Origin: Salinivirgaceae bacterium
Lineage (GTDB): Bacteria > Bacteroidota > Bacteroidia > Bacteroidales > SZUA-534
Assembly (NCBI GenBank): GCA_017617355.1
Contig: JAFZWI010000018.1
Coordinates: 1-58,273 of the forward strand
Direction of reading: 5' to 3'
DNA length: 58,273 nucleotides
The position numbers and the translations under genes are program-made. Below the pieces are notes generated by a model. That model ran no database searches. It saw only the letters and a list, made by a program, of their open reading frames with translations, and was not told the origin of the DNA. Positions 1 through 58,273 of the stretch are shown in pieces (positions within the stretch are counted from its first letter, which is position 1; each line of letters starts with the position of its first letter).

Positions 1-64
1 ACACATTTGCTATCCGTTTTTTGCTGAAAAGCAACACGTTATATTCGTAATAAATAATTGTTTT

Positions 65-109
65 GACATCCGGTGTTCGCATATATGCGAATTGTCGGAT
101 GTCTTTTTT
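65..109 (+). terminator. Strong bipartite hairpin terminator or leader hairpin
   Basis: Arms GACATCCG (65-72) and CGGATGTC (96-103) enclose the perfect palindrome TTCGCATATATGCGAA (76-91) and are followed by six T. It probably ends transcription of a gene left of the window. It lies only 26 bases before the lipoprotein start at 135, so it could also act as an attenuator in that gene's leader. Confidence 0.7.
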
Positions 110-134
110 GTTTAACCATATAAATCTTTTAATT

Positions 135-911
135 ATGACAAAAAAGTTTTTTTCAATGGCGATGCTCGCAATGCTTGCAACGGCGTTTGTGGCTTGCGAC
201 AATGGTGATGATGACAATGAAAGTCAAAGTTACAAAGGTACTACAGGCGGACACGAATGGGTCGACCTTGGCCTCACCAGTGGCAATCTTTGGGCGACAT
301 GCAATGTTGGCGCAACCAACCCTTGGGACTATGGCAATTATTACGCATGGGGTGAAACTGAAACAAAAAACAATTACAGTTGGGGAACCTACAAATATTG
401 TAATGGTTCATACAACTCGCTCACAAAATATAATGATAAAACAAATTATGGCACAGTTGACAACAAAACAACTCTCGAATCAGCTGACGATGTTGCTGCT
501 GCCGTTTTTGGCGCCGATTATTCAATGCCAACCACAGCCGATTGGGACGAACTAAGCAATCAGTGCTATTGGGTGTGGACAACAAACTACAACGGGCAAA
601 ACGTAAGCGGCTACATAGTTTATCGTGCAAAATCTGAAGGCGACAAGGGTGTCAAAGTTTATGCTGACGGCACAGCGTTGGCTTCATATTCGTTGTCCGA
701 TGCCCACATTTTCCTTCCCGCGGCAGGTTTTCGCAACGATTCGGACCTCAACCTTGCGGGCAGCTACGGCTACTATTGGTCGAGCTCGCTCGACGAGAGC
801 AGCCCGCGCAGCGCTCGGTACTGCGCCTTCGGCAGCGACTACGTGGGCCCGACGTACATCGGCGACCGCTACTGTGGGTTCTCTGTTCGTCCGGTTCGGC
901 GCACGAATTAA
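135..911 (+). CDS. FISUMP/DUF1566-like lipoprotein, candidate DGR target
   Basis: A secreted lipoprotein of 258 residues. The ATG at 135 opens a lipoprotein signal (MTKKFFSMAMLAMLATAFVAC) with lipobox FVAC; the upstream in-frame start at 63 lies inside a hairpin and is rejected. The body from GHEWVDLGL to GFSVRPVR matches the Fibrobacter succinogenes major paralogous domain, a C-type-lectin-like fold known among DGR target proteins. The first 620 bases are A-rich with ordinary local codons. From about 759 the codons switch to AGC, TAC, GGC, GAC and CGC, and A falls to roughly 20 of 147 bases. That is the pattern left when A positions of AAC-rich template codons are mutagenised. The ligand is unknown and no reverse transcriptase is in the window. 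Confidence 0.8.
   Translation: MTKKFFSMAMLAMLATAFVACDNGDDDNESQSYKGTTGGHEWVDLGLTSGNLWATCNVGATNPWDYGNYYAWGETETKNNYSWGTYKYCNGSYNSLTKYNDKTNYGTVDNKTTLESADDVAAAVFGADYSMPTTADWDELSNQCYWVWTTNYNGQNVSGYIVYRAKSEGDKGVKVYADGTALASYSLSDAHIFLPAAGFRNDSDLNLAGSYGYYWSSSLDESSPRSARYCAFGSDYVGPTYIGDRYCGFSVRPVRRTN
759..905 (+). other. Candidate DGR variable region
   Basis: This is the C-terminal 49 codons of the lipoprotein. Framework residues typical of FISUMP ends (YYWSSS, then GFSVRPVR) are kept. The positions between them, usually Asn-rich in this family, read Asp, Ser, Arg, Ala, Gly, Tyr, Ile and Cys, nearly all as NNC codons (GAC, AGC, CGC, GCC, GGC, TAC, ATC). Such codons arise from AAC by changing only the A bases. 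The template repeat and reverse transcriptase are not in this window, so the call is inference. Confidence 0.5.
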
Positions 912-955
912 CCATGTATCCGGAAAACGAATGAAACACGAAAACGAAACCGTAT

Positions 956-1038
956 GCGGTGGCGCACTCGAGTGCGCAGCCGCAAGCCGCCGATGGTTGG
1001 GGGCACCACCCGCATCCCGAGATGCGGATGAGTGGTGC
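956..1038. repeat. Two GC-rich cruciform-type palindromes after the variable region
   Basis: The first hairpin is GCGCACTCGAGTGCGC (962-977), extended by GCGG (956-959) pairing with CCGC (980-983). The second has an outer stem GCACCAC (1003-1009) with GTGGTGC (1032-1038) and an inner stem CCGCATC (1010-1016) with GATGCGG (1021-1027) around tetraloop CCGA. Short GC-rich hairpins with 4-base loops downstream of the variable region are a known cis element of DGR homing. They are 50-100 bases from the variable region here, farther than in the phage prototype. No T tract follows, so a terminator is unlikely. Confidence 0.55.
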
Positions 1039-1039
1039 T

Positions 1040-1234
1040 GCCCAAGAAGTTGAGGAAATATTCCCCGAGCTTGTTCAAACCGACCCAAAAGGCTTTAAAT
1101 CAGTTGACTACACAAAACTGACACCAGTGCTCATTGAGGCTATCAAGGAGCAACAGAAAGAGATTGACGAACTGAAAGCCGCCAACAATAAGTTGCAAAG
1201 CCAGATAGAGGAGATTTTGAAGAAAATGAATTAA
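1040..1234 (+). pseudogene. 5'-truncated S74 intramolecular chaperone remnant
   Basis: The frame from about 1040 encodes AQEVEEIFPELVQTD, then KSVDYTKLTPVLIEAIKEQQ and a short coiled coil ending at TAA 1232-1234. This is the C-terminal end of the peptidase S74/tail-spike chaperone domain, as in the complete protein at 36466-38967 (KSVNYSNITPVLIEAIKEQN). The Ser-Lys self-cleavage segment and everything before it are missing. The frame opens upstream only through a GTG at 959 inside palindromic DNA, so a functional start is doubtful. It is probably the tail of an ancestral gene cut by rearrangement next to the variable lipoprotein. Confidence 0.65.
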
Positions 1235-1258
1235 AAGAAAAAATCGTTTCATAAGAAG

Positions 1259-1292
1259 AAAGGCTACACCCGCAAGATTGTAGCCTTTTTTA
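1259..1292 (+). terminator. Rho-independent terminator
   Basis: AAAGGCTACA (1259-1268) pairs with TGTAGCCTTT (1279-1288) and is followed by T residues. It ends the lipoprotein/S74 remnant unit. The rest of the gap to secA holds only the secA promoter candidate. Confidence 0.9.
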
Positions 1293-1437
1293 TTGCACAT
1301 GTGTTGTCCGAGTCTTTACTGTTTGAAAATGTTGAAAATTCATCAATAACCGATATGCGTTGAACATGTTAACAACGAAGCGTCAAAACTTCTCAATATT
1401 TAATTGCCTACAACGCTATTTGCCAACAAAAAACTTT

Positions 1438-1445
1438 TACTTTTG
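1438..1445 (+). promoter_or_regulatory. Bacteroidetes -7 element before secA
   Basis: TACTTTTG matches the TAnnTTTG consensus 66 bases before the secA ATG. A TTTG at 1419-1422 is a possible -33 element, but the spacing (15) is shorter than the usual 19-21. Confidence 0.4.
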
Positions 1446-1510
1446 CCTTATTTGCGAAATATAGAGTTATCTATTATAAACGATTGAATAATAATTAATT
1501 AAAATACAAT

Positions 1511-4500
1511 ATGGGAATCATCGACGGTATCCTTACCAAACTTTTTGGAAACAAATCAGAAAGGGATATTAAAGAAATCATGCCGTATGTGCTTGCAGCC
1601 AATGCCGAATATGAGAAACTGGCCGGCCTGACAAACGACCAACTGCGTCAGCAGAGCCTTGAGCTGCAACAGATAATACAAGACCGTATCAATCCTGAAA
1701 ATCAACAGATTGCCGATTTGCGCCAGCAGATAGAGCAGGAGCAAGACATTGAGAAAAAGGAGGATTTATACAATCAGATTGACAAAGTTGAAGAGGCTAT
1801 CGACGTCAAGATTGCCGATGTGCTCGACGAGCTGCTGCCGCGCGCCTTCGCAATAATCAAAGACACGGCCCGCCGCTTCAAAGAGAGCAAAGAGATTGAG
1901 GTTACTGCCACACAAATGGACCGCGACATTGCCGCCATTCGCGACAGCGTCGAGATTCGCGGCGACAAGGCTATATGGTTCAATACATGGACTGCCGGCG
2001 GCTCGCCGATAACTTGGGATATGGTTCACTACGACGTGCAGCTTATTGGTGGTGTGGCTCTGCATAAAGGCAAGATTGCCGAAATGGCAACCGGTGAAGG
2101 AAAAACACTTGTGGCAACGCTTCCGGTTTTCCTTAACGCACTGACACACAGAGGTGTTCACATGGTTACGGTGAACGACTATCTGGCAAAGCGCGACGCC
2201 GAGTGGATGGGCACCCTCTACGAGTTCCATGGCTTGACCGTTGACTGCATCGACAAGCACCAGCCAAACTCTCAAGAGCGCCGCAAGGCTTATCAGGCTG
2301 ACGTAACGTTTGGAACCAACAACGAGTTCGGTTTCGACTATCTGCGCGACAACATGGCCGTCAGCCCCGACGACCTTGTACAGCGCCGTCACAACTACGC
2401 CATTGTCGATGAGGTTGACTCGGTATTGATTGACGACGCCCGTACGCCGCTTATCATTTCAGGTCCTGTGCCAAAAGGCGACAACCAGCTGTTCGACAAT
2501 TTCAAACCGCAGGTGCAAAAGCTATATCAGGCTCAGCGCGACCTTGTTACAAAACTGTTGGCCGACGCCAAGAAACTCATCAGCGAAGGTAACGAGGAGG
2601 AGGGCGGAAAGCTGTTGCTGCGTGCCAACAAAGGCCTGCCAAAGCACAAACCGCTTATCAAATACTTGAGTGAGCCGGGCGTGAAAGTTCTGATGCAGAA
2701 AACCGAAAATTTCTACATGCAGGACAACAGCAAAAACATGTACCTCATCACCGATGACCTTTACTTCATCATTGAAGAGAAACAAAACGCTATTGAGCTG
2801 ACTGACAAGGGTATCGACCTTATTTCGTCGGACACTGAAGACAAGAATTTCTTTGTGCTGCCCGATGTCGGAGCTGAGATAGCCGAACTGTCGCAGAAGA
2901 ACCTGACAACAGCCGAGCTTGCTGAGCAGAAAGACAAAATTCTTCAAGACTATTCGATAAAAACCGAGCGCGTTCACACTATAAACCAGTTGCTTAAGGC
3001 TTATGCGATGTTTGAGCGCGATGTTGAGTATGTGGTTGTCGACAACAAAGTGAAGATTGTGGATGAGCAGACGGGCCGTATTATGGAGGGCCGCCGCTAT
3101 TCCGACGGTCTGCACCAGGCCATTGAGGCGAAGGAGAACGTGAAGGTTGAGGCAGCCACACAGACGTTTGCCACTATCACTCTGCAGAACTATTTCCGCA
3201 TGTATAAGAAACTTGCGGGCATGACCGGTACCGCCGAGACCGAGGCTGGTGAGTTCTGGAACATCTACAAACTCGATGTTGTTGTGATTCCTACCAACCG
3301 CCCCGTGCAGCGTATTGACCATGACGACCTTGTATACAAAACCGCTCGTGAGAAATACAACGCTGTTATTGCTGAGATTATCAAACTTAACGAAGCAGGC
3401 CGTCCGGTGCTTGTGGGTACAACATCTGTCGAGATATCGGAACTTTTAAGCCGAATGCTGAAAATGCGCGGCATCAAGCATAACGTGCTGAACGCCAAGC
3501 AACACCAGCGTGAGGCCGAGATTGTGGCCGAGGCTGGTAAGACCGGCACCGTTACCATTGCCACCAACATGGCAGGCCGTGGTACCGACATCAAGCTGAC
3601 GCCTGAGGTGCGTGAGGCTGGCGGTTTGGCTATTTTGGGCACCGAGCGCCATGAGTCACGCCGCGTCGACCGCCAGTTGCGTGGCCGTGCCGGACGTCAG
3701 GGCGACCCGGGTTCGTCGCAATTCTTCGTCTCACTTGAGGACAACCTGATGCGCCTCTTCGGTTCCGACCGCATAGCCAGCATGATGGACAAACTCGGCA
3801 TTCAGGAAGGCGAGGTTATCCAGCACTCAATGATATCGAAATCGATAGAGCGCGCGCAGAAGAAAGTGGAGGAGAACAACTTCGGCATCCGTAAGCGCCT
3901 GCTCGAGTACGACGATGTGATGAACAACCAGCGCGAAGTAATCTACAAACGCCGCCGCCACGCTTTGTTCGGCGAGCGGCTGCAGGTGGATATCGCCAAC
4001 AACATTTACGATGTGTGCGAGCAAATGGCCAACGAGTACAAAGACGCCAATGACTACGAGGAGCTGAAACTTGCCAACTTCCGCACTTTGTCTATCGAGA
4101 CTCCGTTCAGCGAGGAAACCTTCCATGAGGAATCGCCAGTGGAGCTTGCCGACCAGCTTTACAAGGCTGCGATAGAAGCCTACCAACGTAAATCGCTGCA
4201 GATACAGCAGCGCGTATGGCCGGTGATTAAAAATGTGTATGAGACTCAGGGACAGACTTATACCAATATTGTAATACCGATTACCGACGGTCTGAAGACA
4301 TATAATATTGTTACCAATCTGAAAAACGCCTACGAGTCGGAAGGAAAGGATTTGGTTACATCTATCGAAAAGAGTATCAGCTTGTTGACTATTGATGACG
4401 CTTGGCGTGAGCATCTGCGCGCAATGGACGATTTGAAACAATCGGTTCAGAACGCCACCTATGAGCAGAAAGACCCGCTGTTGATTTACAAGTTTGAGTC

Positions 4501-4795
4501 GTTCAATCTGTTCAAGAAGATGATTGAGGACATAAACTCTGATATGGTGGCTATATTGATGAAGGGCAATCTGCCTGAGCAGCCGCAGCAACAGCAGGTG
4601 CGTCAGGCAGAACAGCGCCGTCCGCTCGATATGAGCCGTTTCAACACTGGCCGCACCGAGCAAGGACAGCAACGACCTGAAGACCGCAAGGTGCAGCCAG
4701 TCCGCGTCGACAAGAAGGTGGGCCGCAACGACCCGTGCCCCTGCGGAAGCGGTAAGAAATTCAAAAACTGCCACGGAATAAATATGCCTGACTAA
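1511..4795 (+). CDS. secA: Preprotein translocase ATPase SecA
   Basis: SecA is the ATP-driven motor that pushes unfolded secretory proteins through SecYEG at the cytoplasmic membrane. The 1,094-residue length fits Bacteroidetes SecA, which carries insertions; a charged Gln/Glu-rich insertion is visible at residues 60-100. Walker A is ATGEGKT (about 193-199) and the Walker B/DEAD-type motif DEVDS starts at residue 300. The second helicase domain shows [10 protein letters not shown] and the [13 protein letters not shown] block. The C-terminus has a Gln/Arg-rich linker and the zinc-binding SEC-C motif with [13 protein letters not shown], which binds SecB or ribosomes in characterised SecA. A DUF6913 gene follows 14 bases after the stop, suggesting cotranscription with the dapA unit. 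Confidence 0.99.
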
Positions 4796-4809
4796 TCTGC
4801 CATTATGGT

Positions 4810-5346
4810 ATGAAAACCAAACGGTATAATTTTTTTCGACTGAAAATGAGTAAGTTGCTTGTCGGAGAGCATGAGGCCCAACGCAACGTTAAGCCCTGCA
4901 ATATGGGCAACGCAAAGACGGCCGGTCTGCTTTTCGCAGTCAATTCCGAAACCGATGTGGCTGATGCAGAGTATGTATTCAACCATTTGAAAGACAATAA
5001 TATATCGGTATCGGCATTGGGCTATATAGTTGACGGCAAGAACGCTGCCAATTATCGTCGGCCGGCTCATTTCGATTTTTATACCGACAAGGATTTGGAT
5101 TTTCTGCTCCGCCCCAAAAGCGAGGCGGCAAAATCGTTCGCTGGCACTGAGTTTGATATTCTTATCGATATCAACTCTGCCGATTATTATCCTGCCAAAC
5201 TACTGTTAAACAGCACAATGGCGCATTTTCGCATTGGCCGTTTCGCCGACAAACGCCCGTTCGACCTTATGATGTGCATTGCCGACGACAAAGATGTGCG
5301 ATACTATTACGAACAGATAATCTTCTACTTACAGAAATTTAACTGA
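4810..5346 (+). CDS. DUF6913-like conserved protein
   Basis: A 178-residue soluble protein with no signal peptide or membrane span. It looks like the Bacteroidetes family DUF6913, usually found just before dapA; here dapA starts 8 bases after its stop. Visible features are a basic N-terminus, an alternating alpha/beta pattern, a TDKDLDFLLRPK segment and a central LIDINSADYYPAKLL block. The biochemical role is not known to me. The constant link to dapA hints at a part in cell-envelope precursor or lysine metabolism, which is inference. The start at 4810 is the first ATG; an alternative Met at residue 13 would shorten it. Confidence 0.8.
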   Translation: MKTKRYNFFRLKMSKLLVGEHEAQRNVKPCNMGNAKTAGLLFAVNSETDVADAEYVFNHLKDNNISVSALGYIVDGKNAANYRRPAHFDFYTDKDLDFLLRPKSEAAKSFAGTEFDILIDINSADYYPAKLLLNSTMAHFRIGRFADKRPFDLMMCIADDKDVRYYYEQIIFYLQKFN

Positions 5347-5354
5347 CACCAACA

Positions 5355-6239
5355 ATGATACAGAAATTGAGAGGAGTGGGGGTTGCGCTTGTAACTCCAT
5401 TCAATACCGATGGAACAATTGACTACGATGCGCTTGCCAATCTGATTGAGTTGCAGATAAATGGCGGCACAAGCTATATTGTGGCGCTTGGAACAACAGG
5501 CGAGCCGGCAACACTGTCGAAAGCCGAGAAAAGCGAGGTTCTGGAGTTCATTCTGCAAAAAGTGGCTGGCCGCATACCCGTTGTGGTTGGCTGCGGAGGC
5601 AACAACACCGCCGAGCTGATAGCGCAAGCCAAAGAGTACGAGAACGATAGCCGCATTGCCGCATTGCTGTCGGTGGCACCATTCTACAACAAACCAAACC
5701 AGAACGGTGTTTACGCTCATTTCAAGGCTCTTGCCGACAATGTCAACAAGCCGATTTTGCTCTACAATGTGCCTGGCCGCACAGGAATCAACATATCGGT
5801 TGATGTTGTTGTTCGTCTTGCCAGCGAATGCAAGAATATCATTGGCATCAAAGAGGCTTCAGGCAATGTGGCGCAGTGCATGCAGCTTGCCAGCCGCTGT
5901 CCTAAAGATTTCATTCTCATCTCAGGCGATGACGCGCTCACTCTGCCGCTCATTGCATGTGGTTTCTCGGGCGTAATATCAGTGCTGCAAAACGCTTATC
6001 CCGTGCAGTTTAGCCATATTGTTGGTTTGACTCTCGATGGCCGTTTTGCCGAGGCACGTGCCGAGCATTACAAGTTCCTGTCCGTTATCGACACATTGTT
6101 TGCCGAGGGCAGTCCGTCGGGCGTAAAAGCCTATCTTGAACTGCAAGGCAAAGCGAAAAATGTGGTCCGTCTGCCGCTTGCAACCGTCAGCGACACGCTT
6201 TATGCTAAAATAAAGACACTGAACAGCACTGTTAAATAG
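5355..6239 (+). CDS. dapA: 4-hydroxy-tetrahydrodipicolinate synthase
   Basis: DapA condenses pyruvate with aspartate semialdehyde, the first committed step to diaminopimelate and lysine. The 294-residue length is normal for the family. The TIM-barrel signatures are present: GTTGEPATL near the pyruvate pocket, YNVPGRTG with the catalytic Tyr near residue 137, and IGIKEASG with the Schiff-base Lys near 166. It is the last gene of the probable secA-DUF6913-dapA unit and is followed by tRNA-Arg with its own promoter. The allosteric lysine site could not be judged by eye. Confidence 0.98.
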   Translation: MIQKLRGVGVALVTPFNTDGTIDYDALANLIELQINGGTSYIVALGTTGEPATLSKAEKSEVLEFILQKVAGRIPVVVGCGGNNTAELIAQAKEYENDSRIAALLSVAPFYNKPNQNGVYAHFKALADNVNKPILLYNVPGRTGINISVDVVVRLASECKNIIGIKEASGNVAQCMQLASRCPKDFILISGDDALTLPLIACGFSGVISVLQNAYPVQFSHIVGLTLDGRFAEARAEHYKFLSVIDTLFAEGSPSGVKAYLELQGKAKNVVRLPLATVSDTLYAKIKTLNSTVK

Positions 6240-6297
6240 TTGTGTGGCAATGTGTTGCGACTTTCAAAATTTTTGTTTCAAAAAAACATTGCTAAAG

Positions 6298-6327
6298 TTG
6301 CAACAATTGAAAAAACACCTATATTTG
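6298..6327 (+). promoter_or_regulatory. Promoter of tRNA-Arg
   Basis: TTG (6298-6300), 19 bases, then TATATTTG (6320-6327): an exact match to the Bacteroidetes -33/-7 promoter layout. The tRNA begins 13 bases after the -7 element. Confidence 0.8.
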
Positions 6328-6339
6328 CAACCGCTTTAG

Positions 6340-6413
6340 GGCCCTGTAGCTCAACTGTATAGAGCATTTGACTACGGATCAAAAGGTTGTGGGTTAGAAT
6401 CCCGCCAGGGTCA
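6340..6413 (+). tRNA. tRNA-Arg (ACG)
   Basis: A 74-nt cloverleaf. The acceptor stem is GGCCCTG (6340-6346) with CAGGGTC (6406-6412), discriminator A. The anticodon loop CTACGGA has anticodon ACG at 6374-6376, read as ICG after deamination. The T arm contains GGTTAGAATCC, where TTA replaces the usual TTC. No CCA is encoded. Confidence 0.95.
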
Positions 6414-6424
6414 CAAGTTTTTCA

Positions 6425-6457
6425 AACCTCTGACAAACAATTGTTTGCAGGGGTTTT
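6425..6457 (+). terminator. Terminator of tRNA-Arg
   Basis: AACCTCTG (6425-6432) pairs imperfectly with CAGGGGTT (6448-6455) around CAAACAATTGTTTG, followed by T-rich sequence. Confidence 0.6.
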
Positions 6458-6565
6458 CCTATTTTTAGATGGTATGATTGGCAATCATTGGATTTGTTTC
6501 GAAAAGTTACTGGGGGCTTCAAAAAAATATTTTCCGACAACCAAATGTGCACTCAAATAAATTGC

Positions 6566-6573
6566 TACATTTG
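6566..6573 (+). promoter_or_regulatory. -7 promoter element of tRNA-Ser
   Basis: TACATTTG fits TAnnTTTG and ends 12 bases before the tRNA, the same layout as tRNA-Arg. A clear -33 TTG is not seen at 19 bases; TGTG at 6546-6549 is the nearest candidate. Confidence 0.55.
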
Positions 6574-6585
6574 CACCGCTTTTGA

Positions 6586-6674
6586 GGAAAGATGCCAGAG
6601 TGGTCGAATGGACCGCACTCGAAATGCGGCGAGCGAGTCACATTGCTCCTAGGGTTCGAATCCCTATCTTTCCG
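6586..6674 (+). tRNA. tRNA-Ser (CGA)
   Basis: An 89-nt class II tRNA. The acceptor stem is GGAAAGA (6586-6592) with TCTTTCC (6667-6673), discriminator G as usual for Ser. The anticodon loop CTCGAAA has anticodon CGA at 6620-6622. A long variable arm (GAGCGAGTCACATTGCTC) and a T arm with GGTTCGAATCC are present. No CCA is encoded. Confidence 0.96.
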
Positions 6675-6698
6675 CAACCGACATTATTCGGGCATTTG

Positions 6699-6731
6699 GC
6701 GGACTATCATATGGTAGTCCGCTTTTTTTTT
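6699..6731 (+). terminator. Terminator of tRNA-Ser
   Basis: GCGGACTA (6699-6706) pairs with TAGTCCGC (6715-6722) and is followed by nine T. Confidence 0.9.
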
Positions 6732-6750
6732 GACCAAAAATTTATTTATT

Positions 6751-6762
6751 GCAAACGTTTGC
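6751..6762. promoter_or_regulatory. Palindromic operator candidate before siaC
   Basis: GCAAACGTTTGC is a perfect 12-base palindrome 51 bases before the siaC start. Its form resembles LacI-family operators. The cognate regulator is not known. Confidence 0.3.
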
Positions 6763-6813
6763 TTTTATCCATAATTATTCTCTACTTTGAAGTCGAACTA
6801 AAAAGGAACTGTT

Positions 6814-7209
6814 ATGGACTATATATATAACGATGTTTTACAAATAGAAGGGAACACCAGCCGTCCGTCAGTAATCTTTAATGGCTCGACAGGCCAGCTG
6901 AGGATTATGGGGCGCTCGATTCTGGAAAATTCCATTCGTTTCTACGAGCCAATCATTAAATGGATTGACGAATATGTAAAACATCCGGCAGAGAAGACAG
7001 ATTTCCACATGGCTTTGGAATATTTCAACACCAGTACATCAAAATATCTGCTTCAGATTATGCAGCAGTTAGAAACGATGTATCTTGCCGGCCCCGACGC
7101 CTCAATTGTCTGGTATTATTCCGATGAGGATATGAAAGATTTAGGCGTTGATTATCAGCAGATTATCCGTATTCCATTTGAGTTCCGCGCATTAGAGGAC
7201 AACAAATAA
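6814..7209 (+). CDS. siaC: SiaC-family regulatory phosphoprotein (DUF1987)
   Basis: A 131-residue protein with the DUF1987/SiaC fold pattern: SRPSVIFNGSTGQLRIMGRS at the N-terminus, then the FNTSTSKYLL segment (71-80) holding the Ser/Thr cluster that aligns with the phosphorylated residue of Pseudomonas SiaC. In Pseudomonas, SiaC is phosphorylated by SiaB and dephosphorylated by the PP2C-type SiaA, and it activates a diguanylate cyclase. No siaB or siaA neighbour is present here; the only PP2C gene is 24 kb away at 31503. The partner is therefore unknown. The next gene starts 9 bases after its stop, suggesting one transcript. Confidence 0.85.
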   Translation: MDYIYNDVLQIEGNTSRPSVIFNGSTGQLRIMGRSILENSIRFYEPIIKWIDEYVKHPAEKTDFHMALEYFNTSTSKYLLQIMQQLETMYLAGPDASIVWYYSDEDMKDLGVDYQQIIRIPFEFRALEDNK

Positions 7210-7218
7210 CCACCTGTT

Positions 7219-8256
7219 GTGACACTGCTTATTGTCTATCTTTTAATAGCAGTTCTGGTATCTTTTATGTGTTCGATATCAGAATCGGTAATGCTCTCAA
7301 CATCAGTTTCTTACATTGAGTCGATAGCTTACACCAGCCGTGGCGGGCATATTCTAAAACGGCTAAAGCAAAATATCGACAGGCCGCTGGCAGCAATATT
7401 GTCGCTCAACACTATTGCCAACACATTAGGCGCGGCAGGAGTGGGAGCGCAGGCTGTGGCAGTTTTCGGGAACGCTTATTTCGGTGTGGCTTCGGCCATT
7501 CTGACAGTCCTCATTCTTGTATTTTCTGAGATAATACCGAAGTCAATAGGTTCAAACTATTGGCGCGAATTGTGTGTTCCTGTGGCGTATATCATTCAAG
7601 GTCTGATATATATCATCTTCCCGATAGTTATTGTATCTGAATCGCTGACCAAACTGTTCTCGCGCCGTCGCGGACATACGGTAAGCCGCGAGGAAATTGC
7701 CGCTCTGGCCAACATAGGCGAGCGTGAGGGTGTCTTTGAATCGAGTGAGGGCAAGATTATCAATAACTTAGTAAAACTTAAATCGATAAAAGTAAAGAAC
7801 GTAATGACGCCTCGTACGGTGGTTGTGGCGGCCAGCGAGAACACCACTCTCGAGCGTTTTTTCAGCAACAAGGAGAACTTGCGCTATTCGCGTATTCCTG
7901 TCTATAAGGAATCAATTGATGACATTACCGGGTTTGTGCTGAAGTCGGATATTCTGCTTTATCTTGCTGAAGGCAAAAAGAATGTGAAGCTCAAGAACCT
8001 GCGCCGCCCGATAATCAACTGCTACGAGAACACCTCAATATTCAACTTCTATAACATCCTGATTACCAGAAAGCAACAGATTGCACTTGTCATCGACGAG
8101 TACGGCGGAATGGAGGGCATTGCCACAATGGAGGATGTGGTTGAAACTCTGCTTGGCATGGAAATTACCGATGAATCTGACAATCAGATAGATATGCAAA
8201 AATTTGCCAAAGAACGCTGGCAACGGCGGTCGGCGGCAATCGATTATAGCAAGTAG
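7219..8256 (+). CDS. CNNM/DUF21 transmembrane protein with CBS pair
   Basis: A 345-residue inner-membrane protein starting at GTG. The N-terminal DUF21 domain (about 1-150) has four hydrophobic segments and a SLNTIANTLGAAGVG stretch. Two CBS motifs follow: VMTPRTVVVAASENTTLERF and the IALVIDEYGGMEGIATMEDV block. Related proteins (CorC/CorB, hemolysin-like) act in Mg2+ or other divalent-ion export, with CBS domains sensing adenine nucleotides. The C-terminal CorC/HlyC transporter-associated domain is absent. It probably shares a transcript with siaC. Its end faces the leftward AlkD-like gene with a 42-base gap. Confidence 0.9.
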   Translation: MTLLIVYLLIAVLVSFMCSISESVMLSTSVSYIESIAYTSRGGHILKRLKQNIDRPLAAILSLNTIANTLGAAGVGAQAVAVFGNAYFGVASAILTVLILVFSEIIPKSIGSNYWRELCVPVAYIIQGLIYIIFPIVIVSESLTKLFSRRRGHTVSREEIAALANIGEREGVFESSEGKIINNLVKLKSIKVKNVMTPRTVVVAASENTTLERFFSNKENLRYSRIPVYKESIDDITGFVLKSDILLYLAEGKKNVKLKNLRRPIINCYENTSIFNFYNILITRKQQIALVIDEYGGMEGIATMEDVVETLLGMEITDESDNQIDMQKFAKERWQRRSAAIDYSK

Positions 8257-8298
8257 AAGTGATTACGAATAGAGAACAGCGTGTTTATTAACTATACT

Positions 8299-8982
8299 TC
8301 ACACCTTATTTACCTTTAGAGTTCGCAAAAACGCTTTTTGTTCGTCGGATATGCGGTAGCTTTCTATGGCTTTTTGAATGGCTTTGTTGTGGCACCAATC
8401 ATCAAGCAGATTGTCGGTTAGGTATTTGATAACCGAATTGTATTGCTTTGCTAACGCAGTGGCGAAATACCACGCAATCATCATTTTAATGTAATACTCG
8501 TCGGATTTGACAGCGGCTACCATTTGGGCGTATTCGGGTTTGAAACGCTCGTCAAGGAAAAAGGCCATAAGCATCCGTATGGCGTAACGTACGGTGTAGG
8601 TGTGGTTGCTTGCTATCCAGTCGCTGACGGCAGCTAGAAGTTCGTCGGGGTGGCGGCTGAATACCTTGGGCGTGAATGAGTCGCAAGTGGCCCAATTGTC
8701 GATGTACGGCAGAAATTGATTGGTTAGCAGTAAGGCCTCATCAAAGTTACGCGACAACCCAATGATGAATGCGTGTAAGTTGTTCTCGTCGTAGTAGCGG
8801 TGTGGCAGCAGGCTTAGAAAGTCGCGAGCCTCGTTGGTTCCGGCCACTTGGCGTGCCAGTTTGCGCAGCTCGGGTATCCGCACACCAATGATGTTGTTCT
8901 TATCGATAGTCGGCATTAGCTTGGCTTGAAAATCGCGGTAGCCAAGGTCTTGCAGTTCAAATAGTTTGTTGGTTAGTGACAT
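8299..8982 (-). CDS. AlkD-like DNA alkylation repair protein
   Basis: A 227-residue HEAT-repeat-type protein of the DNA alkylation repair family, which in AlkD removes bulky alkylated purines. Family blocks include GVRIPELRKLARQ, DNWATCDSFTPKVF and EYYIKMMIAWYFA. The Met at 8982 is chosen because the longer frame to 9138 runs through the glsB terminator and gene. No signal peptide is seen. It starts just after the glsB terminator, so it needs its own promoter, which was not recognised. Confidence 0.88.
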   Translation of the reverse strand: MSLTNKLFELQDLGYRDFQAKLMPTIDKNNIIGVRIPELRKLARQVAGTNEARDFLSLLPHRYYDENNLHAFIIGLSRNFDEALLLTNQFLPYIDNWATCDSFTPKVFSRHPDELLAAVSDWIASNHTYTVRYAIRMLMAFFLDERFKPEYAQMVAAVKSDEYYIKMMIAWYFATALAKQYNSVIKYLTDNLLDDWCHNKAIQKAIESYRISDEQKAFLRTLKVNKV

Positions 8983-9000
8983 AGGGTATGGGTTAAAAAC

Positions 9001-9034
9001 AAAAAAGGCCAAACTGTGTGTCCGGCCCTTTTTG
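9001..9034 (-). terminator. Terminator of glsB-like gene
   Basis: On the minus strand AAAAAGGGCCGGACAC and GTTTGGCCTTTTTT form a G+C stem followed by a T run. It lies 13 bases after the stop of the gene at 9048. Confidence 0.75.
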
Positions 9035-9047
9035 TGTCGAATGTCTG

Positions 9048-9323
9048 TTATTTCTTTTTCTTGAAAATCAGATTGATGACAAACAAGAGAATGAAAGCGC
9101 CAATGGCTCCGATAATAACGGCGTTGAGCCATTTCCAATCACCTCTGAAAATCTTCAGGCTGATGTTGAGTACGTCGAAAAGCCAGCCGCCGAAGAAGCA
9201 GCCAACAATGCCGACAATGAAGTTAACGATGAGCCCCATGCCTTTTCCTTTGAAAAGCAGGCTGCCCAACCAGCCGGCCAATGCGCCGACAACAATGAGA
9301 GTGATAATTTCGGTTGGTGTCAT
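9048..9323 (-). CDS. GlsB/YeaQ/YmgE-family stress membrane protein
   Basis: A 91-residue protein with three hydrophobic segments (about 7-22, 28-48, 66-87) and Gly-rich packing motifs (GALAGWLGSLLFKGKGMG, GIVGCFFGG), typical of the transglycosylase-associated protein family. Members are small inner-membrane proteins induced by stress; their biochemical role is unsettled and the transglycosylase name is historical. It ends in a KKKK tail. It is flanked by a terminator and an intergenic gap, so it is probably monocistronic. Confidence 0.9.
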   Translation of the reverse strand: MTPTEIITLIVVGALAGWLGSLLFKGKGMGLIVNFIVGIVGCFFGGWLFDVLNISLKIFRGDWKWLNAVIIGAIGAFILLFVINLIFKKKK

Positions 9324-9470
9324 GTTGCTGTAAATGTTTTAGTTAGACAATAGTTTTACAAACAATGTGAAGATAGTCGGTTTATACGGAAAATGCAATA
9401 GTGGAATGGGAGTAAAGCTGATTTTTCCGTACAATGTGTAATTTGACTGTATGTCAATAACTTAAAGCGG

Positions 9471-10262
9471 CTAAAGCTTGTCACTTTTCGATTCGAGCAG
9501 TTTCTCGAGTCTGTCTATTTTCTCTTCAAGGCTGCAAATTTGCTCTTTGAGGTCGTCGTTGTTGTCGCTGACCATAGTATCGACAAATATTGAGTTAATG
9601 AGCGACAAGCCGATTATGCCTCCGCCAATCAGCATCAGGCAGAAGAACACGCGCAAAAGATGGCCCCAGAAAGGAGTGGTAACGGATGTAACAGCGTCAG
9701 GAATTTCGTACCAACCTTCACCTGTGCACAGACGGAATATAGAATAGATTGATTGTGAGGGCGTTGAGAAGAATTCGGGAACCGATTCTTTAAGGAAGCA
9801 ACTGCAGATGAGCGCGAATGTTATTATCATAATGAAGTAACCAAAGAAGATACCTAGAGTTTTGTGCATCGCCACCCAGAATTTTTGCGCTATGGTTGCA
9901 AAATCGGGGAAAATATGCACGGCCCGGAAGAAACGGAACACTCTGAACAATCTGAGAATAAGGAATAAACCAAGTTCTTCGAAAGCCGAAGGCCAAAATA
10001 GCGCAACAACCGACGGCAGTGACATCATCACTAAAATAAAGTCCATACGGTTCCAACCTTCAGACCAATACTGGCGGAATCCAAAGCTTGATATTTTAAC
10101 AATCATCTCTATGATGAAGATGAATGTGCACATAACATCAATATAATCAATGAAATGCAAGTCTTCAAAGCTTTCTTGCAGGAAAATTGCGGTTGAATTG
10201 AGAATGATGACCGCAAGAATTATCTTATCGTTCAGAAATACGCTTTTAATCAGATTTTTCAT
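9471..10262 (-). CDS. Voltage-gated-type ion channel, single-repeat six-TM
   Basis: A 263-residue member of the ion transport protein family, similar in plan to bacterial NaChBac-type sodium channels. Six hydrophobic segments are visible. The S4-like segment LRLFRVFRFFRAVHIF carries four spaced Arg. The pore region contains LCTGEGWYEIPD, in the place where NaChBac has its T-x-E-x-W filter. The last 35 residues form a coiled coil (EEKIDRLEKLLESK), as in tetramerising channels. Ion selectivity is inferred only. A consensus promoter lies 75 bases upstream at 10337-10366. Confidence 0.9.
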   Translation of the reverse strand: MKNLIKSVFLNDKIILAVIILNSTAIFLQESFEDLHFIDYIDVMCTFIFIIEMIVKISSFGFRQYWSEGWNRMDFILVMMSLPSVVALFWPSAFEELGLFLILRLFRVFRFFRAVHIFPDFATIAQKFWVAMHKTLGIFFGYFIMIITFALICSCFLKESVPEFFSTPSQSIYSIFRLCTGEGWYEIPDAVTSVTTPFWGHLLRVFFCLMLIGGGIIGLSLINSIFVDTMVSDNNDDLKEQICSLEEKIDRLEKLLESKSDKL

Positions 10263-10336
10263 TGTGCTGTTGTTATGCTGATTATTAAATGTTTGCTATT
10301 CAACTACTTGTTTGGTGTAGGGAATACAAGACATTA

Positions 10337-10366
10337 CAAAGGTATATTTTCCCTGCATTTAAGCAA
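10337..10366 (-). promoter_or_regulatory. Promoter of ion-channel gene
   Basis: On the minus strand TTG (10364-10366), 19 bases, then TACCTTTG (10344-10337) matches the Bacteroidetes promoter exactly, 75 bases before the ATG. Confidence 0.7.
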
Positions 10367-10463
10367 GTGCTTTCGCCCGCTAGGTATGTGATGCGTCAAA
10401 CTATTTAAATCAGTAATGAAAATGGATAAAAGTCAATAAAGCAAGGTGTTTCCTTAATTGACT

Positions 10464-11774
10464 TTATTCGAAATTCTCCGCAATCAATTTGCGCTTTGTA
10501 GCCGCGAAAGCCATTGCTACAAAGGCGATGATGAAGAAGACGGAGAGTAGTGCCACGCTGTTGCGCATGGAGCCTGAAATCTGCTCAATAAAGCCGAACC
10601 CGAACATTCCTATGACGATGCCAATTTTCTCGGTAATGTCGTAAAACGAGAAGTAGGAGGCAGTGTCGGTGGTGTCTGGCGGGATGAGCATGGCGTAGGT
10701 TGAGCGCGCCTGCGACTGTATGCCGCCCATAACAAACCCGAGGAATGTGGCCAAAATGTAGAATTGGATTGTGTTTTGAATAAAGTATCCTGCAACGCAA
10801 ATCACCACCCAAACCGAAAGCATTATCAGTAACGATGTAAAGTTGCCGTATCGGTTTGAAACTCTTGCAAATACAACAGAACCGAACATCGCCAAAAATT
10901 GTATAAGCAGAATCACGATAATTAGTTCAATGGTGCCGATGTGCAGTTCAGCGCTCCCAAACAGCGTGGCTACCAACAGAATGGTCTGCACACCCATACT
11001 CAAGAATAGGAATGACACTAAAAAGAGATTCATAACTTGCTGACGGAAAAGGTTTTTGGCCACTGTTGCTATCTCTTTGAACCCTTTTGCCAAAATACTT
11101 GTGTCAATCTTTGTTTTCGCCTTGAATTCTGTCAGATAGCGGAACGAGAACGTAGCAATGCCAATCCACCAGATGCCCACCAGCAGAAACGAGAATCGGT
11201 AGGCGGCTTCTTCGCTGCCAAAGCCCCAGAACTTCCACGTATAGATTATTATTATGCTGAAAATGAACAGAATCATGCTGCCAAGGTAGCCCCAGGCAAA
11301 TCCTTTCGCGCTGACAATATTGTGCAGGCGAGGCGTGGCGATTATCGGCAGAAACGAATTGTAATAGACCGTAGCGCCAGCCCACCCAACAACGGCTAAA
11401 ATGGTCATCAGCAGGCCGAAACCGATGTTGCCGCCCGTGAAAAAGTAAAGTCCCGAGCATGCCGCCGAGCCGATAATGGTAAACAACACCATAAACCGTT
11501 TGCGGTAACCGCCCATATCGGCAATACCTGATAATAAAGGTGTTATAAGGATTATGAAGGCATAACCGATTGCAATAGAATAGTCGTAAAGCACGGTGTT
11601 TTTGATGCAGTGACCGAAAATGCTGACAACGCCGTCAGCAAAGGCGGCCGCCGTAACACGCTCATAATAAATAGGAAACAGCGCCGCCGCCACAATCAGG
11701 CTATAAACCGAGTTGGCTATATCGTATGAGCACCAGGCACTTATGACCTTCCGATTGTTCTTCTCAATCGCCAT
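10464..11774 (-). CDS. MFS transporter, UMF1/Atg22-like
   Basis: A 436-residue polytopic membrane protein with about twelve hydrophobic segments. The conserved SAWCSYDIANSVYSL start and the IADMGGYRKRFM loop, in the place of the MFS motif A, fit the UMF1/Atg22-like family. The substrate is unknown. The start at 11774 (MAIEKNNRKV) is chosen: the longer frame to 11855 overlaps the upstream sulfatase gene. With this start only one base separates it from the sulfatase stop, so the two are almost certainly cotranscribed. Confidence 0.88.
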   Translation of the reverse strand: MAIEKNNRKVISAWCSYDIANSVYSLIVAAALFPIYYERVTAAAFADGVVSIFGHCIKNTVLYDYSIAIGYAFIILITPLLSGIADMGGYRKRFMVLFTIIGSAACSGLYFFTGGNIGFGLLMTILAVVGWAGATVYYNSFLPIIATPRLHNIVSAKGFAWGYLGSMILFIFSIIIIYTWKFWGFGSEEAAYRFSFLLVGIWWIGIATFSFRYLTEFKAKTKIDTSILAKGFKEIATVAKNLFRQQVMNLFLVSFLFLSMGVQTILLVATLFGSAELHIGTIELIIVILLIQFLAMFGSVVFARVSNRYGNFTSLLIMLSVWVVICVAGYFIQNTIQFYILATFLGFVMGGIQSQARSTYAMLIPPDTTDTASYFSFYDITEKIGIVIGMFGFGFIEQISGSMRNSVALLSVFFIIAFVAMAFAATKRKLIAENFE

Positions 11775-11775
11775 T

Positions 11776-13593
11776 CTATTTCTGATTGAAATCGTGCAGC
11801 AAAGTTTGCAAAAAAGCCTGACTTTGCATAATTGTTGTGTCATTTGCTTCGTCACGAAGCGCTTTATTCGATGTTAAATCGTATATAAAACGCTCGTTAT
11901 CAGCCACAAAACCAAAGCCATTATTATATGCATAAAAAGCGAATGAGCGACTTCCGCTCAAAACATCCTTGCTGAATCTAAAATCGCTGCTGTTCACTTC
12001 AAGTTGATTACAAAGTACAAGTGGCAAATCGCATTGGCTCAAATATTTATCAATAATAGTATCAGTCTTGGCAAGTGCGCCACCAAGCCAAATCATCGGG
12101 ATGTGGAATTTCTCGGTCACATAGTTGGGCGAATTGTCGGGGAGACGGCTGCCGTGGTCGGCTATAAGAATCAGCAGAGTGTTGCTCCACCAAGGCTCAA
12201 CAGACGCACGTCGAACAAAATCGCCAATGCAACTGTCGGTGTAATGGATTGTGTTTAAGAACATTCCGCCTTCGGTATTGTCGAGGAAACGGCTTGAGTG
12301 CGGCACTTCGAAAGGCTCGTGACTGCTCAAAGTGAACAACACGCTGCTAAATGGCTGCTGAAAACCGCAAATATCGGTAAACCAGCGTTTTAACACCACA
12401 TGGTCGTGCGCACCCCATTTCGAGTTCATATCGCTGTGGCTAAACTCACTTTTTGACACAATCGGCTTGTAACCGCCTGTCACAAAGTACGACCTCATGT
12501 TTGCAAAGTCGATGTCACCACCATAATAAAATGAGGCAGAATAGCCTTCGTCCTTCAATTTATGGCTCAAATGGGGCAATTTCTGGGCTTTGTCGGTGAG
12601 TTTCATTATCGAGGTGGTGGGTTGCGCCGGATAGCCGCTCAACAGGCACACAAGCCCTTTATCGGAGCGGTCAGCGTTTGAGTAACAATTGCTGAACAGC
12701 ACACCGGTGCGAGCAAGGCTGTCAAGATTGGACGTTACGCCTTGTATGCCGCCCACACAGCCTACAGCCTTCGCTGTAAAACTTTCCATAATCATTATCA
12801 AGATGTTAGGGCGATTGGTGTTGAGCAACCGGCATTGCATGGTGTCGGTGCGCAATAGCTCAGCCATAATGCTATCAGCCTCAGTTTGAGTCATAAAGCT
12901 AACATTTTGCTTGGCGCTGATGTCGTCCAACGAGTTGCAGAAATTCCACTGAACATTAACTGCCGCGTGATTGGCGAATTGATGCTCGCTGAAATAGACC
13001 GAACCCGGGCGTATCGGCATTCCAAAACCGCCGCGGATAGGTATCACCAAAAGTGCGCCAACAAACAGCAATACAGGCATTGCAAGCCATGGAGCGGGCT
13101 CTAACTTGCTTATTTTCTGCCCTACAAATCGTTGGTATGCTTTTATGCAAACGAAGCAGAATGCCACAATCCAAACAATAAACAAGGCTGTAAGCCATAC
13201 GGGCGTTGATGCGGCGGCCTCTTTGGGTGTTTTCAGATAGGAAAGTACCGTACAATCCATTCGGAAACCCCAGTTGCGGTATAATTCACAATCGCAAATA
13301 CCTATTATAGAGAATATTACAATGAATGCAACCGATATGAAGCCTATTATTTTCGCAGCAATCGGCTTTTGTGCACGAACGGTGCAGAGCAGAACCAATG
13401 TGGCGACAGCCGTAACGTATCCACCCATTGACAAATCGAGCTTCAGGCCGTGGCCGAAAGTGCCCAAAATGGTGGCAAAACCGAGTCCGGCAGTCAGTTT
13501 TATATTGTACAATTCAAAAAACAGGCGGATTAGAATAAAATATGCTATCCAATAGCAATAGTATTGAAATATTATTTTAATGCGCTGTATCAT
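11776..13593 (-). CDS. LTA-synthase-like membrane sulfatase/phosphoglycerol transferase
   Basis: A 605-residue protein with five N-terminal membrane segments (to about residue 190) and a periplasmic alkaline-phosphatase-superfamily domain (about 260-560). Motifs include NILIMIMESFTAKAVG (metal ligand Glu), SNADRSDKGLVCLLSGYP, and LLILIADHGSRLP (Asp-His metal ligands). The nucleophile position of LtaS-like enzymes is normally Thr; here NADRSDKG shows Ser. In Gram-negative relatives these enzymes transfer phosphoglycerol or phosphoethanolamine to envelope glycans or lipids; the acceptor here is unknown. It is the first gene of a two-gene unit with the MFS transporter. Confidence 0.88.
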   Translation of the reverse strand: MIQRIKIIFQYYCYWIAYFILIRLFFELYNIKLTAGLGFATILGTFGHGLKLDLSMGGYVTAVATLVLLCTVRAQKPIAAKIIGFISVAFIVIFSIIGICDCELYRNWGFRMDCTVLSYLKTPKEAAASTPVWLTALFIVWIVAFCFVCIKAYQRFVGQKISKLEPAPWLAMPVLLFVGALLVIPIRGGFGMPIRPGSVYFSEHQFANHAAVNVQWNFCNSLDDISAKQNVSFMTQTEADSIMAELLRTDTMQCRLLNTNRPNILIMIMESFTAKAVGCVGGIQGVTSNLDSLARTGVLFSNCYSNADRSDKGLVCLLSGYPAQPTTSIMKLTDKAQKLPHLSHKLKDEGYSASFYYGGDIDFANMRSYFVTGGYKPIVSKSEFSHSDMNSKWGAHDHVVLKRWFTDICGFQQPFSSVLFTLSSHEPFEVPHSSRFLDNTEGGMFLNTIHYTDSCIGDFVRRASVEPWWSNTLLILIADHGSRLPDNSPNYVTEKFHIPMIWLGGALAKTDTIIDKYLSQCDLPLVLCNQLEVNSSDFRFSKDVLSGSRSFAFYAYNNGFGFVADNERFIYDLTSNKALRDEANDTTIMQSQAFLQTLLHDFNQK

Positions 13594-13951
13594 AACTATT
13601 TGTAAATATCACTTAAATCAAAGAATTAAATCTTGACTGATTTTGACTCTGTTTGGCAAATATCATAAAAGAATGATTACGCTCAATGTCGGTTTAAAAG
13701 CAAATATGAACACTGCAGTGCTGTCCGTGACGATGCGGTTTGTCGGTGTCTTGCTTCATAAAATGCGGCTGCTGGCCGTCAGCATGTCCGACATTTTTTC
13801 AACAAAATGTTCATAAAAATCGCATTGTGCTGTAATATCGGCATATAGATGTTCATAATTGTTGATTTTATCATTACGGCTCCGCACAATAAGTGCCGGT
13901 TATAAGTGTAATTTAAAGCCGATTTTTGAAATTATTTAAAAGCAACTACCA
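13594..13951. other. Divergent intergenic region
   Basis: This 358-base gap separates two genes reading outward. It holds a direct repeat ATGTTCATAA (13807-13816 and 13849-13858) and a small hairpin GCTGGCCGTCAGC. No clear -7 element was recognised on either strand and no ORF with coding character was seen. Confidence 0.4.
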
Positions 13952-15343
13952 ATGAACAAGAAATTTATCAAAATGCTTGGGCTGATGTGCATGGGGCCGA
14001 TGCTTGCCTTTGCACAAGTTGAGGACGAATCGAATATGGTGCTCAATCCGAGCTTCGAACAGTATGAGAAGTGCCCTGAAAGCTACATCTACAACGACCA
14101 GTCGCACCGGCTAATCCCGCACTGGACCTATCCTTCGTTTACAACGCCCGACTATTTCAACAAATGCAGCACGGGCGATGTGCGCGTACCCGATAACTTT
14201 GCCGGCTACAGCCAGCCGCACAGCGGAAAAGGCTATATGGGAGCCATTCTGACCGGTACTGACCGCGACTATCGCGAGTACATCCAGGGCGAGTTGAAAA
14301 CACCGATGAAATCGGGGCAGGTTTACTGCGTGTCGTTCTGGTACAAACTTGCCAACGGCTCAATGTTCGCAGTCGACCAGCTCAGCGTCTATTTCACCGA
14401 GCAGAAGATTGCCAACGGCAACACTACTTTCCTGAGCTACAAATCGCAATTGAATAACGAGGAGGGGCTCTTCCTCGATAACACCGACGAATGGAAGCAC
14501 TACTGCATGCTTTACACAGCATCGGGCAACGAGTCGTTCTTCATCATCGGCAACTTTAAGAACTACGAGAACACCAATTATGTAGTAACTGGAAAGGACA
14601 CCAAAAACAAGAAAGGCAAATCGTACGCCTACTATTTCTTCGACGATTTTGAGATTCGTCCGCTGACCGACTGCAACGTATGCGCCTGCGTTCCTAAAGG
14701 CCTTGAGACTGTGATTGTCGACTCGACATATACCGGCGGCCTTGACCCCGTGACTGGTAAAATACAGCGCATTGTTAACGACGGTGTCATCAGCCTTGGT
14801 ATTTCGGGCGGAACACCTCCGTACAACATCAACTGGTCGAATGGTGCAACAAGTCAGAAACTGACCAACCTGCCAGCCGGAACCTACACCTACACCGTTA
14901 CCGACCAGAACAACTGCCGCAACAGCGGAAAGGTTGTTTTTGTTCAACCAGAGATACCCGAAGACCCGTTCACCGACGGACTTCGTAACATTGAGGAAGG
15001 TTCGGCGCTCATTCTTAATAACATCTTCTTCGAGACAGGAAAAAGCACACTGCTGCCACAATCGAACGCTGAACTTGACAAAGTGGCCGCGTTCCTTGCT
15101 GAAGGCACTGTCAGCCAAATAGAAATAAGCGGACACACCGACAATGTGGGCTCCGACGACCTTAACCAGAAACTGAGCCAGGCTCGCGCTCAGGCGGTTG
15201 TCAACTATCTGGTTTCGAAAGGAATAAGCCAAAGCATGCTGCAAGCCAAAGGCTACGGCAAAACCCGCCCGATTGACACCAATCTGACCGAGCAGGGCAA
15301 GAGCAACAACCGCCGTGTCGAATTTTTTGTTTTAAAGAAATAA
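13952..15343 (+). CDS. OmpA-family outer-membrane protein with SprB-type repeat
   Basis: A 463-residue exported protein with signal peptide MNKKFIKMLGLMCMGPMLAFA. The N-terminal part (about 25-235) has the NPSFEQYEKCP start of a jelly-roll-like domain seen in Bacteroidetes OmpA proteins. A SprB-like repeat (about 275-325) contains SGGTPPYNINWSNGATSQ and LPAGTYTYTVTDQNNC. The C-terminal OmpA domain (about 345-463) has FETGKSTLLPQSNAEL, ISGHTDNVGSDDLNQKLS and GYGKTRPID, which bind peptidoglycan. It probably anchors a surface structure to the cell wall. The next gene begins 11 bases after the stop and is likely its partner. Confidence 0.92.
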   Translation: MNKKFIKMLGLMCMGPMLAFAQVEDESNMVLNPSFEQYEKCPESYIYNDQSHRLIPHWTYPSFTTPDYFNKCSTGDVRVPDNFAGYSQPHSGKGYMGAILTGTDRDYREYIQGELKTPMKSGQVYCVSFWYKLANGSMFAVDQLSVYFTEQKIANGNTTFLSYKSQLNNEEGLFLDNTDEWKHYCMLYTASGNESFFIIGNFKNYENTNYVVTGKDTKNKKGKSYAYYFFDDFEIRPLTDCNVCACVPKGLETVIVDSTYTGGLDPVTGKIQRIVNDGVISLGISGGTPPYNINWSNGATSQKLTNLPAGTYTYTVTDQNNCRNSGKVVFVQPEIPEDPFTDGLRNIEEGSALILNNIFFETGKSTLLPQSNAELDKVAAFLAEGTVSQIEISGHTDNVGSDDLNQKLSQARAQAVVNYLVSKGISQSMLQAKGYGKTRPIDTNLTEQGKSNNRRVEFFVLKK

Positions 15344-15354
15344 TCTGACTCACT

Positions 15355-17346
15355 ATGAAATACATATCAACATTAATCGCAATAGTTTTTGCAACAACAG
15401 CTTTGGCGCAGAAGCCGGCAAAAGTGTTCGACGACGTGTTCTCGGGAATGGACTCCAAAACACAGGTCGATATAGACAACAATTTCAACAAGGCGCGCAT
15501 CAACTTCGACAAGATACTGCTTAAAGACCCAGAAAACGCAATGGCGCACATGGGACAGGCTGTTGTCTACTCGTATGACAAATACTCGATGAAAGACTAT
15601 TTCAAGGCTTGGCAGCATTTCCAGAAGGCCGAAGCCGCCGTTGACGCATTCACTGCCGACGACAAGGAGGTGCTGAACACCTATTTCTTCAAACAGAAAA
15701 AAGAGCGCCGAGGCAATCCTCTCAACAAGAACATGGCTATTGAGCATAACTTGGTGGAGGAGAAGCTGATAAAGTTTGTCCGCGAGGAGAATAACATCGA
15801 ATATGCCGAGAAATTTCTGGAGGAGTTCCCCAAATCGAAATACTATAATAATGTGGTGCACATCCGCAACTACATTGAGTTCCGTACGGCCGAGAACGCC
15901 GGAACAGTTGAGGCTTTCAACGCTTTCCTGAAGAAATATCCCGAATCGGCGCAAGTTAAAGTCGCCACCGAGGAGCGCGACCTGCTTGCGTTTAACAAAG
16001 CGCAGGAGGCCAACACCTATGCGGCTTTCAAGGATTTTGTCGATAACTATCCGAACGCCATTCAATACGAGGAGGCTAAAAAGAAACTGGGCATTCTGGC
16101 TTACACTGAGGCCGAAAAGAAACACACTCTGGCCGCTATTGAGGAGTTTATAGCCAACTTCCCCAACTCGCCAAAAATGCCTGAGGCAAAGCTGCTTAAA
16201 CGACAGCTGCTTTTTGAGTGGGCAAAGCAGGTGAACAGCATCGAGGCTTACAACAAATTTGTGGAGCAATATCCTGAAGGTGAGATGTTTGTCGATATTT
16301 TCAACTTGAAATCGGCCGCCTTGGGGCAATCAATAGCCAAAGAACTGCCAGCCGACAACTACAAGGTTGTCAGGGCTTTCGACAATAAGAACTCACGCGA
16401 CCACGGCGGCTCAATAGCAGCTTTCGGCAACGGAATGGTGCAGGTTATAGCCAATACGCCTTCGGCCAACGACGATATGGATGATGTGTGGATGATAAAA
16501 CTTGACGCCGAAGGCAAGATGATTAAGAACGATATCATCGGCAACGACTTTATCGACCATGTGAACACAATGAAAATTAACGGTGCGGGCGCAATTTACG
16601 CAACTGGTTACACCAACGGCATTGTCAAAGGTGTTGCCGGACAGTCGTGGCTGTTCAAGATGAATGCGCAAGCCAAAAACGAGTTGAACGCCAAATTCGA
16701 AGGCCGCGAGGTAACAGCAATGGTCGTTTATGAAGACGACAAAGTGCTGTTGGGAGGCTATGCACAGGACGGCGACACCGCACAGCCGACACCGCTTCTT
16801 GTCAAGCTAAATGCACAAGGCCGCAAGCTGTGGAACCGCACTTACGCTCCGGGTCACAAAGTTACTAACATGGCATTGGCCGGTGACAACTGCAGTATGG
16901 CTTTCGGAAACAACTGGGCTGCGCAAATTGACCAGCTTGGATACCTGAAATGGGACAATCTTTGCGACGAAGGCTGCCAACTGTCGGCTGTGGCCATTAG
17001 CAACGGTACGTCGGTTTACACCGGCACCAAAGGTGGCGCGGGCTATGCCATAGCTTTCACTGCCGACGGCAAAAAGGCGTGGGAGGCCACGTTCGAGCTG
17101 CCTGCCGGCGGACAATTCACACAAAGCTGCACCATGCCCGACGGCTCGGTTATCAGCGGCGGAACCTTCGGCAACGCAATGGTTCTGGTGAAAATTGACG
17201 CAAGCGGTAAAGTGGCTTTTGTTAAGAATATCAATGCCGCTAAGCAGCTAGCTTTCAATGGTATGGCTGCCAATGCCGACAACTCGGTATGGATTAGCGC
17301 AACCTACAACGATGCCGACATTCTGGTATTGAAACTTGGATTGTAA
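15355..17346 (+). CDS. Exported TPR-like and beta-propeller protein
   Basis: A 663-residue protein with signal peptide MKYISTLIAIVFATTALA. Residues about 40-320 are helical with TPR-like spacing and recurring units of the type FxxFxxxYPxxxxxxEA, a common Bacteroidetes outer-membrane scaffold pattern. Residues about 330-663 contain repeated beta segments (DDVWMIKLDAEGK, QSWLFKMNAQAK, TPLLVKLNAQGRKLWNRTY, AMVLVKIDASGK), which look like propeller blades of the delta-60/WD40-like PQQ type. The function is unknown. It is closely linked to the OmpA/SprB gene and ended by a strong terminator, so the two form a unit. Confidence 0.85.
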   Translation: MKYISTLIAIVFATTALAQKPAKVFDDVFSGMDSKTQVDIDNNFNKARINFDKILLKDPENAMAHMGQAVVYSYDKYSMKDYFKAWQHFQKAEAAVDAFTADDKEVLNTYFFKQKKERRGNPLNKNMAIEHNLVEEKLIKFVREENNIEYAEKFLEEFPKSKYYNNVVHIRNYIEFRTAENAGTVEAFNAFLKKYPESAQVKVATEERDLLAFNKAQEANTYAAFKDFVDNYPNAIQYEEAKKKLGILAYTEAEKKHTLAAIEEFIANFPNSPKMPEAKLLKRQLLFEWAKQVNSIEAYNKFVEQYPEGEMFVDIFNLKSAALGQSIAKELPADNYKVVRAFDNKNSRDHGGSIAAFGNGMVQVIANTPSANDDMDDVWMIKLDAEGKMIKNDIIGNDFIDHVNTMKINGAGAIYATGYTNGIVKGVAGQSWLFKMNAQAKNELNAKFEGREVTAMVVYEDDKVLLGGYAQDGDTAQPTPLLVKLNAQGRKLWNRTYAPGHKVTNMALAGDNCSMAFGNNWAAQIDQLGYLKWDNLCDEGCQLSAVAISNGTSVYTGTKGGAGYAIAFTADGKKAWEATFELPAGGQFTQSCTMPDGSVISGGTFGNAMVLVKIDASGKVAFVKNINAAKQLAFNGMAANADNSVWISATYNDADILVLKLGL

Positions 17347-17376
17347 CTTATTTTCACACAAAACGCGCTTAGGCGC

Positions 17377-17407
17377 AAAAGGCGAACCGATTATGGTTCG
17401 CCTTTTT
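17377..17407 (+). terminator. Rho-independent terminator
   Basis: AAAAGGCGAACC (17377-17388) pairs with GGTTCGCCTTTT (17395-17406) and continues into T. It separates the OmpA unit from lgt. Confidence 0.92.
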
Positions 17408-17432
17408 AAAAACTTTAAAAACTTAAAATTTA

Positions 17433-18224
17433 ATGCTTTACATTAATTGGCAACCGTCACCTGAGATATTCGACCTCGGCTTTATAGCGCCGCGCTGGTA
17501 TGGACTATTGTTCGCTGCCGGCTTTGTATTGGGCTATTATCTGATGAAATACATTGTCAAACGCGAAGGCGCGAAGCTCGAATTCGACACTTGTCTTATG
17601 TACATTTTCATTGGTACGTTGGTTGGTGCGCGCTTGGGGCACTGTCTGTTCTACGAGCCAGAAATATACCTGCATAACCCATTGGCAATCTTAAAGATAT
17701 GGGAGGGAGGTCTTGCCAGTCATGGTGCCGGAATTGGAATGTTCGTCGCGCTTTGGCTCTTCATCCGCAAATACAAAACCGACACGCTTTGGCTTTTCGA
17801 CCGACTTGTGATAATGATTGCCTTGGGCGGCTTCTTCATCCGCATGGGCAATCTTATGAACTCCGAGATTGTTGGTCGTCCCACAAACGTGGCATGGGGC
17901 TTTGTGTTCCGCAATTTAGGCGAGGATTTTCCTCGTCATCCAGCGCAACTCTACGAGTCAATAGCCTATTTGTCAATGGGTTTACTTATGCTGTGGCTCT
18001 TTTTCCGAACCAAGGCGGCAACCTACAAAGGTCTGCTTTTTGGTTTAGGAATGGTGCTTATATTTGCATTCCGCTTCTTTATTGAGTTCACCAAAGACGT
18101 TCAGGTCGATTTTGAACGTTCGATGACACTCGATATGGGGCAGTGGCTCAGCATTCCGTTTGTAGTGCTCGGCCTGATTTTCATCATTTTATCAGTAAAA
18201 AAACACAAATATGTTGAAAAATAG
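17433..18224 (+). CDS. lgt: Prolipoprotein diacylglyceryl transferase
   Basis: Lgt moves diacylglyceryl from phosphatidylglycerol to the lipobox Cys of prolipoproteins in the inner membrane, the first step of lipoprotein maturation. The protein is 263 residues with seven hydrophobic segments. The signature block FIRMGNLMNSEIVGRPTN contains the Arg, Asn and Glu residues essential in E. coli Lgt. GGLASHGAGIG and HPAQLYES are also conserved. The stop overlaps the next gene, a lipoprotein, by 14 bases, so the enzyme is translationally coupled to one of its probable substrates. Confidence 0.98.
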   Translation: MLYINWQPSPEIFDLGFIAPRWYGLLFAAGFVLGYYLMKYIVKREGAKLEFDTCLMYIFIGTLVGARLGHCLFYEPEIYLHNPLAILKIWEGGLASHGAGIGMFVALWLFIRKYKTDTLWLFDRLVIMIALGGFFIRMGNLMNSEIVGRPTNVAWGFVFRNLGEDFPRHPAQLYESIAYLSMGLLMLWLFFRTKAATYKGLLFGLGMVLIFAFRFFIEFTKDVQVDFERSMTLDMGQWLSIPFVVLGLIFIILSVKKHKYVEK

Positions 18225-18801
18225 AGTTTTGACACTTGCCGTATGCGCCGCCCTGCTGACCTCTTGCGACAAAGGCATCGACGCCGATTACATAACTCCG
18301 GGCGAATATCTGCCGGCCTATCCGGGCTCGTACTGGGACTACAGCGACGGAACACGCGTCCGCGCTACCGATTATGAGCTACACAACTACCGCGCTTCAA
18401 CCACTTCGCCCGGCTATACCGATGAATGCTACGTGCCCGTTTGGGACGGCCATTACCTCTACAAATACAGCATCTACCAACAGTCGCCCATTTATCCGTT
18501 GCGCAAGTTGCTAACTGGCTCAGGCACATCAACTTGGATAGTAGAGGAGAACAACAACGTTAAAATCAAACGGCATGAGGTGCATTTGGATTCACTTGTC
18601 ATTGCGGCGCTTGACACAGTATTCCACGATGTATGCCAAGTAACTGAATATCAGGAGACTCTCGATTTTACAGACTATTGGAACATTCGCGAATACTATG
18701 CGCTGAACGTCGGGCTTATCAGGGTTGAAGTCAAAAATCCGTACGACACGGCGACTTTTGTTGTGCAGAAAGAAATACGGGCATATCATATAAATAATTG
18801 A
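18211..18801 (+). CDS. Hypothetical lipoprotein
   Basis: A 196-residue protein with a clear lipoprotein signal (MLKNRVLTLAVCAALLTSC; lipobox LTSC). The mature part begins DKGIDADYITPGEYLPAYPG and looks beta-rich with many Tyr and Trp. No catalytic motif was recognised. It overlaps lgt by 14 bases and its TGA overlaps the ATG of the next gene by one base, so the three are translationally coupled. The acidic residue after the Cys may favour surface export in Bacteroidetes, which is inference. Confidence 0.85.
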   Translation: MLKNRVLTLAVCAALLTSCDKGIDADYITPGEYLPAYPGSYWDYSDGTRVRATDYELHNYRASTTSPGYTDECYVPVWDGHYLYKYSIYQQSPIYPLRKLLTGSGTSTWIVEENNNVKIKRHEVHLDSLVIAALDTVFHDVCQVTEYQETLDFTDYWNIREYYALNVGLIRVEVKNPYDTATFVVQKEIRAYHINN

Positions 18802-19369
18802 TGTTCAAGCATTTTCCGTTTTGGTATTCTGATGCGGTTGAATTATACAATTCCGAAAACCTGAAACTGCCTGATGCGGAAAAGCAAATAGCCGAAACTT
18901 TAAATCTGCAAACAGAACACAATCAATATATTATATCTAATAAGTTAAAGTTGTTCTTTATACCAGCGCGACTTGATTTTATAGTCAAAGGCGAGCCGTT
19001 CAAAACCGTTGTCGAATATAAGTTCCGACTGGTAAATCCTGCATTCATATTGTTCATTTCAGTCTTGTAGCACTACTTATCGGCATAAACAACTGGAAAA
19101 CAACATCGTACATACTTTTAGGCATAGCCATACTGTCATATTTCCTTACAATAGCGGTTCAAAACTCGTTCATCAGGCGAAAGATAGAGGAAGCTATTTG
19201 TCTTCCGCAGTTCGAGGGCAGCGCCGAAACGCTTCATAATCAAATGATTAATATGGGTGATATTGACATTTGTCCGGCTTGTGGAGCACCAAGAACGGCT
19301 GGAGTTTCCGTTTGTCAAAATTGTGGAATAAAATTGCCTGTCAAGGTGTACCATAATAATGTTAAATGA
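18801..19369 (+). pseudogene. Frameshifted zinc-ribbon membrane protein
   Basis: The frame from ATG 18801 runs to TAG 19068-19070 and ends in a hydrophobic stretch (NPAFILFISVL). A different frame takes over at about 19045-19066 (SLVALLIGINNW) and continues to TGA 19367-19369. It encodes a second membrane segment (YILLGIAILSYFLTIAV) and a CPAC-x10-CQNC zinc ribbon near the C-terminus. Read together they make one coherent protein of about 189 residues: soluble N-terminus, two membrane segments, cytoplasmic zinc ribbon. No standard slippery heptamer is present, so a true indel or an assembly error is more likely than programmed frameshifting. The family is not recognised. Confidence 0.65.
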
Positions 19370-19420
19370 TAAATTTACGGAAGCAAAAAACAAACGTGTT
19401 AAAATCTTATATTTAAGAAT

Positions 19421-19921
19421 ATGAGAAAGATAGCAGCAAATCTGATTTTTCCGTGCGACGGTAAAATCATCAAATTCGGTCATGTGATTGTTGACGATGA
19501 CGGCACAATAGTCGATGTGGTTGATACCGGCGGCAAATTGGTCGAGGAGGAAGGCCTTGAGTATCACAATGGTGTGCTTGTTCCCGGTTTCCTAATCGAC
19601 GGAACAAACGCCAGTACTACGGAAAAAGACCTTCGCATACGCACCATTTCCGGAGTCCAGAAAGAGATTGTTGATGTCAAAAACATTGAGTATAACACTA
19701 AAGAACCAGTTGTTAATCAGATGTTTAACAGGCAATTGGATAACATGACATTTTCTGACGCACTCTATAAGGCAACCATTGAGCCAGCTACAGTTATTGG
19801 CGAGGCCGAGACGCTGGGTTGTTTCAAAAAAGGAGCCAAACCGGGTGTAGTGCTGCTTTATCCGTTCGATTTTGTGAATGTGAAAATGCGCCACGATACT
19901 CTGTCTAAACGTTTGGTATAA
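19421..19921 (+). CDS. Amidohydrolase-like protein lacking the TIM-barrel core
   Basis: A 166-residue protein. The N-terminal 65 residues (IFPCDGKIIKFGHVIVDDDG ... HNGVLVPGFLIDGTNAS) match the start of amidohydrolases such as Bacteroidetes aminodeoxyfutalosine deaminase, up to the strand where the metal-binding His-x-His should follow. That motif and the whole barrel are missing. The C-terminal part (SDALYKATIEPATVIGEAE, then FKKGAKPGVVLLYPFDF) matches the closing helix and composite beta-domain of the same superfamily. The product would be just the small beta-sandwich made from both ends. The frame is open with a normal ATG, so this may be an old, retained deletion derivative. Catalysis is not expected. 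Confidence 0.6.
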   Translation: MRKIAANLIFPCDGKIIKFGHVIVDDDGTIVDVVDTGGKLVEEEGLEYHNGVLVPGFLIDGTNASTTEKDLRIRTISGVQKEIVDVKNIEYNTKEPVVNQMFNRQLDNMTFSDALYKATIEPATVIGEAETLGCFKKGAKPGVVLLYPFDFVNVKMRHDTLSKRLV

Positions 19922-19937
19922 AGACATTTGTGCGTGT

Positions 19938-19961
19938 AGAGATGCGGCGCGCCACGTCTCT
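19938..19961. repeat. 24-base palindromic intergenic element
   Basis: AGAGATGCGGCG followed by CGCCACGTCTCT is a nearly perfect inverted repeat (G-T pairs at two positions). GTAGAGACG-type palindromes like this are scattered between genes in many bacteria. It may fold in the transcript leading to the glycosyltransferase at 20010. The adjoining ACACCTAACACC motif recurs inverted at about 44947-44980. Confidence 0.5.
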
Positions 19962-20009
19962 GCCGTATTACACAAAACCAATACCCGACACCTAACACCA
20001 AAACCTTGT

Positions 20010-20969
20010 ATGACTCTCGTTGCGCCACTCGATTGGGGATTGGGACACGCAACACGTTGTGTGCCAATAATTAACGAGTGTTTGGCAAAAGGAGAGAAGG
20101 TTATTATCGCAGCCGACGGAGCTGCTGCCGCTTTCCTGAAAAGCGAGTTTCCAAATCTTACACATATTAGGCTTAAAGGCTGGCGGATGCGTTATTTCTG
20201 GCCGCTGCCGCTTACCATTTTTCTGCAACTGCCGTTTTTGGGTATCAGCATCTTGCTCGAACACAGGCGTTTGCAAAGTATTATCAGGCAAAATGGTATC
20301 AGCCGCATTGTTTCCGACAACCGTTACGGCCTTTGGAGCCGCAATGCCGACTGCACCATTATTACTCACCAATTATACATTCAGTTGCCACGCTGGCTAA
20401 AACCTATCGAGAGGCCGCTGCACGCATTTACAGCACGTTTACTGCGCCGTTTCAGCCATATTTGGGTACCAGACTATGCCGATGCCGAAAAGTCGCTATC
20501 GGGCGCGTTATCGCATGGCGGAGCGCTTGATGCCAATGTTGAATATATCGGCCCGCTGTCGCGCTTTACTGCCGATTGTATGAACGAGCCGGCACTGCCT
20601 GTGCCAAATGTTTTGGTTGTGCTTTCAGGGCCGGGACGGCAGAAACAGCGTTTTGCAAAGCTGATTCTGAAGCACCTGAAAGGCACTGCCAAACGCATTT
20701 TAGTGGTGGGAGCGGAGCCTAATCTAAAATATCAAGTAACAGACGGAAACACACTTATAGTCAATCATCTGCCGACACAAGAATTAAATAGTTTACTTCT
20801 GCTGTCGCCGCACGTAATAGCGCGTTCGGGCTATACAACAATTATGGATTTGCACAGACTTGGCCGCCACGCCATATTGTTCCCGACCAAAGGCCAATGG
20901 GAGCAAGAGTATTTACAGGAGTGGATTGAAAAGAAATCGAACAATATGACCGAAAACACATCACGATAA
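20010..20969 (+). CDS. Glycosyltransferase, GT-B fold (MurG/GT28-like)
   Basis: A 319-residue protein opening with LVAPLDWGLGHATRCVPII, a nucleotide-sugar GT-B start similar to MurG/MGD-type enzymes. The C-terminal half has VLVVLSGPGRQKQRF and the donor-binding HVIARSGYTTIMDL, GRHAILFPTKGQWEQEYL region, both typical of GT28 family C-domains. A hydrophobic stretch (PLPLTIFLQLPFLGISILL) suggests membrane association. The acceptor is unknown; an undecaprenyl- or glycolipid-linked product is likely. It may share a pathway with the acyltransferase that follows, though that gene has its own -7 element. Confidence 0.82.
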   Translation: MTLVAPLDWGLGHATRCVPIINECLAKGEKVIIAADGAAAAFLKSEFPNLTHIRLKGWRMRYFWPLPLTIFLQLPFLGISILLEHRRLQSIIRQNGISRIVSDNRYGLWSRNADCTIITHQLYIQLPRWLKPIERPLHAFTARLLRRFSHIWVPDYADAEKSLSGALSHGGALDANVEYIGPLSRFTADCMNEPALPVPNVLVVLSGPGRQKQRFAKLILKHLKGTAKRILVVGAEPNLKYQVTDGNTLIVNHLPTQELNSLLLLSPHVIARSGYTTIMDLHRLGRHAILFPTKGQWEQEYLQEWIEKKSNNMTENTSR

Positions 20970-20982
20970 AAACAAAGATTTT

Positions 20983-20990
20983 TACCTTTG
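20983..20990 (+). promoter_or_regulatory. -7 promoter element before acyltransferase gene
   Basis: TACCTTTG lies 19 bases before the ATG at 21010 and fits TAnnTTTG. A -33 TTG at the expected distance is not seen. Confidence 0.5.
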
Positions 20991-21009
20991 CACAATATAT
21001 CAGGCAATT

Positions 21010-22356
21010 ATGAGCAAACCTATACAAGACTTCTCATTTGGCTATTTTCTGTTGAAAAACTATTCGAAATTTTTCATCCGGAAATTCTATAAAACGACAA
21101 CCGTCATTGGGTTGGAGAACATTCCCGAGGGCTCGCCGGTCATAATAACGCCCAACCACCAGAACACGCTTATGGACGCCTTGTGCATCATCTACAATGT
21201 GCACAACCGGGCTGTGTTTATGGCTCGCGCCGATATTTTCGGTAAATCAAAACTGATAACCAATACTTTGCGGTTTTTGAAAATTCTGCCTCTTTATCGC
21301 ATCCGCGACGGCGTGAAACAACTCAAAAACAACGACACATCGTTTGAGGAGGCCGTTGGCGTGCTTGAGGACCGTCAGAAGCTGGTTGTGTTGCCCGAGG
21401 GAAGCCACTTAGGTGAGCGCCGCTTGCGTCAGTTGAAGAAGGGTGTGGCCCGCATCGCCTTTATGGCCGAGGAACGCAACAATTTCGAACTCGGACTGCA
21501 AATTGTGCCCGCAGGACTAGACTATTCGCACTACATCAATTTTGGCGCGCGGTTTATGGTTCAGTATGGAAAGCCTATTAAAGTGCTTGACTACAAGGAG
21601 TTATACCAAGAGAACCCTCAGCGCGCAATGGCCGCACTTATGGACGACATCCGCAACGCCATTAAGCCGCTGATGCTCAACCTTGACAACGAGGCTGAAT
21701 ATGAGGCCCTTGAGACGATAAACAACATCTATATCAACGATTTATACAACGGACAACAGCACAAGCGCAAGTTCAAACAACAACAGATACTTGAAGAATC
21801 ACAGCAGATGGGCGAGAAGTTGCTCAAGTTTGCTGAAACAGCCTCGCCGTTGTATGCCGACACTCGCCTTTGGGCATTGGATTTCAAGGCTTTGCTAAAA
21901 AAACTCGACTTGCGTTACTGGGCTGTGGCTCACGACCATTATTCAGTCGCCGGAATAGCAGTCAACAGGCTGTTGCAAGTCATCTGCCTGCCGTTTTTCG
22001 CTGTCGGCTATCTTACAAACATTCTTCCGTTCTGGCTTCCCGTGCGGCTCACAAGCGGCATCAAAGACCCGCAGTTCCTCAGTTCGGTGCGGTTTGTCAT
22101 TTCGGTGGTTACATTCACGCTTTTCTATCTTATCTATTTGATAGTAATGCTGATAGCGATGCCGAAATTCTGGATGGCGTTAGTGGCGTCGGTGGCTATC
22201 CCGTATTTGGGAATGGTGGCTTTCCGCTACTATGTATGGTTCAAAAAGACGACGGCCAAAGCGCGTGTCAACCGCTTCTGTCGCAAAAAGAACGCCGACT
22301 GGCTCAAACTTATCAGTTGCCGCGACAATGTCCTGAAAGTTGTAAAGGAATTGTAA
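21010..22356 (+). CDS. PlsC-like glycerolipid acyltransferase with C-terminal membrane domain
   Basis: A 448-residue protein. The acyltransferase domain (about 25-230) shows NHQNTLMDAL, with five residues between His and Asp instead of the usual four (HX4D). It also shows VVLPEGSHLGERRL as the glycerolipid-binding block. Yeast Gat-type enzymes also have five spacers. Two to three hydrophobic segments follow at about 318-400, and the C-terminus is basic. Likely role: transfer of acyl groups to glycerol-3-phosphate or lysophosphatidate in membrane lipid synthesis. Substrate choice is not deducible. Confidence 0.85.
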   Translation: MSKPIQDFSFGYFLLKNYSKFFIRKFYKTTTVIGLENIPEGSPVIITPNHQNTLMDALCIIYNVHNRAVFMARADIFGKSKLITNTLRFLKILPLYRIRDGVKQLKNNDTSFEEAVGVLEDRQKLVVLPEGSHLGERRLRQLKKGVARIAFMAEERNNFELGLQIVPAGLDYSHYINFGARFMVQYGKPIKVLDYKELYQENPQRAMAALMDDIRNAIKPLMLNLDNEAEYEALETINNIYINDLYNGQQHKRKFKQQQILEESQQMGEKLLKFAETASPLYADTRLWALDFKALLKKLDLRYWAVAHDHYSVAGIAVNRLLQVICLPFFAVGYLTNILPFWLPVRLTSGIKDPQFLSSVRFVISVVTFTLFYLIYLIVMLIAMPKFWMALVASVAIPYLGMVAFRYYVWFKKTTAKARVNRFCRKKNADWLKLISCRDNVLKVVKEL

Positions 22357-22410
22357 CACGATGATAATCCGCAATATACGTTAATTTGCGGTAAAATCGG
22401 TTTAAGATAA

Positions 22411-22446
22411 ATGGCTCATTCAGGTTACTGATGAGCCATTATTTTT
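22411..22446. terminator. Bidirectional terminator between acyltransferase gene and map
   Basis: ATGGCTCAT (22411-22419) pairs with ATGAGCCAT (22431-22439). T residues follow on both strands. It sits between convergent genes and touches the map stop codon. Confidence 0.85.
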
Positions 22447-23215
22447 TCGGGTATTCTCCGTGAATGTCGGTAAGCACCTCGAAGCCTGTTTCGGTAACCA
22501 AAATGGTATGCTCATACTGCGCCGACAGTTTGCCGTCAATAGTGCGGGCTGTCCAACCGTCGTTTTTGTCGATAACCACACGCGCCTTGCCTTGGTTTAT
22601 CATCGGCTCAATGGTGAAAATCATTCCGGGGCGCATTATTGCTCCTGAATTGCGGCGTGCTATATGGTCAACCTGCGGCTCTTCGTGAAATTCAACACCA
22701 ACTCCGTGTCCGCAGAACTCCCAAACCACCGAGTAGCCTTTCATCTGCGCGTATCGGGCTATAAAAAAGCCGATGTTGCCGAAAGTGTTTTTCGGGCGAA
22801 CTTGCTCAATACCCAGGTCGAGGCAGTGCTTAGTGGCGTCGAGAAGCCGCTGCGCCTCATCCGAAACTTGTCCGACTGTGTACATTCGGCTGGTGTCGCC
22901 ATAGTAGCCATTCAGAATAGTTGTAACATCAATGTTGACAATATCGCCGTCTTTCAGAATGGTGTCGGGCGAGGGAATGCCGTGACAGACAACATTATTG
23001 GGCGATATGCAGCAGTATTTCGGGAAATCGCCATAGCCCTTGCAAGCTGATATGGCGCCATTCTTTACAATGAAGTCATTTATCAGATTATCAAGATATT
23101 CAGTGCTTACACCGGCCTTGACGTATGGCTCAATGAAATCGAGCGATTCGGCGGCAACCCTTGAGCTCTTGCGGATACCGTCAATCTGTTCGGGAGTTTT
23201 AATTAAAATAGGCAT
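22439..23215 (-). CDS. map: Methionine aminopeptidase type I
   Basis: Map removes the initiator Met from nascent proteins with small second residues, using a dinuclear metal centre. The protein is 258 residues, normal for type Ia. Metal ligands are visible in order: Asp in GDIVNIDVTT, Asp in GYYGDTSRMYTVG, His in WEFCGHGVG, Glu in IFTIEPM and Glu in AQYEHTILVTE. The gene stands alone, leftward, between two rightward units; in many bacteria it lies in a ribosomal-protein operon, so this position is less common. Confidence 0.98.
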   Translation of the reverse strand: MPILIKTPEQIDGIRKSSRVAAESLDFIEPYVKAGVSTEYLDNLINDFIVKNGAISACKGYGDFPKYCCISPNNVVCHGIPSPDTILKDGDIVNIDVTTILNGYYGDTSRMYTVGQVSDEAQRLLDATKHCLDLGIEQVRPKNTFGNIGFFIARYAQMKGYSVVWEFCGHGVGVEFHEEPQVDHIARRNSGAIMRPGMIFTIEPMINQGKARVVIDKNDGWTARTIDGKLSAQYEHTILVTETGFEVLTDIHGEYPKK

Positions 23216-23378
23216 TGTATGTTGTTTTTATGTTTCCCTTCGAAAAGCGCTGCAAATTTGCGCTATTTATTTTAAACTTCGAACTAAAATCCGTTGTGAG
23301 GCTGCAACCATTTTATTTTTAATTATAACTTAGAGTCATTAAATTTGAACCTGTCTGAATAACTAAAACTGAAGAATT

Positions 23379-24668
23379 ATGGAAATAACCATTATCTGTA
23401 TCGGTCTTCTATACTTTTTATCACATTATCTAACAGTAGTTTATCAGAAGACGCGCATCCCTGATGTGTTGATTCTCATTATTATAGGCATTCTCATAGG
23501 TCCGGTTTTTCATCTGGCGTCAGTTGAGGATTTGGGAGTGTTGGGGCAGCTGTTCACATCTTTGGCTCTGATTATCATCTTGTTTGAGGGCGGACTCAAC
23601 ATGGAGCTGGCCAACATCTGGGGCTCGATGCGCACGGCCGCCAAGCTCACAGTAAGCTTCTTCTTCATAACAGCGATAATAGCGGGTGTGCTACTTCATT
23701 TTGTGATGCACTACTCATGGCTGCTGTCGTTCATTGCCGGATTCATAATGGGCGGCACGTCATCGGCGGTGGTTCTGCCTATGATTAGCCTTCTGCACAT
23801 GAACAAGAAGCCGGGCACAATACTGGTTCTTGAGTCAGCGCTTACCGATGTGCTGTGTATCGTGTTTGTAATCAGTTTTTTAGGAAGTTATTCAACAGGC
23901 ATTGTTGAGCCGGGTAAAATCATCGGCTCGCTCATCTCGTCACTTGTCCTGGCATCGGCTTTGGGCGTTGGCGCTGGCTACATTTGGCTGCGACTGATGA
24001 ACTGGATAAAGACTTTTCCGAACACACAGTTCACCACGTTCGCATTTATGTTCATTGTTTATGGTTTGGCCGAATATTTCGGGTTCAGCGGTGCGATTTC
24101 GGCGCTGGCATTCGGCATTGTGCTTGGTAACTACAGCAAAATTCCATTGCCGATGAAATTCAAAGACCAACTGCCGGACGGCATTATCACTGAATTGGAG
24201 CGCAAGCTATACAGCGAGATAGTGTTCTTGCTGAAAATCTACTTCTTTGTTTATCTGGGCATGTCCATTCCGTTTGAATCGTCAAGATTCTTCATCATAG
24301 CTATGATGCTTGTTGGAGTCATCTATATAGCCCGTTTGCTTGCCACACGCTTGCTTGTTCGCGAGCAGGACATCACTTGGGAGGACAAGTCGATAATTTC
24401 GGCAATGGTGCCCAAAGGATTGGCTGCCGCCGTATTGGCCGGTCTGCCGCTTCACTATGGTATTCCTGAAGGAGCAGAGATTCAGATAATTGTGTATAAC
24501 GTGGTGTTTATAAGTATTTTAGTAACATCAATACTGATACCTCTCATCCGCACGCACTTCATAAGCAGGTTCTATTTTATGTTTTTCAAGCCAAGGGTTA
24601 TTCCTATAATCGGCAAAGAAAAAGGAGAGAAGCCTGCCGAAGAAGCACCAAGTACAACTGATAACTAA
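23379..24668 (+). CDS. Cation:proton antiporter (CPA family)
   Basis: A 429-residue membrane protein with about twelve hydrophobic segments, typical of Na+/H+ and K+/H+ exchangers. Recognisable blocks are RIPDVLILIIIGILIGP, FEGGLNM and MGGTSSAVVLP, then ESALTDVLC (the position of the conserved acidic residue) and a late SAMVPKGLAAAVLAGLPL. No RCK/TrkA domain is attached; the C-terminus is a short charged tail. The ion preference cannot be told. It precedes the YgjV-GNAT gene by 15 bases and is likely cotranscribed with it. Confidence 0.93.
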   Translation: MEITIICIGLLYFLSHYLTVVYQKTRIPDVLILIIIGILIGPVFHLASVEDLGVLGQLFTSLALIIILFEGGLNMELANIWGSMRTAAKLTVSFFFITAIIAGVLLHFVMHYSWLLSFIAGFIMGGTSSAVVLPMISLLHMNKKPGTILVLESALTDVLCIVFVISFLGSYSTGIVEPGKIIGSLISSLVLASALGVGAGYIWLRLMNWIKTFPNTQFTTFAFMFIVYGLAEYFGFSGAISALAFGIVLGNYSKIPLPMKFKDQLPDGIITELERKLYSEIVFLLKIYFFVYLGMSIPFESSRFFIIAMMLVGVIYIARLLATRLLVREQDITWEDKSIISAMVPKGLAAAVLAGLPLHYGIPEGAEIQIIVYNVVFISILVTSILIPLIRTHFISRFYFMFFKPRVIPIIGKEKGEKPAEEAPSTTDN

Positions 24669-24683
24669 TTAAAATAAAACGAT

Positions 24684-25316
24684 ATGAGTTACATTATTGA
24701 AGGCATAGGTTACGCGGCATCGGTGGTGTTGTTGCTGGCAATGCTGATGACATCTGTCGTTAAGTTACGGATTATCAACACATTGGGTTGTATTTTATTT
24801 GTCATTTACGCTTTGCTGATAAAATCGTACCCGGTAGCTCTGATGAACACGGCCATAGCTTGCGTCAATATTGTTTTCCTTATCAGGATTCGTACACAGG
24901 AAAGCAAACTTAAAATATTGAGATTCAATGGTGTAGAAGAACTTATACATATGTTTGTCGATAAATACAAACCTGACATCACTACAATGTTTCCTGAGTA
25001 CACGCAAACCGACAAGCATTATTCGTGTTCTTTTCTGGTGATGCGTAACATGGAAATGGCGGGTGTTTTTATCGCCCACGACGAAGGCAACGGTAACCTG
25101 ATTGTCGAGCTCGACTATGTTATTCCGGCCTATCGCGACTGCCTGATTGGCGATTTTGTGTTCAATAAAAGCCGCAACATATTTAAAGAATTGAAATGCA
25201 AAAAGATAACAGAGATATCGGGCAGCCCCCGACATTCAAAATATCTGAAGAAAATGGGCTTTAAGGAAATATCGTCGGAGGCTGGAATCAAAGTCTTCGA
25301 ATTGGACATCGAATAA
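24684..25316 (+). CDS. YgjV-like membrane domain fused to GNAT-like domain
   Basis: A 210-residue protein. The N-terminal 75 residues have three hydrophobic segments (GIGYAASVVLLLAMLMTSVV, then NTLGCILFVIYALLI, then MNTAIACVNIVFLIRI) with the YgjV inner-membrane pattern. The C-terminal 130 residues look like an N-acetyltransferase fold: LIVELDYVIPAYRDCLIGDF resembles the acetyl-CoA loop, and SPRHSKYLKKMGFKE resembles the GNAT end. The acceptor is unknown. It follows the antiporter by 15 bases. Confidence 0.75.
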   Translation: MSYIIEGIGYAASVVLLLAMLMTSVVKLRIINTLGCILFVIYALLIKSYPVALMNTAIACVNIVFLIRIRTQESKLKILRFNGVEELIHMFVDKYKPDITTMFPEYTQTDKHYSCSFLVMRNMEMAGVFIAHDEGNGNLIVELDYVIPAYRDCLIGDFVFNKSRNIFKELKCKKITEISGSPRHSKYLKKMGFKEISSEAGIKVFELDIE

Positions 25317-25358
25317 AACGATTCTTATATCGACCAAAACATCCAGCAACAGAAAAAG

Positions 25359-27542
25359 ATGAACAACGTAAAATTCAATATTACAGATGCTTTAGACTGC
25401 AACAACTGGTTCGATAACGCGGTCCAGCCGGTTTTTGTGATGCGCCAGACCGAAGACGGTCTTGTGCTGCAGTACATCAACCAAAGCGCCTACGAGCTTC
25501 TGAAATGCAACCCCGACGATTTTGCGACGCTGACACCAATCAACATCGGGCTTTTTGCCGACAAAGCCGACGAACAGCAATATACTCAAACCGAGATTGG
25601 TAGCAGCGGCGTGGAGTTTGTGGCACATATCATTCCGCGTATCGAGCACCCGATAACATCTGAAATAACGCTCTACAAACACACCAACATCGATGGTGAG
25701 GTCTATTTTGTCGCTTTTCAGCGCGTCTCGGGCAATGTTGTCAAGATACTTGAGGCTCTGCGCCGCTCTGAGTACCGTTTTTTGATGATGGCCGAGAACA
25801 TCACCGACGGTATAATGATATACGAGAACGGCAAACTGGTTTTCGCAAACACAGCCTGCACCAACATAACAGGCTACAACAAAGAGCAGCTGAAAGACAT
25901 CAACGAGATGACGCTTGTGTGCGATTACGAGCGCGAGCGGCTCATGAAACTGATGCAAGCGCAAATGGCCCAGAATCCGAAATATTTCAGTACCGAAGTT
26001 TGGATAAAGAATCGTCTGGGTCAGGAGAAATGCATAAAAAGCGTCTATTCATACACTAAATCGCAAAACGGAGGCATATCGTACAATGTCATAACCGACA
26101 TCACAGCGCAGAAAATAACCGAGAAAGCGTTGATTAAGAGCCAGCAAGAGTTTAAAATGCTGGCCGACAACAGCCCCGACATGATAACCCGCTACACACG
26201 CGGACTGACTTACTCTTTTGTCAACAAGACAGTTGAAGAAGTTACCAAAATACCCGTATCTAACTTTTTGGGACACAATACGTTGGATGTTGAATTAGAC
26301 CAAGAGGCAGCGTCTTTCCTCGAAGAGATGCACCTTGAGGTATTCCGCACCGGGCGCAAACTCAAATTCGAGTTCCGTATGACAATTGACGGTCATCAGC
26401 ACTTTTTCCAATCGTTAATGGTGCCCGAGTTTTCGAAAGACGGCTCGGTGAACACGGTGCTCAACGTGTCGCGCGACATCTCGCAGATGAAAGAGGATGA
26501 GAACAAAGTGAACAGCGAGAAACAGCAGATTATTGAGAACAATAACCAAATTGCCGCAAACATCAAACTGCTTGGCGCAAAGCTTGTTGAAGAATGTCCG
26601 TCGTTAAAAGACTCTGACTCAATAAAATATCTGGCCAGCATTGCCGAGTGGACCGGCATAGGAGGCATGCTGCTTAATATGAAGCCAGCCCCGATTGATG
26701 TCAATCAGTTTATGAAAGAGCTGTACGACAAGCGGTTAAACATGGTTTCGGCCGCCGGCAAAACGCTAAATCTGAGCCTTCCGGAGCAGACTTCGAAAAT
26801 TTACGCTGACGCCAAAGTGCTTACAATCGTTATCGACCAACTAATCGACAATGCAGTTGAGGCGGAGGGAACAACCGTTGTCAGCATTGGGTGGGGAGTA
26901 TCCAAAAACGACGAAATAGTCTTTTTTGTGAAAGACGACGGCACGGGCATCAAAGCCGATTTGAAAGAGAAAATCTTTGAGCCGTTCTTCACAACGCAGA
27001 AAGGGACGCATTCGGGCCTCGGACTGAGCACGGCGCACAAGTGTGTAGAACAGATGAAAGGACGGCTGTGGTGCTATTCGCAGCCGGGCGAGGGTGCGCA
27101 ATTCTTCTTCACACAACCGGCAAGCGTCATGCAACCCACCGCGACAACACCGACACGCAACGCCGTCAGCAGCTGGCGCGACAAGAAAATCCATGTGGTG
27201 GAGGACACTGATTCCAACTATATGCTTATTGAGGCAATGCTGAGCACGCAGGGGCCACCGCAACTATCGCGTTCAATAACCGGCCGCCATGCTATCGACT
27301 ACATCCGCGAGCATCCTGATATCGATTTGATTCTCATGGACATTCAGTTGCCCGACATAAACGGATACGACGTGACGCGCCAGGTTCGCACGTTCAATAC
27401 CAATGTGCCGATAATTGCTCAAACGGCCTACGCCATGTACGCCGATGTTGTTAAAGCTCTTGAGGCCGGTTGCAACGACTTCATTGCCAAGCCGATACAA
27501 CTCAAAAAAATGCTTACTCTGCTCGAAAAGTATTTGGGATAG
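25359..27542 (+). CDS. Hybrid PAS sensor kinase lacking the phosphoacceptor His
   Basis: A 727-residue cytoplasmic protein without membrane spans. It carries a PAS-like N-terminus (about 10-130), two PAS domains (about 136-256 and 262-377), a coiled segment, an HATPase_c domain (about 480-588) and a receiver (about 608-727). The ATPase boxes look intact: DNAVEA (N498), DDGTGI, GLGLST. The receiver has E615/D616, phosphoacceptor D661 and K711. The dimerisation region, 378-480, contains no His at all, so the usual autophosphorylation site is missing. It may act as an ATP-binding scaffold, receive phosphate from another kinase, or use a non-His site. Its stop is 7 bases from the convergent patatin gene. 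Confidence 0.88.
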   Translation: MNNVKFNITDALDCNNWFDNAVQPVFVMRQTEDGLVLQYINQSAYELLKCNPDDFATLTPINIGLFADKADEQQYTQTEIGSSGVEFVAHIIPRIEHPITSEITLYKHTNIDGEVYFVAFQRVSGNVVKILEALRRSEYRFLMMAENITDGIMIYENGKLVFANTACTNITGYNKEQLKDINEMTLVCDYERERLMKLMQAQMAQNPKYFSTEVWIKNRLGQEKCIKSVYSYTKSQNGGISYNVITDITAQKITEKALIKSQQEFKMLADNSPDMITRYTRGLTYSFVNKTVEEVTKIPVSNFLGHNTLDVELDQEAASFLEEMHLEVFRTGRKLKFEFRMTIDGHQHFFQSLMVPEFSKDGSVNTVLNVSRDISQMKEDENKVNSEKQQIIENNNQIAANIKLLGAKLVEECPSLKDSDSIKYLASIAEWTGIGGMLLNMKPAPIDVNQFMKELYDKRLNMVSAAGKTLNLSLPEQTSKIYADAKVLTIVIDQLIDNAVEAEGTTVVSIGWGVSKNDEIVFFVKDDGTGIKADLKEKIFEPFFTTQKGTHSGLGLSTAHKCVEQMKGRLWCYSQPGEGAQFFFTQPASVMQPTATTPTRNAVSSWRDKKIHVVEDTDSNYMLIEAMLSTQGPPQLSRSITGRHAIDYIREHPDIDLILMDIQLPDINGYDVTRQVRTFNTNVPIIAQTAYAMYADVVKALEAGCNDFIAKPIQLKKMLTLLEKYLG

Positions 27543-27549
27543 CTTGTAA

Positions 27550-29847
27550 CTATTTGATATATGGCAAGTTAAAGCCCATGCTGAAATAGTAGTAATCTTT
27601 TTGCAGTTTGTAGTCGGTGGCTTGTATGAAGCTGATTGGGCCAATGGGGGTGCGAAACAGCACACCAGCGCCAACACCGAAATAGGTCTCAGTCGGGTTC
27701 TTCAGATTGTTAAGCTCATCGTATGTTGCCACGGCGTTTATGTGCGTCACTATGTTGAAATATTTGAACATCTCCTGCCTGATTGTCAACCCAGCGGCAC
27801 TGAAATTATTGACTCGCAACTGGTTGGGTTTCAGCCCGATAAACGGTGTTTGTCCATAGCGCATATTATACTCAAAACCACCAAGATAGAACTTGTCGGC
27901 ATCGCTATGTTGCTTTGTGCTGATGCCGATAGCCGCCCACGGAATAAGCGTTGTTGTAGTGTTCTTCTTATCGAACTTGATAGAGAAGGCGCGCTCGAAA
28001 CTTGTGCTCAGCTTTAGGTATTCATCAGAAGCGACACTACTGCTGCCGTCAAGATAATCGGTTGTAACATCGGCATTGAAAACACCTTTCAGCTCAATGC
28101 TCCAGCGCGCACCGCTTTTGGGGTAGATGTTGTTGTCTAAAGTGTTGTGTTTCACTGTCAAATGGGCGCCTTCTTGAAAAGTGACGACAGATTTTGTATT
28201 TACGCTGTCGAAGACAAAGCTGTTGTCATCATCATTTCCAATCATAAAATACTCTAATGTCGGCGCAAATTCCACCAGCGTGTTGTTTCCTAATGTCCGG
28301 CTGCCGCCCACAACATCCCAACCGATGCGAATATAATCGATGTCGCCCAAGCGCTTGCTTCCGTCGTAAATGGTCTTGAAATCTCTGTTCCAGTCAACCT
28401 TCGAGTAGAGCGTCCATAAATTGCTTTTGCCCATGTTGCGGCTGATTTTCGCCTGAACGCTCGGGTGTTTGTTTACGTTGCCGAAGATGTATGCATCGTA
28501 ATGCTTGCGAAGGAAGTTCCGCCGGCTGAATTTCAGTGTGACACCGACATTGTAGATGTCGTCGTAGTAACCGCCTAAGTTGAACTGTGTCAGGCCTTTT
28601 TCCTTTACGTTGAATGTCAGCGTAATTTGTCCGTCATCGCCTGTAGTGATACTGTAATTGATTGATTTGTAGAGCAGTGTGGCATACAACCGCGTAACGG
28701 CGTCACCTATCATTTGGGGTGTTACTCCTTGATTGTCGCTTATGCCGATGATTCCGTATGCATTCTCGCTGTTAGTTAAGTTCAACCCGTTGATAACCAC
28801 ATGATTGATAATAATTGTATCGTGTCGGGGCAAGCGCTTGGGATGCGGGCGGGGAGCTATGGCGTTGAGCGAGTCGGCCAGCTTTTTCAAGTCGTAAAGG
28901 CGTTCTTTGGCAGCATCCTCGCCACGTTTGATAATCTTGTCGGCTTGCAGGAAGTCCGACGGCTGAATGCCCTTCAAGTCAGGAGTAATGCGGTATCGCG
29001 GGTCAACACTATCCATTTGTTGTTTCGAGTCGTTCACGCCGCCAAACATCATAACGCGGCCGGTTATCTTGGTTATCGAATTCATATCGGCCACCGACAC
29101 CTCGTCTTCAAAGCCCGTGTAGGCGCCAATAACAATGTCGGCACCCATTTTTTTCACATCAGTAACCGGAAAATTATGCATCACGCCGCCGTCAACAATC
29201 AGCATTGTATCATTCTCATTTTCAATCAATACTGGTGAGAAAACCAAAGGAATGGCCATGCTGCCGCGTATGGCGCGCGCAAGGTCGCCCTCGCTGAATT
29301 CAATCAGCCGGCCTTTCAGAATATCAACACCATAGCAGCGGAATGGAATAGGGTAGTCGTCGAATTTGTTGATACCCGCTGTGCACCATGTGTTTTCCGA
29401 AAAAAATATCGACAGGTTGGGCGCCTCAATCATTCCCGACGAAAGCACCGGCTTGTGGTTTTCGAAAGAGAATTCGAGCGGCCACCAGCCGTAATCGTCT
29501 TTCTGCCTGATAGATACAAGTTTTGTGTCGAAACTGTTTGTCATCAGGCCAAGCCAATCGGAGTTTCTGGCAAAATTCTCAAGCTCATCAATGGTGAAAC
29601 CAATTGAGTATAAGGCACCAATGATGCTGCCCATGCTTGTACCGGTTATATAGTCAGGGTAGAGCCCAACTGACTCAAGTTCCTTCAGAATACCGATGTG
29701 AGCCATGCCTTTGGCTCCGCCGCCCGATAGTGCCAACCCGACTTTAGGACGCACTGGCGCACTTAAAGTATCGCTTTGAGCAAGCGAGGCGAAGTTGCTA
29801 ATAATTAATGAAATGAAAATCGAAACAAATAATCTTTTGCAAGCCAT
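27550..29847 (-). CDS. Patatin-like phospholipase with POTRA and outer-membrane barrel
   Basis: A 765-residue type Vd autotransporter-like protein (PlpD pattern). A signal peptide (MACKRLFVSIFISLIISNFA) is followed by a patatin domain (about 35-310) with oxyanion motif SGGGAKGMAHIG, nucleophile motif GTSMGS and the catalytic Asp in VDGGVMHNF. A POTRA-like segment (about 350-420) and a BamA-type beta-barrel follow, ending in aromatic strands (YYYFSMGFNLPYIK). The ATG at 29847 is preferred over a TTG three codons earlier. Likely role: lipase or phospholipase displayed at the outer membrane. It begins 22 bases after the AI-2E-family gene and probably shares its transcript. Confidence 0.92.
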   Translation of the reverse strand: MACKRLFVSIFISLIISNFASLAQSDTLSAPVRPKVGLALSGGGAKGMAHIGILKELESVGLYPDYITGTSMGSIIGALYSIGFTIDELENFARNSDWLGLMTNSFDTKLVSIRQKDDYGWWPLEFSFENHKPVLSSGMIEAPNLSIFFSENTWCTAGINKFDDYPIPFRCYGVDILKGRLIEFSEGDLARAIRGSMAIPLVFSPVLIENENDTMLIVDGGVMHNFPVTDVKKMGADIVIGAYTGFEDEVSVADMNSITKITGRVMMFGGVNDSKQQMDSVDPRYRITPDLKGIQPSDFLQADKIIKRGEDAAKERLYDLKKLADSLNAIAPRPHPKRLPRHDTIIINHVVINGLNLTNSENAYGIIGISDNQGVTPQMIGDAVTRLYATLLYKSINYSITTGDDGQITLTFNVKEKGLTQFNLGGYYDDIYNVGVTLKFSRRNFLRKHYDAYIFGNVNKHPSVQAKISRNMGKSNLWTLYSKVDWNRDFKTIYDGSKRLGDIDYIRIGWDVVGGSRTLGNNTLVEFAPTLEYFMIGNDDDNSFVFDSVNTKSVVTFQEGAHLTVKHNTLDNNIYPKSGARWSIELKGVFNADVTTDYLDGSSSVASDEYLKLSTSFERAFSIKFDKKNTTTTLIPWAAIGISTKQHSDADKFYLGGFEYNMRYGQTPFIGLKPNQLRVNNFSAAGLTIRQEMFKYFNIVTHINAVATYDELNNLKNPTETYFGVGAGVLFRTPIGPISFIQATDYKLQKDYYYFSMGFNLPYIK

Positions 29848-29868
29848 GGCAGGCAATCAAATTAATCG

Positions 29869-30918
29869 CTATTTCCTCGAACTCATTATCCGCGCAAGAC
29901 CTTTGGTCTGTTCAAATTGCTCGCAGATGATTTTGGTTAGCACGGCCATTGGCACGGCAAGCATCATTCCGGCAATGCCCCACAGGAAGCCCCAGAACAG
30001 CAACATTATCAGTACAGTTACGGTGTTTATGTCGCAAGCGTCGCCAAGCATTATCGGTTCAAGTACCGAACCTATAAGTATCTGAATACCAATGAAAAGC
30101 AATATTGCCGCTGTCAACACGCCCGGATGTGTTATATCAATTATCGCCATGGCGCACACACCGATTGTAACTACAATGGAACCAATCATTTGGATAAAAT
30201 TCAGAAAGAATGTCAGAATGCCCCACAATAGCGGAAAACTGATGCCAAAGGCGAGACACAGCAACCCGACAACAATGCCCGTCATAAGGCTGGTGCAGAA
30301 CTTTACAACCACAAAACGCGAAATGCCGAAGGTTATCTTGTTGAAAACCTGCACAACTTGTTGCGGCGTCTGGAACAGTGTTTCCTGCATTATCAGCTTG
30401 AAATTGACCGAGCCGGCCAGTATCAAGACAAGCAGGAACAAGGTTATCAAGACCGATGTGCTTATATTTTTAATATGTATCAGTCCGGGACCTAAAAGGC
30501 TCATTACTTGTTTCGATATGTCGCTTTTGTAAAGCAGTCCTTTAATGAATCCGTCATCTTTCTGAACTTCAATATCGAGCATATTTACGTATGGCTCAAT
30601 CACTTGACCGATTCTGACATCAAGTTTCTGGTACAATTCGGCTCGGCCGGTTAGGAACTCCTGGCCTGTCAGCGTTATCATCACAAACGCACCGCCCAGC
30701 ACAAGCGCTATTATCACCATGGCCAGAATCAGCGATATGTATTTTGGCAGACGGCGCTTGTTGGCCCACCGCATAAACGGCATAAAGATGACAGCGAACA
30801 GACATGCGAATGTCAGCGGTAAAAAGATGAACGACAATATCTTAAGTATGTACAAACCTAAAACTACCGCAAAAATCAGCAGTATCTTGTTGGTGAAATT
30901 TCTTGAGGCAAAGTCCAT
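29869..30918 (-). CDS. AI-2E family transporter (PerM-like)
   Basis: A 349-residue inner-membrane protein with about eight hydrophobic segments. They form the AI-2E/PerM pattern: a pair at the N-terminus, a soluble stretch around residues 95-145, then six more. The late block GSVLEPIMLGDACDINTVTV matches the family signature. Despite the name, substrates in most members are unproven; some relatives are Na+/H+ or small-molecule exporters. It is part of a leftward run PP2C-LysM, NUDIX, AI-2E, patatin with short gaps. Confidence 0.93.
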   Translation of the reverse strand: MDFASRNFTNKILLIFAVVLGLYILKILSFIFLPLTFACLFAVIFMPFMRWANKRRLPKYISLILAMVIIALVLGGAFVMITLTGQEFLTGRAELYQKLDVRIGQVIEPYVNMLDIEVQKDDGFIKGLLYKSDISKQVMSLLGPGLIHIKNISTSVLITLFLLVLILAGSVNFKLIMQETLFQTPQQVVQVFNKITFGISRFVVVKFCTSLMTGIVVGLLCLAFGISFPLLWGILTFFLNFIQMIGSIVVTIGVCAMAIIDITHPGVLTAAILLFIGIQILIGSVLEPIMLGDACDINTVTVLIMLLFWGFLWGIAGMMLAVPMAVLTKIICEQFEQTKGLARIMSSRK

Positions 30919-30947
30919 AAGTCAGATGCTTTAAAATAACGTTTAGC

Positions 30948-31499
30948 TTATTGTTGTTTTGTCACAAGTTGCCCGACTATGCGTGCAACATTTTCTGTAT
31001 CAATGATATTCGTAAATTCTTTTTCGAAGTTGGGAGTGAAGACGCCCTTGCCGACACTTACCCGAATCTCGGCCAGCGGCCAGAAACGCCCGTCGTCAAT
31101 CTCATCGTTCCGGCTCACAAGCGGTTTGTCGGTGACGGTTGCAAAAACATTTATCATTTCCGATTCAACCACCGACTGCCATTTGTATCGTGTTATGCTA
31201 ACAGACTCAAAATCAACAAGTCCGATTTCCTCGCGGGCCTCGCGACCGAGTGCGGTCAAAACCTCTTCGCCGTAGGCAATGTGGCCGCCAACGGCTGTGT
31301 CCCACTTGCCAGGCTGGATGCGCTTTGTCAGTGCGCGTTTTTGAAGATAGAGGTCGCCACGGGTGTTGAAAACATGCAGATGCACAACCGGATGCAGCAA
31401 GGTGCGGTCGGAGTGGCACTGGCTGCGCGGCGCCGAGCCGATAACACGCCCCTCGTCATCAACAATCGGCAGTATCTCTTCTGTTTCCGGCTTGTTCAT
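30948..31499 (-). CDS. NUDIX hydrolase
   Basis: A 183-residue protein with a complete NUDIX box: GGHIAYGEEVLTALGREA followed by REEIGL, matching GX5EX7REUXEEXGU. The N-terminal DDEGRVIGSAPRSQCH and LLHPVVHLHVFN pattern resembles isopentenyl-diphosphate isomerase-like and YfcD-like NUDIX proteins. The substrate is not deducible. It starts 3 bases after the stop of the PP2C-LysM gene, so translation is probably coupled. Confidence 0.93.
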   Translation of the reverse strand: MNKPETEEILPIVDDEGRVIGSAPRSQCHSDRTLLHPVVHLHVFNTRGDLYLQKRALTKRIQPGKWDTAVGGHIAYGEEVLTALGREAREEIGLVDFESVSITRYKWQSVVESEMINVFATVTDKPLVSRNDEIDDGRFWPLAEIRVSVGKGVFTPNFEKEFTNIIDTENVARIVGQLVTKQQ

Positions 31500-31502
31500 C
31501 GT

Positions 31503-32783
31503 TTATTTTTTTGGCAGTGGGATAATCAGTTTTTGTCCGGCCAGAAGCGGCTGTCCCTCAATAAGTTGGTTCGCTTTTTTGATATTGGCCTCGCTGCTGT
31601 TGTAAGCCAAAGCAATGCCCGACAGCGTCTCGCCCGACTCGACAATATGAATTGCGCGCACCGGAATCTTCAGACTGGCGCCAATGGTCAGCCGCGTAGC
31701 CTCGTTGCTGTTCAGCTCCTCAAGCATGTTCAGCGGCACATTGTAGCGCAGCCCTATGCGGTAAAGGTTTTGTCCCTTCTCAACCTTATGCATGTAGACT
31801 ACATACTCATTATCGTCAACTTGCTGATTGGCAACCGTTTGTTCGCTTTGTTTCTGACTAGGTTGATTTGTCTCGACTTCAACCTTGGCAGGTTCCTTTG
31901 CCTTGCTCACTGCCGGCTCCGGAGCGGTTTTCTCGGCCTTTGCCGTTTCGGTTTTGCTTTGCACAGCCTCGGTTTGCACCTTCGAGCCGCTGTTGTTCAC
32001 TTTGCTTTTGTAAATTTCAAATATTCCGACGGTTATCAGTAGTAAAACCGATACTATCGCCACTGATTTCCAAATAGATACTCGCGGTTCTTTCTTTACG
32101 TAGGTCGAAAAATCGACAACCTGCACCGATGTGTTGTCCTTGCCGCCAGCGGCATTGGCCTTCTCAATCAGTTGCGCCGTTTTAAACTCGGCCGACATAT
32201 CCTTGTTGCTGACGATGCCATATATATCATTTTCCGACACTTGGTCTGTCAGTCCGTCGGTGCAGAGCATGAAAACCTCGTCGCCGTCAATCTGAATAGG
32301 ATTTTTGCAGACGCTGAATTTTATGTTTTTCTCTTTGCCAATCAGCACTTTAACCTCGCCGTTCTCAACATGGTCGCGGGTTATTTGGGCAATCTCGCCG
32401 CCTTTGCACAGATAAATACGGCTATTGCCGGCCGATGCGTAGTAAGCCTCGTCGTTTTGGACAATCAGAATGGCGGCTGTAGCGCCAATGCCATTGAAGC
32501 GGTGCTCTTTAAGCGATTGATTATAAACGCAATAGTTAGCGTACGAAATAGCATTGGGCAAAGCGTTGGCCAGATTTGCGTAGGTGCGGTTCTGAAAATA
32601 GCGCTTTATCTCCTCGGTGGTTATCTTAGCCGCCAGCGCGCCGCCGTATTCAACTCCGTCGTGGCCGTCGCATACCACAAAAACATGCCCGTTGGTTATT
32701 GGAAATTCGATAACGGCGTCGGTGTTGTGCTCTTTTACCTTGCCAACATCTGTCGCGCTACCATAATTTATATTGAATTTCAT
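31503..32783 (-). CDS. PP2C phosphatase with membrane span and two LysM domains
   Basis: A 426-residue protein. The cytoplasmic PP2C domain (1-225) has metal-binding motifs VCDGHDG (37-43), DGLTD (176-180) and GGKDNTS (213-219). One membrane span (about 239-257) is followed by a Lys/Ala/Pro/Glu linker (about 260-325). Two LysM domains come next (about 330-375 and 378-422: HKVEKGQNLYRIGLRYNV, VESGETLSGIALAYNS). LysM binds GlcNAc-containing glycans such as peptidoglycan. The layout suggests that wall binding outside controls Ser/Thr dephosphorylation inside, a mirror of PASTA-kinase sensing. No Ser/Thr kinase gene is in the window. Confidence 0.92.
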   Translation of the reverse strand: MKFNINYGSATDVGKVKEHNTDAVIEFPITNGHVFVVCDGHDGVEYGGALAAKITTEEIKRYFQNRTYANLANALPNAISYANYCVYNQSLKEHRFNGIGATAAILIVQNDEAYYASAGNSRIYLCKGGEIAQITRDHVENGEVKVLIGKEKNIKFSVCKNPIQIDGDEVFMLCTDGLTDQVSENDIYGIVSNKDMSAEFKTAQLIEKANAAGGKDNTSVQVVDFSTYVKKEPRVSIWKSVAIVSVLLLITVGIFEIYKSKVNNSGSKVQTEAVQSKTETAKAEKTAPEPAVSKAKEPAKVEVETNQPSQKQSEQTVANQQVDDNEYVVYMHKVEKGQNLYRIGLRYNVPLNMLEELNSNEATRLTIGASLKIPVRAIHIVESGETLSGIALAYNSSEANIKKANQLIEGQPLLAGQKLIIPLPKK

Positions 32784-32881
32784 CTGATTACAATCGTTAT
32801 ATTATTGTTGCAAAGCTAACATTTACAAAAACAAACTCAAAACATAACTTATTTGAAAATATTGCCATCTACTATTATTTT

Positions 32882-32889
32882 TACCTTTG
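32882..32889 (+). promoter_or_regulatory. -7 promoter element before the toxin-antitoxin pair
   Basis: TACCTTTG lies 16 bases before ATG 32906. A TTG at 32862-32864 is a possible -33 element with a 17-base spacer, slightly short. Confidence 0.5.
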
Positions 32890-32905
32890 TGGCAATTATG
32901 CGGAA

Positions 32906-33211
32906 ATGAACGAAAAAGGCGTCATACAAAAATTTTCGAAAACCCTTTTCTGGGATGTTGATTCCGAATCTATCGATTTGGAAATCAATGCGCCATACGT
33001 GGTTCAACGGGTTTTGGAGCGCGGTCAGATGTCCGATTGGCGCTTGTTGTGTTCATATTATGGGAAACAACGTATAATTGACATTTCCAAGCATTTACGC
33101 TCACTTGAACCACGTGCGCTCGCTTTCGTTTCTGCCATTTCGTCAACCCCAAAAGAAGAATTCCGATGCTACACTATGAGACAATCGATGCACGCACCTT
33201 GGATTTACTGA
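32906..33211 (+). CDS. DUF6922-type antitoxin candidate
   Basis: A 101-residue protein with the pattern LFWDVDSESIDLEINAPYVV ... VLERGQMSDWRLLCSYYGKQ, seen in small Bacteroidetes proteins encoded just before AbiEii nucleotidyltransferases. Its middle part may form a winged helix. It overlaps the toxin gene by 46 bases in another frame, so the pair is translationally coupled. Role as the antitoxin is inferred from this arrangement and family association, not from a recognised AbiEi sequence. Confidence 0.75.
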   Translation: MNEKGVIQKFSKTLFWDVDSESIDLEINAPYVVQRVLERGQMSDWRLLCSYYGKQRIIDISKHLRSLEPRALAFVSAISSTPKEEFRCYTMRQSMHAPWIY

Positions 33212-33777
33212 AAAGGCTGTTGGCGATACCCGAATTTCATAATTTGCGGTTGGTCGGTGGAACGGCTTTGGCTTTGCAATTGGGACACCGCATTTCAGTC
33301 GATTTGGATTTGTTTGGTTCTGTGGATGTTGACATAAATCGAACTATTGATTTGCTGAACGATTTTTCGAATGTTCAGGTGCAGGGTTCAACCAAAAATA
33401 TGATGTTTTTCAGCATTGAAGGAGTGAAGGTTGATATTGTCAATTATCCATACGAATGGATTGATAATCAAGTAGAAGAGGACGGCTTGCGGTTGGCGGC
33501 TGTTAATGATATTGCCGCAATGAAACTATCGGCCATAACAAATCGCGGAACAAAAAAGGATTTTGTGGATTTGTATTTTCTTCTTGAGCGGTTCTCGTTA
33601 AACGAACTTGTTGATTTATATACAAATAAATATCCCGACGGGCAACTATTCTTTGTTCTGAAAAGCCTTGCATATTTCGAGGATGCCGAAGAACAGCCTA
33701 TGCCCAAAATGCTGATTGATACTGATTGGGTTGATGTGAAAAAACGAATAATCGATTCGGTTCAAAAAATGGTATAA
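33166..33777 (+). CDS. AbiEii-family nucleotidyltransferase toxin
   Basis: A 203-residue protein of the AbiEii/MenT nucleotidyltransferase group. The fold signature is complete: [20 protein letters not shown] with the Gly-Gly pair at 31-32 and catalytic Asp 46 and 48, then the third acidic residue in [21 protein letters not shown]-type and [14 protein letters not shown] segments are typical ([20 protein letters not shown]). Family members block translation, for example by adding nucleotides to tRNA, and can serve as phage-defence modules. The start at 33166 lies inside the DUF6922 gene. The ettA start is 19 bases after its stop. Confidence 0.88.
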
Positions 33778-33796
33778 ACTTAATAAACAGATAATT

Positions 33797-35473
33797 ATGG
33801 CAGAAGACAACAAAGTTATTTTCTCAATGGTGGGAGTGAGCAAGACCATTCCGCCGCAGAAGAAAATATTGAGTAACATTTACTTATCGTTTTTTTACGG
33901 GGCCAAAATCGGCATTTTAGGCTTGAACGGCGCGGGTAAATCAACGCTGATGAAGATTATTGCGGGTGTCGAAAAAAGTTACGAGGGACAGGTGGTTTTC
34001 TCGCCAGGTTATTCGGTTGGCTATCTTGAACAGGAACCGAAACTTGACCCGCAAAAGACTGTCCGTGAGGTTGTTGAGGAAGGAACAGCCGAGATTGTCG
34101 CTCTGCTGAAAGAGTATGAGGAAGTGAATCTGAAGTTTGGCGAGCCGATGAGCGATGACGAGATGACGAAACTCATTGAGCGTCAAGGCGAACTGACCGA
34201 ACTAATCGACCAGCACAATGGTTGGGAGCTTGACAGCACTCTTGAGCGTGCAATGGACGCATTGCGCTGTCCGCCAGCCGATTGGAAGATTGAGAACCTG
34301 TCGGGAGGTGAGCGCCGCCGCGTGGCTCTGTGCCGTCTGCTGCTGCAGGAGCCTGATATTCTGTTGCTTGACGAGCCAACCAACCACCTCGACGCCGAGT
34401 CGGTACAGTGGCTTGAGGCGCATCTGCAGCAATACAAAGGCACTGTTATTGCTGTCACTCACGACCGCTATTTCCTTGACAATGTGGCTGGTTGGATTCT
34501 CGAACTTGACCGTGGCGAGGGCATTCCGTGGAAGGGCAACTACTCGTCGTGGCTTGAGCAGAAAACCAAGCGGCTCGAAATGGAGGAGAAGACCGAAAGT
34601 CGCCGCCGCAAGACGCTTGAACGCGAGTTGGAGTGGGTGCGTATGGCACCGAAAGCCCGTCAGGCAAAGCAGAAAGCCCGTTTGAATGCTTACGACCGCT
34701 TGCTCAACGAGGACACCAAAGAGAAAGAGCAGACGCTTGAGATTTTCATTCCAAACGGACCGCGTTTGGGAACGAATGTTATTGAGGCTAACGGCGTTAG
34801 CAAGGCATACGGCGACAAACTGCTCTACGAGAATCTTGAGTTTGTGCTGCCGCAGAACGGCATTGTGGGCGTTATCGGCCCTAATGGCGCGGGCAAAACC
34901 ACGCTTTTCCGCCTTATTATGGGTCTTGAGAAGCCCGACAGCGGCGAGTTCAAAGTGGGAGAGACCGTCAAGTTGGGCTACATCGACCAGACGCACTCGA
35001 ACATCGACCCGGAAAAGACTGTCTATCAGATAATTTCAGAAGGACAGGACGAGATAAAAGTTGGCGGAAGGTTCATCAATGCGCGGGCCTATCTGTCGCG
35101 GTTCAACTTCTCGGGTGCCGACCAGGAGAAGAAGGCCGGTGTGCTGTCGGGAGGTGAGCGCAACCGCCTGCATCTGGCTCTGACACTCAAATCGGAGGCC
35201 AACGTGCTGCTGCTTGACGAGCCCGGCAACGACATCGACGTGAACACGCTTCGCGCACTTGAGGAAGGTCTTGAGAATTTTGCCGGTTGCGCCGTCGTAA
35301 TCTCGCACGACCGTTGGTTCCTCGACCGTGTGGCTACGCATATTCTTGCCTTTGAGGGCGACTCGCAAGTCTATTTCTTCGAAGGCTCATACTCTGAATA
35401 TGAGGAAAATAAGAAGAAACGACTGGGCGACATTACACCAACGCGCATCAAATATCGCAAGTTGAAGGAGTAG
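33797..35473 (+). CDS. ettA: Energy-dependent translational throttle protein EttA (ABC-F)
   Basis: A 558-residue ABC-F ATPase that in E. coli binds the ribosomal E site and gates the first elongation cycle according to ATP/ADP. It has two ABC domains: Walker [10 protein letters not shown] with signature [15 protein letters not shown], and Walker [10 protein letters not shown] with signature [15 protein letters not shown]. The inter-domain linker ([19 protein letters not shown]) and the arm insertion in domain 1 match the EttA subgroup. The first Walker B runs into DEPTNHLD and the second into DEPGNDID. The close toxin gene upstream may give read-through transcription. Confidence 0.96.
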
Positions 35474-35549
35474 GGGGCGGAGATTTTTTTTGCTTCGCGT
35501 GTAATTATAACTACGGAACACACTAAACACACGGAATAAAAAAAGCTGA

Positions 35550-35837
35550 TTACGATTTGATTTTCTTTATTGCGGAATCAATCGATAAAACAGGGACAGA
35601 GGACAATGAAAAGTCTTTTATATCAAGATATTTGCATTTCTCTTCTTTTATGTCGAAACCTTCGCCGACCTTAAGGCGTCCCGTGAAATGGTCGAACAAC
35701 GACATAACTTCTTTTTTGCTCATCTTTTTGCGTGACGGCTTGAAAGAGTTTAATAAAATATTGATAATCCGGATTTTATCTTCAGCTTCAAGTTTTTGAG
35801 CCTCATTTATGAAATGTTGGGCTGTTGCGTATGTCAT
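35550..35837 (-). CDS. Small orphan protein, antitoxin-like
   Basis: A 95-residue soluble protein beginning MTYATAQHFINEAQKLEAED, then a helical segment KIRIINILLNSFKPSRKKMS and a KEVMSLFDHFTGRL block. The ATG at 35837 is preferred because GGAGG lies 8 bases upstream, unusual for Bacteroidota and a good Shine-Dalgarno match. The longer frame needs a TTG. The N-terminal helix pair resembles small addiction-module antitoxins, but no toxin gene adjoins it. Family not recognised. Confidence 0.6.
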   Translation of the reverse strand: MTYATAQHFINEAQKLEAEDKIRIINILLNSFKPSRKKMSKKEVMSLFDHFTGRLKVGEGFDIKEEKCKYLDIKDFSLSSVPVLSIDSAIKKIKS

Positions 35838-35887
35838 TTTATTGTCCTCCGAATATTTATCACACAAATTTACAATATGATAATCAA

Positions 35888-36078
35888 AATATGGTGTTGA
35901 CTAACGCCGAAGGCGTGATATATTACAGGCCGGGGTGTAAACCCCGGATTGGGGAGTCAGCCACAAATGATGAACGCCGAAGGCGTGACACATTCCATTT
36001 TTATGTGCCACCCGTTCCGGGTTCGTGCAATGGACTACGCCGTTTCCGTGGGTTCACACCCACGGCTGTGTTATTCCG
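35888..36078. repeat. Interspersed repeat fragments (GCCGAAGGCGTGA type)
   Basis: The segment contains two copies of AACGCCGAAGGCGTGA (about 35905 and 35972), the inverted repeat CCGGGGTGTAAACCCCGG, and a CCGTGGGTTCACACCCACGG palindrome. Hairpin-rich fragments of this kind are scattered in Bacteroidetes genomes. No transposase is present. Apparent ORFs here are translations of the repeats. Confidence 0.7.
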
Positions 36079-36091
36079 TCCTTTCAGGACT

Positions 36092-36320
36092 CCATTTGGC
36101 AGAGATGCTGCCCCGATAGCTATCGGGGTAAATTCAGCATGACTAAAAATGTCATTCTGACGGAAGTCAGAATCTTTTCCATTTGGTAGAGATGCTGTCC
36201 CGGTGGCTATCGGGGTAAATTCAGCATGACAATAAACGTCATTCTGACGGAAGTCAGAATCTTTTCCATTTGGTAGAGATGCCGTCCCGATAGCTATCGG
36301 GGCAAGTTCGGCATGACTTT
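36092..36320. repeat. Three tandem copies of an 87-base hairpin repeat
   Basis: Copy 1 spans 36092-36178 and copy 2 spans 36179-36265, each 87 bases. Copy 3 spans about 36266-36320 and is truncated. Each full unit has two hairpins: CCCCGATAGCTATCGGGG (perfect in copy 1, 36111-36128) and ATTCTGAC-GGAA-GTCAGAAT. Copy 3 keeps only the first hairpin. This is a REP/MITE-like non-coding element. Frames through it encode the repeated peptide LPNGKDSDFRQND. Confidence 0.85.
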
Positions 36321-36378
36321 TCAATCCTTCACGCATTCAATCCCTCAATCCTTCACTCATTCAATCCTTCAATCATTA
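36321..36378. repeat. CAATCCTTCA-rich tract
   Basis: TCAATCCTTCA-type words are repeated about five times with small changes. The same words appear at 39327-39594 and 45008-45052, each next to a gene end. The meaning is unknown. Confidence 0.6.
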
Positions 36379-36380
36379 AA

Positions 36381-36412
36381 AAAAGGCCCCAACCTCACGG
36401 CTGTAGCCTTTT
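36381..36412 (-). terminator. Terminator of the S74 adhesin gene
   Basis: On the minus strand AAAAGGC (36412-36406) pairs with GCCTTTT (36387-36381), followed by T residues. The loop is long (about 18 bases). Confidence 0.7.
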
Positions 36413-36465
36413 CTATAGAAAACTAAGAAAATTATTTGTAGCGGGCTTTCGCCCAAAACGGTTTC

Positions 36466-38967
36466 CTATTGTTTCTTCATCAAATCCTCGACCATTCGTT
36501 TCAACTCATCCATTTCTTTCAGTTTCGCTTCCAGCTCCTCAATCTTCTTATTCTGCTCTTTGATTGCCTCAATAAGCACAGGCGTTATGTTGCTATAATT
36601 TACCGATTTATAACCATCCGCACCAGTCTCGACAGCCTCGGGCAGAACGGCCTCAAGCTCTTGCGCCAAAACGCCCACGTGACGGTTGCTGTCGAAATTC
36701 TTGTTGGGGAACTCCTTAACGCGCCACTCGTAGGTTACACCGTTGAGTGTGAGCACTTTATCCAAAGCACGCTCAAGCGGTTTGATGTTGGTTTTCAAGC
36801 GTTTGTCGGAGGTTTGGATTTCACCGTTTGTGGCATTAATTACATTGGCGTAAACAGTATTCCAACGATTTGCGTCTGTGCCTAAATCGTACGATGTGGC
36901 TCCGGTCCAAATATTTTGTACACTGTTTGTTGGATAAACATTTCCTCTAAATTCTGTATTTCCATTCTTATAGACAATCAAAGCAGAGCTTCTCGTGTCA
37001 TCGCTTAATCCGTTACCTATAACAAACAACCTATCATCGGAACTCCACAATCCGTCACTATACTGACCGGCAACAAGCGTATCGTTACTCGAACCTACAA
37101 CAAATTCATACGACGACTGAGACTTTGTATAATATCCAATAGCTGTGGATGAATGTCCGACAGCTTGTGACTCAAAACCCATTGTCATAGACCCATATCC
37201 AATGGCTTTTGCATTTTTTCCTAATGCCGTAGAAAACATTCCGTTGGCTTGTGATTCAAGTCCTAAGGCTACAGAACTTTCTCCATTAGCTTTTGCATAA
37301 TAACCCAAAGCTATACTTGAATAATTTGTGGCCTCACTCCAAAGACCCGCTGCCATTGAAAAATCACCACTTGCAATATTGCCAAATCCTAAAGCCATTG
37401 AAAATTTGTTTTCGGCTTTTGTGCTTGGACCAATAGCGAAAGAAAAATCGCCTGTAGCAGCTGGCCCATACTGGAAAAATCCTCCATCATCGAGGGACCC
37501 AAGACTGCCTACAGCGAAACTACCTATACCTGTTGCATTAGCATTTCTGCCAAATGCATAACTACCATTACCTGAAGCAAGAGAATTTTCACCCAATGCG
37601 AACGAGCTGCTGCCTGTAGCTTTGGCTATGTTTCCGATAGCTGTTGAAGTCTCGCCAGTTGCCTCAGACATAAAGCCCATAGCTTGTGAATAGTTTCCGC
37701 TGGCTGTGTTCTGGTAGCCGGCATTGAATGAGTTTGCTCCCACTTGTGCGGCGCTGTCAACTTTCAGATTGCCAGCCAAAAATGCGTTCTTTTCTGGATA
37801 CCAATAAACGCGGTTTTCGTTGTTAAGAGTTTTGGCATTTTTAGCAAGGTCAATGTTAAACAAGTTTTTGTCGCCGCCTTTGCTTGCGCTTTTGCCTGCT
37901 ACGGCGAAACCACTTTTGGCGGCTTTGCCGTCGTTGGCTTCATCAATGTAAACACGTGTGCTGTCGGAGTCAATGAGCAAATAGTTTGAGTTAGCATCGG
38001 CTTTACTTTTTTTTACGCTTGCCACGGCAAACTTGCTTTTAGGTGCCTTGCCAGATGCCGGAGTTTCATCAATGAACACTTTTGTTCCTTCGTTGTTGAT
38101 TAGGAAGAAATCATCGGCAAGGTCGGCCTTGCCGCTGCGTACGCTTGCCACGGCGAATTTGCTTTTGGGAGCCTTTCCATTGCCATCCTCGCCGTTAACA
38201 AACACCCTGGTTCCTTCATTATTGATAACCAAGTAGTTGTCATACATATTCTCACCGTCTTTGCTGCTGCTTTTAACACTTGCCACGGCGAATTTGCTTT
38301 TTGGTGCCTTGTCGCCCTCGTCGTCAACATAAACCTGAGTTCCTTCGTTGTTTACGGCGAAGTAGGTGTTGCCTTCGCCTTTTGCCTTTCGGCCAGCCAC
38401 AGCAAAACCGCTTTTGGCAGCCTTCGCATCGTTCTCGTCAACATACACGCGGACACCGTTTTTATAAACTGCAAAAACAACGTTGCCGTCCTCATCTTTA
38501 ACAGCAAACAGAGCCTCGTCGTCGCCGGTGTTGGCTTTGGCTTGAATCTGAATCTCGCTCGGGTTGTCTATCTCGCTGGTTTTCTTGGCGTATTGAGCAA
38601 ACGGCACGGGCTGAATAGGTGTTTGTCCCATGTCAACAAAATTGCCGGAGCCGTCCGTATCAACTTCGGTTTTCAATGTCAGCAGCATTGTCGCCCACGG
38701 CACAGCGTTGAAAGTACCAATGGTAGCCGTTCCGCTGCCAACACTGACAGTTATATTGCCGTAGGCGTTGGTTTTTGTCTTCTGGGTTTCTTGATAGCAG
38801 ACAGCATCACCATTCATAATGCTAATGCGCAGCGTAACATCTTGGTTGCTAATCACTTCGCCATTGTCGCGGATAACCGCCTGATAGTTGAAGCCGTTTT
38901 GGGCCATTGTTGCTGTAGCGGCAAGCAGGGTTACAACTGCCACTAAAAAATGTCTAATTTTCTTCAT
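36466..38967 (-). CDS. Large exported S74-chaperone adhesin with YadA-like head repeats
   Basis: An 833-residue protein. The start at 38967 gives signal peptide MKKIRHFLVAVVTLLAATAT; the longer frame adds an improbable leader. The N-terminal domain (FNYQAVIRDNGEVISNQDV) is common in Bacteroidetes surface proteins. About six repeats of 40-50 residues follow (roughly 125-375), each with [AP]KSxFAVA and a VYVDE/VFIDE strand. A YadA-like left-handed head (about 390-600) has SxAxG steps such as GSSSFALGENSLASGNGSYA. The end is an S74 chaperone/protease (about 705-833) starting SDKRLKTNI with the Ser-Lys dyad, ending in a coiled coil. It probably trimerises, folds by self-cleavage and is displayed on the surface. 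Confidence 0.9.
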   Translation of the reverse strand: MKKIRHFLVAVVTLLAATATMAQNGFNYQAVIRDNGEVISNQDVTLRISIMNGDAVCYQETQKTKTNAYGNITVSVGSGTATIGTFNAVPWATMLLTLKTEVDTDGSGNFVDMGQTPIQPVPFAQYAKKTSEIDNPSEIQIQAKANTGDDEALFAVKDEDGNVVFAVYKNGVRVYVDENDAKAAKSGFAVAGRKAKGEGNTYFAVNNEGTQVYVDDEGDKAPKSKFAVASVKSSSKDGENMYDNYLVINNEGTRVFVNGEDGNGKAPKSKFAVASVRSGKADLADDFFLINNEGTKVFIDETPASGKAPKSKFAVASVKKSKADANSNYLLIDSDSTRVYIDEANDGKAAKSGFAVAGKSASKGGDKNLFNIDLAKNAKTLNNENRVYWYPEKNAFLAGNLKVDSAAQVGANSFNAGYQNTASGNYSQAMGFMSEATGETSTAIGNIAKATGSSSFALGENSLASGNGSYAFGRNANATGIGSFAVGSLGSLDDGGFFQYGPAATGDFSFAIGPSTKAENKFSMALGFGNIASGDFSMAAGLWSEATNYSSIALGYYAKANGESSVALGLESQANGMFSTALGKNAKAIGYGSMTMGFESQAVGHSSTAIGYYTKSQSSYEFVVGSSNDTLVAGQYSDGLWSSDDRLFVIGNGLSDDTRSSALIVYKNGNTEFRGNVYPTNSVQNIWTGATSYDLGTDANRWNTVYANVINATNGEIQTSDKRLKTNIKPLERALDKVLTLNGVTYEWRVKEFPNKNFDSNRHVGVLAQELEAVLPEAVETGADGYKSVNYSNITPVLIEAIKEQNKKIEELEAKLKEMDELKRMVEDLMKKQ

Positions 38968-39246
38968 TTTACTGTTTTTAATTAAATACAAATATTTAAT
39001 ATCATGTTTAAGCATCAGCAAATATAGCAAACGGAGTAACTATTATAAGGAATAATGATAGAAAACTTAAACAAGTCTTAAACAAGTGAAAACACATAAA
39101 AATCCAAAGTAGAAGTGGTTTTAAAATATCCTATTTAACATAATATAAATTATCGGACAAATCAATAAACCTGAAAAAAGCCTGCATTTAAGCCAGAAAA
39201 ACAATTAAAACCATACAATTAAATTATACGATTATTCAATCCTTGA
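38968..39246. other. AT-rich intergenic region upstream of the adhesin gene
   Basis: About 280 bases of AT-rich sequence. It holds a minus-strand -7 candidate TATATTTG (39019-39026 reversed), about 52 bases before the adhesin ATG, without a clear -33 element. No coding frame was seen. Confidence 0.4.
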
Positions 39247-39583
39247 ATTAAAGTGCGTGAGAATCGCGTAGAAAATTTTTTCTGATAATCTGTACGGAAT
39301 TTTCAAAATTTCAGACGGTTCGTAATTTCAGTCAATCAGTCAATCAATCCTTCAGTAATTAAACTCTCTGAGAATCGCGTAGAAATTTTTTTCTGATAAA
39401 TCGTACGGAATATTTAAAATTTCAGACGGTTCGTAATTTCAGTCAATCAGTCAATCAATCCTTCAGTAATTAAACTCTCTGAGAATCGCGTAGAATTTTA
39501 TTTCTGATAAATCGTACGGAATATTTAAAATTTCAGACGGTTCGTAATTTCAGTCAATCAGTCAATCAATCAATCCTTCAATC
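39247..39583. repeat. Tandem array, three copies of a 111-base unit
   Basis: The word GAGAATCGCGTAG occurs at 39259, 39370 and 39481, exactly 111 bases apart. Units start at 39247, 39358 and 39469. Copies 2 and 3 are nearly identical; copy 1 differs more (AAAGTGCGTGAG against AAACTCTCTGAG). Each unit contains TCAGACGGTTCGTAATTTCA and ends in AGTCAATCAGTCAATCAATC. No ORF, no CRISPR-like spacer and no transposase is present. It lies between the adhesin promoter side and the stop of the gene at 39597. Confidence 0.9.
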
Positions 39584-39596
39584 AGTCAGTCATTGT

Positions 39597-40517
39597 TTAA
39601 AACAGCGGCCTGAACTGATGAACGATTCGCAGCAACGGATTGCTGATTTTGGAAATCTGGTAATATTCGACCGGCTTGGCGCCAAAACGCCTGTACGATT
39701 GCTCAACGTTCTCAATCATACTTCCTTCAAAGTCAAACGCCAGGCTCATTTGTGCTGCCATTTTCATGGCTGTAAACATCAGATAATCGCCAACGCCAGA
39801 ATTACGATATTTATCAGAAAATGAATAAGTTAGCGCATACATTGTTGTTTTGTCCCAGACAACAAACAATGCACCATATGTAACACATTGTGAATCAACA
39901 GCTTGCAGGATTGTTCCAGCGTTGTTTTCGGTGCAGGCTTTGTGCAGCTTCAGAAACAAGCTCCGCGAGAACAACACCTCGGCGTTCTTGCTTTTCTGGT
40001 TGGCGGCAAAAAAATCGTAGAACTCCTCTCCTGTCATTTTCTGCCTGATTTCGAGCTGTTTAGCGGCCTTGCGGACATTCCGTTTCTTCGACTCGTCGAA
40101 GTTGTTGAACACCGTGTCAATATCCGATAAATCGTTGATAATGAAGCTGTAACGTGTTGTCTGCTTGAATCCGCGCCACAGATACGGCGACCAATACTTG
40201 AAGTTGCGGCTCATATTGAGCGCCATAAACGAATTTTTGGGAAGCGAATCGATGAAATAATTAGAAATTAACTTGCAATCGCTCAAAGAGTTATCAGCAA
40301 GCGCATATTCGCCTAAAAATTGTGTGAGCGGCGGCATCACTATATATCGGATTCCGTGTTTCTTCTTCACAAAATAGACGAAAACCGACTGCGGCTCGCC
40401 TTGCTCGGGATAAACCTCGGCGCGCCACTCTCCTTCCGCGCAGACGCTATCGAGCCACCATGGCTGGAAAAAGACCGGCAGCCTATCAACCAACAATGTG
40501 TAATCTTCCTTTCTCAT
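39597..40517 (-). CDS. FemAB/GNAT-like acyltransferase
   Basis: A 306-residue soluble protein with the double-GNAT, FemAB-like layout. The N-terminal part has PVFFQPWWLDSVC and YFVKKKHGIRYIVMPPLTQF. The C-terminal part has ALFVVWDKTTMYALTYSF, GVGDYLMFTAMKMA and LAFDFEGSMIENVEQSYRRF, which resemble the acetyl-CoA/aminoacyl domain of BioF2-like acyltransferases. Members aminoacylate or acylate cell-surface sugars and lipids; the acceptor here is unknown. Its start overlaps the stop of the NlpC/P60 gene by four bases (ATGA), so both are translated together, which supports an envelope role. Confidence 0.82.
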   Translation of the reverse strand: MRKEDYTLLVDRLPVFFQPWWLDSVCAEGEWRAEVYPEQGEPQSVFVYFVKKKHGIRYIVMPPLTQFLGEYALADNSLSDCKLISNYFIDSLPKNSFMALNMSRNFKYWSPYLWRGFKQTTRYSFIINDLSDIDTVFNNFDESKKRNVRKAAKQLEIRQKMTGEEFYDFFAANQKSKNAEVLFSRSLFLKLHKACTENNAGTILQAVDSQCVTYGALFVVWDKTTMYALTYSFSDKYRNSGVGDYLMFTAMKMAAQMSLAFDFEGSMIENVEQSYRRFGAKPVEYYQISKISNPLLRIVHQFRPLF

Positions 40518-41059
40518 TTTGACACCCGTCCGCCTTTAACAAACGCTTTTCTATAATATGGATTGCTCAACGTGTTGACTTCCACGCCTTTAGACGAGCT
40601 TGCGTGCACAAAACGCCCGTTTTTCAGATAGATGCCCACATGGTTAGGTTTCTTTTTCCGTCCCTTTTTGTCAGTGTGGAAAAACACCAAATCGCCTTCT
40701 TTCAGCTTGCCCTGCCTTATCCGCTGGCAGTCTTTGCTGTAGATATCCTCGACCGTGCGATGCAGCTTGGTGCCGTAAACCGAGCGATAGACGGCCCCGG
40801 TAAAGCCCGAACAATCGACGCCCTGCTTGCTTGTGCCGCCGAGCCTATACCTTACGCCCAGCCAGCCGGCAGCCTCGCGATAGAGTTTTATGTTGTCGCG
40901 CTTGGTTAGACTGACGCCGAATTTGCTTGACAAAGCCTCAAGCTCGCCCGCTGCCGGCTTCGATGACGCACACGAGCCAAGAATTGCCGCAACCACTACC
41001 AACTGAGCTATTCTTGATAAAAACCGAAAAAATCCTTTTTGTGGTGTTTTGCACAACAT
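40514..41059 (-). CDS. NlpC/P60 (C40) cell-wall endopeptidase lipoprotein
   Basis: A 181-residue exported protein with lipobox LGSC (mature CASSKPAAGELE). The C40 peptidase domain (about 60-175) shows the catalytic Cys in GVDCSGFTGAVY, the His in KPNHVGIYL and a third polar residue in RFVHASSSKG. Such enzymes cut gamma-D-Glu-diaminopimelate bonds in peptidoglycan stems. The active site would face the periplasm. It is coupled to the FemAB-like gene by a four-base overlap. Confidence 0.93.
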   Translation of the reverse strand: MLCKTPQKGFFRFLSRIAQLVVVAAILGSCASSKPAAGELEALSSKFGVSLTKRDNIKLYREAAGWLGVRYRLGGTSKQGVDCSGFTGAVYRSVYGTKLHRTVEDIYSKDCQRIRQGKLKEGDLVFFHTDKKGRKKKPNHVGIYLKNGRFVHASSSKGVEVNTLSNPYYRKAFVKGGRVSK

Positions 41060-41302
41060 ATTATATATAGTGTGTGTGTTTGGAGTGATAAATATCTAAA
41101 AATTTATGGAACGCACCATTTATTGAAGCCATTAATTATTTCACAGAAACTGACAGAAACCAAACAGCGTTTTTTTGAGGCTTGTGAATTGGCGAATATT
41201 ATGTTAAATAGACCGTAATTTGATTTTCTTGTCAAAAAAATCCGATTTTAACATTGTAAAAATCCAAAAAGCACCCGAAGTTACATTTGTTTGGTGTTGA
41301 AT

Positions 41303-41316
41303 TTTACAATTGTAAA
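41303..41316. promoter_or_regulatory. TTTACAATTGTAAA palindrome at the pyrD end
   Basis: A perfect 14-base palindrome covering the pyrD stop codon. It has the same TTTAC/GTAAA arms as the sites over the XRE promoter at 43001-43071, so it may be another site of that regulator. It could equally be chance in AT-rich DNA. Confidence 0.3.
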
Positions 41317-42344
41317 CATTTTTTTACATACTTATTGGTGTCTTTTGCCAGCTTCGGGCCATAATAAATAAACCCAGTGAAAACCTGCACCAGAGTTGCT
41401 CCGGCCTCAATCTTTGCCATGGCATCGGCTGGCGACATAGTGCCCCCTACTCCTATAATTGGCAGATTATGAGAGGTTTTCTCGCTAATGTAACGAATCA
41501 TCTCAACCGAGCGGTCGCGGAGCGGCTGTCCGCTGAGTCCGCCATTGGCAATCTCGGCAATGCGCTCAGGTGCGGTTTTCAGCCCATCGCGCTTGGTGCT
41601 TGTGTTTGCCACCACCACCCCGTCGATGCCGTTCTGCGCAATAGTTTCAAGGGTTTCATCAATCTGTTCTTGAGTCAGGTCGGGCGATATTTTCAGCAGT
41701 ATGGGCTTGTAAACGGCCTGCTGCTTGCGCTGGCTGGTGATAGCGCCCAGCAATCTGTCGAGAGATTCCTTGTCCTGCAGCTTTTTCAGGTTTGCCACAT
41801 TAGGGCAGCTGACATTAATTGTTATATAGTCGACATAATCGTAAAGTCCTTTAAAACAAGCCATATAGTCATCAATGGCGTTCTCGTTCGGAGTGGCTGT
41901 GTTCTTGCCTATATTGCCGCCAATAACAATCTTATGGTTGCGGCGGCGCAGCTTCTTAACGGCGGCTTCAAGTCCGTTGTTGTTGAATCCCATGCGGTTG
42001 ATTAAGGCTCCGTCGGCTGGCAAGCGGAACAGGCGAGGCTTGGGATTCCCGCCCTGTGGACGTGGCGTCACCGTGCCGATTTCGACATGGCCAAACCCCA
42101 TATTTCCAAGCATTTTGTACACCTCGGCGTTCTTGTCAAAACCTGCGGCCACACCTATCCTGTTAGGAAACTTGATGCCGCAAAACTCAGTTTCCATTTG
42201 TAAACTGCGAGGATTGTAAATGGCACCGGCAACAGCCCCCAACCCAAGTGTTTGCGCGGCTTTCATCGAGAAATTGACAACTCCGTGGATGCGTTCGGGA
42301 TTGATTTTGAACAGTGCCGGTCTGATTAATGTGTAAAACGACAT
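41304..42344 (-). CDS. pyrD: Dihydroorotate dehydrogenase (quinone), class 2
   Basis: PyrD oxidises dihydroorotate to orotate in pyrimidine synthesis, passing electrons to membrane quinone through FMN. The 346-residue length and N-terminal helical region (FYTLIRPALFKINPERIH) mark class 2. Visible motifs: GVAAGFDKNAEVYKMLG, GTVTPRPQGGNPKPRLFR, RMGFNNNGL, INVSCPNVANL with the catalytic Ser, and GVGG near the FMN phosphate. The Met at 42344 is preferred over a Met 13 codons upstream. A -7 candidate TATATTTG lies at 42361-42368 on the minus strand. Confidence 0.97.
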   Translation of the reverse strand: MSFYTLIRPALFKINPERIHGVVNFSMKAAQTLGLGAVAGAIYNPRSLQMETEFCGIKFPNRIGVAAGFDKNAEVYKMLGNMGFGHVEIGTVTPRPQGGNPKPRLFRLPADGALINRMGFNNNGLEAAVKKLRRRNHKIVIGGNIGKNTATPNENAIDDYMACFKGLYDYVDYITINVSCPNVANLKKLQDKESLDRLLGAITSQRKQQAVYKPILLKISPDLTQEQIDETLETIAQNGIDGVVVANTSTKRDGLKTAPERIAEIANGGLSGQPLRDRSVEMIRYISEKTSHNLPIIGVGGTMSPADAMAKIEAGATLVQVFTGFIYYGPKLAKDTNKYVKKCLQL

Positions 42345-42454
42345 GATGTTTTTTTTCTTGCAAATATACGAAAATGACATCAAACGGCGCGGCCCGGATG
42401 ATATTAAAACCTATATGCTAAACAAAAGATTATCAGTATATTTTATGCAGCCAG

Positions 42455-42979
42455 CTATTGGCGGTTGTATGCGGCAAACGTGCCGTCGGTGTATAAAACC
42501 ACAATTTGCTTAATCTCTGGGCTCCCTGCGACAATCCTCTCGACAACCTTTTGCGGCTCAATAACAGGCGTTTGCGGCTGCGTTTGAGGAATTTGTTGTG
42601 AGTTGGCTGACTGCGGCTCTGCATGCTCAGAAACGGCATTTAAAGGCGTCGTAACAGAAGCGTTTGGCTCTTCCTGCTTGCTCCCCGATTCTGGCTGAGG
42701 TTCTTCGCCTAGCACATCAAAAATGCTGGTCTGCACAGGCTGTTTGTAGATTTCGCCCTTGCCCTGAATCAGCCAGTCGGTGTTATATTTAGGATAAGCC
42801 GTCAGAATTTTGGTGATAACATCAAGGCTGACGCGGTTACGGCCGCTCAGAATGTGTGTTATAGTAGCATTCCCGGTGCCTATCGATTCGGCAAACTCCG
42901 ACTGCGTCAGACCTTCCGACGCTATTATTTTAGCTATACGCTCAATCATTTCTTTTTGCATGCGCTCCATTGCTTCCAT
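42455..42979 (-). CDS. XRE-family HTH transcriptional regulator
   Basis: A 174-residue protein. Residues about 10-70 form a Cro/CI-type HTH: IIASEGLTQSEFAESIGTG, then NATITHILSGRNRVSLDVIT. A Pro/Gln/Glu-rich flexible linker (about 85-145) leads to a short C-terminal segment with KQIVVLYTDGTFAAYN. The gene has a consensus promoter whose -7 and -33 elements are each covered by a TTTAC/GTAAA palindrome, strongly suggesting autorepression. It lies leftward in front of pyrD; whether pyrD is a target is unknown. Confidence 0.88.
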   Translation of the reverse strand: MEAMERMQKEMIERIAKIIASEGLTQSEFAESIGTGNATITHILSGRNRVSLDVITKILTAYPKYNTDWLIQGKGEIYKQPVQTSIFDVLGEEPQPESGSKQEEPNASVTTPLNAVSEHAEPQSANSQQIPQTQPQTPVIEPQKVVERIVAGSPEIKQIVVLYTDGTFAAYNRQ

Positions 42980-43000
42980 AATTCAACTCTTTAAAACGAT

Positions 43001-43071
43001 TTACAAATGTAAGGATTTGTATTATTCTTGCAATTTACTTTTGTAAAGCGCGCAATTTTAACAAATGTTAA
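43001..43071. promoter_or_regulatory. Three operator-like palindromes of the XRE gene
   Basis: Site 1: TTACA-AA-TGTAA (43001-43012). Site 2: TTTAC-TTTT-GTAAA (43034-43047). Site 3: TTAACA-AA-TGTTAA (43058-43071). Sites 1 and 2 coincide with the -7 and -33 elements of the XRE promoter. The spacing between site centres is about 34 and 24 bases. Confidence 0.6.
43004..43033 (-). promoter_or_regulatory. Promoter of XRE regulator gene
   Basis: Minus strand TTG (43033-43031), 19 bases, TACATTTG (43011-43004): exact Bacteroidetes layout, 24 bases before the ATG at 42979. Confidence 0.75.
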
Positions 43072-43467
43072 TCAGAATGTCGTTTTGTAAAAATATAACA
43101 TTAAACCTAATAGTTAAATGATTTAATTATTAAACTGATTATTAACTATTTAGTGACAATATTCCGCTTATAAATTCGGCAAAAACGGCTGATTATTCAT
43201 AATTTATTGTAATAACACTTTATATAAAGTGTATAAACAACTGATTATTCGACGATTACATAACAATATATTGGTGTTGAATAACTGTAAAATTGACTGT
43301 TTTTACATTTGTTTTAAAGCGAAAAATCAATAACGAACGGTTTTGCCGATAAATATTATTGTTAAAAAGAACAACCGTTCTAAAAGCGCTATTTTTCTGT
43401 ACAAATCAGCCTCACTATTTTTATCAACAAAGATTAACCAACTCTTCCCCTGCCCCCTATTCTATCG

Positions 43468-43475
43468 TACATTTG
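43468..43475 (+). promoter_or_regulatory. -7 promoter element of HAD hydrolase gene
   Basis: TACATTTG ends 18 bases before ATG 43494. It supports that start over the upstream ATG at 43359. No clear -33 TTG. Confidence 0.5.
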
Positions 43476-43493
43476 CGGCGCAATTTGAAAACG

Positions 43494-44225
43494 ATGATAC
43501 AGACCGCCATAAGTAACTATCTGTCGGCTACCGGACATAAAGCATTGAATATCAAGGCTGTTATGTTCGATATGGACGGCGTAATATTCAACAGCATGCC
43601 TCTGCACGCCAAAGCATGGGTAAAAGCCTTTGCTGAATGTGGAGTAAAATTCTCTGAATATCAGGTATATATGAATGAAGGTCGCACGGGCGCCTCCACT
43701 ATCGACGAGGAGTTTCAAAAAGCATTTGGCCGCCACAGCACACCCGACGAACAGCGTGATATATACCGCATAAAAAGCGGTTTCTTCCGCCAGATGCCAG
43801 CTCCTGAGCTCATTAGCAACATCACCGATGTGGTTGATTATCTGGCAGAAAACAACATCGCGCGGACCATTGTCACTGGCTCAGGCGAGAGCACAACTCT
43901 CGACCGCGTTGAAGCGCTTTTCGGAGGAAAATTCAGCCGCCAGCTTATGGTCACGGCACTCGATGTCAAGCTTGGCAAGCCTAATCCGGAGCCTTATCTA
44001 ATGGGGCTCCGCAAGCTCGGTGTGGCGCCAAACGAGGCTATGGTTGTTGAGAACGCGCCGCTTGGTATTCAGGCTGGTGTGGCCGCCGGAGTGTTTACCG
44101 TGGCAGTAAACACGGGCATTCTCGCCAAAAACGACCTTTTGGCCGCTGGTGCGAATCTTGTGTTCGATAATATGCTGCAACTGCTCGACGCTCTGCCCTC
44201 TCTTATCGGCTCGCCGAAAAAATAA
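43494..44225 (+). CDS. HAD-family hydrolase, beta-phosphoglucomutase-like
   Basis: A 243-residue haloacid-dehalogenase-superfamily phosphatase. Motif I is VMFDMDGVIFNS (nucleophile Asp and acid/base Asp), motif II is IVTGSG, motif III Lys is in DVKLGKPNPEPYL and motif IV is MVVENAPLGIQAGVAAG. An alpha-helical cap (about 40-110) puts it in subclass I near beta-phosphoglucomutase and sugar-phosphate phosphatases. The substrate is unknown. The upstream in-frame Met at 43359 is rejected because the -7 element lies between it and 43494. Confidence 0.9.
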   Translation: MIQTAISNYLSATGHKALNIKAVMFDMDGVIFNSMPLHAKAWVKAFAECGVKFSEYQVYMNEGRTGASTIDEEFQKAFGRHSTPDEQRDIYRIKSGFFRQMPAPELISNITDVVDYLAENNIARTIVTGSGESTTLDRVEALFGGKFSRQLMVTALDVKLGKPNPEPYLMGLRKLGVAPNEAMVVENAPLGIQAGVAAGVFTVAVNTGILAKNDLLAAGANLVFDNMLQLLDALPSLIGSPKK

Positions 44226-44371
44226 GTACCGTTTTCCCAAAAAACGCGAACTTCCTGAGAATTGAATATTTTGAATCGCTCCCGAGTGTGACTCAAAATA
44301 TCGAAATCTCAGCAAATACTATTTTATATATGGTTGCCGACTCTTTTTACACGCACAAAACGATTATTGAC

Positions 44372-44379
44372 TACTTTTG
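44372..44379 (+). promoter_or_regulatory. -7 promoter element of DJ-1 family gene
   Basis: TACTTTTG ends 21 bases before ATG 44401 and matches TAnnTTTG. Confidence 0.5.
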
Positions 44380-44400
44380 GCTCAATTAAACATTCTAAAT

Positions 44401-44946
44401 ATGACTGCATTTGTATTACTAGCCAACGGTTTTGAGGATATTGAGGCCGTGGCACCTATCGACATTTTGCGCCGTGGTGGCGTCGATGTCAAGACCGTTT
44501 CGATAACCGACTCAACTGATGTTGAATCGTCGCACGGAATTCCGATGAAAGCCGACACAACTATAAGTAAAGCTGATTTTGCCAACGGCGACGCTCTGAT
44601 TCTGCCGGGCGGATATCCTGGCTACAAGAATCTTGGCGAATCGGCCGAGGTTGGCAAGGTTCTGAAATCGTTCTACGAGAAGGGCAAACTTGTTGGTGCT
44701 ATTTGTGCTGCCCCAACAGTATTGGCAGCTAATGGCGTTGCCGAAGGCGCTACCGTAACCTGCCACAGTTGTGCAGTTGAGACTATGGAACCGCGCTACA
44801 ACTATGTTGGTGGAGATGTGGTTGCTGACCACAACCTGATTACCGCCGTTGGTGCCGGATTGTCAATCGATTTCGGCCTTGAGCTGCTTGCCGCACTCAC
44901 CAATGAGGCAACAGTTGAAAAGGTTAAGAAGGGAATGGAGATTTAG
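44401..44946 (+). CDS. DJ-1/PfpI family protein
   Basis: A 181-residue class I glutamine-amidotransferase-like protein of the DJ-1/YajL/ThiJ group. It has FVLLANGFEDIEAVAPIDIL at the start (conserved Glu), DALILPGGYPGYKNL, and the nucleophile elbow GAICAAPTVLA with the reactive Cys near residue 104. Family members act as protein or metabolite glyoxalase-type enzymes, or oxidative-stress chaperones. The ATG at 44401 is chosen over a TTG 8 codons upstream, which lies on the -7 element. Confidence 0.93.
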   Translation: MTAFVLLANGFEDIEAVAPIDILRRGGVDVKTVSITDSTDVESSHGIPMKADTTISKADFANGDALILPGGYPGYKNLGESAEVGKVLKSFYEKGKLVGAICAAPTVLAANGVAEGATVTCHSCAVETMEPRYNYVGGDVVADHNLITAVGAGLSIDFGLELLAALTNEATVEKVKKGMEI

Positions 44947-45007
44947 TTATTGGTGTTAGGTGTTGGGTGTTAGGTATTAACCGGTCACAAATTGTTACCA
45001 GTTTAAC

Positions 45008-45052
45008 ATTCCTTCAATCCTTCAATCCTTCAATTAATCAGTTAATCAATCA
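45008..45052. repeat. CAATCCTTCAATC tract before BASS gene
   Basis: TTCAATCC repeats followed by AATTAATCAGTTAATCAATC, ending directly at the ATG at 45053. The same words occur near 36321 and 39327. Being in the presumed leader of the transporter gene, it replaces any usual ribosome-binding sequence. Confidence 0.6.
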
Positions 45053-46024
45053 ATGTTACAGAAAATCAGCCAATTACTATCGGGCAAGGCTTCGTGGTTT
45101 GTGATTGCCACAGCGTTGTTCACGTTTTTTGTGCCTGCATCGTTCCGCTGGGTGTCGGGCTATACGCAGACTGTGATTCTGGGCATTATTATGCTCACAA
45201 TGGGCTTGACGCTCACCACACAGGACTTCAAAATCCTGTTCTCGCGGCCGATTGACATTTTCATTGGGGCGTGCGCGCAGTTCACGATTATGCCGCTTGT
45301 GGCGTGGTCGTTGACGCGGATTTTCGGATTGGACACCCCAATGGCCATTGGCATTATTTTGGTTGGGTGCTGTCCTGGCGGCGTTTCGAGCAATATTATG
45401 AGTTTTCTGTGCAAGGGCGATGTTGCCTTCTCGGTGGGAATGACAACCGCATCCACCTTATTGGCGCCTATTGTAACGCCGTTGCTTGTTCTGTGGCTGG
45501 CAGGTCAGAGTGTCGATGTTGATGCTGTTGGAATGTTCATAAACATTCTGATTGTCACCATTATACCTGTCACCATCGGATTTTTCCTCAACCTATGGCT
45601 GGGCAGCCGCGAACAGTTCAAGAGCATTCAAAGCGTAATGCCCGGCGTGAGCGTCATTTGTTTGGCTTGCATTGTTGGAGGCGTTATTTCGGCTGTTCAC
45701 AACCAACTGATAGCCAACGGCTTGACAATGTTCTTGTTGACTTTCGGTGTCGTTTTCTGCCATAATACCATCGGCTATCTACTTGGATTTCTAACCGGTA
45801 TACTGTTCAATTTCAATACTGCAAAGAAACGCACCATCAGCATCGAGGTTGGTATGCAGAACGCTGGTCTGGCAACCAATCTGGCCACAAACTTCTTTAT
45901 GGCAACCAATCCGCTAGCCGTTGTTCCATGCGCCATATCGTGCGCCTGGCACTCCATTTCGGGTACCATTCTGGCGGGGATTTTCATGCGGTTCGGAAAG
46001 AAAAACAATGACTGTGAGCATTGA
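45053..46024 (+). CDS. Bile acid:sodium symporter family (BASS) transporter
   Basis: A 323-residue membrane protein with about ten hydrophobic segments. Family blocks seen: GIIMLTMGLTLTTQDF, IILVGCCPGGVSSNIMSFL with the Pro-Gly-Gly crossover helix, and SIEVGMQNAGLATNLA. BASS proteins import organic anions such as bile acids, pantoate or keto acids with Na+; the substrate here is not known. A bile-acid role would fit a gut habitat but is not shown. Confidence 0.93.
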   Translation: MLQKISQLLSGKASWFVIATALFTFFVPASFRWVSGYTQTVILGIIMLTMGLTLTTQDFKILFSRPIDIFIGACAQFTIMPLVAWSLTRIFGLDTPMAIGIILVGCCPGGVSSNIMSFLCKGDVAFSVGMTTASTLLAPIVTPLLVLWLAGQSVDVDAVGMFINILIVTIIPVTIGFFLNLWLGSREQFKSIQSVMPGVSVICLACIVGGVISAVHNQLIANGLTMFLLTFGVVFCHNTIGYLLGFLTGILFNFNTAKKRTISIEVGMQNAGLATNLATNFFMATNPLAVVPCAISCAWHSISGTILAGIFMRFGKKNNDCEH

Positions 46025-46125
46025 CAATTACTTGGCTGTGGATGAATGACACCCCGCTTGATTGCGTGTTTTTCTAAAAATGTTCACACATTATCAACTT
46101 ATAATGTGCAAGTATCGTTTTTTGA

Positions 46126-46133
46126 TACTTTTG
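46126..46133 (+). promoter_or_regulatory. -7 promoter element of PurF-like gene
   Basis: TACTTTTG ends 22 bases before ATG 46156. A TGTG at 46105-46108 is in the -33 zone. Confidence 0.5.
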
Positions 46134-46155
46134 GCAATTATTTAATAACGAATCT

Positions 46156-47565
46156 ATGAGCGGATTTTTTGGGGCAGTCACTACTACCGACTGCGTTTCC
46201 GATGTTTTCTATGGTACCGACTACCATTCCCATCTTGGGACAAAACGTGCGGGTATGTCGATTTATTCGACAAAATTAGGCTATCAGCGTGCCATCCACA
46301 GCCTCGAGGACGGCTATTTCCGTAACAAGTTTGAAGGCGATATGGCCGGGTTCAGCGGCGAATCGGGCATTGGCTGCATCAGCGACAATGAGGCGCAGCC
46401 GTTGGTCATCTTCTCGCACCTGGGTCGCTTTGCCATCACTACAGTTGCCAAAATCAACAACGTTGACGAGCTTGCCGACCGTTTCCTGCGCGAGGGAAAA
46501 ACCTTCACAGAGACCAGCCAGGGCGGCATCAACCCCACCGAGCTAATTGCCATGCTCATCTGCGAGAAGCAGAGTTTCAAAGAGGGAATTGAGAATGTAT
46601 ATAACAGTATAAAAGGTTCGTGCTCAATACTGATACTGAACAAGGACGAGATTATCGCCGGTCGCGACAAGCTGGGCCGCACACCTATTGTCATTGGCAA
46701 GAAAGAAGGTGCCTATTGCGCCGCATCCGAAACATCGTCGTTCCTGAACCTTGATTACAAAGTTGAAAAATATATTGGTCCGGGCGAGATTGTGTCAATC
46801 CGCAACAACGGCTATTCTGTTCTGCGTGAGGCTGATAAGGAAATGCAGATTTGCTCATTCCTGTGGGTTTACTACGGATATCCACCGGCATGCTACGAGG
46901 GCATCAACGTTGACCAGACACGCTACCGCTGCGGACAGAAACTTGCTGCCGCCGACGATGTGAAAGATGCTGATTTTGTGGCAGGTATCCCCGATTCGGG
47001 TGTTGGTCACGCAATGGGTTACAGTGCCGCCACAGGCATTCCGTATATGCGCCCCTACGCTAAATACACCCCAACCTGGCCGCGCAGCTTTATGCCGCAA
47101 AACCAGAAACAGCGCGACTTGGTGGCCAAGATGAAGCTGATTCCGAACGCATCGGTCATCAACGGCCGCAGCGGCATCTTCCTCGACGACTCGATTGTTC
47201 GCGGTACTCAGCTGAAAGACAATGTGAAAGACCTTATGGAAGCTGGCATCAAAGAAGTGCATATGCGCGTTGCCTGCCCACCGCTCATCTATCCGTGTGA
47301 ATATCTTAACTTTAGCCGCTCACGTTCGTCGCTCGAGCTGGCCACACGCAAGGCCATTGTTAAACTTGAGGGCAAAGAGGATGTCGATTTCTCGAAATAC
47401 GCCGACCCCGATTCGCAGGAATACAAGAATATGGTTGAGCAAATGCGCAAGGATATGAACCTGACATCGCTCAAATTCCAGCGTCTAGAGGACTTGGTTG
47501 ACGCTATCGGCCTGCCGAAAGAGAAGCTCTGCACACATTGCTGGGATTGCTCAAGCCGCGGGTAG
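46156..47565 (+). CDS. Amidophosphoribosyltransferase-like protein without the glutaminase nucleophile
   Basis: A 469-residue PurF homologue. The C-terminal phosphoribosyltransferase half is intact, with the PRPP loop FLDDSIVRGTQ (about 342-352) and ADFVAGIPDSGVGHAMGYSA before it. In canonical PurF the N-terminal Cys (CGIFG or CGVFG) is the glutaminase nucleophile. Here the protein begins MSGFFGAV, so after Met removal the first residue is Ser. The usual RYSTxG and HNGNLVN glutamine-site motifs are also not present (SHLGRFAITTVAKINN instead). A C-terminal LCTHCWDCSSRG could bind metal. It may be ammonia-dependent, or a non-catalytic paralogue. The next gene, truA, starts 29 bases after the stop. 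Confidence 0.85.
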   Translation: MSGFFGAVTTTDCVSDVFYGTDYHSHLGTKRAGMSIYSTKLGYQRAIHSLEDGYFRNKFEGDMAGFSGESGIGCISDNEAQPLVIFSHLGRFAITTVAKINNVDELADRFLREGKTFTETSQGGINPTELIAMLICEKQSFKEGIENVYNSIKGSCSILILNKDEIIAGRDKLGRTPIVIGKKEGAYCAASETSSFLNLDYKVEKYIGPGEIVSIRNNGYSVLREADKEMQICSFLWVYYGYPPACYEGINVDQTRYRCGQKLAAADDVKDADFVAGIPDSGVGHAMGYSAATGIPYMRPYAKYTPTWPRSFMPQNQKQRDLVAKMKLIPNASVINGRSGIFLDDSIVRGTQLKDNVKDLMEAGIKEVHMRVACPPLIYPCEYLNFSRSRSSLELATRKAIVKLEGKEDVDFSKYADPDSQEYKNMVEQMRKDMNLTSLKFQRLEDLVDAIGLPKEKLCTHCWDCSSRG

Positions 47566-47594
47566 TCTCTAATTATAAATCAGGCAGATAGATT

Positions 47595-48380
47595 ATGCGA
47601 TTTAAACTGACTATTGAATACGACGGAAGCCGCTATGCCGGCTGGCAGGTGCAGAAAGGCGAGCGCACCGTTCAAGGCGCGTTTTTCGATGCCTGCAAGA
47701 AGATTTTCGGTGAGACAAAGTTCGAGTTTTTTGGCTCAGGCCGCACCGATGCTGGCGTGCATGCCTTGGGGCAAGTAGCTCATCTTGAGGTTGATAGCCA
47801 TATATCGCCAGAAAGACTGATGATGAGTCTGAACGACAATCTGCCCTACGATGTGAACGTGCTGGCTGCCGAACAGGCAAATCCGAAATTTCACGCCCGG
47901 TACGATGCCGTCGAACGCAGCTATATCTATCTGATTTCCAAACGTCGCACGGCTTTTGGCAAAAGCAATGTGTGGTGGATTCGCGACGAGCTCGATGTTG
48001 AACAGATGAAAAAAGCCGCCGCCACGTTGACTGGCCGTCTCGATTTTGCGTCATTCACCGATAAGAACGCTGAGACGCCCAACACCATTGTAAATATCAA
48101 TGCCATTGACATTTATGAGACGCGTGACCTGATTGCAATACATATCACAGGCTCACATTTCCTTTGGAAAATGGTTCGCCGCATGGTTGGTGTGCTGGTC
48201 GAAGTCGGGCGCGGAAAAATCAGCCTGACCGATGTCGAAAGTATGCTTAATGAGTATTCGCCAATGCCCGCAAAGCTGACCGCTCCAGCTGCCGGGCTCT
48301 ACCTTGAGCACGTCTATTACAAAGGAGAACGCACATTCCGCGGACCTCATATTGTGCCACAACTGCTGAGACTCAGGTAA
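47595..48380 (+). CDS. truA: tRNA pseudouridine synthase A
   Basis: TruA isomerises U38-40 in the anticodon stem of many tRNAs. The 261-residue length is normal. The catalytic Asp sits in FFGSGRTDAGVHALGQ. Other family blocks: YDGSRYAGWQVQKGERTVQG at the start, FHARYDAVERSYIYLI, and HFLWKMVRRMVGVLVEVGRG. It follows the PurF-like gene by 29 bases and probably shares its transcript. Confidence 0.98.
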   Translation: MRFKLTIEYDGSRYAGWQVQKGERTVQGAFFDACKKIFGETKFEFFGSGRTDAGVHALGQVAHLEVDSHISPERLMMSLNDNLPYDVNVLAAEQANPKFHARYDAVERSYIYLISKRRTAFGKSNVWWIRDELDVEQMKKAAATLTGRLDFASFTDKNAETPNTIVNINAIDIYETRDLIAIHITGSHFLWKMVRRMVGVLVEVGRGKISLTDVESMLNEYSPMPAKLTAPAAGLYLEHVYYKGERTFRGPHIVPQLLRLR

Positions 48381-48439
48381 TTAAGAATTCTGAATTTAGA
48401 ATTCAGTATAATTTGCTTTCGATTAACCTGACCAATTGA

Positions 48440-48586
48440 TTAAACGATTCACTACTAAATGAACAATTTCACTCATCTGCAAGAGTTTACACGTACTTTG
48501 TGAACCTAATGAACGAGTGCGGAATAGACCTTACAAATGTGATTGCGCAAAAAAATAATATTGAAAGCATTAGTTTATCTAAATAG
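48440..48586 (+). pseudogene. Possible coding remnant, unidentified
   Basis: A stop-to-stop frame of 48 codons with protein-like composition: SARVYTYFVNLMNECGIDL, then TNVIAQKNNIES, ending at TAG 48584-48586. There is no start codon in a good place and the frame is closed upstream by TGA 48437-48439. It may be the worn end of a lost gene, or chance. No family recognised. Confidence 0.25.
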
Positions 48587-48602
48587 ATATAAATAATTAA
48601 AT

Positions 48603-51305
48603 ATGAAAAAATTACGATTCGCCATTACACTTTTAATGGCACTGTCATTCGCCTGTTGTGCCGACAAACCGGACTCTCCAACTCCCGACGGGTCTAATGG
48701 CAGCACTGAAAATCAACCAAATCCGCATTTCCAAGTTTATCTATGTTTCGGGCAGTCGAACATGGAAGGCAATGCTGCAATTGAAGACATCGACCGTGAA
48801 GACATCAGCGGACGATTCTTGAATCTGGTTGTAACTGCCGAAGATTCAGCCTATTACGGCAAACGCACCGGCACGTGGCGAAGCGCCGTTCCGCCTCTCT
48901 GCCGCAAAACTACAGGCCTCACTCCTGCCGACTATTTCGGGCGCGAGATGCTGCGCCATGTAAACAAGAGCGACACTATCGGCATTGTTATGGTGGCTAT
49001 TGGCGGTGCGGCCATTGAGGCGTTCGACAAAGACCAGTGCGAGGCTTACTACAACAACGGTTCAACAGCCGACTGGCTCCGCGCCTATATGAACCACTAC
49101 GACCGCAATCCTTATCAGAAACTTGTCGAAATGGCAAAAAAAGCCCAGCGCAAAGGCGTCATCAAAGGCATTCTGTTGCATCAAGGCGAATCGAACAACG
49201 GGCAACAAGATTGGCCTGATAAGGTTAAGAAAATCTACAACGACCTTCTGACCGACCTCGACCTCACAGCCGACGATGTACCGCTACTTGTAGGCGAGAC
49301 TCTGCGGACCGAGGAAGGCGGTGTGTGCGGCGGTCATAACTCTGTGATAGCCAAGCTGCCAAATGTCATTCCAACAGCTCATGTAGTGTCGTCGGAAGGC
49401 TGCCCCGGCCGCGACGACGGACTGCATTTCACCGCCGAAGGCTACCGCATTATCGGTAAGCGTTACGCACAGACAATGCTGAAAATCAGCGGATATACGA
49501 ACACCGAATACGCTGGAATCCACACCGACGGACGTTTTCTGAAAGACGCTAACGGCCAGATTGTCAATCTGCACGGCTTTGCACAGACCTATAGCCCATG
49601 GTTCAACGAGCAGATGACCAAATGGAACAACTACGATGTGGAGGCTTGCCTGAGCTACAATCAAGGGCTGATTGATGACATTCAGCGTGCCGGTTGGGCC
49701 ATGGATTTTGTGCGTATGCACATGGACCCCTACTGGAGCAACACTCCGGGCGTGCAGACGACGGGCGAAAACGACATTTCGGCCTTCGATGTTAAACGCT
49801 TCAAACAATACCTCGACGAGGTTTTTGTGCCAATGGCGAAATATATCATCAAAAGCGGAATGTATGTAGTGATGAGGCCTCCAGGCGTTTGTCCGCATGT
49901 GATTGCCGTTGGCGACGACTACAACAAATACCTTATCCGCGTTTGGGATATTGTGTCGCAAAACAGCTACCTGAAAAACAACCCAATGGTAATGTTTGAG
50001 CTTGCCAATGAGCCTGTCGATATCAAAGGAAAGGACGGCTCCACGGGAAGCTGGTCGCAGAGCCACTTCGACGCCTGCAAGGAGATTTTCCAGTCGGTTG
50101 TTGACGTTATCCGTGGCAACGGCTGCGACAATGTGCTCTGGGTTCCCGGACCGGCCTATCAGGGCAACTACAGCGGCTTTGCCAACAATCCGATAGAGGG
50201 CTACAATATCGGCTATGCTGTCCACGTTTATCCGGGCTGGTTGGGCAGCGACGGAGAAAACCCTGACCACGGCGACATTCAGGACAACGGCGGCTACGAG
50301 TCGTTTCAGACCGGCTGGAACGAAAAAGTGAAGCCCGTAGCCGATTTTGCGCCCGTAATGGTTACCGAAATGGACTGGGCGCCAGCCAAATACAACAAAT
50401 CATGGGGCAAAGCCTACACAGGAGTTGCCGGTGGCGCGGGCTTTGGCGCCAACTTCAAGCTTATTGCCGACCTCAGCGGAAATGTTAGCTGGCTCATCTT
50501 CACCTCGCCCGACCTGCTTGCTCAATTCAACGACAAAGCACCCACAAGCGAAGCCGACTACACATTCCTGTCCGACCCTGAAGCTTGCCCCTGGCCTGTT
50601 TATCATTGGTATAAAGAGTATGCCGAAGGCGAGATTCCGAAGGGTGAGCCAATGAGCGTAAACATTGGCAACGCCAAGAATGGCAAAGTTGAGATGATGC
50701 TCAGCTCGACAAGCCGGCTGGTAGTGTCGGTGATGTACTCCAACGGCACGGCATCGGTTGTGAGCGAAAACCTTGAGTTTGTGATTGCCGACAGCAGCGT
50801 TGTCAGCTACGAAGACGGACGGTTCAAGGCACTGAAGGAAGGCTCTACAACCATAGATGTGAAATACAGCGAAGCTGGTAAAACTCTGACCAAAACCATT
50901 GAGGTTGAAGTGTTGCAGTTCTTCCCACTGACAAATGCCAAATTCGACCCAAACATCTGGGAAACAGGTTCTTTCGACGAGACGACCGGCACACTCATAA
51001 CCGGACAATGGGGATTCGGTGGTTGGAAATATCCGTCGGGAATCAACCTGTCAGGCTACTCAACGCTGACCATTGAGCTTGGTGCGGTGCAGGAATGCTC
51101 GGCATCGTTCCGCCTGTTCGACTCAAACAACTATTGGTCGGACCCGGCCATGTACGACTTCGGCACAAAAACGACTCTGACAATCGACCTTCAGAACATG
51201 AAAAACAAAAACGGACAGAAGGTTGACGCAGCGCACATCTACATTGCCGGCATCTGGACAAGCGGCGGCAAACCAGTGGTTATCAAGAGTCTGACATTGG
51301 AATAG
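48603..51305 (+). CDS. Bifunctional CE6 acetyl-esterase and GH5 glycoside hydrolase lipoprotein
   Basis: A 900-residue exported enzyme. The signal MKKLRFAITLLMALSFAC suggests a lipoprotein (Cys 18) with a Ser/Pro/Asn linker. Domain 1 (about 43-300) is an SGNH/CE6 acetylxylan-esterase-type domain: GQSNMEG with Ser 52, ILLHQGESN, DGLHFTAEGY with the Asp-His pair. Domain 2 (about 305-685) is GH5: MVMFELANEPVD with acid/base E470, and VMVTEMDW with nucleophile E589. A Big-like linker (about 690-770) and a beta-sandwich carbohydrate-binding-like end follow. Together they would deacetylate and cut hemicellulose such as acetylated xylan or glucomannan. No SusC/SusD genes are nearby, so it is outside a typical PUL. 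Confidence 0.9.
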   Translation: MKKLRFAITLLMALSFACCADKPDSPTPDGSNGSTENQPNPHFQVYLCFGQSNMEGNAAIEDIDREDISGRFLNLVVTAEDSAYYGKRTGTWRSAVPPLCRKTTGLTPADYFGREMLRHVNKSDTIGIVMVAIGGAAIEAFDKDQCEAYYNNGSTADWLRAYMNHYDRNPYQKLVEMAKKAQRKGVIKGILLHQGESNNGQQDWPDKVKKIYNDLLTDLDLTADDVPLLVGETLRTEEGGVCGGHNSVIAKLPNVIPTAHVVSSEGCPGRDDGLHFTAEGYRIIGKRYAQTMLKISGYTNTEYAGIHTDGRFLKDANGQIVNLHGFAQTYSPWFNEQMTKWNNYDVEACLSYNQGLIDDIQRAGWAMDFVRMHMDPYWSNTPGVQTTGENDISAFDVKRFKQYLDEVFVPMAKYIIKSGMYVVMRPPGVCPHVIAVGDDYNKYLIRVWDIVSQNSYLKNNPMVMFELANEPVDIKGKDGSTGSWSQSHFDACKEIFQSVVDVIRGNGCDNVLWVPGPAYQGNYSGFANNPIEGYNIGYAVHVYPGWLGSDGENPDHGDIQDNGGYESFQTGWNEKVKPVADFAPVMVTEMDWAPAKYNKSWGKAYTGVAGGAGFGANFKLIADLSGNVSWLIFTSPDLLAQFNDKAPTSEADYTFLSDPEACPWPVYHWYKEYAEGEIPKGEPMSVNIGNAKNGKVEMMLSSTSRLVVSVMYSNGTASVVSENLEFVIADSSVVSYEDGRFKALKEGSTTIDVKYSEAGKTLTKTIEVEVLQFFPLTNAKFDPNIWETGSFDETTGTLITGQWGFGGWKYPSGINLSGYSTLTIELGAVQECSASFRLFDSNNYWSDPAMYDFGTKTTLTIDLQNMKNKNGQKVDAAHIYIAGIWTSGGKPVVIKSLTLE

Positions 51306-51473
51306 AAACCGAAACTGACTGAAAATCATCGCTATAAGGAAACAATAACTGAGGTTGAAACCATATTGACGAAGCGGCCGAAAAACAGGCTTATTATCTA
51401 AAATGCAAATAGTTGATGTAATATCTTGCTTATTAAAAGTTTTTTATTGTAAATTTGATTTCGGTTTTAAAAT

Positions 51474-52580
51474 ATGGATTCTATGATTAATGAATACATT
51501 AAAGAGCTGATTAGCAATAACTCACGAGTTATCATTCCTGATTTCGGCGCATTTATGATTCAGAATTCCGACAACGGAAAAATCATATCTTTCAACGATT
51601 TCCTAAAATTTAACGACGGAGTTCTTGTCAACAAGATTATCGTAAACGAGCACATCGATGCCACTCAAAGCAAGGAGCAGATTAAAAAATATGTGAAAGA
51701 GATTGAGGCTGTGCTTAAAAACGGCGACAAATTCCTTATCGACGGCGTCGGCTATCTGTCGAAAGGCAGCAACGGCGACATCGTTTTTGAACAAAGCGAC
51801 GACACCGCTCCCGCTCCAAAAAAAGCCAAACCTGCAGCTAAAAAGACTGCCGCAAAAACAACAGCTCCGAAAACCGAAGAAGTTGCCGACACTCCTAAAG
51901 TGGAACCGGCCGTTCAAACACCGACTCCGGAAAAGAAAGACGACGGCAGCAACATGATTGAGGTTGAATCGTCGAAAATTGAACCGGGATTTCAGAATAC
52001 AACTACAACCGCAAACACAACAACTCTGGAGCCGATAACTTTGGAGCCGAAAAAAGAGATTAATGTAAATCAAACAAATAGTACTTATACACAATCTTTT
52101 ACAACACAAAAAAACATGGAAATTAAGACTAAAAACAAGACACTCAATATCGTTTTGATTGTAGTGTCGGCACTTATCATTATAGGTGCAATTGTATGGG
52201 CAGTAATCAATTTTAACCTTATCGGTCGTTTCCGTCCAGCCCAACAGCCAGAGACTCCGGTAATTGTTGACACTTTGCCAGCTGTTGACACTGTCGCTGT
52301 TGATTCAGTTGAAGTTGAACCGGTTGCTGAGCCCGTTGTTGAAGAGCCAGCCGTTGACAACTCAAGCTACTTCTACATCATTGCAGGCAGCTTCCAGAAC
52401 CCTGCTTATGCCGAGAGCTTTGAGCAGCAGATGAAGAATGCCGGTTTCGACGCCCGCACTGTTCGTAACGGCAGTTTCTATTGCGTTGGTCTGAAACGCT
52501 TTGCCACTGAGCGCGAAGCCTACAACGAGTTGAACATTATGACCGCTGAGAACCCGAATCTCTGGGTATTGTTCAAGTAA
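51474..52580 (+). CDS. HU-like (CCDC81-type) and SPOR-domain membrane protein
   Basis: A 368-residue protein common in Bacteroidetes. The N-terminal 105 residues form an HU-like domain (YIKELISNNSRVIIPDFGAF ... KNGDKFLIDGVGYL). A Lys/Ala/Pro and Thr-rich linker (about 110-215) contains AKPAAKKTAAKTTAP, like histone H1 tails. One membrane segment (about 222-243: LNIVLIVVSALIIIGAIVW) and an acidic Val/Pro/Asp linker lead to a C-terminal SPOR domain (about 298-366), which binds denuded peptidoglycan at division sites. It could link chromosome or cytoplasmic partners to the septal wall. An internal Met at 51483 is an alternative start. Confidence 0.9.
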   Translation: MDSMINEYIKELISNNSRVIIPDFGAFMIQNSDNGKIISFNDFLKFNDGVLVNKIIVNEHIDATQSKEQIKKYVKEIEAVLKNGDKFLIDGVGYLSKGSNGDIVFEQSDDTAPAPKKAKPAAKKTAAKTTAPKTEEVADTPKVEPAVQTPTPEKKDDGSNMIEVESSKIEPGFQNTTTTANTTTLEPITLEPKKEINVNQTNSTYTQSFTTQKNMEIKTKNKTLNIVLIVVSALIIIGAIVWAVINFNLIGRFRPAQQPETPVIVDTLPAVDTVAVDSVEVEPVAEPVVEEPAVDNSSYFYIIAGSFQNPAYAESFEQQMKNAGFDARTVRNGSFYCVGLKRFATEREAYNELNIMTAENPNLWVLFK

Positions 52581-52613
52581 AAAAAGCAAAACCACTAACC
52601 ACACCACTAAATA

Positions 52614-52647
52614 AAAAAACGCCAGCTCAATGAGTTGGCGTTTTTTT
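52614..52647. terminator. Bidirectional terminator
   Basis: AAAACGCCAGCTC pairs with GAGTTGGCGTTTT around AAT, with T and A runs on the two sides. It separates the HU-SPOR gene from the convergent GNAT gene. Confidence 0.92.
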
Positions 52648-52673
52648 ATGTTGGTTCATCTTCAATTCACTAC

Positions 52674-53303
52674 CTACCACCCTTTTTTGCGCCCATACAA
52701 CATCGCATAATGCTTGATGTTTGTTCCTGGTATTATGCCCGTTCCAATGATGCGAAACCCAAAATGCTCGTACATTACAACGTCTTTTTCGATGTGGGTT
52801 TCGAGAAAAGCCTGACTGTTAGTTGTATCGCACATATCGAGAAACGGACTCATAAGACGAGAGGCATAACCGCGTCCCTGCCACTGTGGACGGGTCGCAA
52901 GATTGTTCAGATACCAGCATTTGTCGCCTACCAAACGTGCCTTCAACTTCTTGGTGTAATTCTCGTATGCAAACATTCTCGGCAAACGACTGACAAACCG
53001 CCAACCACCGCAGCTGATGTATTTTAATGTGCCAAAAGCGGAGTAGCCAGGCGGCATCCATACCGCAACAGCCTTGCATTCGGGCGAGTCGGCAACCGAA
53101 ATTGAGTCGCTGAGTGTGCAAAGAAAATTGGTCCGCCACACATCGGCAAATCGAGGAGTCGGCACATATTTGTCCAACATCCAGTCGGTAAGAGGATATG
53201 GGCGATAGGCCTGCGCACAACAATCGGCATAGCTGCGTGCATCGGCTTTTGTCAGAACGTAAAGCCCTTCGAGATTAACATTATATTTTTCGAGATTTTT
53301 CAC
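52674..53303 (-). CDS. GNAT-family N-acetyltransferase
   Basis: A 209-residue protein of the GNAT superfamily. The acetyl-CoA motif is WYLNNLATRPQWQGRGYASR (Q/R-x-x-G-x-G/A as QGRGYA). LETHIEKDVVMYEHFGFRII is the typical C-terminal strand-helix. The N-terminus (YVLTKADARSYADCCAQAYR) resembles GNATs of the puromycin-acetyltransferase-like group. The acceptor is unknown. It is monocistronic, bounded by the terminator and by glnN, whose stop lies 48 bases away upstream. Confidence 0.9.
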   Translation of the reverse strand: MKNLEKYNVNLEGLYVLTKADARSYADCCAQAYRPYPLTDWMLDKYVPTPRFADVWRTNFLCTLSDSISVADSPECKAVAVWMPPGYSAFGTLKYISCGGWRFVSRLPRMFAYENYTKKLKARLVGDKCWYLNNLATRPQWQGRGYASRLMSPFLDMCDTTNSQAFLETHIEKDVVMYEHFGFRIIGTGIIPGTNIKHYAMLYGRKKGW

Positions 53304-53351
53304 GTCCTAATATAAAAAAATATTCTATCGCTTTCTCACCCAAACCTTAGA

Positions 53352-55544
53352 TTAGTGCGAGAATAGCAACTCACGATATTTAGGCAGCGGCCAAATCTCG
53401 TTATCCGATATCATTTCCAAATGGTCGATATGCTCGCGGATGTCTGACAGATAAGGTTTTACGGTGTCGGAATAGGCACGTGCCTTTGCAAAAATGTCAT
53501 CGATTGCGTTGGCTTGTTTGCGGGCCTCGGTCATATTGGTAACCAGTGATTTTATGGCAGTTATGCGCTTAGAAATATCTCTGATAGTCTCGAGTTGCAA
53601 TTCGGCCACCTCATTGAAATCGGCATCGGAAAGCACCTCTTTCAAGCCGCGCACGTTCTCAATCAGCTGGTTTTGATATTTGTAAACCGTTGGTATAATG
53701 TGGTTTGTGGCCAAATCGCCCAACACGCGCGACTCAATCTGAATCTTCTTGGTGTAGTTCTCGACGCGGATTTCGTGGCGTGCCTCAATCTCGCGCTCGG
53801 TGAACACTTTTGCGCTTGTGCATAGTTCAATGTTCTTGGGGTCGCGGAAGGCTTCCAAAGCTGCAATGGCACCTTTCGGGTTTGACAGTCCGCGGCGCTC
53901 GGCCTCTTGTTCCCACTCGTGGCTGTATCCGTTGCCGTCGAAGCGGACGGGCTTCGAATATACAATTAACTCTTTGAGTTCTTGGAAGATAGCCTCATCT
54001 TTCTTTACTCCCGCATCGATTTTGGCATCCACCTTCTGCTTGAACTTACGCAATTGGTCGGCCACGCCAAGGCAAAGGAACGTCATTGGAGCGGCGCAGT
54101 TGGCGCTGGCTCCGGCCGAACGGAACTCGAACCGGTTGCCCGTGAAGGCGAACGGCGACGTGCGGTTGCGGTCGGTGTTGTCGAGCAGAATTTCCGGAAT
54201 GCGGCCAATGCCCAGCTTGATGTCGGTTTTCTCGTCGGGTGTCATCTTTTTATCGCTAACACGTTGCTCTATATCATCAAGAATACCAGACAGATAGCTT
54301 CCAAGGAACACCGACATTATCGACGGCGGCGCCTCGGTTGCTCCCAAACGATGTTCGTTGCCGGCCGTGGCAATGCTGGCTCGCAGAAGGTCGCCATACT
54401 CGTACACCGCGCTGACGGTGCAGGCCAGAAACACCAGAAACTGCATATTGCTCTTGGGGTTCTTACCAGGCGACAGCAGGTTAACGCCAGTGTTGGTAGC
54501 CATTGAGAAATTGTTGTGCTTGCCCGAACCGCTGATGCCTTTGAACGGCTTCTCGTGAAACAAAACGTTGAAGTTGTGGCGGCGTGCCACCTTTTTCATC
54601 AGGTCCATAAGCAGCATATTGTGGTCAACCGCTAGATTGGCTTCCTCAAACACCGGCGCACACTCGAACTGATTGGGTGCCACCTCGTTATGGCGTGTCT
54701 TGACGGGAATTCCAAGCCTATAGGCCTCTACCTCAAAGTCGCGCATAAAAGCACTCACTCGGCTCGGAATGGTACCGAAATAGTGGTCATCGAGCTGTTG
54801 GTCTTTGGCCGATGCGTGTCCCATAAGTGTGCGGCCGGTCAACTGCAAGTCGGGCCGTGCAAGGAACAGCGCCGAATCAACCAGAAAATACTCCTGCTCC
54901 CAACCCAATGTTGTTACCACCTTGGTAACGTCTTTATCGAAATATTGGCAGACGCCAACTGCTGCGTCGTTCAAAGCCGATGTAGCCTTCAAGAGCGGAG
55001 TTTTGAAATCGAGCGCCTCACCTGTGTACGATATGAAAATGGTTGGTATACAAAGCGTTTTCTCAAGAATGAAAGCCGGCGACGACGGGTCCCAAGCCGT
55101 GTAGCCACGCGCCTCAAATGTATTGCGCAATCCGCCGCTCGGGAAACTCGATGCGTCGGGCTCCTGCTGTGCCAGTTTGCCGCCGTCGAAAGCCTCGATG
55201 CCTGTTGCACTGTCGAAATTAGGCTCAAAGAAAGCGTCGTGCTTTTCGGCCGTTGAGCCGGTGAGCGGGTGGAACCAGTGCGTATAGTGAGTTGCGCCTT
55301 TGCCCAGTGCCCACGCCTTCATTCCCGAAGCCACCTGGTCGGCAATGCGGCGCGGTATGCGCGTACCGTTCTCGATTGAGTCGATTACGCACTCGTAAGC
55401 CTCACGCGACAGGAACTCCTTCATTTTGCCCTTGTCGAAAACATTTTCGGCATAATACTCCGATACCTTTTTGTCGGGCATCTCAACCTTCACCGCCTGA
55501 CGGTTCATCAGTTGCTCCAAAGCCTTAAAACGGATTGTTGACAT
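53352..55544 (-). CDS. glnN: Glutamine synthetase type III
   Basis: A 730-residue GSIII, the usual form in Bacteroidetes, making glutamine from glutamate, ammonia and ATP. Visible family blocks: WFHPLTGSTAEKHDAFFEP, GWEQEYFLVD, RHNEVAPNQFECAPVFEEAN, HEKPFKGISGSGKHNNFS with the ATP/metal residues, and NRTSPFAFTGNRFEFRSAGA. The Met at 55544 (MSTIRFKALEQL) is chosen: the longer frame starts at position 55574 on the -7 element. As the ammonia-assimilating enzyme it is likely nitrogen-regulated, but no operator was recognised. Confidence 0.97.
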   Translation of the reverse strand: MSTIRFKALEQLMNRQAVKVEMPDKKVSEYYAENVFDKGKMKEFLSREAYECVIDSIENGTRIPRRIADQVASGMKAWALGKGATHYTHWFHPLTGSTAEKHDAFFEPNFDSATGIEAFDGGKLAQQEPDASSFPSGGLRNTFEARGYTAWDPSSPAFILEKTLCIPTIFISYTGEALDFKTPLLKATSALNDAAVGVCQYFDKDVTKVVTTLGWEQEYFLVDSALFLARPDLQLTGRTLMGHASAKDQQLDDHYFGTIPSRVSAFMRDFEVEAYRLGIPVKTRHNEVAPNQFECAPVFEEANLAVDHNMLLMDLMKKVARRHNFNVLFHEKPFKGISGSGKHNNFSMATNTGVNLLSPGKNPKSNMQFLVFLACTVSAVYEYGDLLRASIATAGNEHRLGATEAPPSIMSVFLGSYLSGILDDIEQRVSDKKMTPDEKTDIKLGIGRIPEILLDNTDRNRTSPFAFTGNRFEFRSAGASANCAAPMTFLCLGVADQLRKFKQKVDAKIDAGVKKDEAIFQELKELIVYSKPVRFDGNGYSHEWEQEAERRGLSNPKGAIAALEAFRDPKNIELCTSAKVFTEREIEARHEIRVENYTKKIQIESRVLGDLATNHIIPTVYKYQNQLIENVRGLKEVLSDADFNEVAELQLETIRDISKRITAIKSLVTNMTEARKQANAIDDIFAKARAYSDTVKPYLSDIREHIDHLEMISDNEIWPLPKYRELLFSH

Positions 55545-55571
55545 TTTTATATGTTTTTTAAGATTTCGGCA

Positions 55572-55579
55572 CAAAGGTA
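55572..55579 (-). promoter_or_regulatory. -7 promoter element of glnN
   Basis: TACCTTTG on the minus strand, 27 bases before ATG 55544. No TTG at the usual -33 position, so an activator may be needed. Apart from this, the gap 55545-55740 shows nothing recognised. Confidence 0.5.
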
Positions 55580-55740
55580 CATTAAAAATGGGATATTGTA
55601 AGTGAATTACTTACTATTTTTCAACAAGCACCCTTAAATTTTAGGGGTATTTGCACGAAAAGTGATATTTTCATTTGAATTATACTTCAAAAAGTCGGTG
55701 TGGAATAGAATCGGTGAAAACTATTGCTGATTGCACAAAA

Positions 55741-55774
55741 AAAAAGAGATTGCCAAAACTGACAATCTCTTTTT
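55741..55774 (-). terminator. Terminator of the tRNA-Leu unit
   Basis: AAAAAGAGATTG (55741-55752) pairs with CAATCTCTTTTT (55763-55774): a 12-base stem with A/T runs. It ends the leftward tRNA-Leu pair and could work in both directions. Confidence 0.88.
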
Positions 55775-55777
55775 TTG

Positions 55778-55864
55778 TGGTGCCCAGAACAAGACTCGAA
55801 CTTGCACAGCCTAACGGCCACTACCCCCTCAAAGTAGCGTGTCTACCAATTTCACCATCTGGGC
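55778..55864 (-). tRNA. tRNA-Leu (GAG)
   Basis: An 87-nt class II tRNA including an encoded CCA (55780-55778). Acceptor GCCCAGA (55864-55858) pairs with TCTGGGC (55788-55782), discriminator A. The anticodon loop TTGAGGG gives GAG at 55830-55828. A long variable arm (TGGCCGTTAGGCTGT) and T arm AGTTCGAGTCT are present. Confidence 0.95.
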
Positions 55865-55886
55865 AAAGAATAAAGAACTTTTTGTG

Positions 55887-55970
55887 TGCCTAAGACAGGA
55901 CTCGAACCTGCACGTTATTGCTAACACTAGTCCCTGAAACTAGCGCGTCTACCAATTCCGCCACTTAGGC
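55887..55970 (-). tRNA. tRNA-Leu (CAG)
   Basis: An 84-nt class II tRNA without encoded CCA. Acceptor GCCTAAG pairs with CTTAGGC, discriminator A. The anticodon loop TTCAGGG gives CAG at 55936-55934. A variable arm with TGTTAGCAATAACG and T arm GGTTCGAGTCC are present. It is 22 bases upstream of tRNA-Leu(GAG) in the same transcript. Confidence 0.96.
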
Positions 55971-55983
55971 TTTCAAGCGGGTG

Positions 55984-56014
55984 CAAAAGTACATATTGTT
56001 TTAGATTATCCAAA
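55984..56014 (-). promoter_or_regulatory. Promoter of the tRNA-Leu pair
   Basis: Minus strand TTTG (56014-56011), 19 bases, TACTTTTG (55991-55984), then the tRNA 13 bases downstream: exact Bacteroidetes promoter. Confidence 0.8.
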
Positions 56015-56141
56015 TATTTTTTTGCACCGAAATGGTACTGTTACGAAGGCGTGAGTGATAAATGGCAAGTAGTAAGTTATAAGTTTAGAAGTTAAAAGTT
56101 TAGGAGGCATAAGTGGTTTACGTTTTAGTCATCGTCAGTGG

Positions 56142-57962
56142 TTATTTCACACACACTGGCAGTGTCAGATAGAAAGTTGTCCCCACTCCTTCTTCCGATT
56201 TCAAACGCATCGAGCCGCCAATCATATTTGCAAAAGCTTTTGATATTGTAAGGCCGATGCCTATGCCCGACGAGCTGCCCATTTCGGTTATCTGGTAGAA
56301 ACGGTCGAACAGATGCTTTTGTGCGGTAACAGGTATGCCTTCGCCTTCATCCTCCACAAAAAACTCTATATCATTGTTAATCAGATTGTAACCAAACGAC
56401 ACATTGCCTTGTTCGGTAAATTTGATTGCGTTGTCAATCAGGTTCGACATTATGCGCACAAACTTGGCGCGGTCGGTGGCAATGCTTAAGCCTGCGGTCT
56501 GCGGCTGGCAGTATATCAGGTTGATTTTCTTTGATTCGGCCTTGGCCCTGTAACGGCTGAACAGGCGTTCCAACTCCATATCGATGTTTACGCTCTCGAT
56601 GCTGACTGACACACGGCTGGCGTCAAGGTCCGACATGGTGAGCATATCAGTGATGATGCGCAGCAGCTGGGTGCTGTTTTCGCTTATTATATCGGTGTAC
56701 GATTTGACGGTTGCCTGCGGCAGATTGCCGGCCGTGCTGAGAACATCGGAGAAGCCGACAATGGCGTTCAGCGGCGTGCGTATTTCGTGCGACAGCTTTT
56801 GCAACAGCGTCTCCTTCAACTTATCCGACTCCTCTGCTTTGGCAAGCGCCTTTTTCAGCTTTATTTCGTTCTCTTTCTGCTCGGTAATGTCGATTGCTGT
56901 CCATATTACCGAATCGTGCGACATCAGTTTGCCCGATAGGTGAATCCACGCCGTGTTGCCTGCAAGCGAAACGGCTTCAAATTCAGTGGAATATGTCGCT
57001 CCCTGCTCCATATTTTTATAGGCGTCGGCTTTGATGCGGACATAATCGTCGGGGTTTTTGAATATCACCGATATGGGTTTGTCGGCAAGATACTCAGCGT
57101 TGTAGCCAAGCATCTCCTGTTTGTTCGCCCATTCGATATGATTGTTGCTATAGAGAGCGACAAGCGGCTCAAGTGCGGCAAGCATAGTCCGCTGAAGCTG
57201 TGCCATCTCGGCAAGTTTGAACGAAATGGTTTTCTGCTCGGTAACGTCCTGAAGTGTGCCGAAGAACGATTTTACGTTGAAGTCGTTGTCGAAGATTAAA
57301 CTTCCCGAAACCGCTATTGTGTGTATCTGTTTGTCGGTCTGGCAGATAATGTCGCACTCGAAGTTCCTGAACATTTTCGTTGTAAGCGATTTCCTAATTT
57401 GCTCAATAGCAAGTTTCTGATATTCGTCGGTCAGGATAAATATCAAATCGCTCAGGCGCTGCTTTATTTTGTAAGGCAGGCCGAAAATCTCGTAGGTGCG
57501 CTCGTCACCGTAGAAGTCGCGGTTCTCGATGTCAATCTCCCAAAGTCCGAGCATCGAATTGACGCCTGACATATACTGTTTGCGGAGATTCTTAAGGTTA
57601 CGCATCTTCTCCTCCTGCATCGTGATATCGACGCCTGTAGCGTACATAATGCCACCTATGACGCACGACGACCAACTGAGCCAGCGGGTGCTGCCGTCTT
57701 TGTGTAAAGCCTTGTTTTTGAACGGAAAATTGACGCCTTCGGTCTGAAAAAGATTCTTAATCTGAATTTCGGCGCGCTCGGTGTCGTCAGAGTGCACAAG
57801 CTCCATAATGTGCCGCCCTATAAGCTCCTCGGGCTGATATCCGAAAATTTTGAAGCACGTTGGGTTTATCTTCACAATTTTGCAATCGGAGTCCAAAACA
57901 ATCACCAAGTCGTTGCTGTTTCTGAAAAACAACTCTAAAGCCGTACTTGTATCGATACTCAT
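56142..57962 (-). CDS. PAS-domain sensor histidine kinase
   Basis: A 606-residue cytoplasmic kinase without membrane spans. Three PAS domains (about 8-120, 128-245 and 255-365) each end in a DIT-type motif (GVDITMQEE, LQDVTEQK, AIDITEQK). HisKA follows with the phosphoacceptor His in KLSHEIRTPLNAIVGFSDVL (H392). HATPase_c (about 480-605) has NLIDNAIKF, VEDEGEGIP and GSSSGIGIGLTISK. No receiver is attached and no response regulator gene adjoins. The ATG at 57962 is used; a TTG two codons earlier is the alternative. The signal sensed is unknown. Confidence 0.95.
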   Translation of the reverse strand: MSIDTSTALELFFRNSNDLVIVLDSDCKIVKINPTCFKIFGYQPEELIGRHIMELVHSDDTERAEIQIKNLFQTEGVNFPFKNKALHKDGSTRWLSWSSCVIGGIMYATGVDITMQEEKMRNLKNLRKQYMSGVNSMLGLWEIDIENRDFYGDERTYEIFGLPYKIKQRLSDLIFILTDEYQKLAIEQIRKSLTTKMFRNFECDIICQTDKQIHTIAVSGSLIFDNDFNVKSFFGTLQDVTEQKTISFKLAEMAQLQRTMLAALEPLVALYSNNHIEWANKQEMLGYNAEYLADKPISVIFKNPDDYVRIKADAYKNMEQGATYSTEFEAVSLAGNTAWIHLSGKLMSHDSVIWTAIDITEQKENEIKLKKALAKAEESDKLKETLLQKLSHEIRTPLNAIVGFSDVLSTAGNLPQATVKSYTDIISENSTQLLRIITDMLTMSDLDASRVSVSIESVNIDMELERLFSRYRAKAESKKINLIYCQPQTAGLSIATDRAKFVRIMSNLIDNAIKFTEQGNVSFGYNLINNDIEFFVEDEGEGIPVTAQKHLFDRFYQITEMGSSSGIGIGLTISKAFANMIGGSMRLKSEEGVGTTFYLTLPVCVK

Positions 57963-58080
57963 ATACAAATTGTTAATCGCACCAGCCCCAACGCCGGTTC
58001 AAACATTAAAGATAAAAACAATTTGAATATCAAAAGCCGTTAATTTTCAAGTTTTGAAAATATTGTTTAGGCAGAAAATG

Positions 58081-58110
58081 TTGCATATTTAATTAATCAA
58101 TTTACCTTTG
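58081..58110 (+). promoter_or_regulatory. Promoter of histidine leader
   Basis: TTG (58081-58083), 19 bases, TACCTTTG (58103-58110): exact Bacteroidetes layout, 31 bases before the leader ATG. Confidence 0.8.
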
Positions 58111-58141
58111 CACCATCAAAATAAAAAAAACAGAAACGGAA

Positions 58142-58186
58142 ATGTTACAGAAACACCATCATCACCATTGCTGCGAATCAATCTAA
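58142..58186 (+). CDS. Histidine leader peptide
   Basis: A 14-codon frame encodes MLQKHHHHHCCESI and stops at TAA 58184-58186. Five consecutive His codons (58154-58168) make it a ribosome stall sensor for charged tRNA-His. It follows a consensus promoter and precedes overlapping hairpins ending in an intrinsic terminator. The two Cys and following codons overlap the first pairing segment. The regulated genes, expected to be histidine synthesis (hisG etc.), lie beyond the window edge and are inferred. Confidence 0.9.
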   Translation: MLQKHHHHHCCESI

Positions 58187-58250
58187 AGGCATTGAGGGTG
58201 ATACTATGTGAATATACAGAAGGCTCGCGTCAATGCGGGCCTTTCTTTTT
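58178..58250 (+). promoter_or_regulatory. Transcription attenuator (protector, antiterminator, terminator)
   Basis: Segment 1 TCAAT (58178-58182) can pair with ATTGA (58191-58195). Segment 2 GCATTGA (58189-58195) can pair with segment 3 TCAATGC (58230-58236), forming the antiterminator. The terminator is AAGGCTCGC (58220-58228) with GCGGGCCTT (58235-58243), loop GTCAAT, then TTTCTTTTT. Segment 3 is the terminator loop and the first bases of its 3' arm, so antiterminator and terminator exclude each other. A ribosome stalled on the His codons covers segment 1 and frees segment 2. A ribosome reaching the stop covers segment 2 and lets the terminator form. Confidence 0.85.
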
Positions 58251-58273
58251 AGAGTGAAACCGCAAATCTGATA

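Follow-up and report, generated by a model that had tools for sequence, protein, structure and literature searches.

The window analysed here (the whole stretch of 58,273 nucleotides, which is the entire contig C91 of an 82%-complete draft genome, 157 contigs and 2.56 Mb in all) opens with a gene whose last part changes abruptly in composition. The question raised by this locus is whether that part is a variable repeat (VR) written by a retroelement of the DGR type and, if so, where the template repeat (TR) and the reverse transcriptase (RT) are, and whether the region is still being rewritten. Genomes, contigs and loci are referred to by our own G, C and L numbers.

The gene and its 3' end

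The open reading frame (135-911, on the forward strand like all the window features described below) was read from the ATG at 135 and codes for 258 amino acids. A signal peptide with a lipobox ending at Cys21 (MTKKFFSMAMLAMLATAFVAC, 135-197) was recognised by eye, and it is on this reading that the label of putative lipoprotein rests. From about 237 on, a C-type-lectin-like domain is predicted from a structure model of 237-908 (mean pLDDT 90.4) and its structural neighbours; Foldseek returned zero matches at E ≤ 0.001. The first-pass annotation had described a fixed framework of the FISUMP fold here. The framework is indeed common to 26 equal-length VRs of the genus, but the FISUMP model TIGR02145 does not list the window protein at E ≤ 0.1 (two other weak matches appear in one listing and none in another). 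The same model matches five of 21 genus alignment members (best 1.2e-6) and, below cut-off, two real TR frames.

The switch in codon usage at about 759 and the accompanying drop in A, both reported earlier, are real. Between 759 and 905 only 20 of 147 bases are A (13.6%), against 187 of 624 (30.0%) in the preceding part of the gene (135-758), and just 0.4% of all 147-base stretches of the contig hold 20 or fewer A on the same strand. Third codon positions are C in 59% of cases and A in 0% inside the region, and C in 30% and A in 23% before it. The varying codons had been described as nearly all NNC, and direct reading gives NNC in 16/16 at the 16 positions that we took as variable; the two-fold NNY codons among them all end in C (10/10), compared to 25/52 in 150 upstream codons (P = 0.003). 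The limits of the region, on the other hand, need revision. In three of four complete DGRs of this type the TR-VR repeat begins at or just before the F-L-P codons and ends at about the stop, and for this reason the VR of the window more likely extends from about 711 to 911 than from 759 to 905. The statistics given below were calculated on a core of 40 codons (777-896), in which variable NNC codons are set among framework codons.

Substitutions in the genus and at the adenines of foreign templates

Related genes are found in the genome of the window: one on C109, whose repeat and flank are 76% identical in DNA, and two on C53, of which one stops about 170 bases short of the contig end. In the genus they are widespread too. 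The repeat has DNA matches in 10 of 11 genomes and related proteins occur in all 11 (88 protein matches in all); nine of these genomes reach a completeness of 90% or more with contamination no higher than 5%. We fetched 60 regions holding the stronger of the 88 matches, which gave 56 ORFs (two of them plainly not FISUMP genes), 36 with a recognisable core and 26 with the 40-codon core. These 26 cores, on which the VR statistics are based, include that of the window and three near-identical orthologues (G002:C38, G008:C233 and G007:C13), and the upstream comparison used 25 of the genes.

Many framework codons are fixed in the 26 cores even at silent positions (TCG in 26/26, CTC in 25/26, CGC in 24/26). 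Most of the variable codons have the form NNC, their first two positions taking as many as four different bases; at variable first and second positions A accounts for 39%, G for 29%, T for 22% and C for 10%. Of 293 NNY codons 247 have C as their last base, versus 589 of 1295 upstream. Not one of 40 near-invariant columns of the cores is A, compared to 62 of 197 upstream in the same genes (P = 2e-6), and the ratio of differences at first plus second to third positions, (p1+p2)/p3, is 2.18 in the core and 0.90 upstream. Against a simple DGR reading stands the fact that, when all 26 cores are compared, differences are about equally frequent at third positions and at the other two (mean differences per pair 14.9, 13.4 and 13.1 at positions 1, 2 and 3). 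This happens because the silent positions of some framework codons vary between groups, for example in Ala, Arg and Pro codons near the core ends, a variation that would fit several templates or drift.

A more direct comparison is possible with the real templates of other families. When 393 genomes of the order were searched with a template inferred from the genus VRs, matches appeared in at least five (a lower bound, since two candidates were scored per genome), three of them outside the genus. The A-rich matches in G357:C3 and G365:C16 are template repeats inside an open frame that continues into the RT, while in G393:C92 the template adjoins the VR and an RT-profile match lies on the same locus, though the RVT_1 search listed none for G393. 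A TR-VR pair is also present in G018, of the window's own family, which was found through the RT search. In these pairs the TR-VR mismatches fall at A in 17/18 (G018), 25/30 (G357), 20/21 (G365) and 30/34 (G393) cases. Where the template is inside the reading frame of the RT, as observed in the DGRs of L163 and L164, the template peptide could therefore be an N-terminal extension of the RT. As a separate observation, G357 carries on C5 a second TR-VR pair (L179, at 2654-2856 and 3133-3335 in the coordinates of the fetched piece). Template A accounts for 29 of its 30 mismatches, and the only RVT_1 match of the genome is on C3; the pair looks like a template and target served in trans.

We used the TRs of G357, G365 and G393 to define A sites, leaving out one of the 40 core codons, which has no partner there. 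Between the VR of the window and that of G005:C63, a gene of another species, 20 of 38 A sites differ by the G357 template and only one of 79 other sites (P = 3e-11); with G365 the figures are 19/35 and 2/82, and with G393 19/38 and 2/79. Immediately before the VR, 63 of 149 third codon positions differ between these genes. A similar contrast is seen inside one genome, where G005:C108 and G005:C63 differ at 19/38 A sites and 2/79 others, and where the N-terminal part shows 37 synonymous and 34 non-synonymous changes in 388 codons while the C-terminal part shows 1 and 21 in 66. Within the window's own genome the contrast is less clean, with differences from C109 at 23-25 A sites and at 12-14 of 79-82 non-A sites, and from C53 at 23-25 A sites and 8-10 non-A sites, and therefore more than one template or later drift is needed. 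We read the VRs of the window and of G005:C63 as probably written from one template in two species, after the remaining parts of the genes had diverged or had been exchanged. As their frameworks are nearly identical while the upstream genes are not, the shared template would have acted not very long ago.

Altogether, the VR lies at the 3' end of the gene, its framework is shared beyond the rest of the gene, and the differences from relatives fall mostly at template-A sites (those of foreign templates, and less cleanly so in the own genome). The proposal of a DGR-type variable region in the C-terminus of the lipoprotein is thus borne out, and from these sequence comparisons we consider that the end of the gene is very probably of DGR origin.

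One gene of the genus departs from the others. G010:C48 (L195, about 1446-1650) has a VR in a genome without a DGR-type RT match, and its framework codons are, by eye, nearer the G357 and G365 templates than those of its own genus, even if the VR poorly fits each of the three templates. Horizontal transfer and a misbinned contig are alternative explanations.

Template repeat, reverse transcriptase and downstream hairpins

There is no RT in the window near the VR, and the term orphan that had been applied to it fits. The first-pass annotation went further and placed a DGR elsewhere in the same genome, and here the searches do not agree with it: the 82%-complete assembly gave zero RVT_1 matches and, with the G357 RT as query, zero matches to the RT type of the FISUMP DGRs, and DNA, pattern and inferred-template searches for a template repeat recovered only VR genes, their flanks and the downstream gene. 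Of a complete DGR cassette, RT and template repeat, the draft genome has yielded neither. A DGR may nevertheless be unassembled, because this is a draft of 157 contigs at that level of completeness.

The 11 genomes of the genus gave the same picture, with no template of this type by DNA, pattern or inferred-template searches. In the family, 7 of 20 genomes contain a 33-base template pattern (up to 3 mismatches), at 13 places altogether, but these were discarded as templates, for all fall within protein matches and are therefore VRs; of 23 places matching the inferred template in 10 of the 11 genus genomes, 22 are within protein matches and the remaining one, in G010:C48, is a VR in an ORF. RVT_1 matches exist in three of the 11. 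Those of G005:C81 and G010:C20 were rejected as DGR RTs, lacking the DGR motif; the former (L036), a 414-aa RT with GTPTAP and YSDD, reaches the cut-off of no NCBIfam model, the best-placed matches being group II RT and Drt3a. The sole DGR found in the genus genomes, G007:C52 (L040), has its own template, with 18 of 20 TR-VR mismatches at A, and was set aside as a source since its target is different and phage-like and its template is unrelated to the FISUMP repeats. With the G357 RT as query the enzyme was found in the sister genera G011 and G018 (40-41% identity), and within the genus only two pieces of the G007:C52 RT (34-35%) and one G003 match (E 0.009) with a stop inside, which a profile search did not recover at E ≤ 0.1. 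Complete DGRs of the right type are located in another genus of the family, in other families and in viral contigs. Neither the viral-contig nor the genome-contig collection contains the exact A-rich template pattern (0 places in each); the framework tail is at 0 places in the former and at 3, in two MAGs, in the latter, and the window VR has no match among the phage or plasmid collections.

A trace of the enzyme was nevertheless detected in the window's own genome. A profile of five RTs matched (i-E 1.8e-6) a 112-codon ORF on the minus strand of C109 (17784-17446). This ORF shares its strand with the C109 VR, from which it is 0.3-0.5 kb downstream, contains the motif NSYLGILSH and aligns to positions 335-387 of the 395 of the profile. 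With a second profile, built from 79 viral RT sequences and the five cellular ones, the value was 3.9e-7. What is left amounts to about 50 codons from the C-terminal end of an RT. From this remnant behind the VR we conclude that a cis DGR probably once stood at the C109 locus and has been almost wholly lost. The profile searches covered the fetched loci; among these, G001:C99, with a VR and the same downstream gene as C109, gave no RT match at E ≤ 5, and no remnant of an accessory protein was found in those of the genus.

On the target side there is more to be seen. An inverted repeat at 955-984 folds into a hairpin of 12 pairs with one internal mismatch, its inner stem (GCGCAC/GTGCGC, 962-977) closing a TCGA loop 50 bases past the stop. 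The DNA fold of 906-1010 has a z of -2.77, a value equalled by 1 of 200 shuffles. Three control stretches of equal length from the window gave 0.75, -1.98 and -0.15, the second of them coming close to the value of the hairpin stretch. We consider 955-984 a candidate target-recognition hairpin. A second GC-rich hairpin, found by hairpin search, follows at 1010-1027 (CCGCATC/GATGCGG, loop CCGA). GC hairpins with a 4-nt loop are present behind the VR in 35 of 61 DGR loci from other families and viruses versus 17 of 249 random stretches, but behind the stop in only six of the 56 genus ORFs; those of C109, G005:C108 and G001:C99 lie 41-65 bases past it. For phage DGRs, PMC3240598 describes a GRNA loop consensus, which the TCGA loop of the window does not resemble. 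The hairpin of C53 was not accepted as a recognition element, being terminator-like although its GAAA loop fits GRNA, and a TACC motif beside the hairpin was dropped, as it appears in only one of the 61 DGR loci and in two genus ORFs.

Beyond the hairpins, 1040-1234 is the 3' end of a gene, judging from its translation and from a 78-79% DNA match to C45 and C66. These contigs carry two longer genes, with open frames of 556 and 563 codons, and it is their C-terminal part that is matched. We take this gene to be S74-chaperone-like. The piece starts abruptly past the VR flank, as though cut by an insertion or deletion.

Fate of the variable region and related systems

The reading that we favor is the following. 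An AAC-rich template repeat would have been reverse-transcribed with errors at its adenines, by a presumed copying mechanism, and the cDNA would have taken the place of the gene's 3' end. The outcome would be framework codons accompanied by NNC codons for the varied residues. These residues would sit on the C-type-lectin-like domain, presumably at the cell surface and in contact with a ligand. The window would retain the target side, VR and downstream hairpin, while template and RT are gone from the assembled genome. The VR would now be a frozen variant, one of several VR-bearing genes kept after the DGR of the genus decayed and presumably dormant. We give a probability of roughly 0.6 to the VR being now orphaned or frozen and no longer diversified, the arguments being the missing machinery, the C109 remnant and a paralogue whose core residues, from WSSSL to CNGF, are identical in three species (G000, G005 and G004). 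This last fact does not support the suggestion of a surface lipoprotein that is hypervariable today. Of the original proposal of an orphan or remote DGR target, then, the DGR-type VR and its orphan condition are supported, and the DGR elsewhere in the own genome and the present hypervariability are not.

There are several alternatives. The strongest, to which we assign clearly less weight although it is a possibility to be taken seriously, is that diversification of the VR continues in trans, driven by a complete DGR absent from the assembly that would reside on a plasmid, a phage or a part of the chromosome left unbinned. The assembly lacks about 18% of the genome, several contigs, C91 and C53 included, end close to VR genes (a proximity that may be fortuitous), and the near-identical frameworks of the window and G005:C63 speak for copying that is not very old. 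Incomplete loci with trans targets are described in Thiohalocapsa (PMC10907252). Besides, viral contigs carry the RT clade. An alignment query (a single-RT query gave zero relatives) found 257 viral relatives, and among the best 80 of these, which were fetched (IMG/VR, L217-L296), 58 have an A-biased repeat pair; the templates shown in frame are Asn-rich and FISUMP-like. However, no TR or RT of this type was found in the 11 genus genomes, nine of them at least 90% complete, and the RT remnant and the unchanged paralogue also count against it. The framework of the window was found in a single viral-contig VR when viral contigs, phages and plasmids were searched; it is in none of the templates of the best 80 of the 257 loci, where the inferred template scores best with a match of 71% over 142 bases, higher values being limited to shorter pieces. 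Named records hold RT relatives at E ≤ 1e-30 in 3 plasmids and 15 phages, and these (28.6-39.4% identity) are more distant than those of the viral contigs.

Some features of the viral loci deserve mention on their own. The RT loci hold 69 ORFs that resemble the accessory proteins of G357 and G365. A FISUMP alignment query of the viral contigs gave 13 loci, in which no RT-like motif was seen by a motif scan that also missed known FISUMP genes. One IMG/VR contig of 11.5 kb (L156) has a FISUMP-like gene with a VR resembling those of the genus, and the RT profile found nothing better than E 20 on it.

Much less probable is that ordinary recombination or gene conversion moves ready-made C-termini between paralogues, with no retroelement involved. 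A crossover-like case does exist: G009:C9 and G001:C48 differ at one of 456 upstream bases and at 17 of 120 in the core, with the first half of the VR the same, the second half different and unrelated flanks downstream. We dropped it as a case of partial retrohoming, since with unrelated 3' flanks a crossover is equally likely. However, pairs within a genome share on average 2.3 of 16 variable codons and do so without clustering (runs minus expected 0.02 in 28 pairs, and -0.18 over all 290 pairs, those sharing none or all excluded), and shuffling does not produce differences concentrated at template-A sites. Least credible of all is a local GC-rich codon bias with positive selection on a binding surface, for although the region is GC-rich, its variable residues could make up such a surface and third positions vary across all cores, the (p1+p2)/p3 ratios given above, the 1-2 differences in 79-82 non-A sites (some of them silent) that separate the window from G005:C63, against 63/149 upstream third positions, and the prediction of the varying sites by the templates of other families all weigh against it.

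The frozen VR fits into a wider scenario, which we offer as speculative and rather improbable as a whole: this genus of gut Bacteroidales would have lost the retroelement but would still pass on a standing stock of the lectin lipoproteins written by it, and new variants would arise only when a phage or plasmid brings in a DGR of that clade, which then acts in trans on the genes of the host. DGRs, their lectin-fold targets and trans targets are already known. What is new, as far as the literature searched shows, is that FISUMP-like targets are spread over a whole genus with neither template nor RT, accompanied by an RT remnant; the search found no paper joining DGR with FISUMP or 'Fibrobacter succinogenes major paralogous' (bioRxiv being outside its scope). 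Surveys of DGRs locate targets by a nearby RT, and a large metagenome survey says that remote targets would escape it (PMC8144416), whereas the targets described here were recognised without an RT, through the substitution pattern, which was then checked with real templates from foreign genomes. The results suggest that DGR-written genes can outlive the element and spread through a genus, and the reach of DGRs may therefore be underestimated. They also make it testable whether phage-borne DGRs of the same clade rewrite host genes.

The nearest complete counterparts are the FISUMP-type DGRs of G357:C3, G365:C16 and G393:C92, of the same order, and of G018:C289, of the same family. Like the window they have a related target domain with a C-terminal VR, and the first three also have a GC hairpin behind it; unlike the window, which has neither, they carry TR and RT within about 1-2 kb (the RT of G393 by profile only), the template being A-rich with mismatches at A. 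The IMG/VR DGRs belong to the same RT clade, and differ in the templates already described for the best 80 of the 257. DUF1566 has been reported as the commonest DGR target domain (PMC6642488). In Thiohalocapsa PB-PSB1, PMC10907252 describes incomplete DGR loci, trans or remote targets and decayed cassettes, and its targets without their own RT or TR are like that of the window, although some of them have a matching TR elsewhere in the genome and none was found here. Also among the closest known systems are Mtd of phage BPP-1 and variable protein 1 of Treponema denticola.
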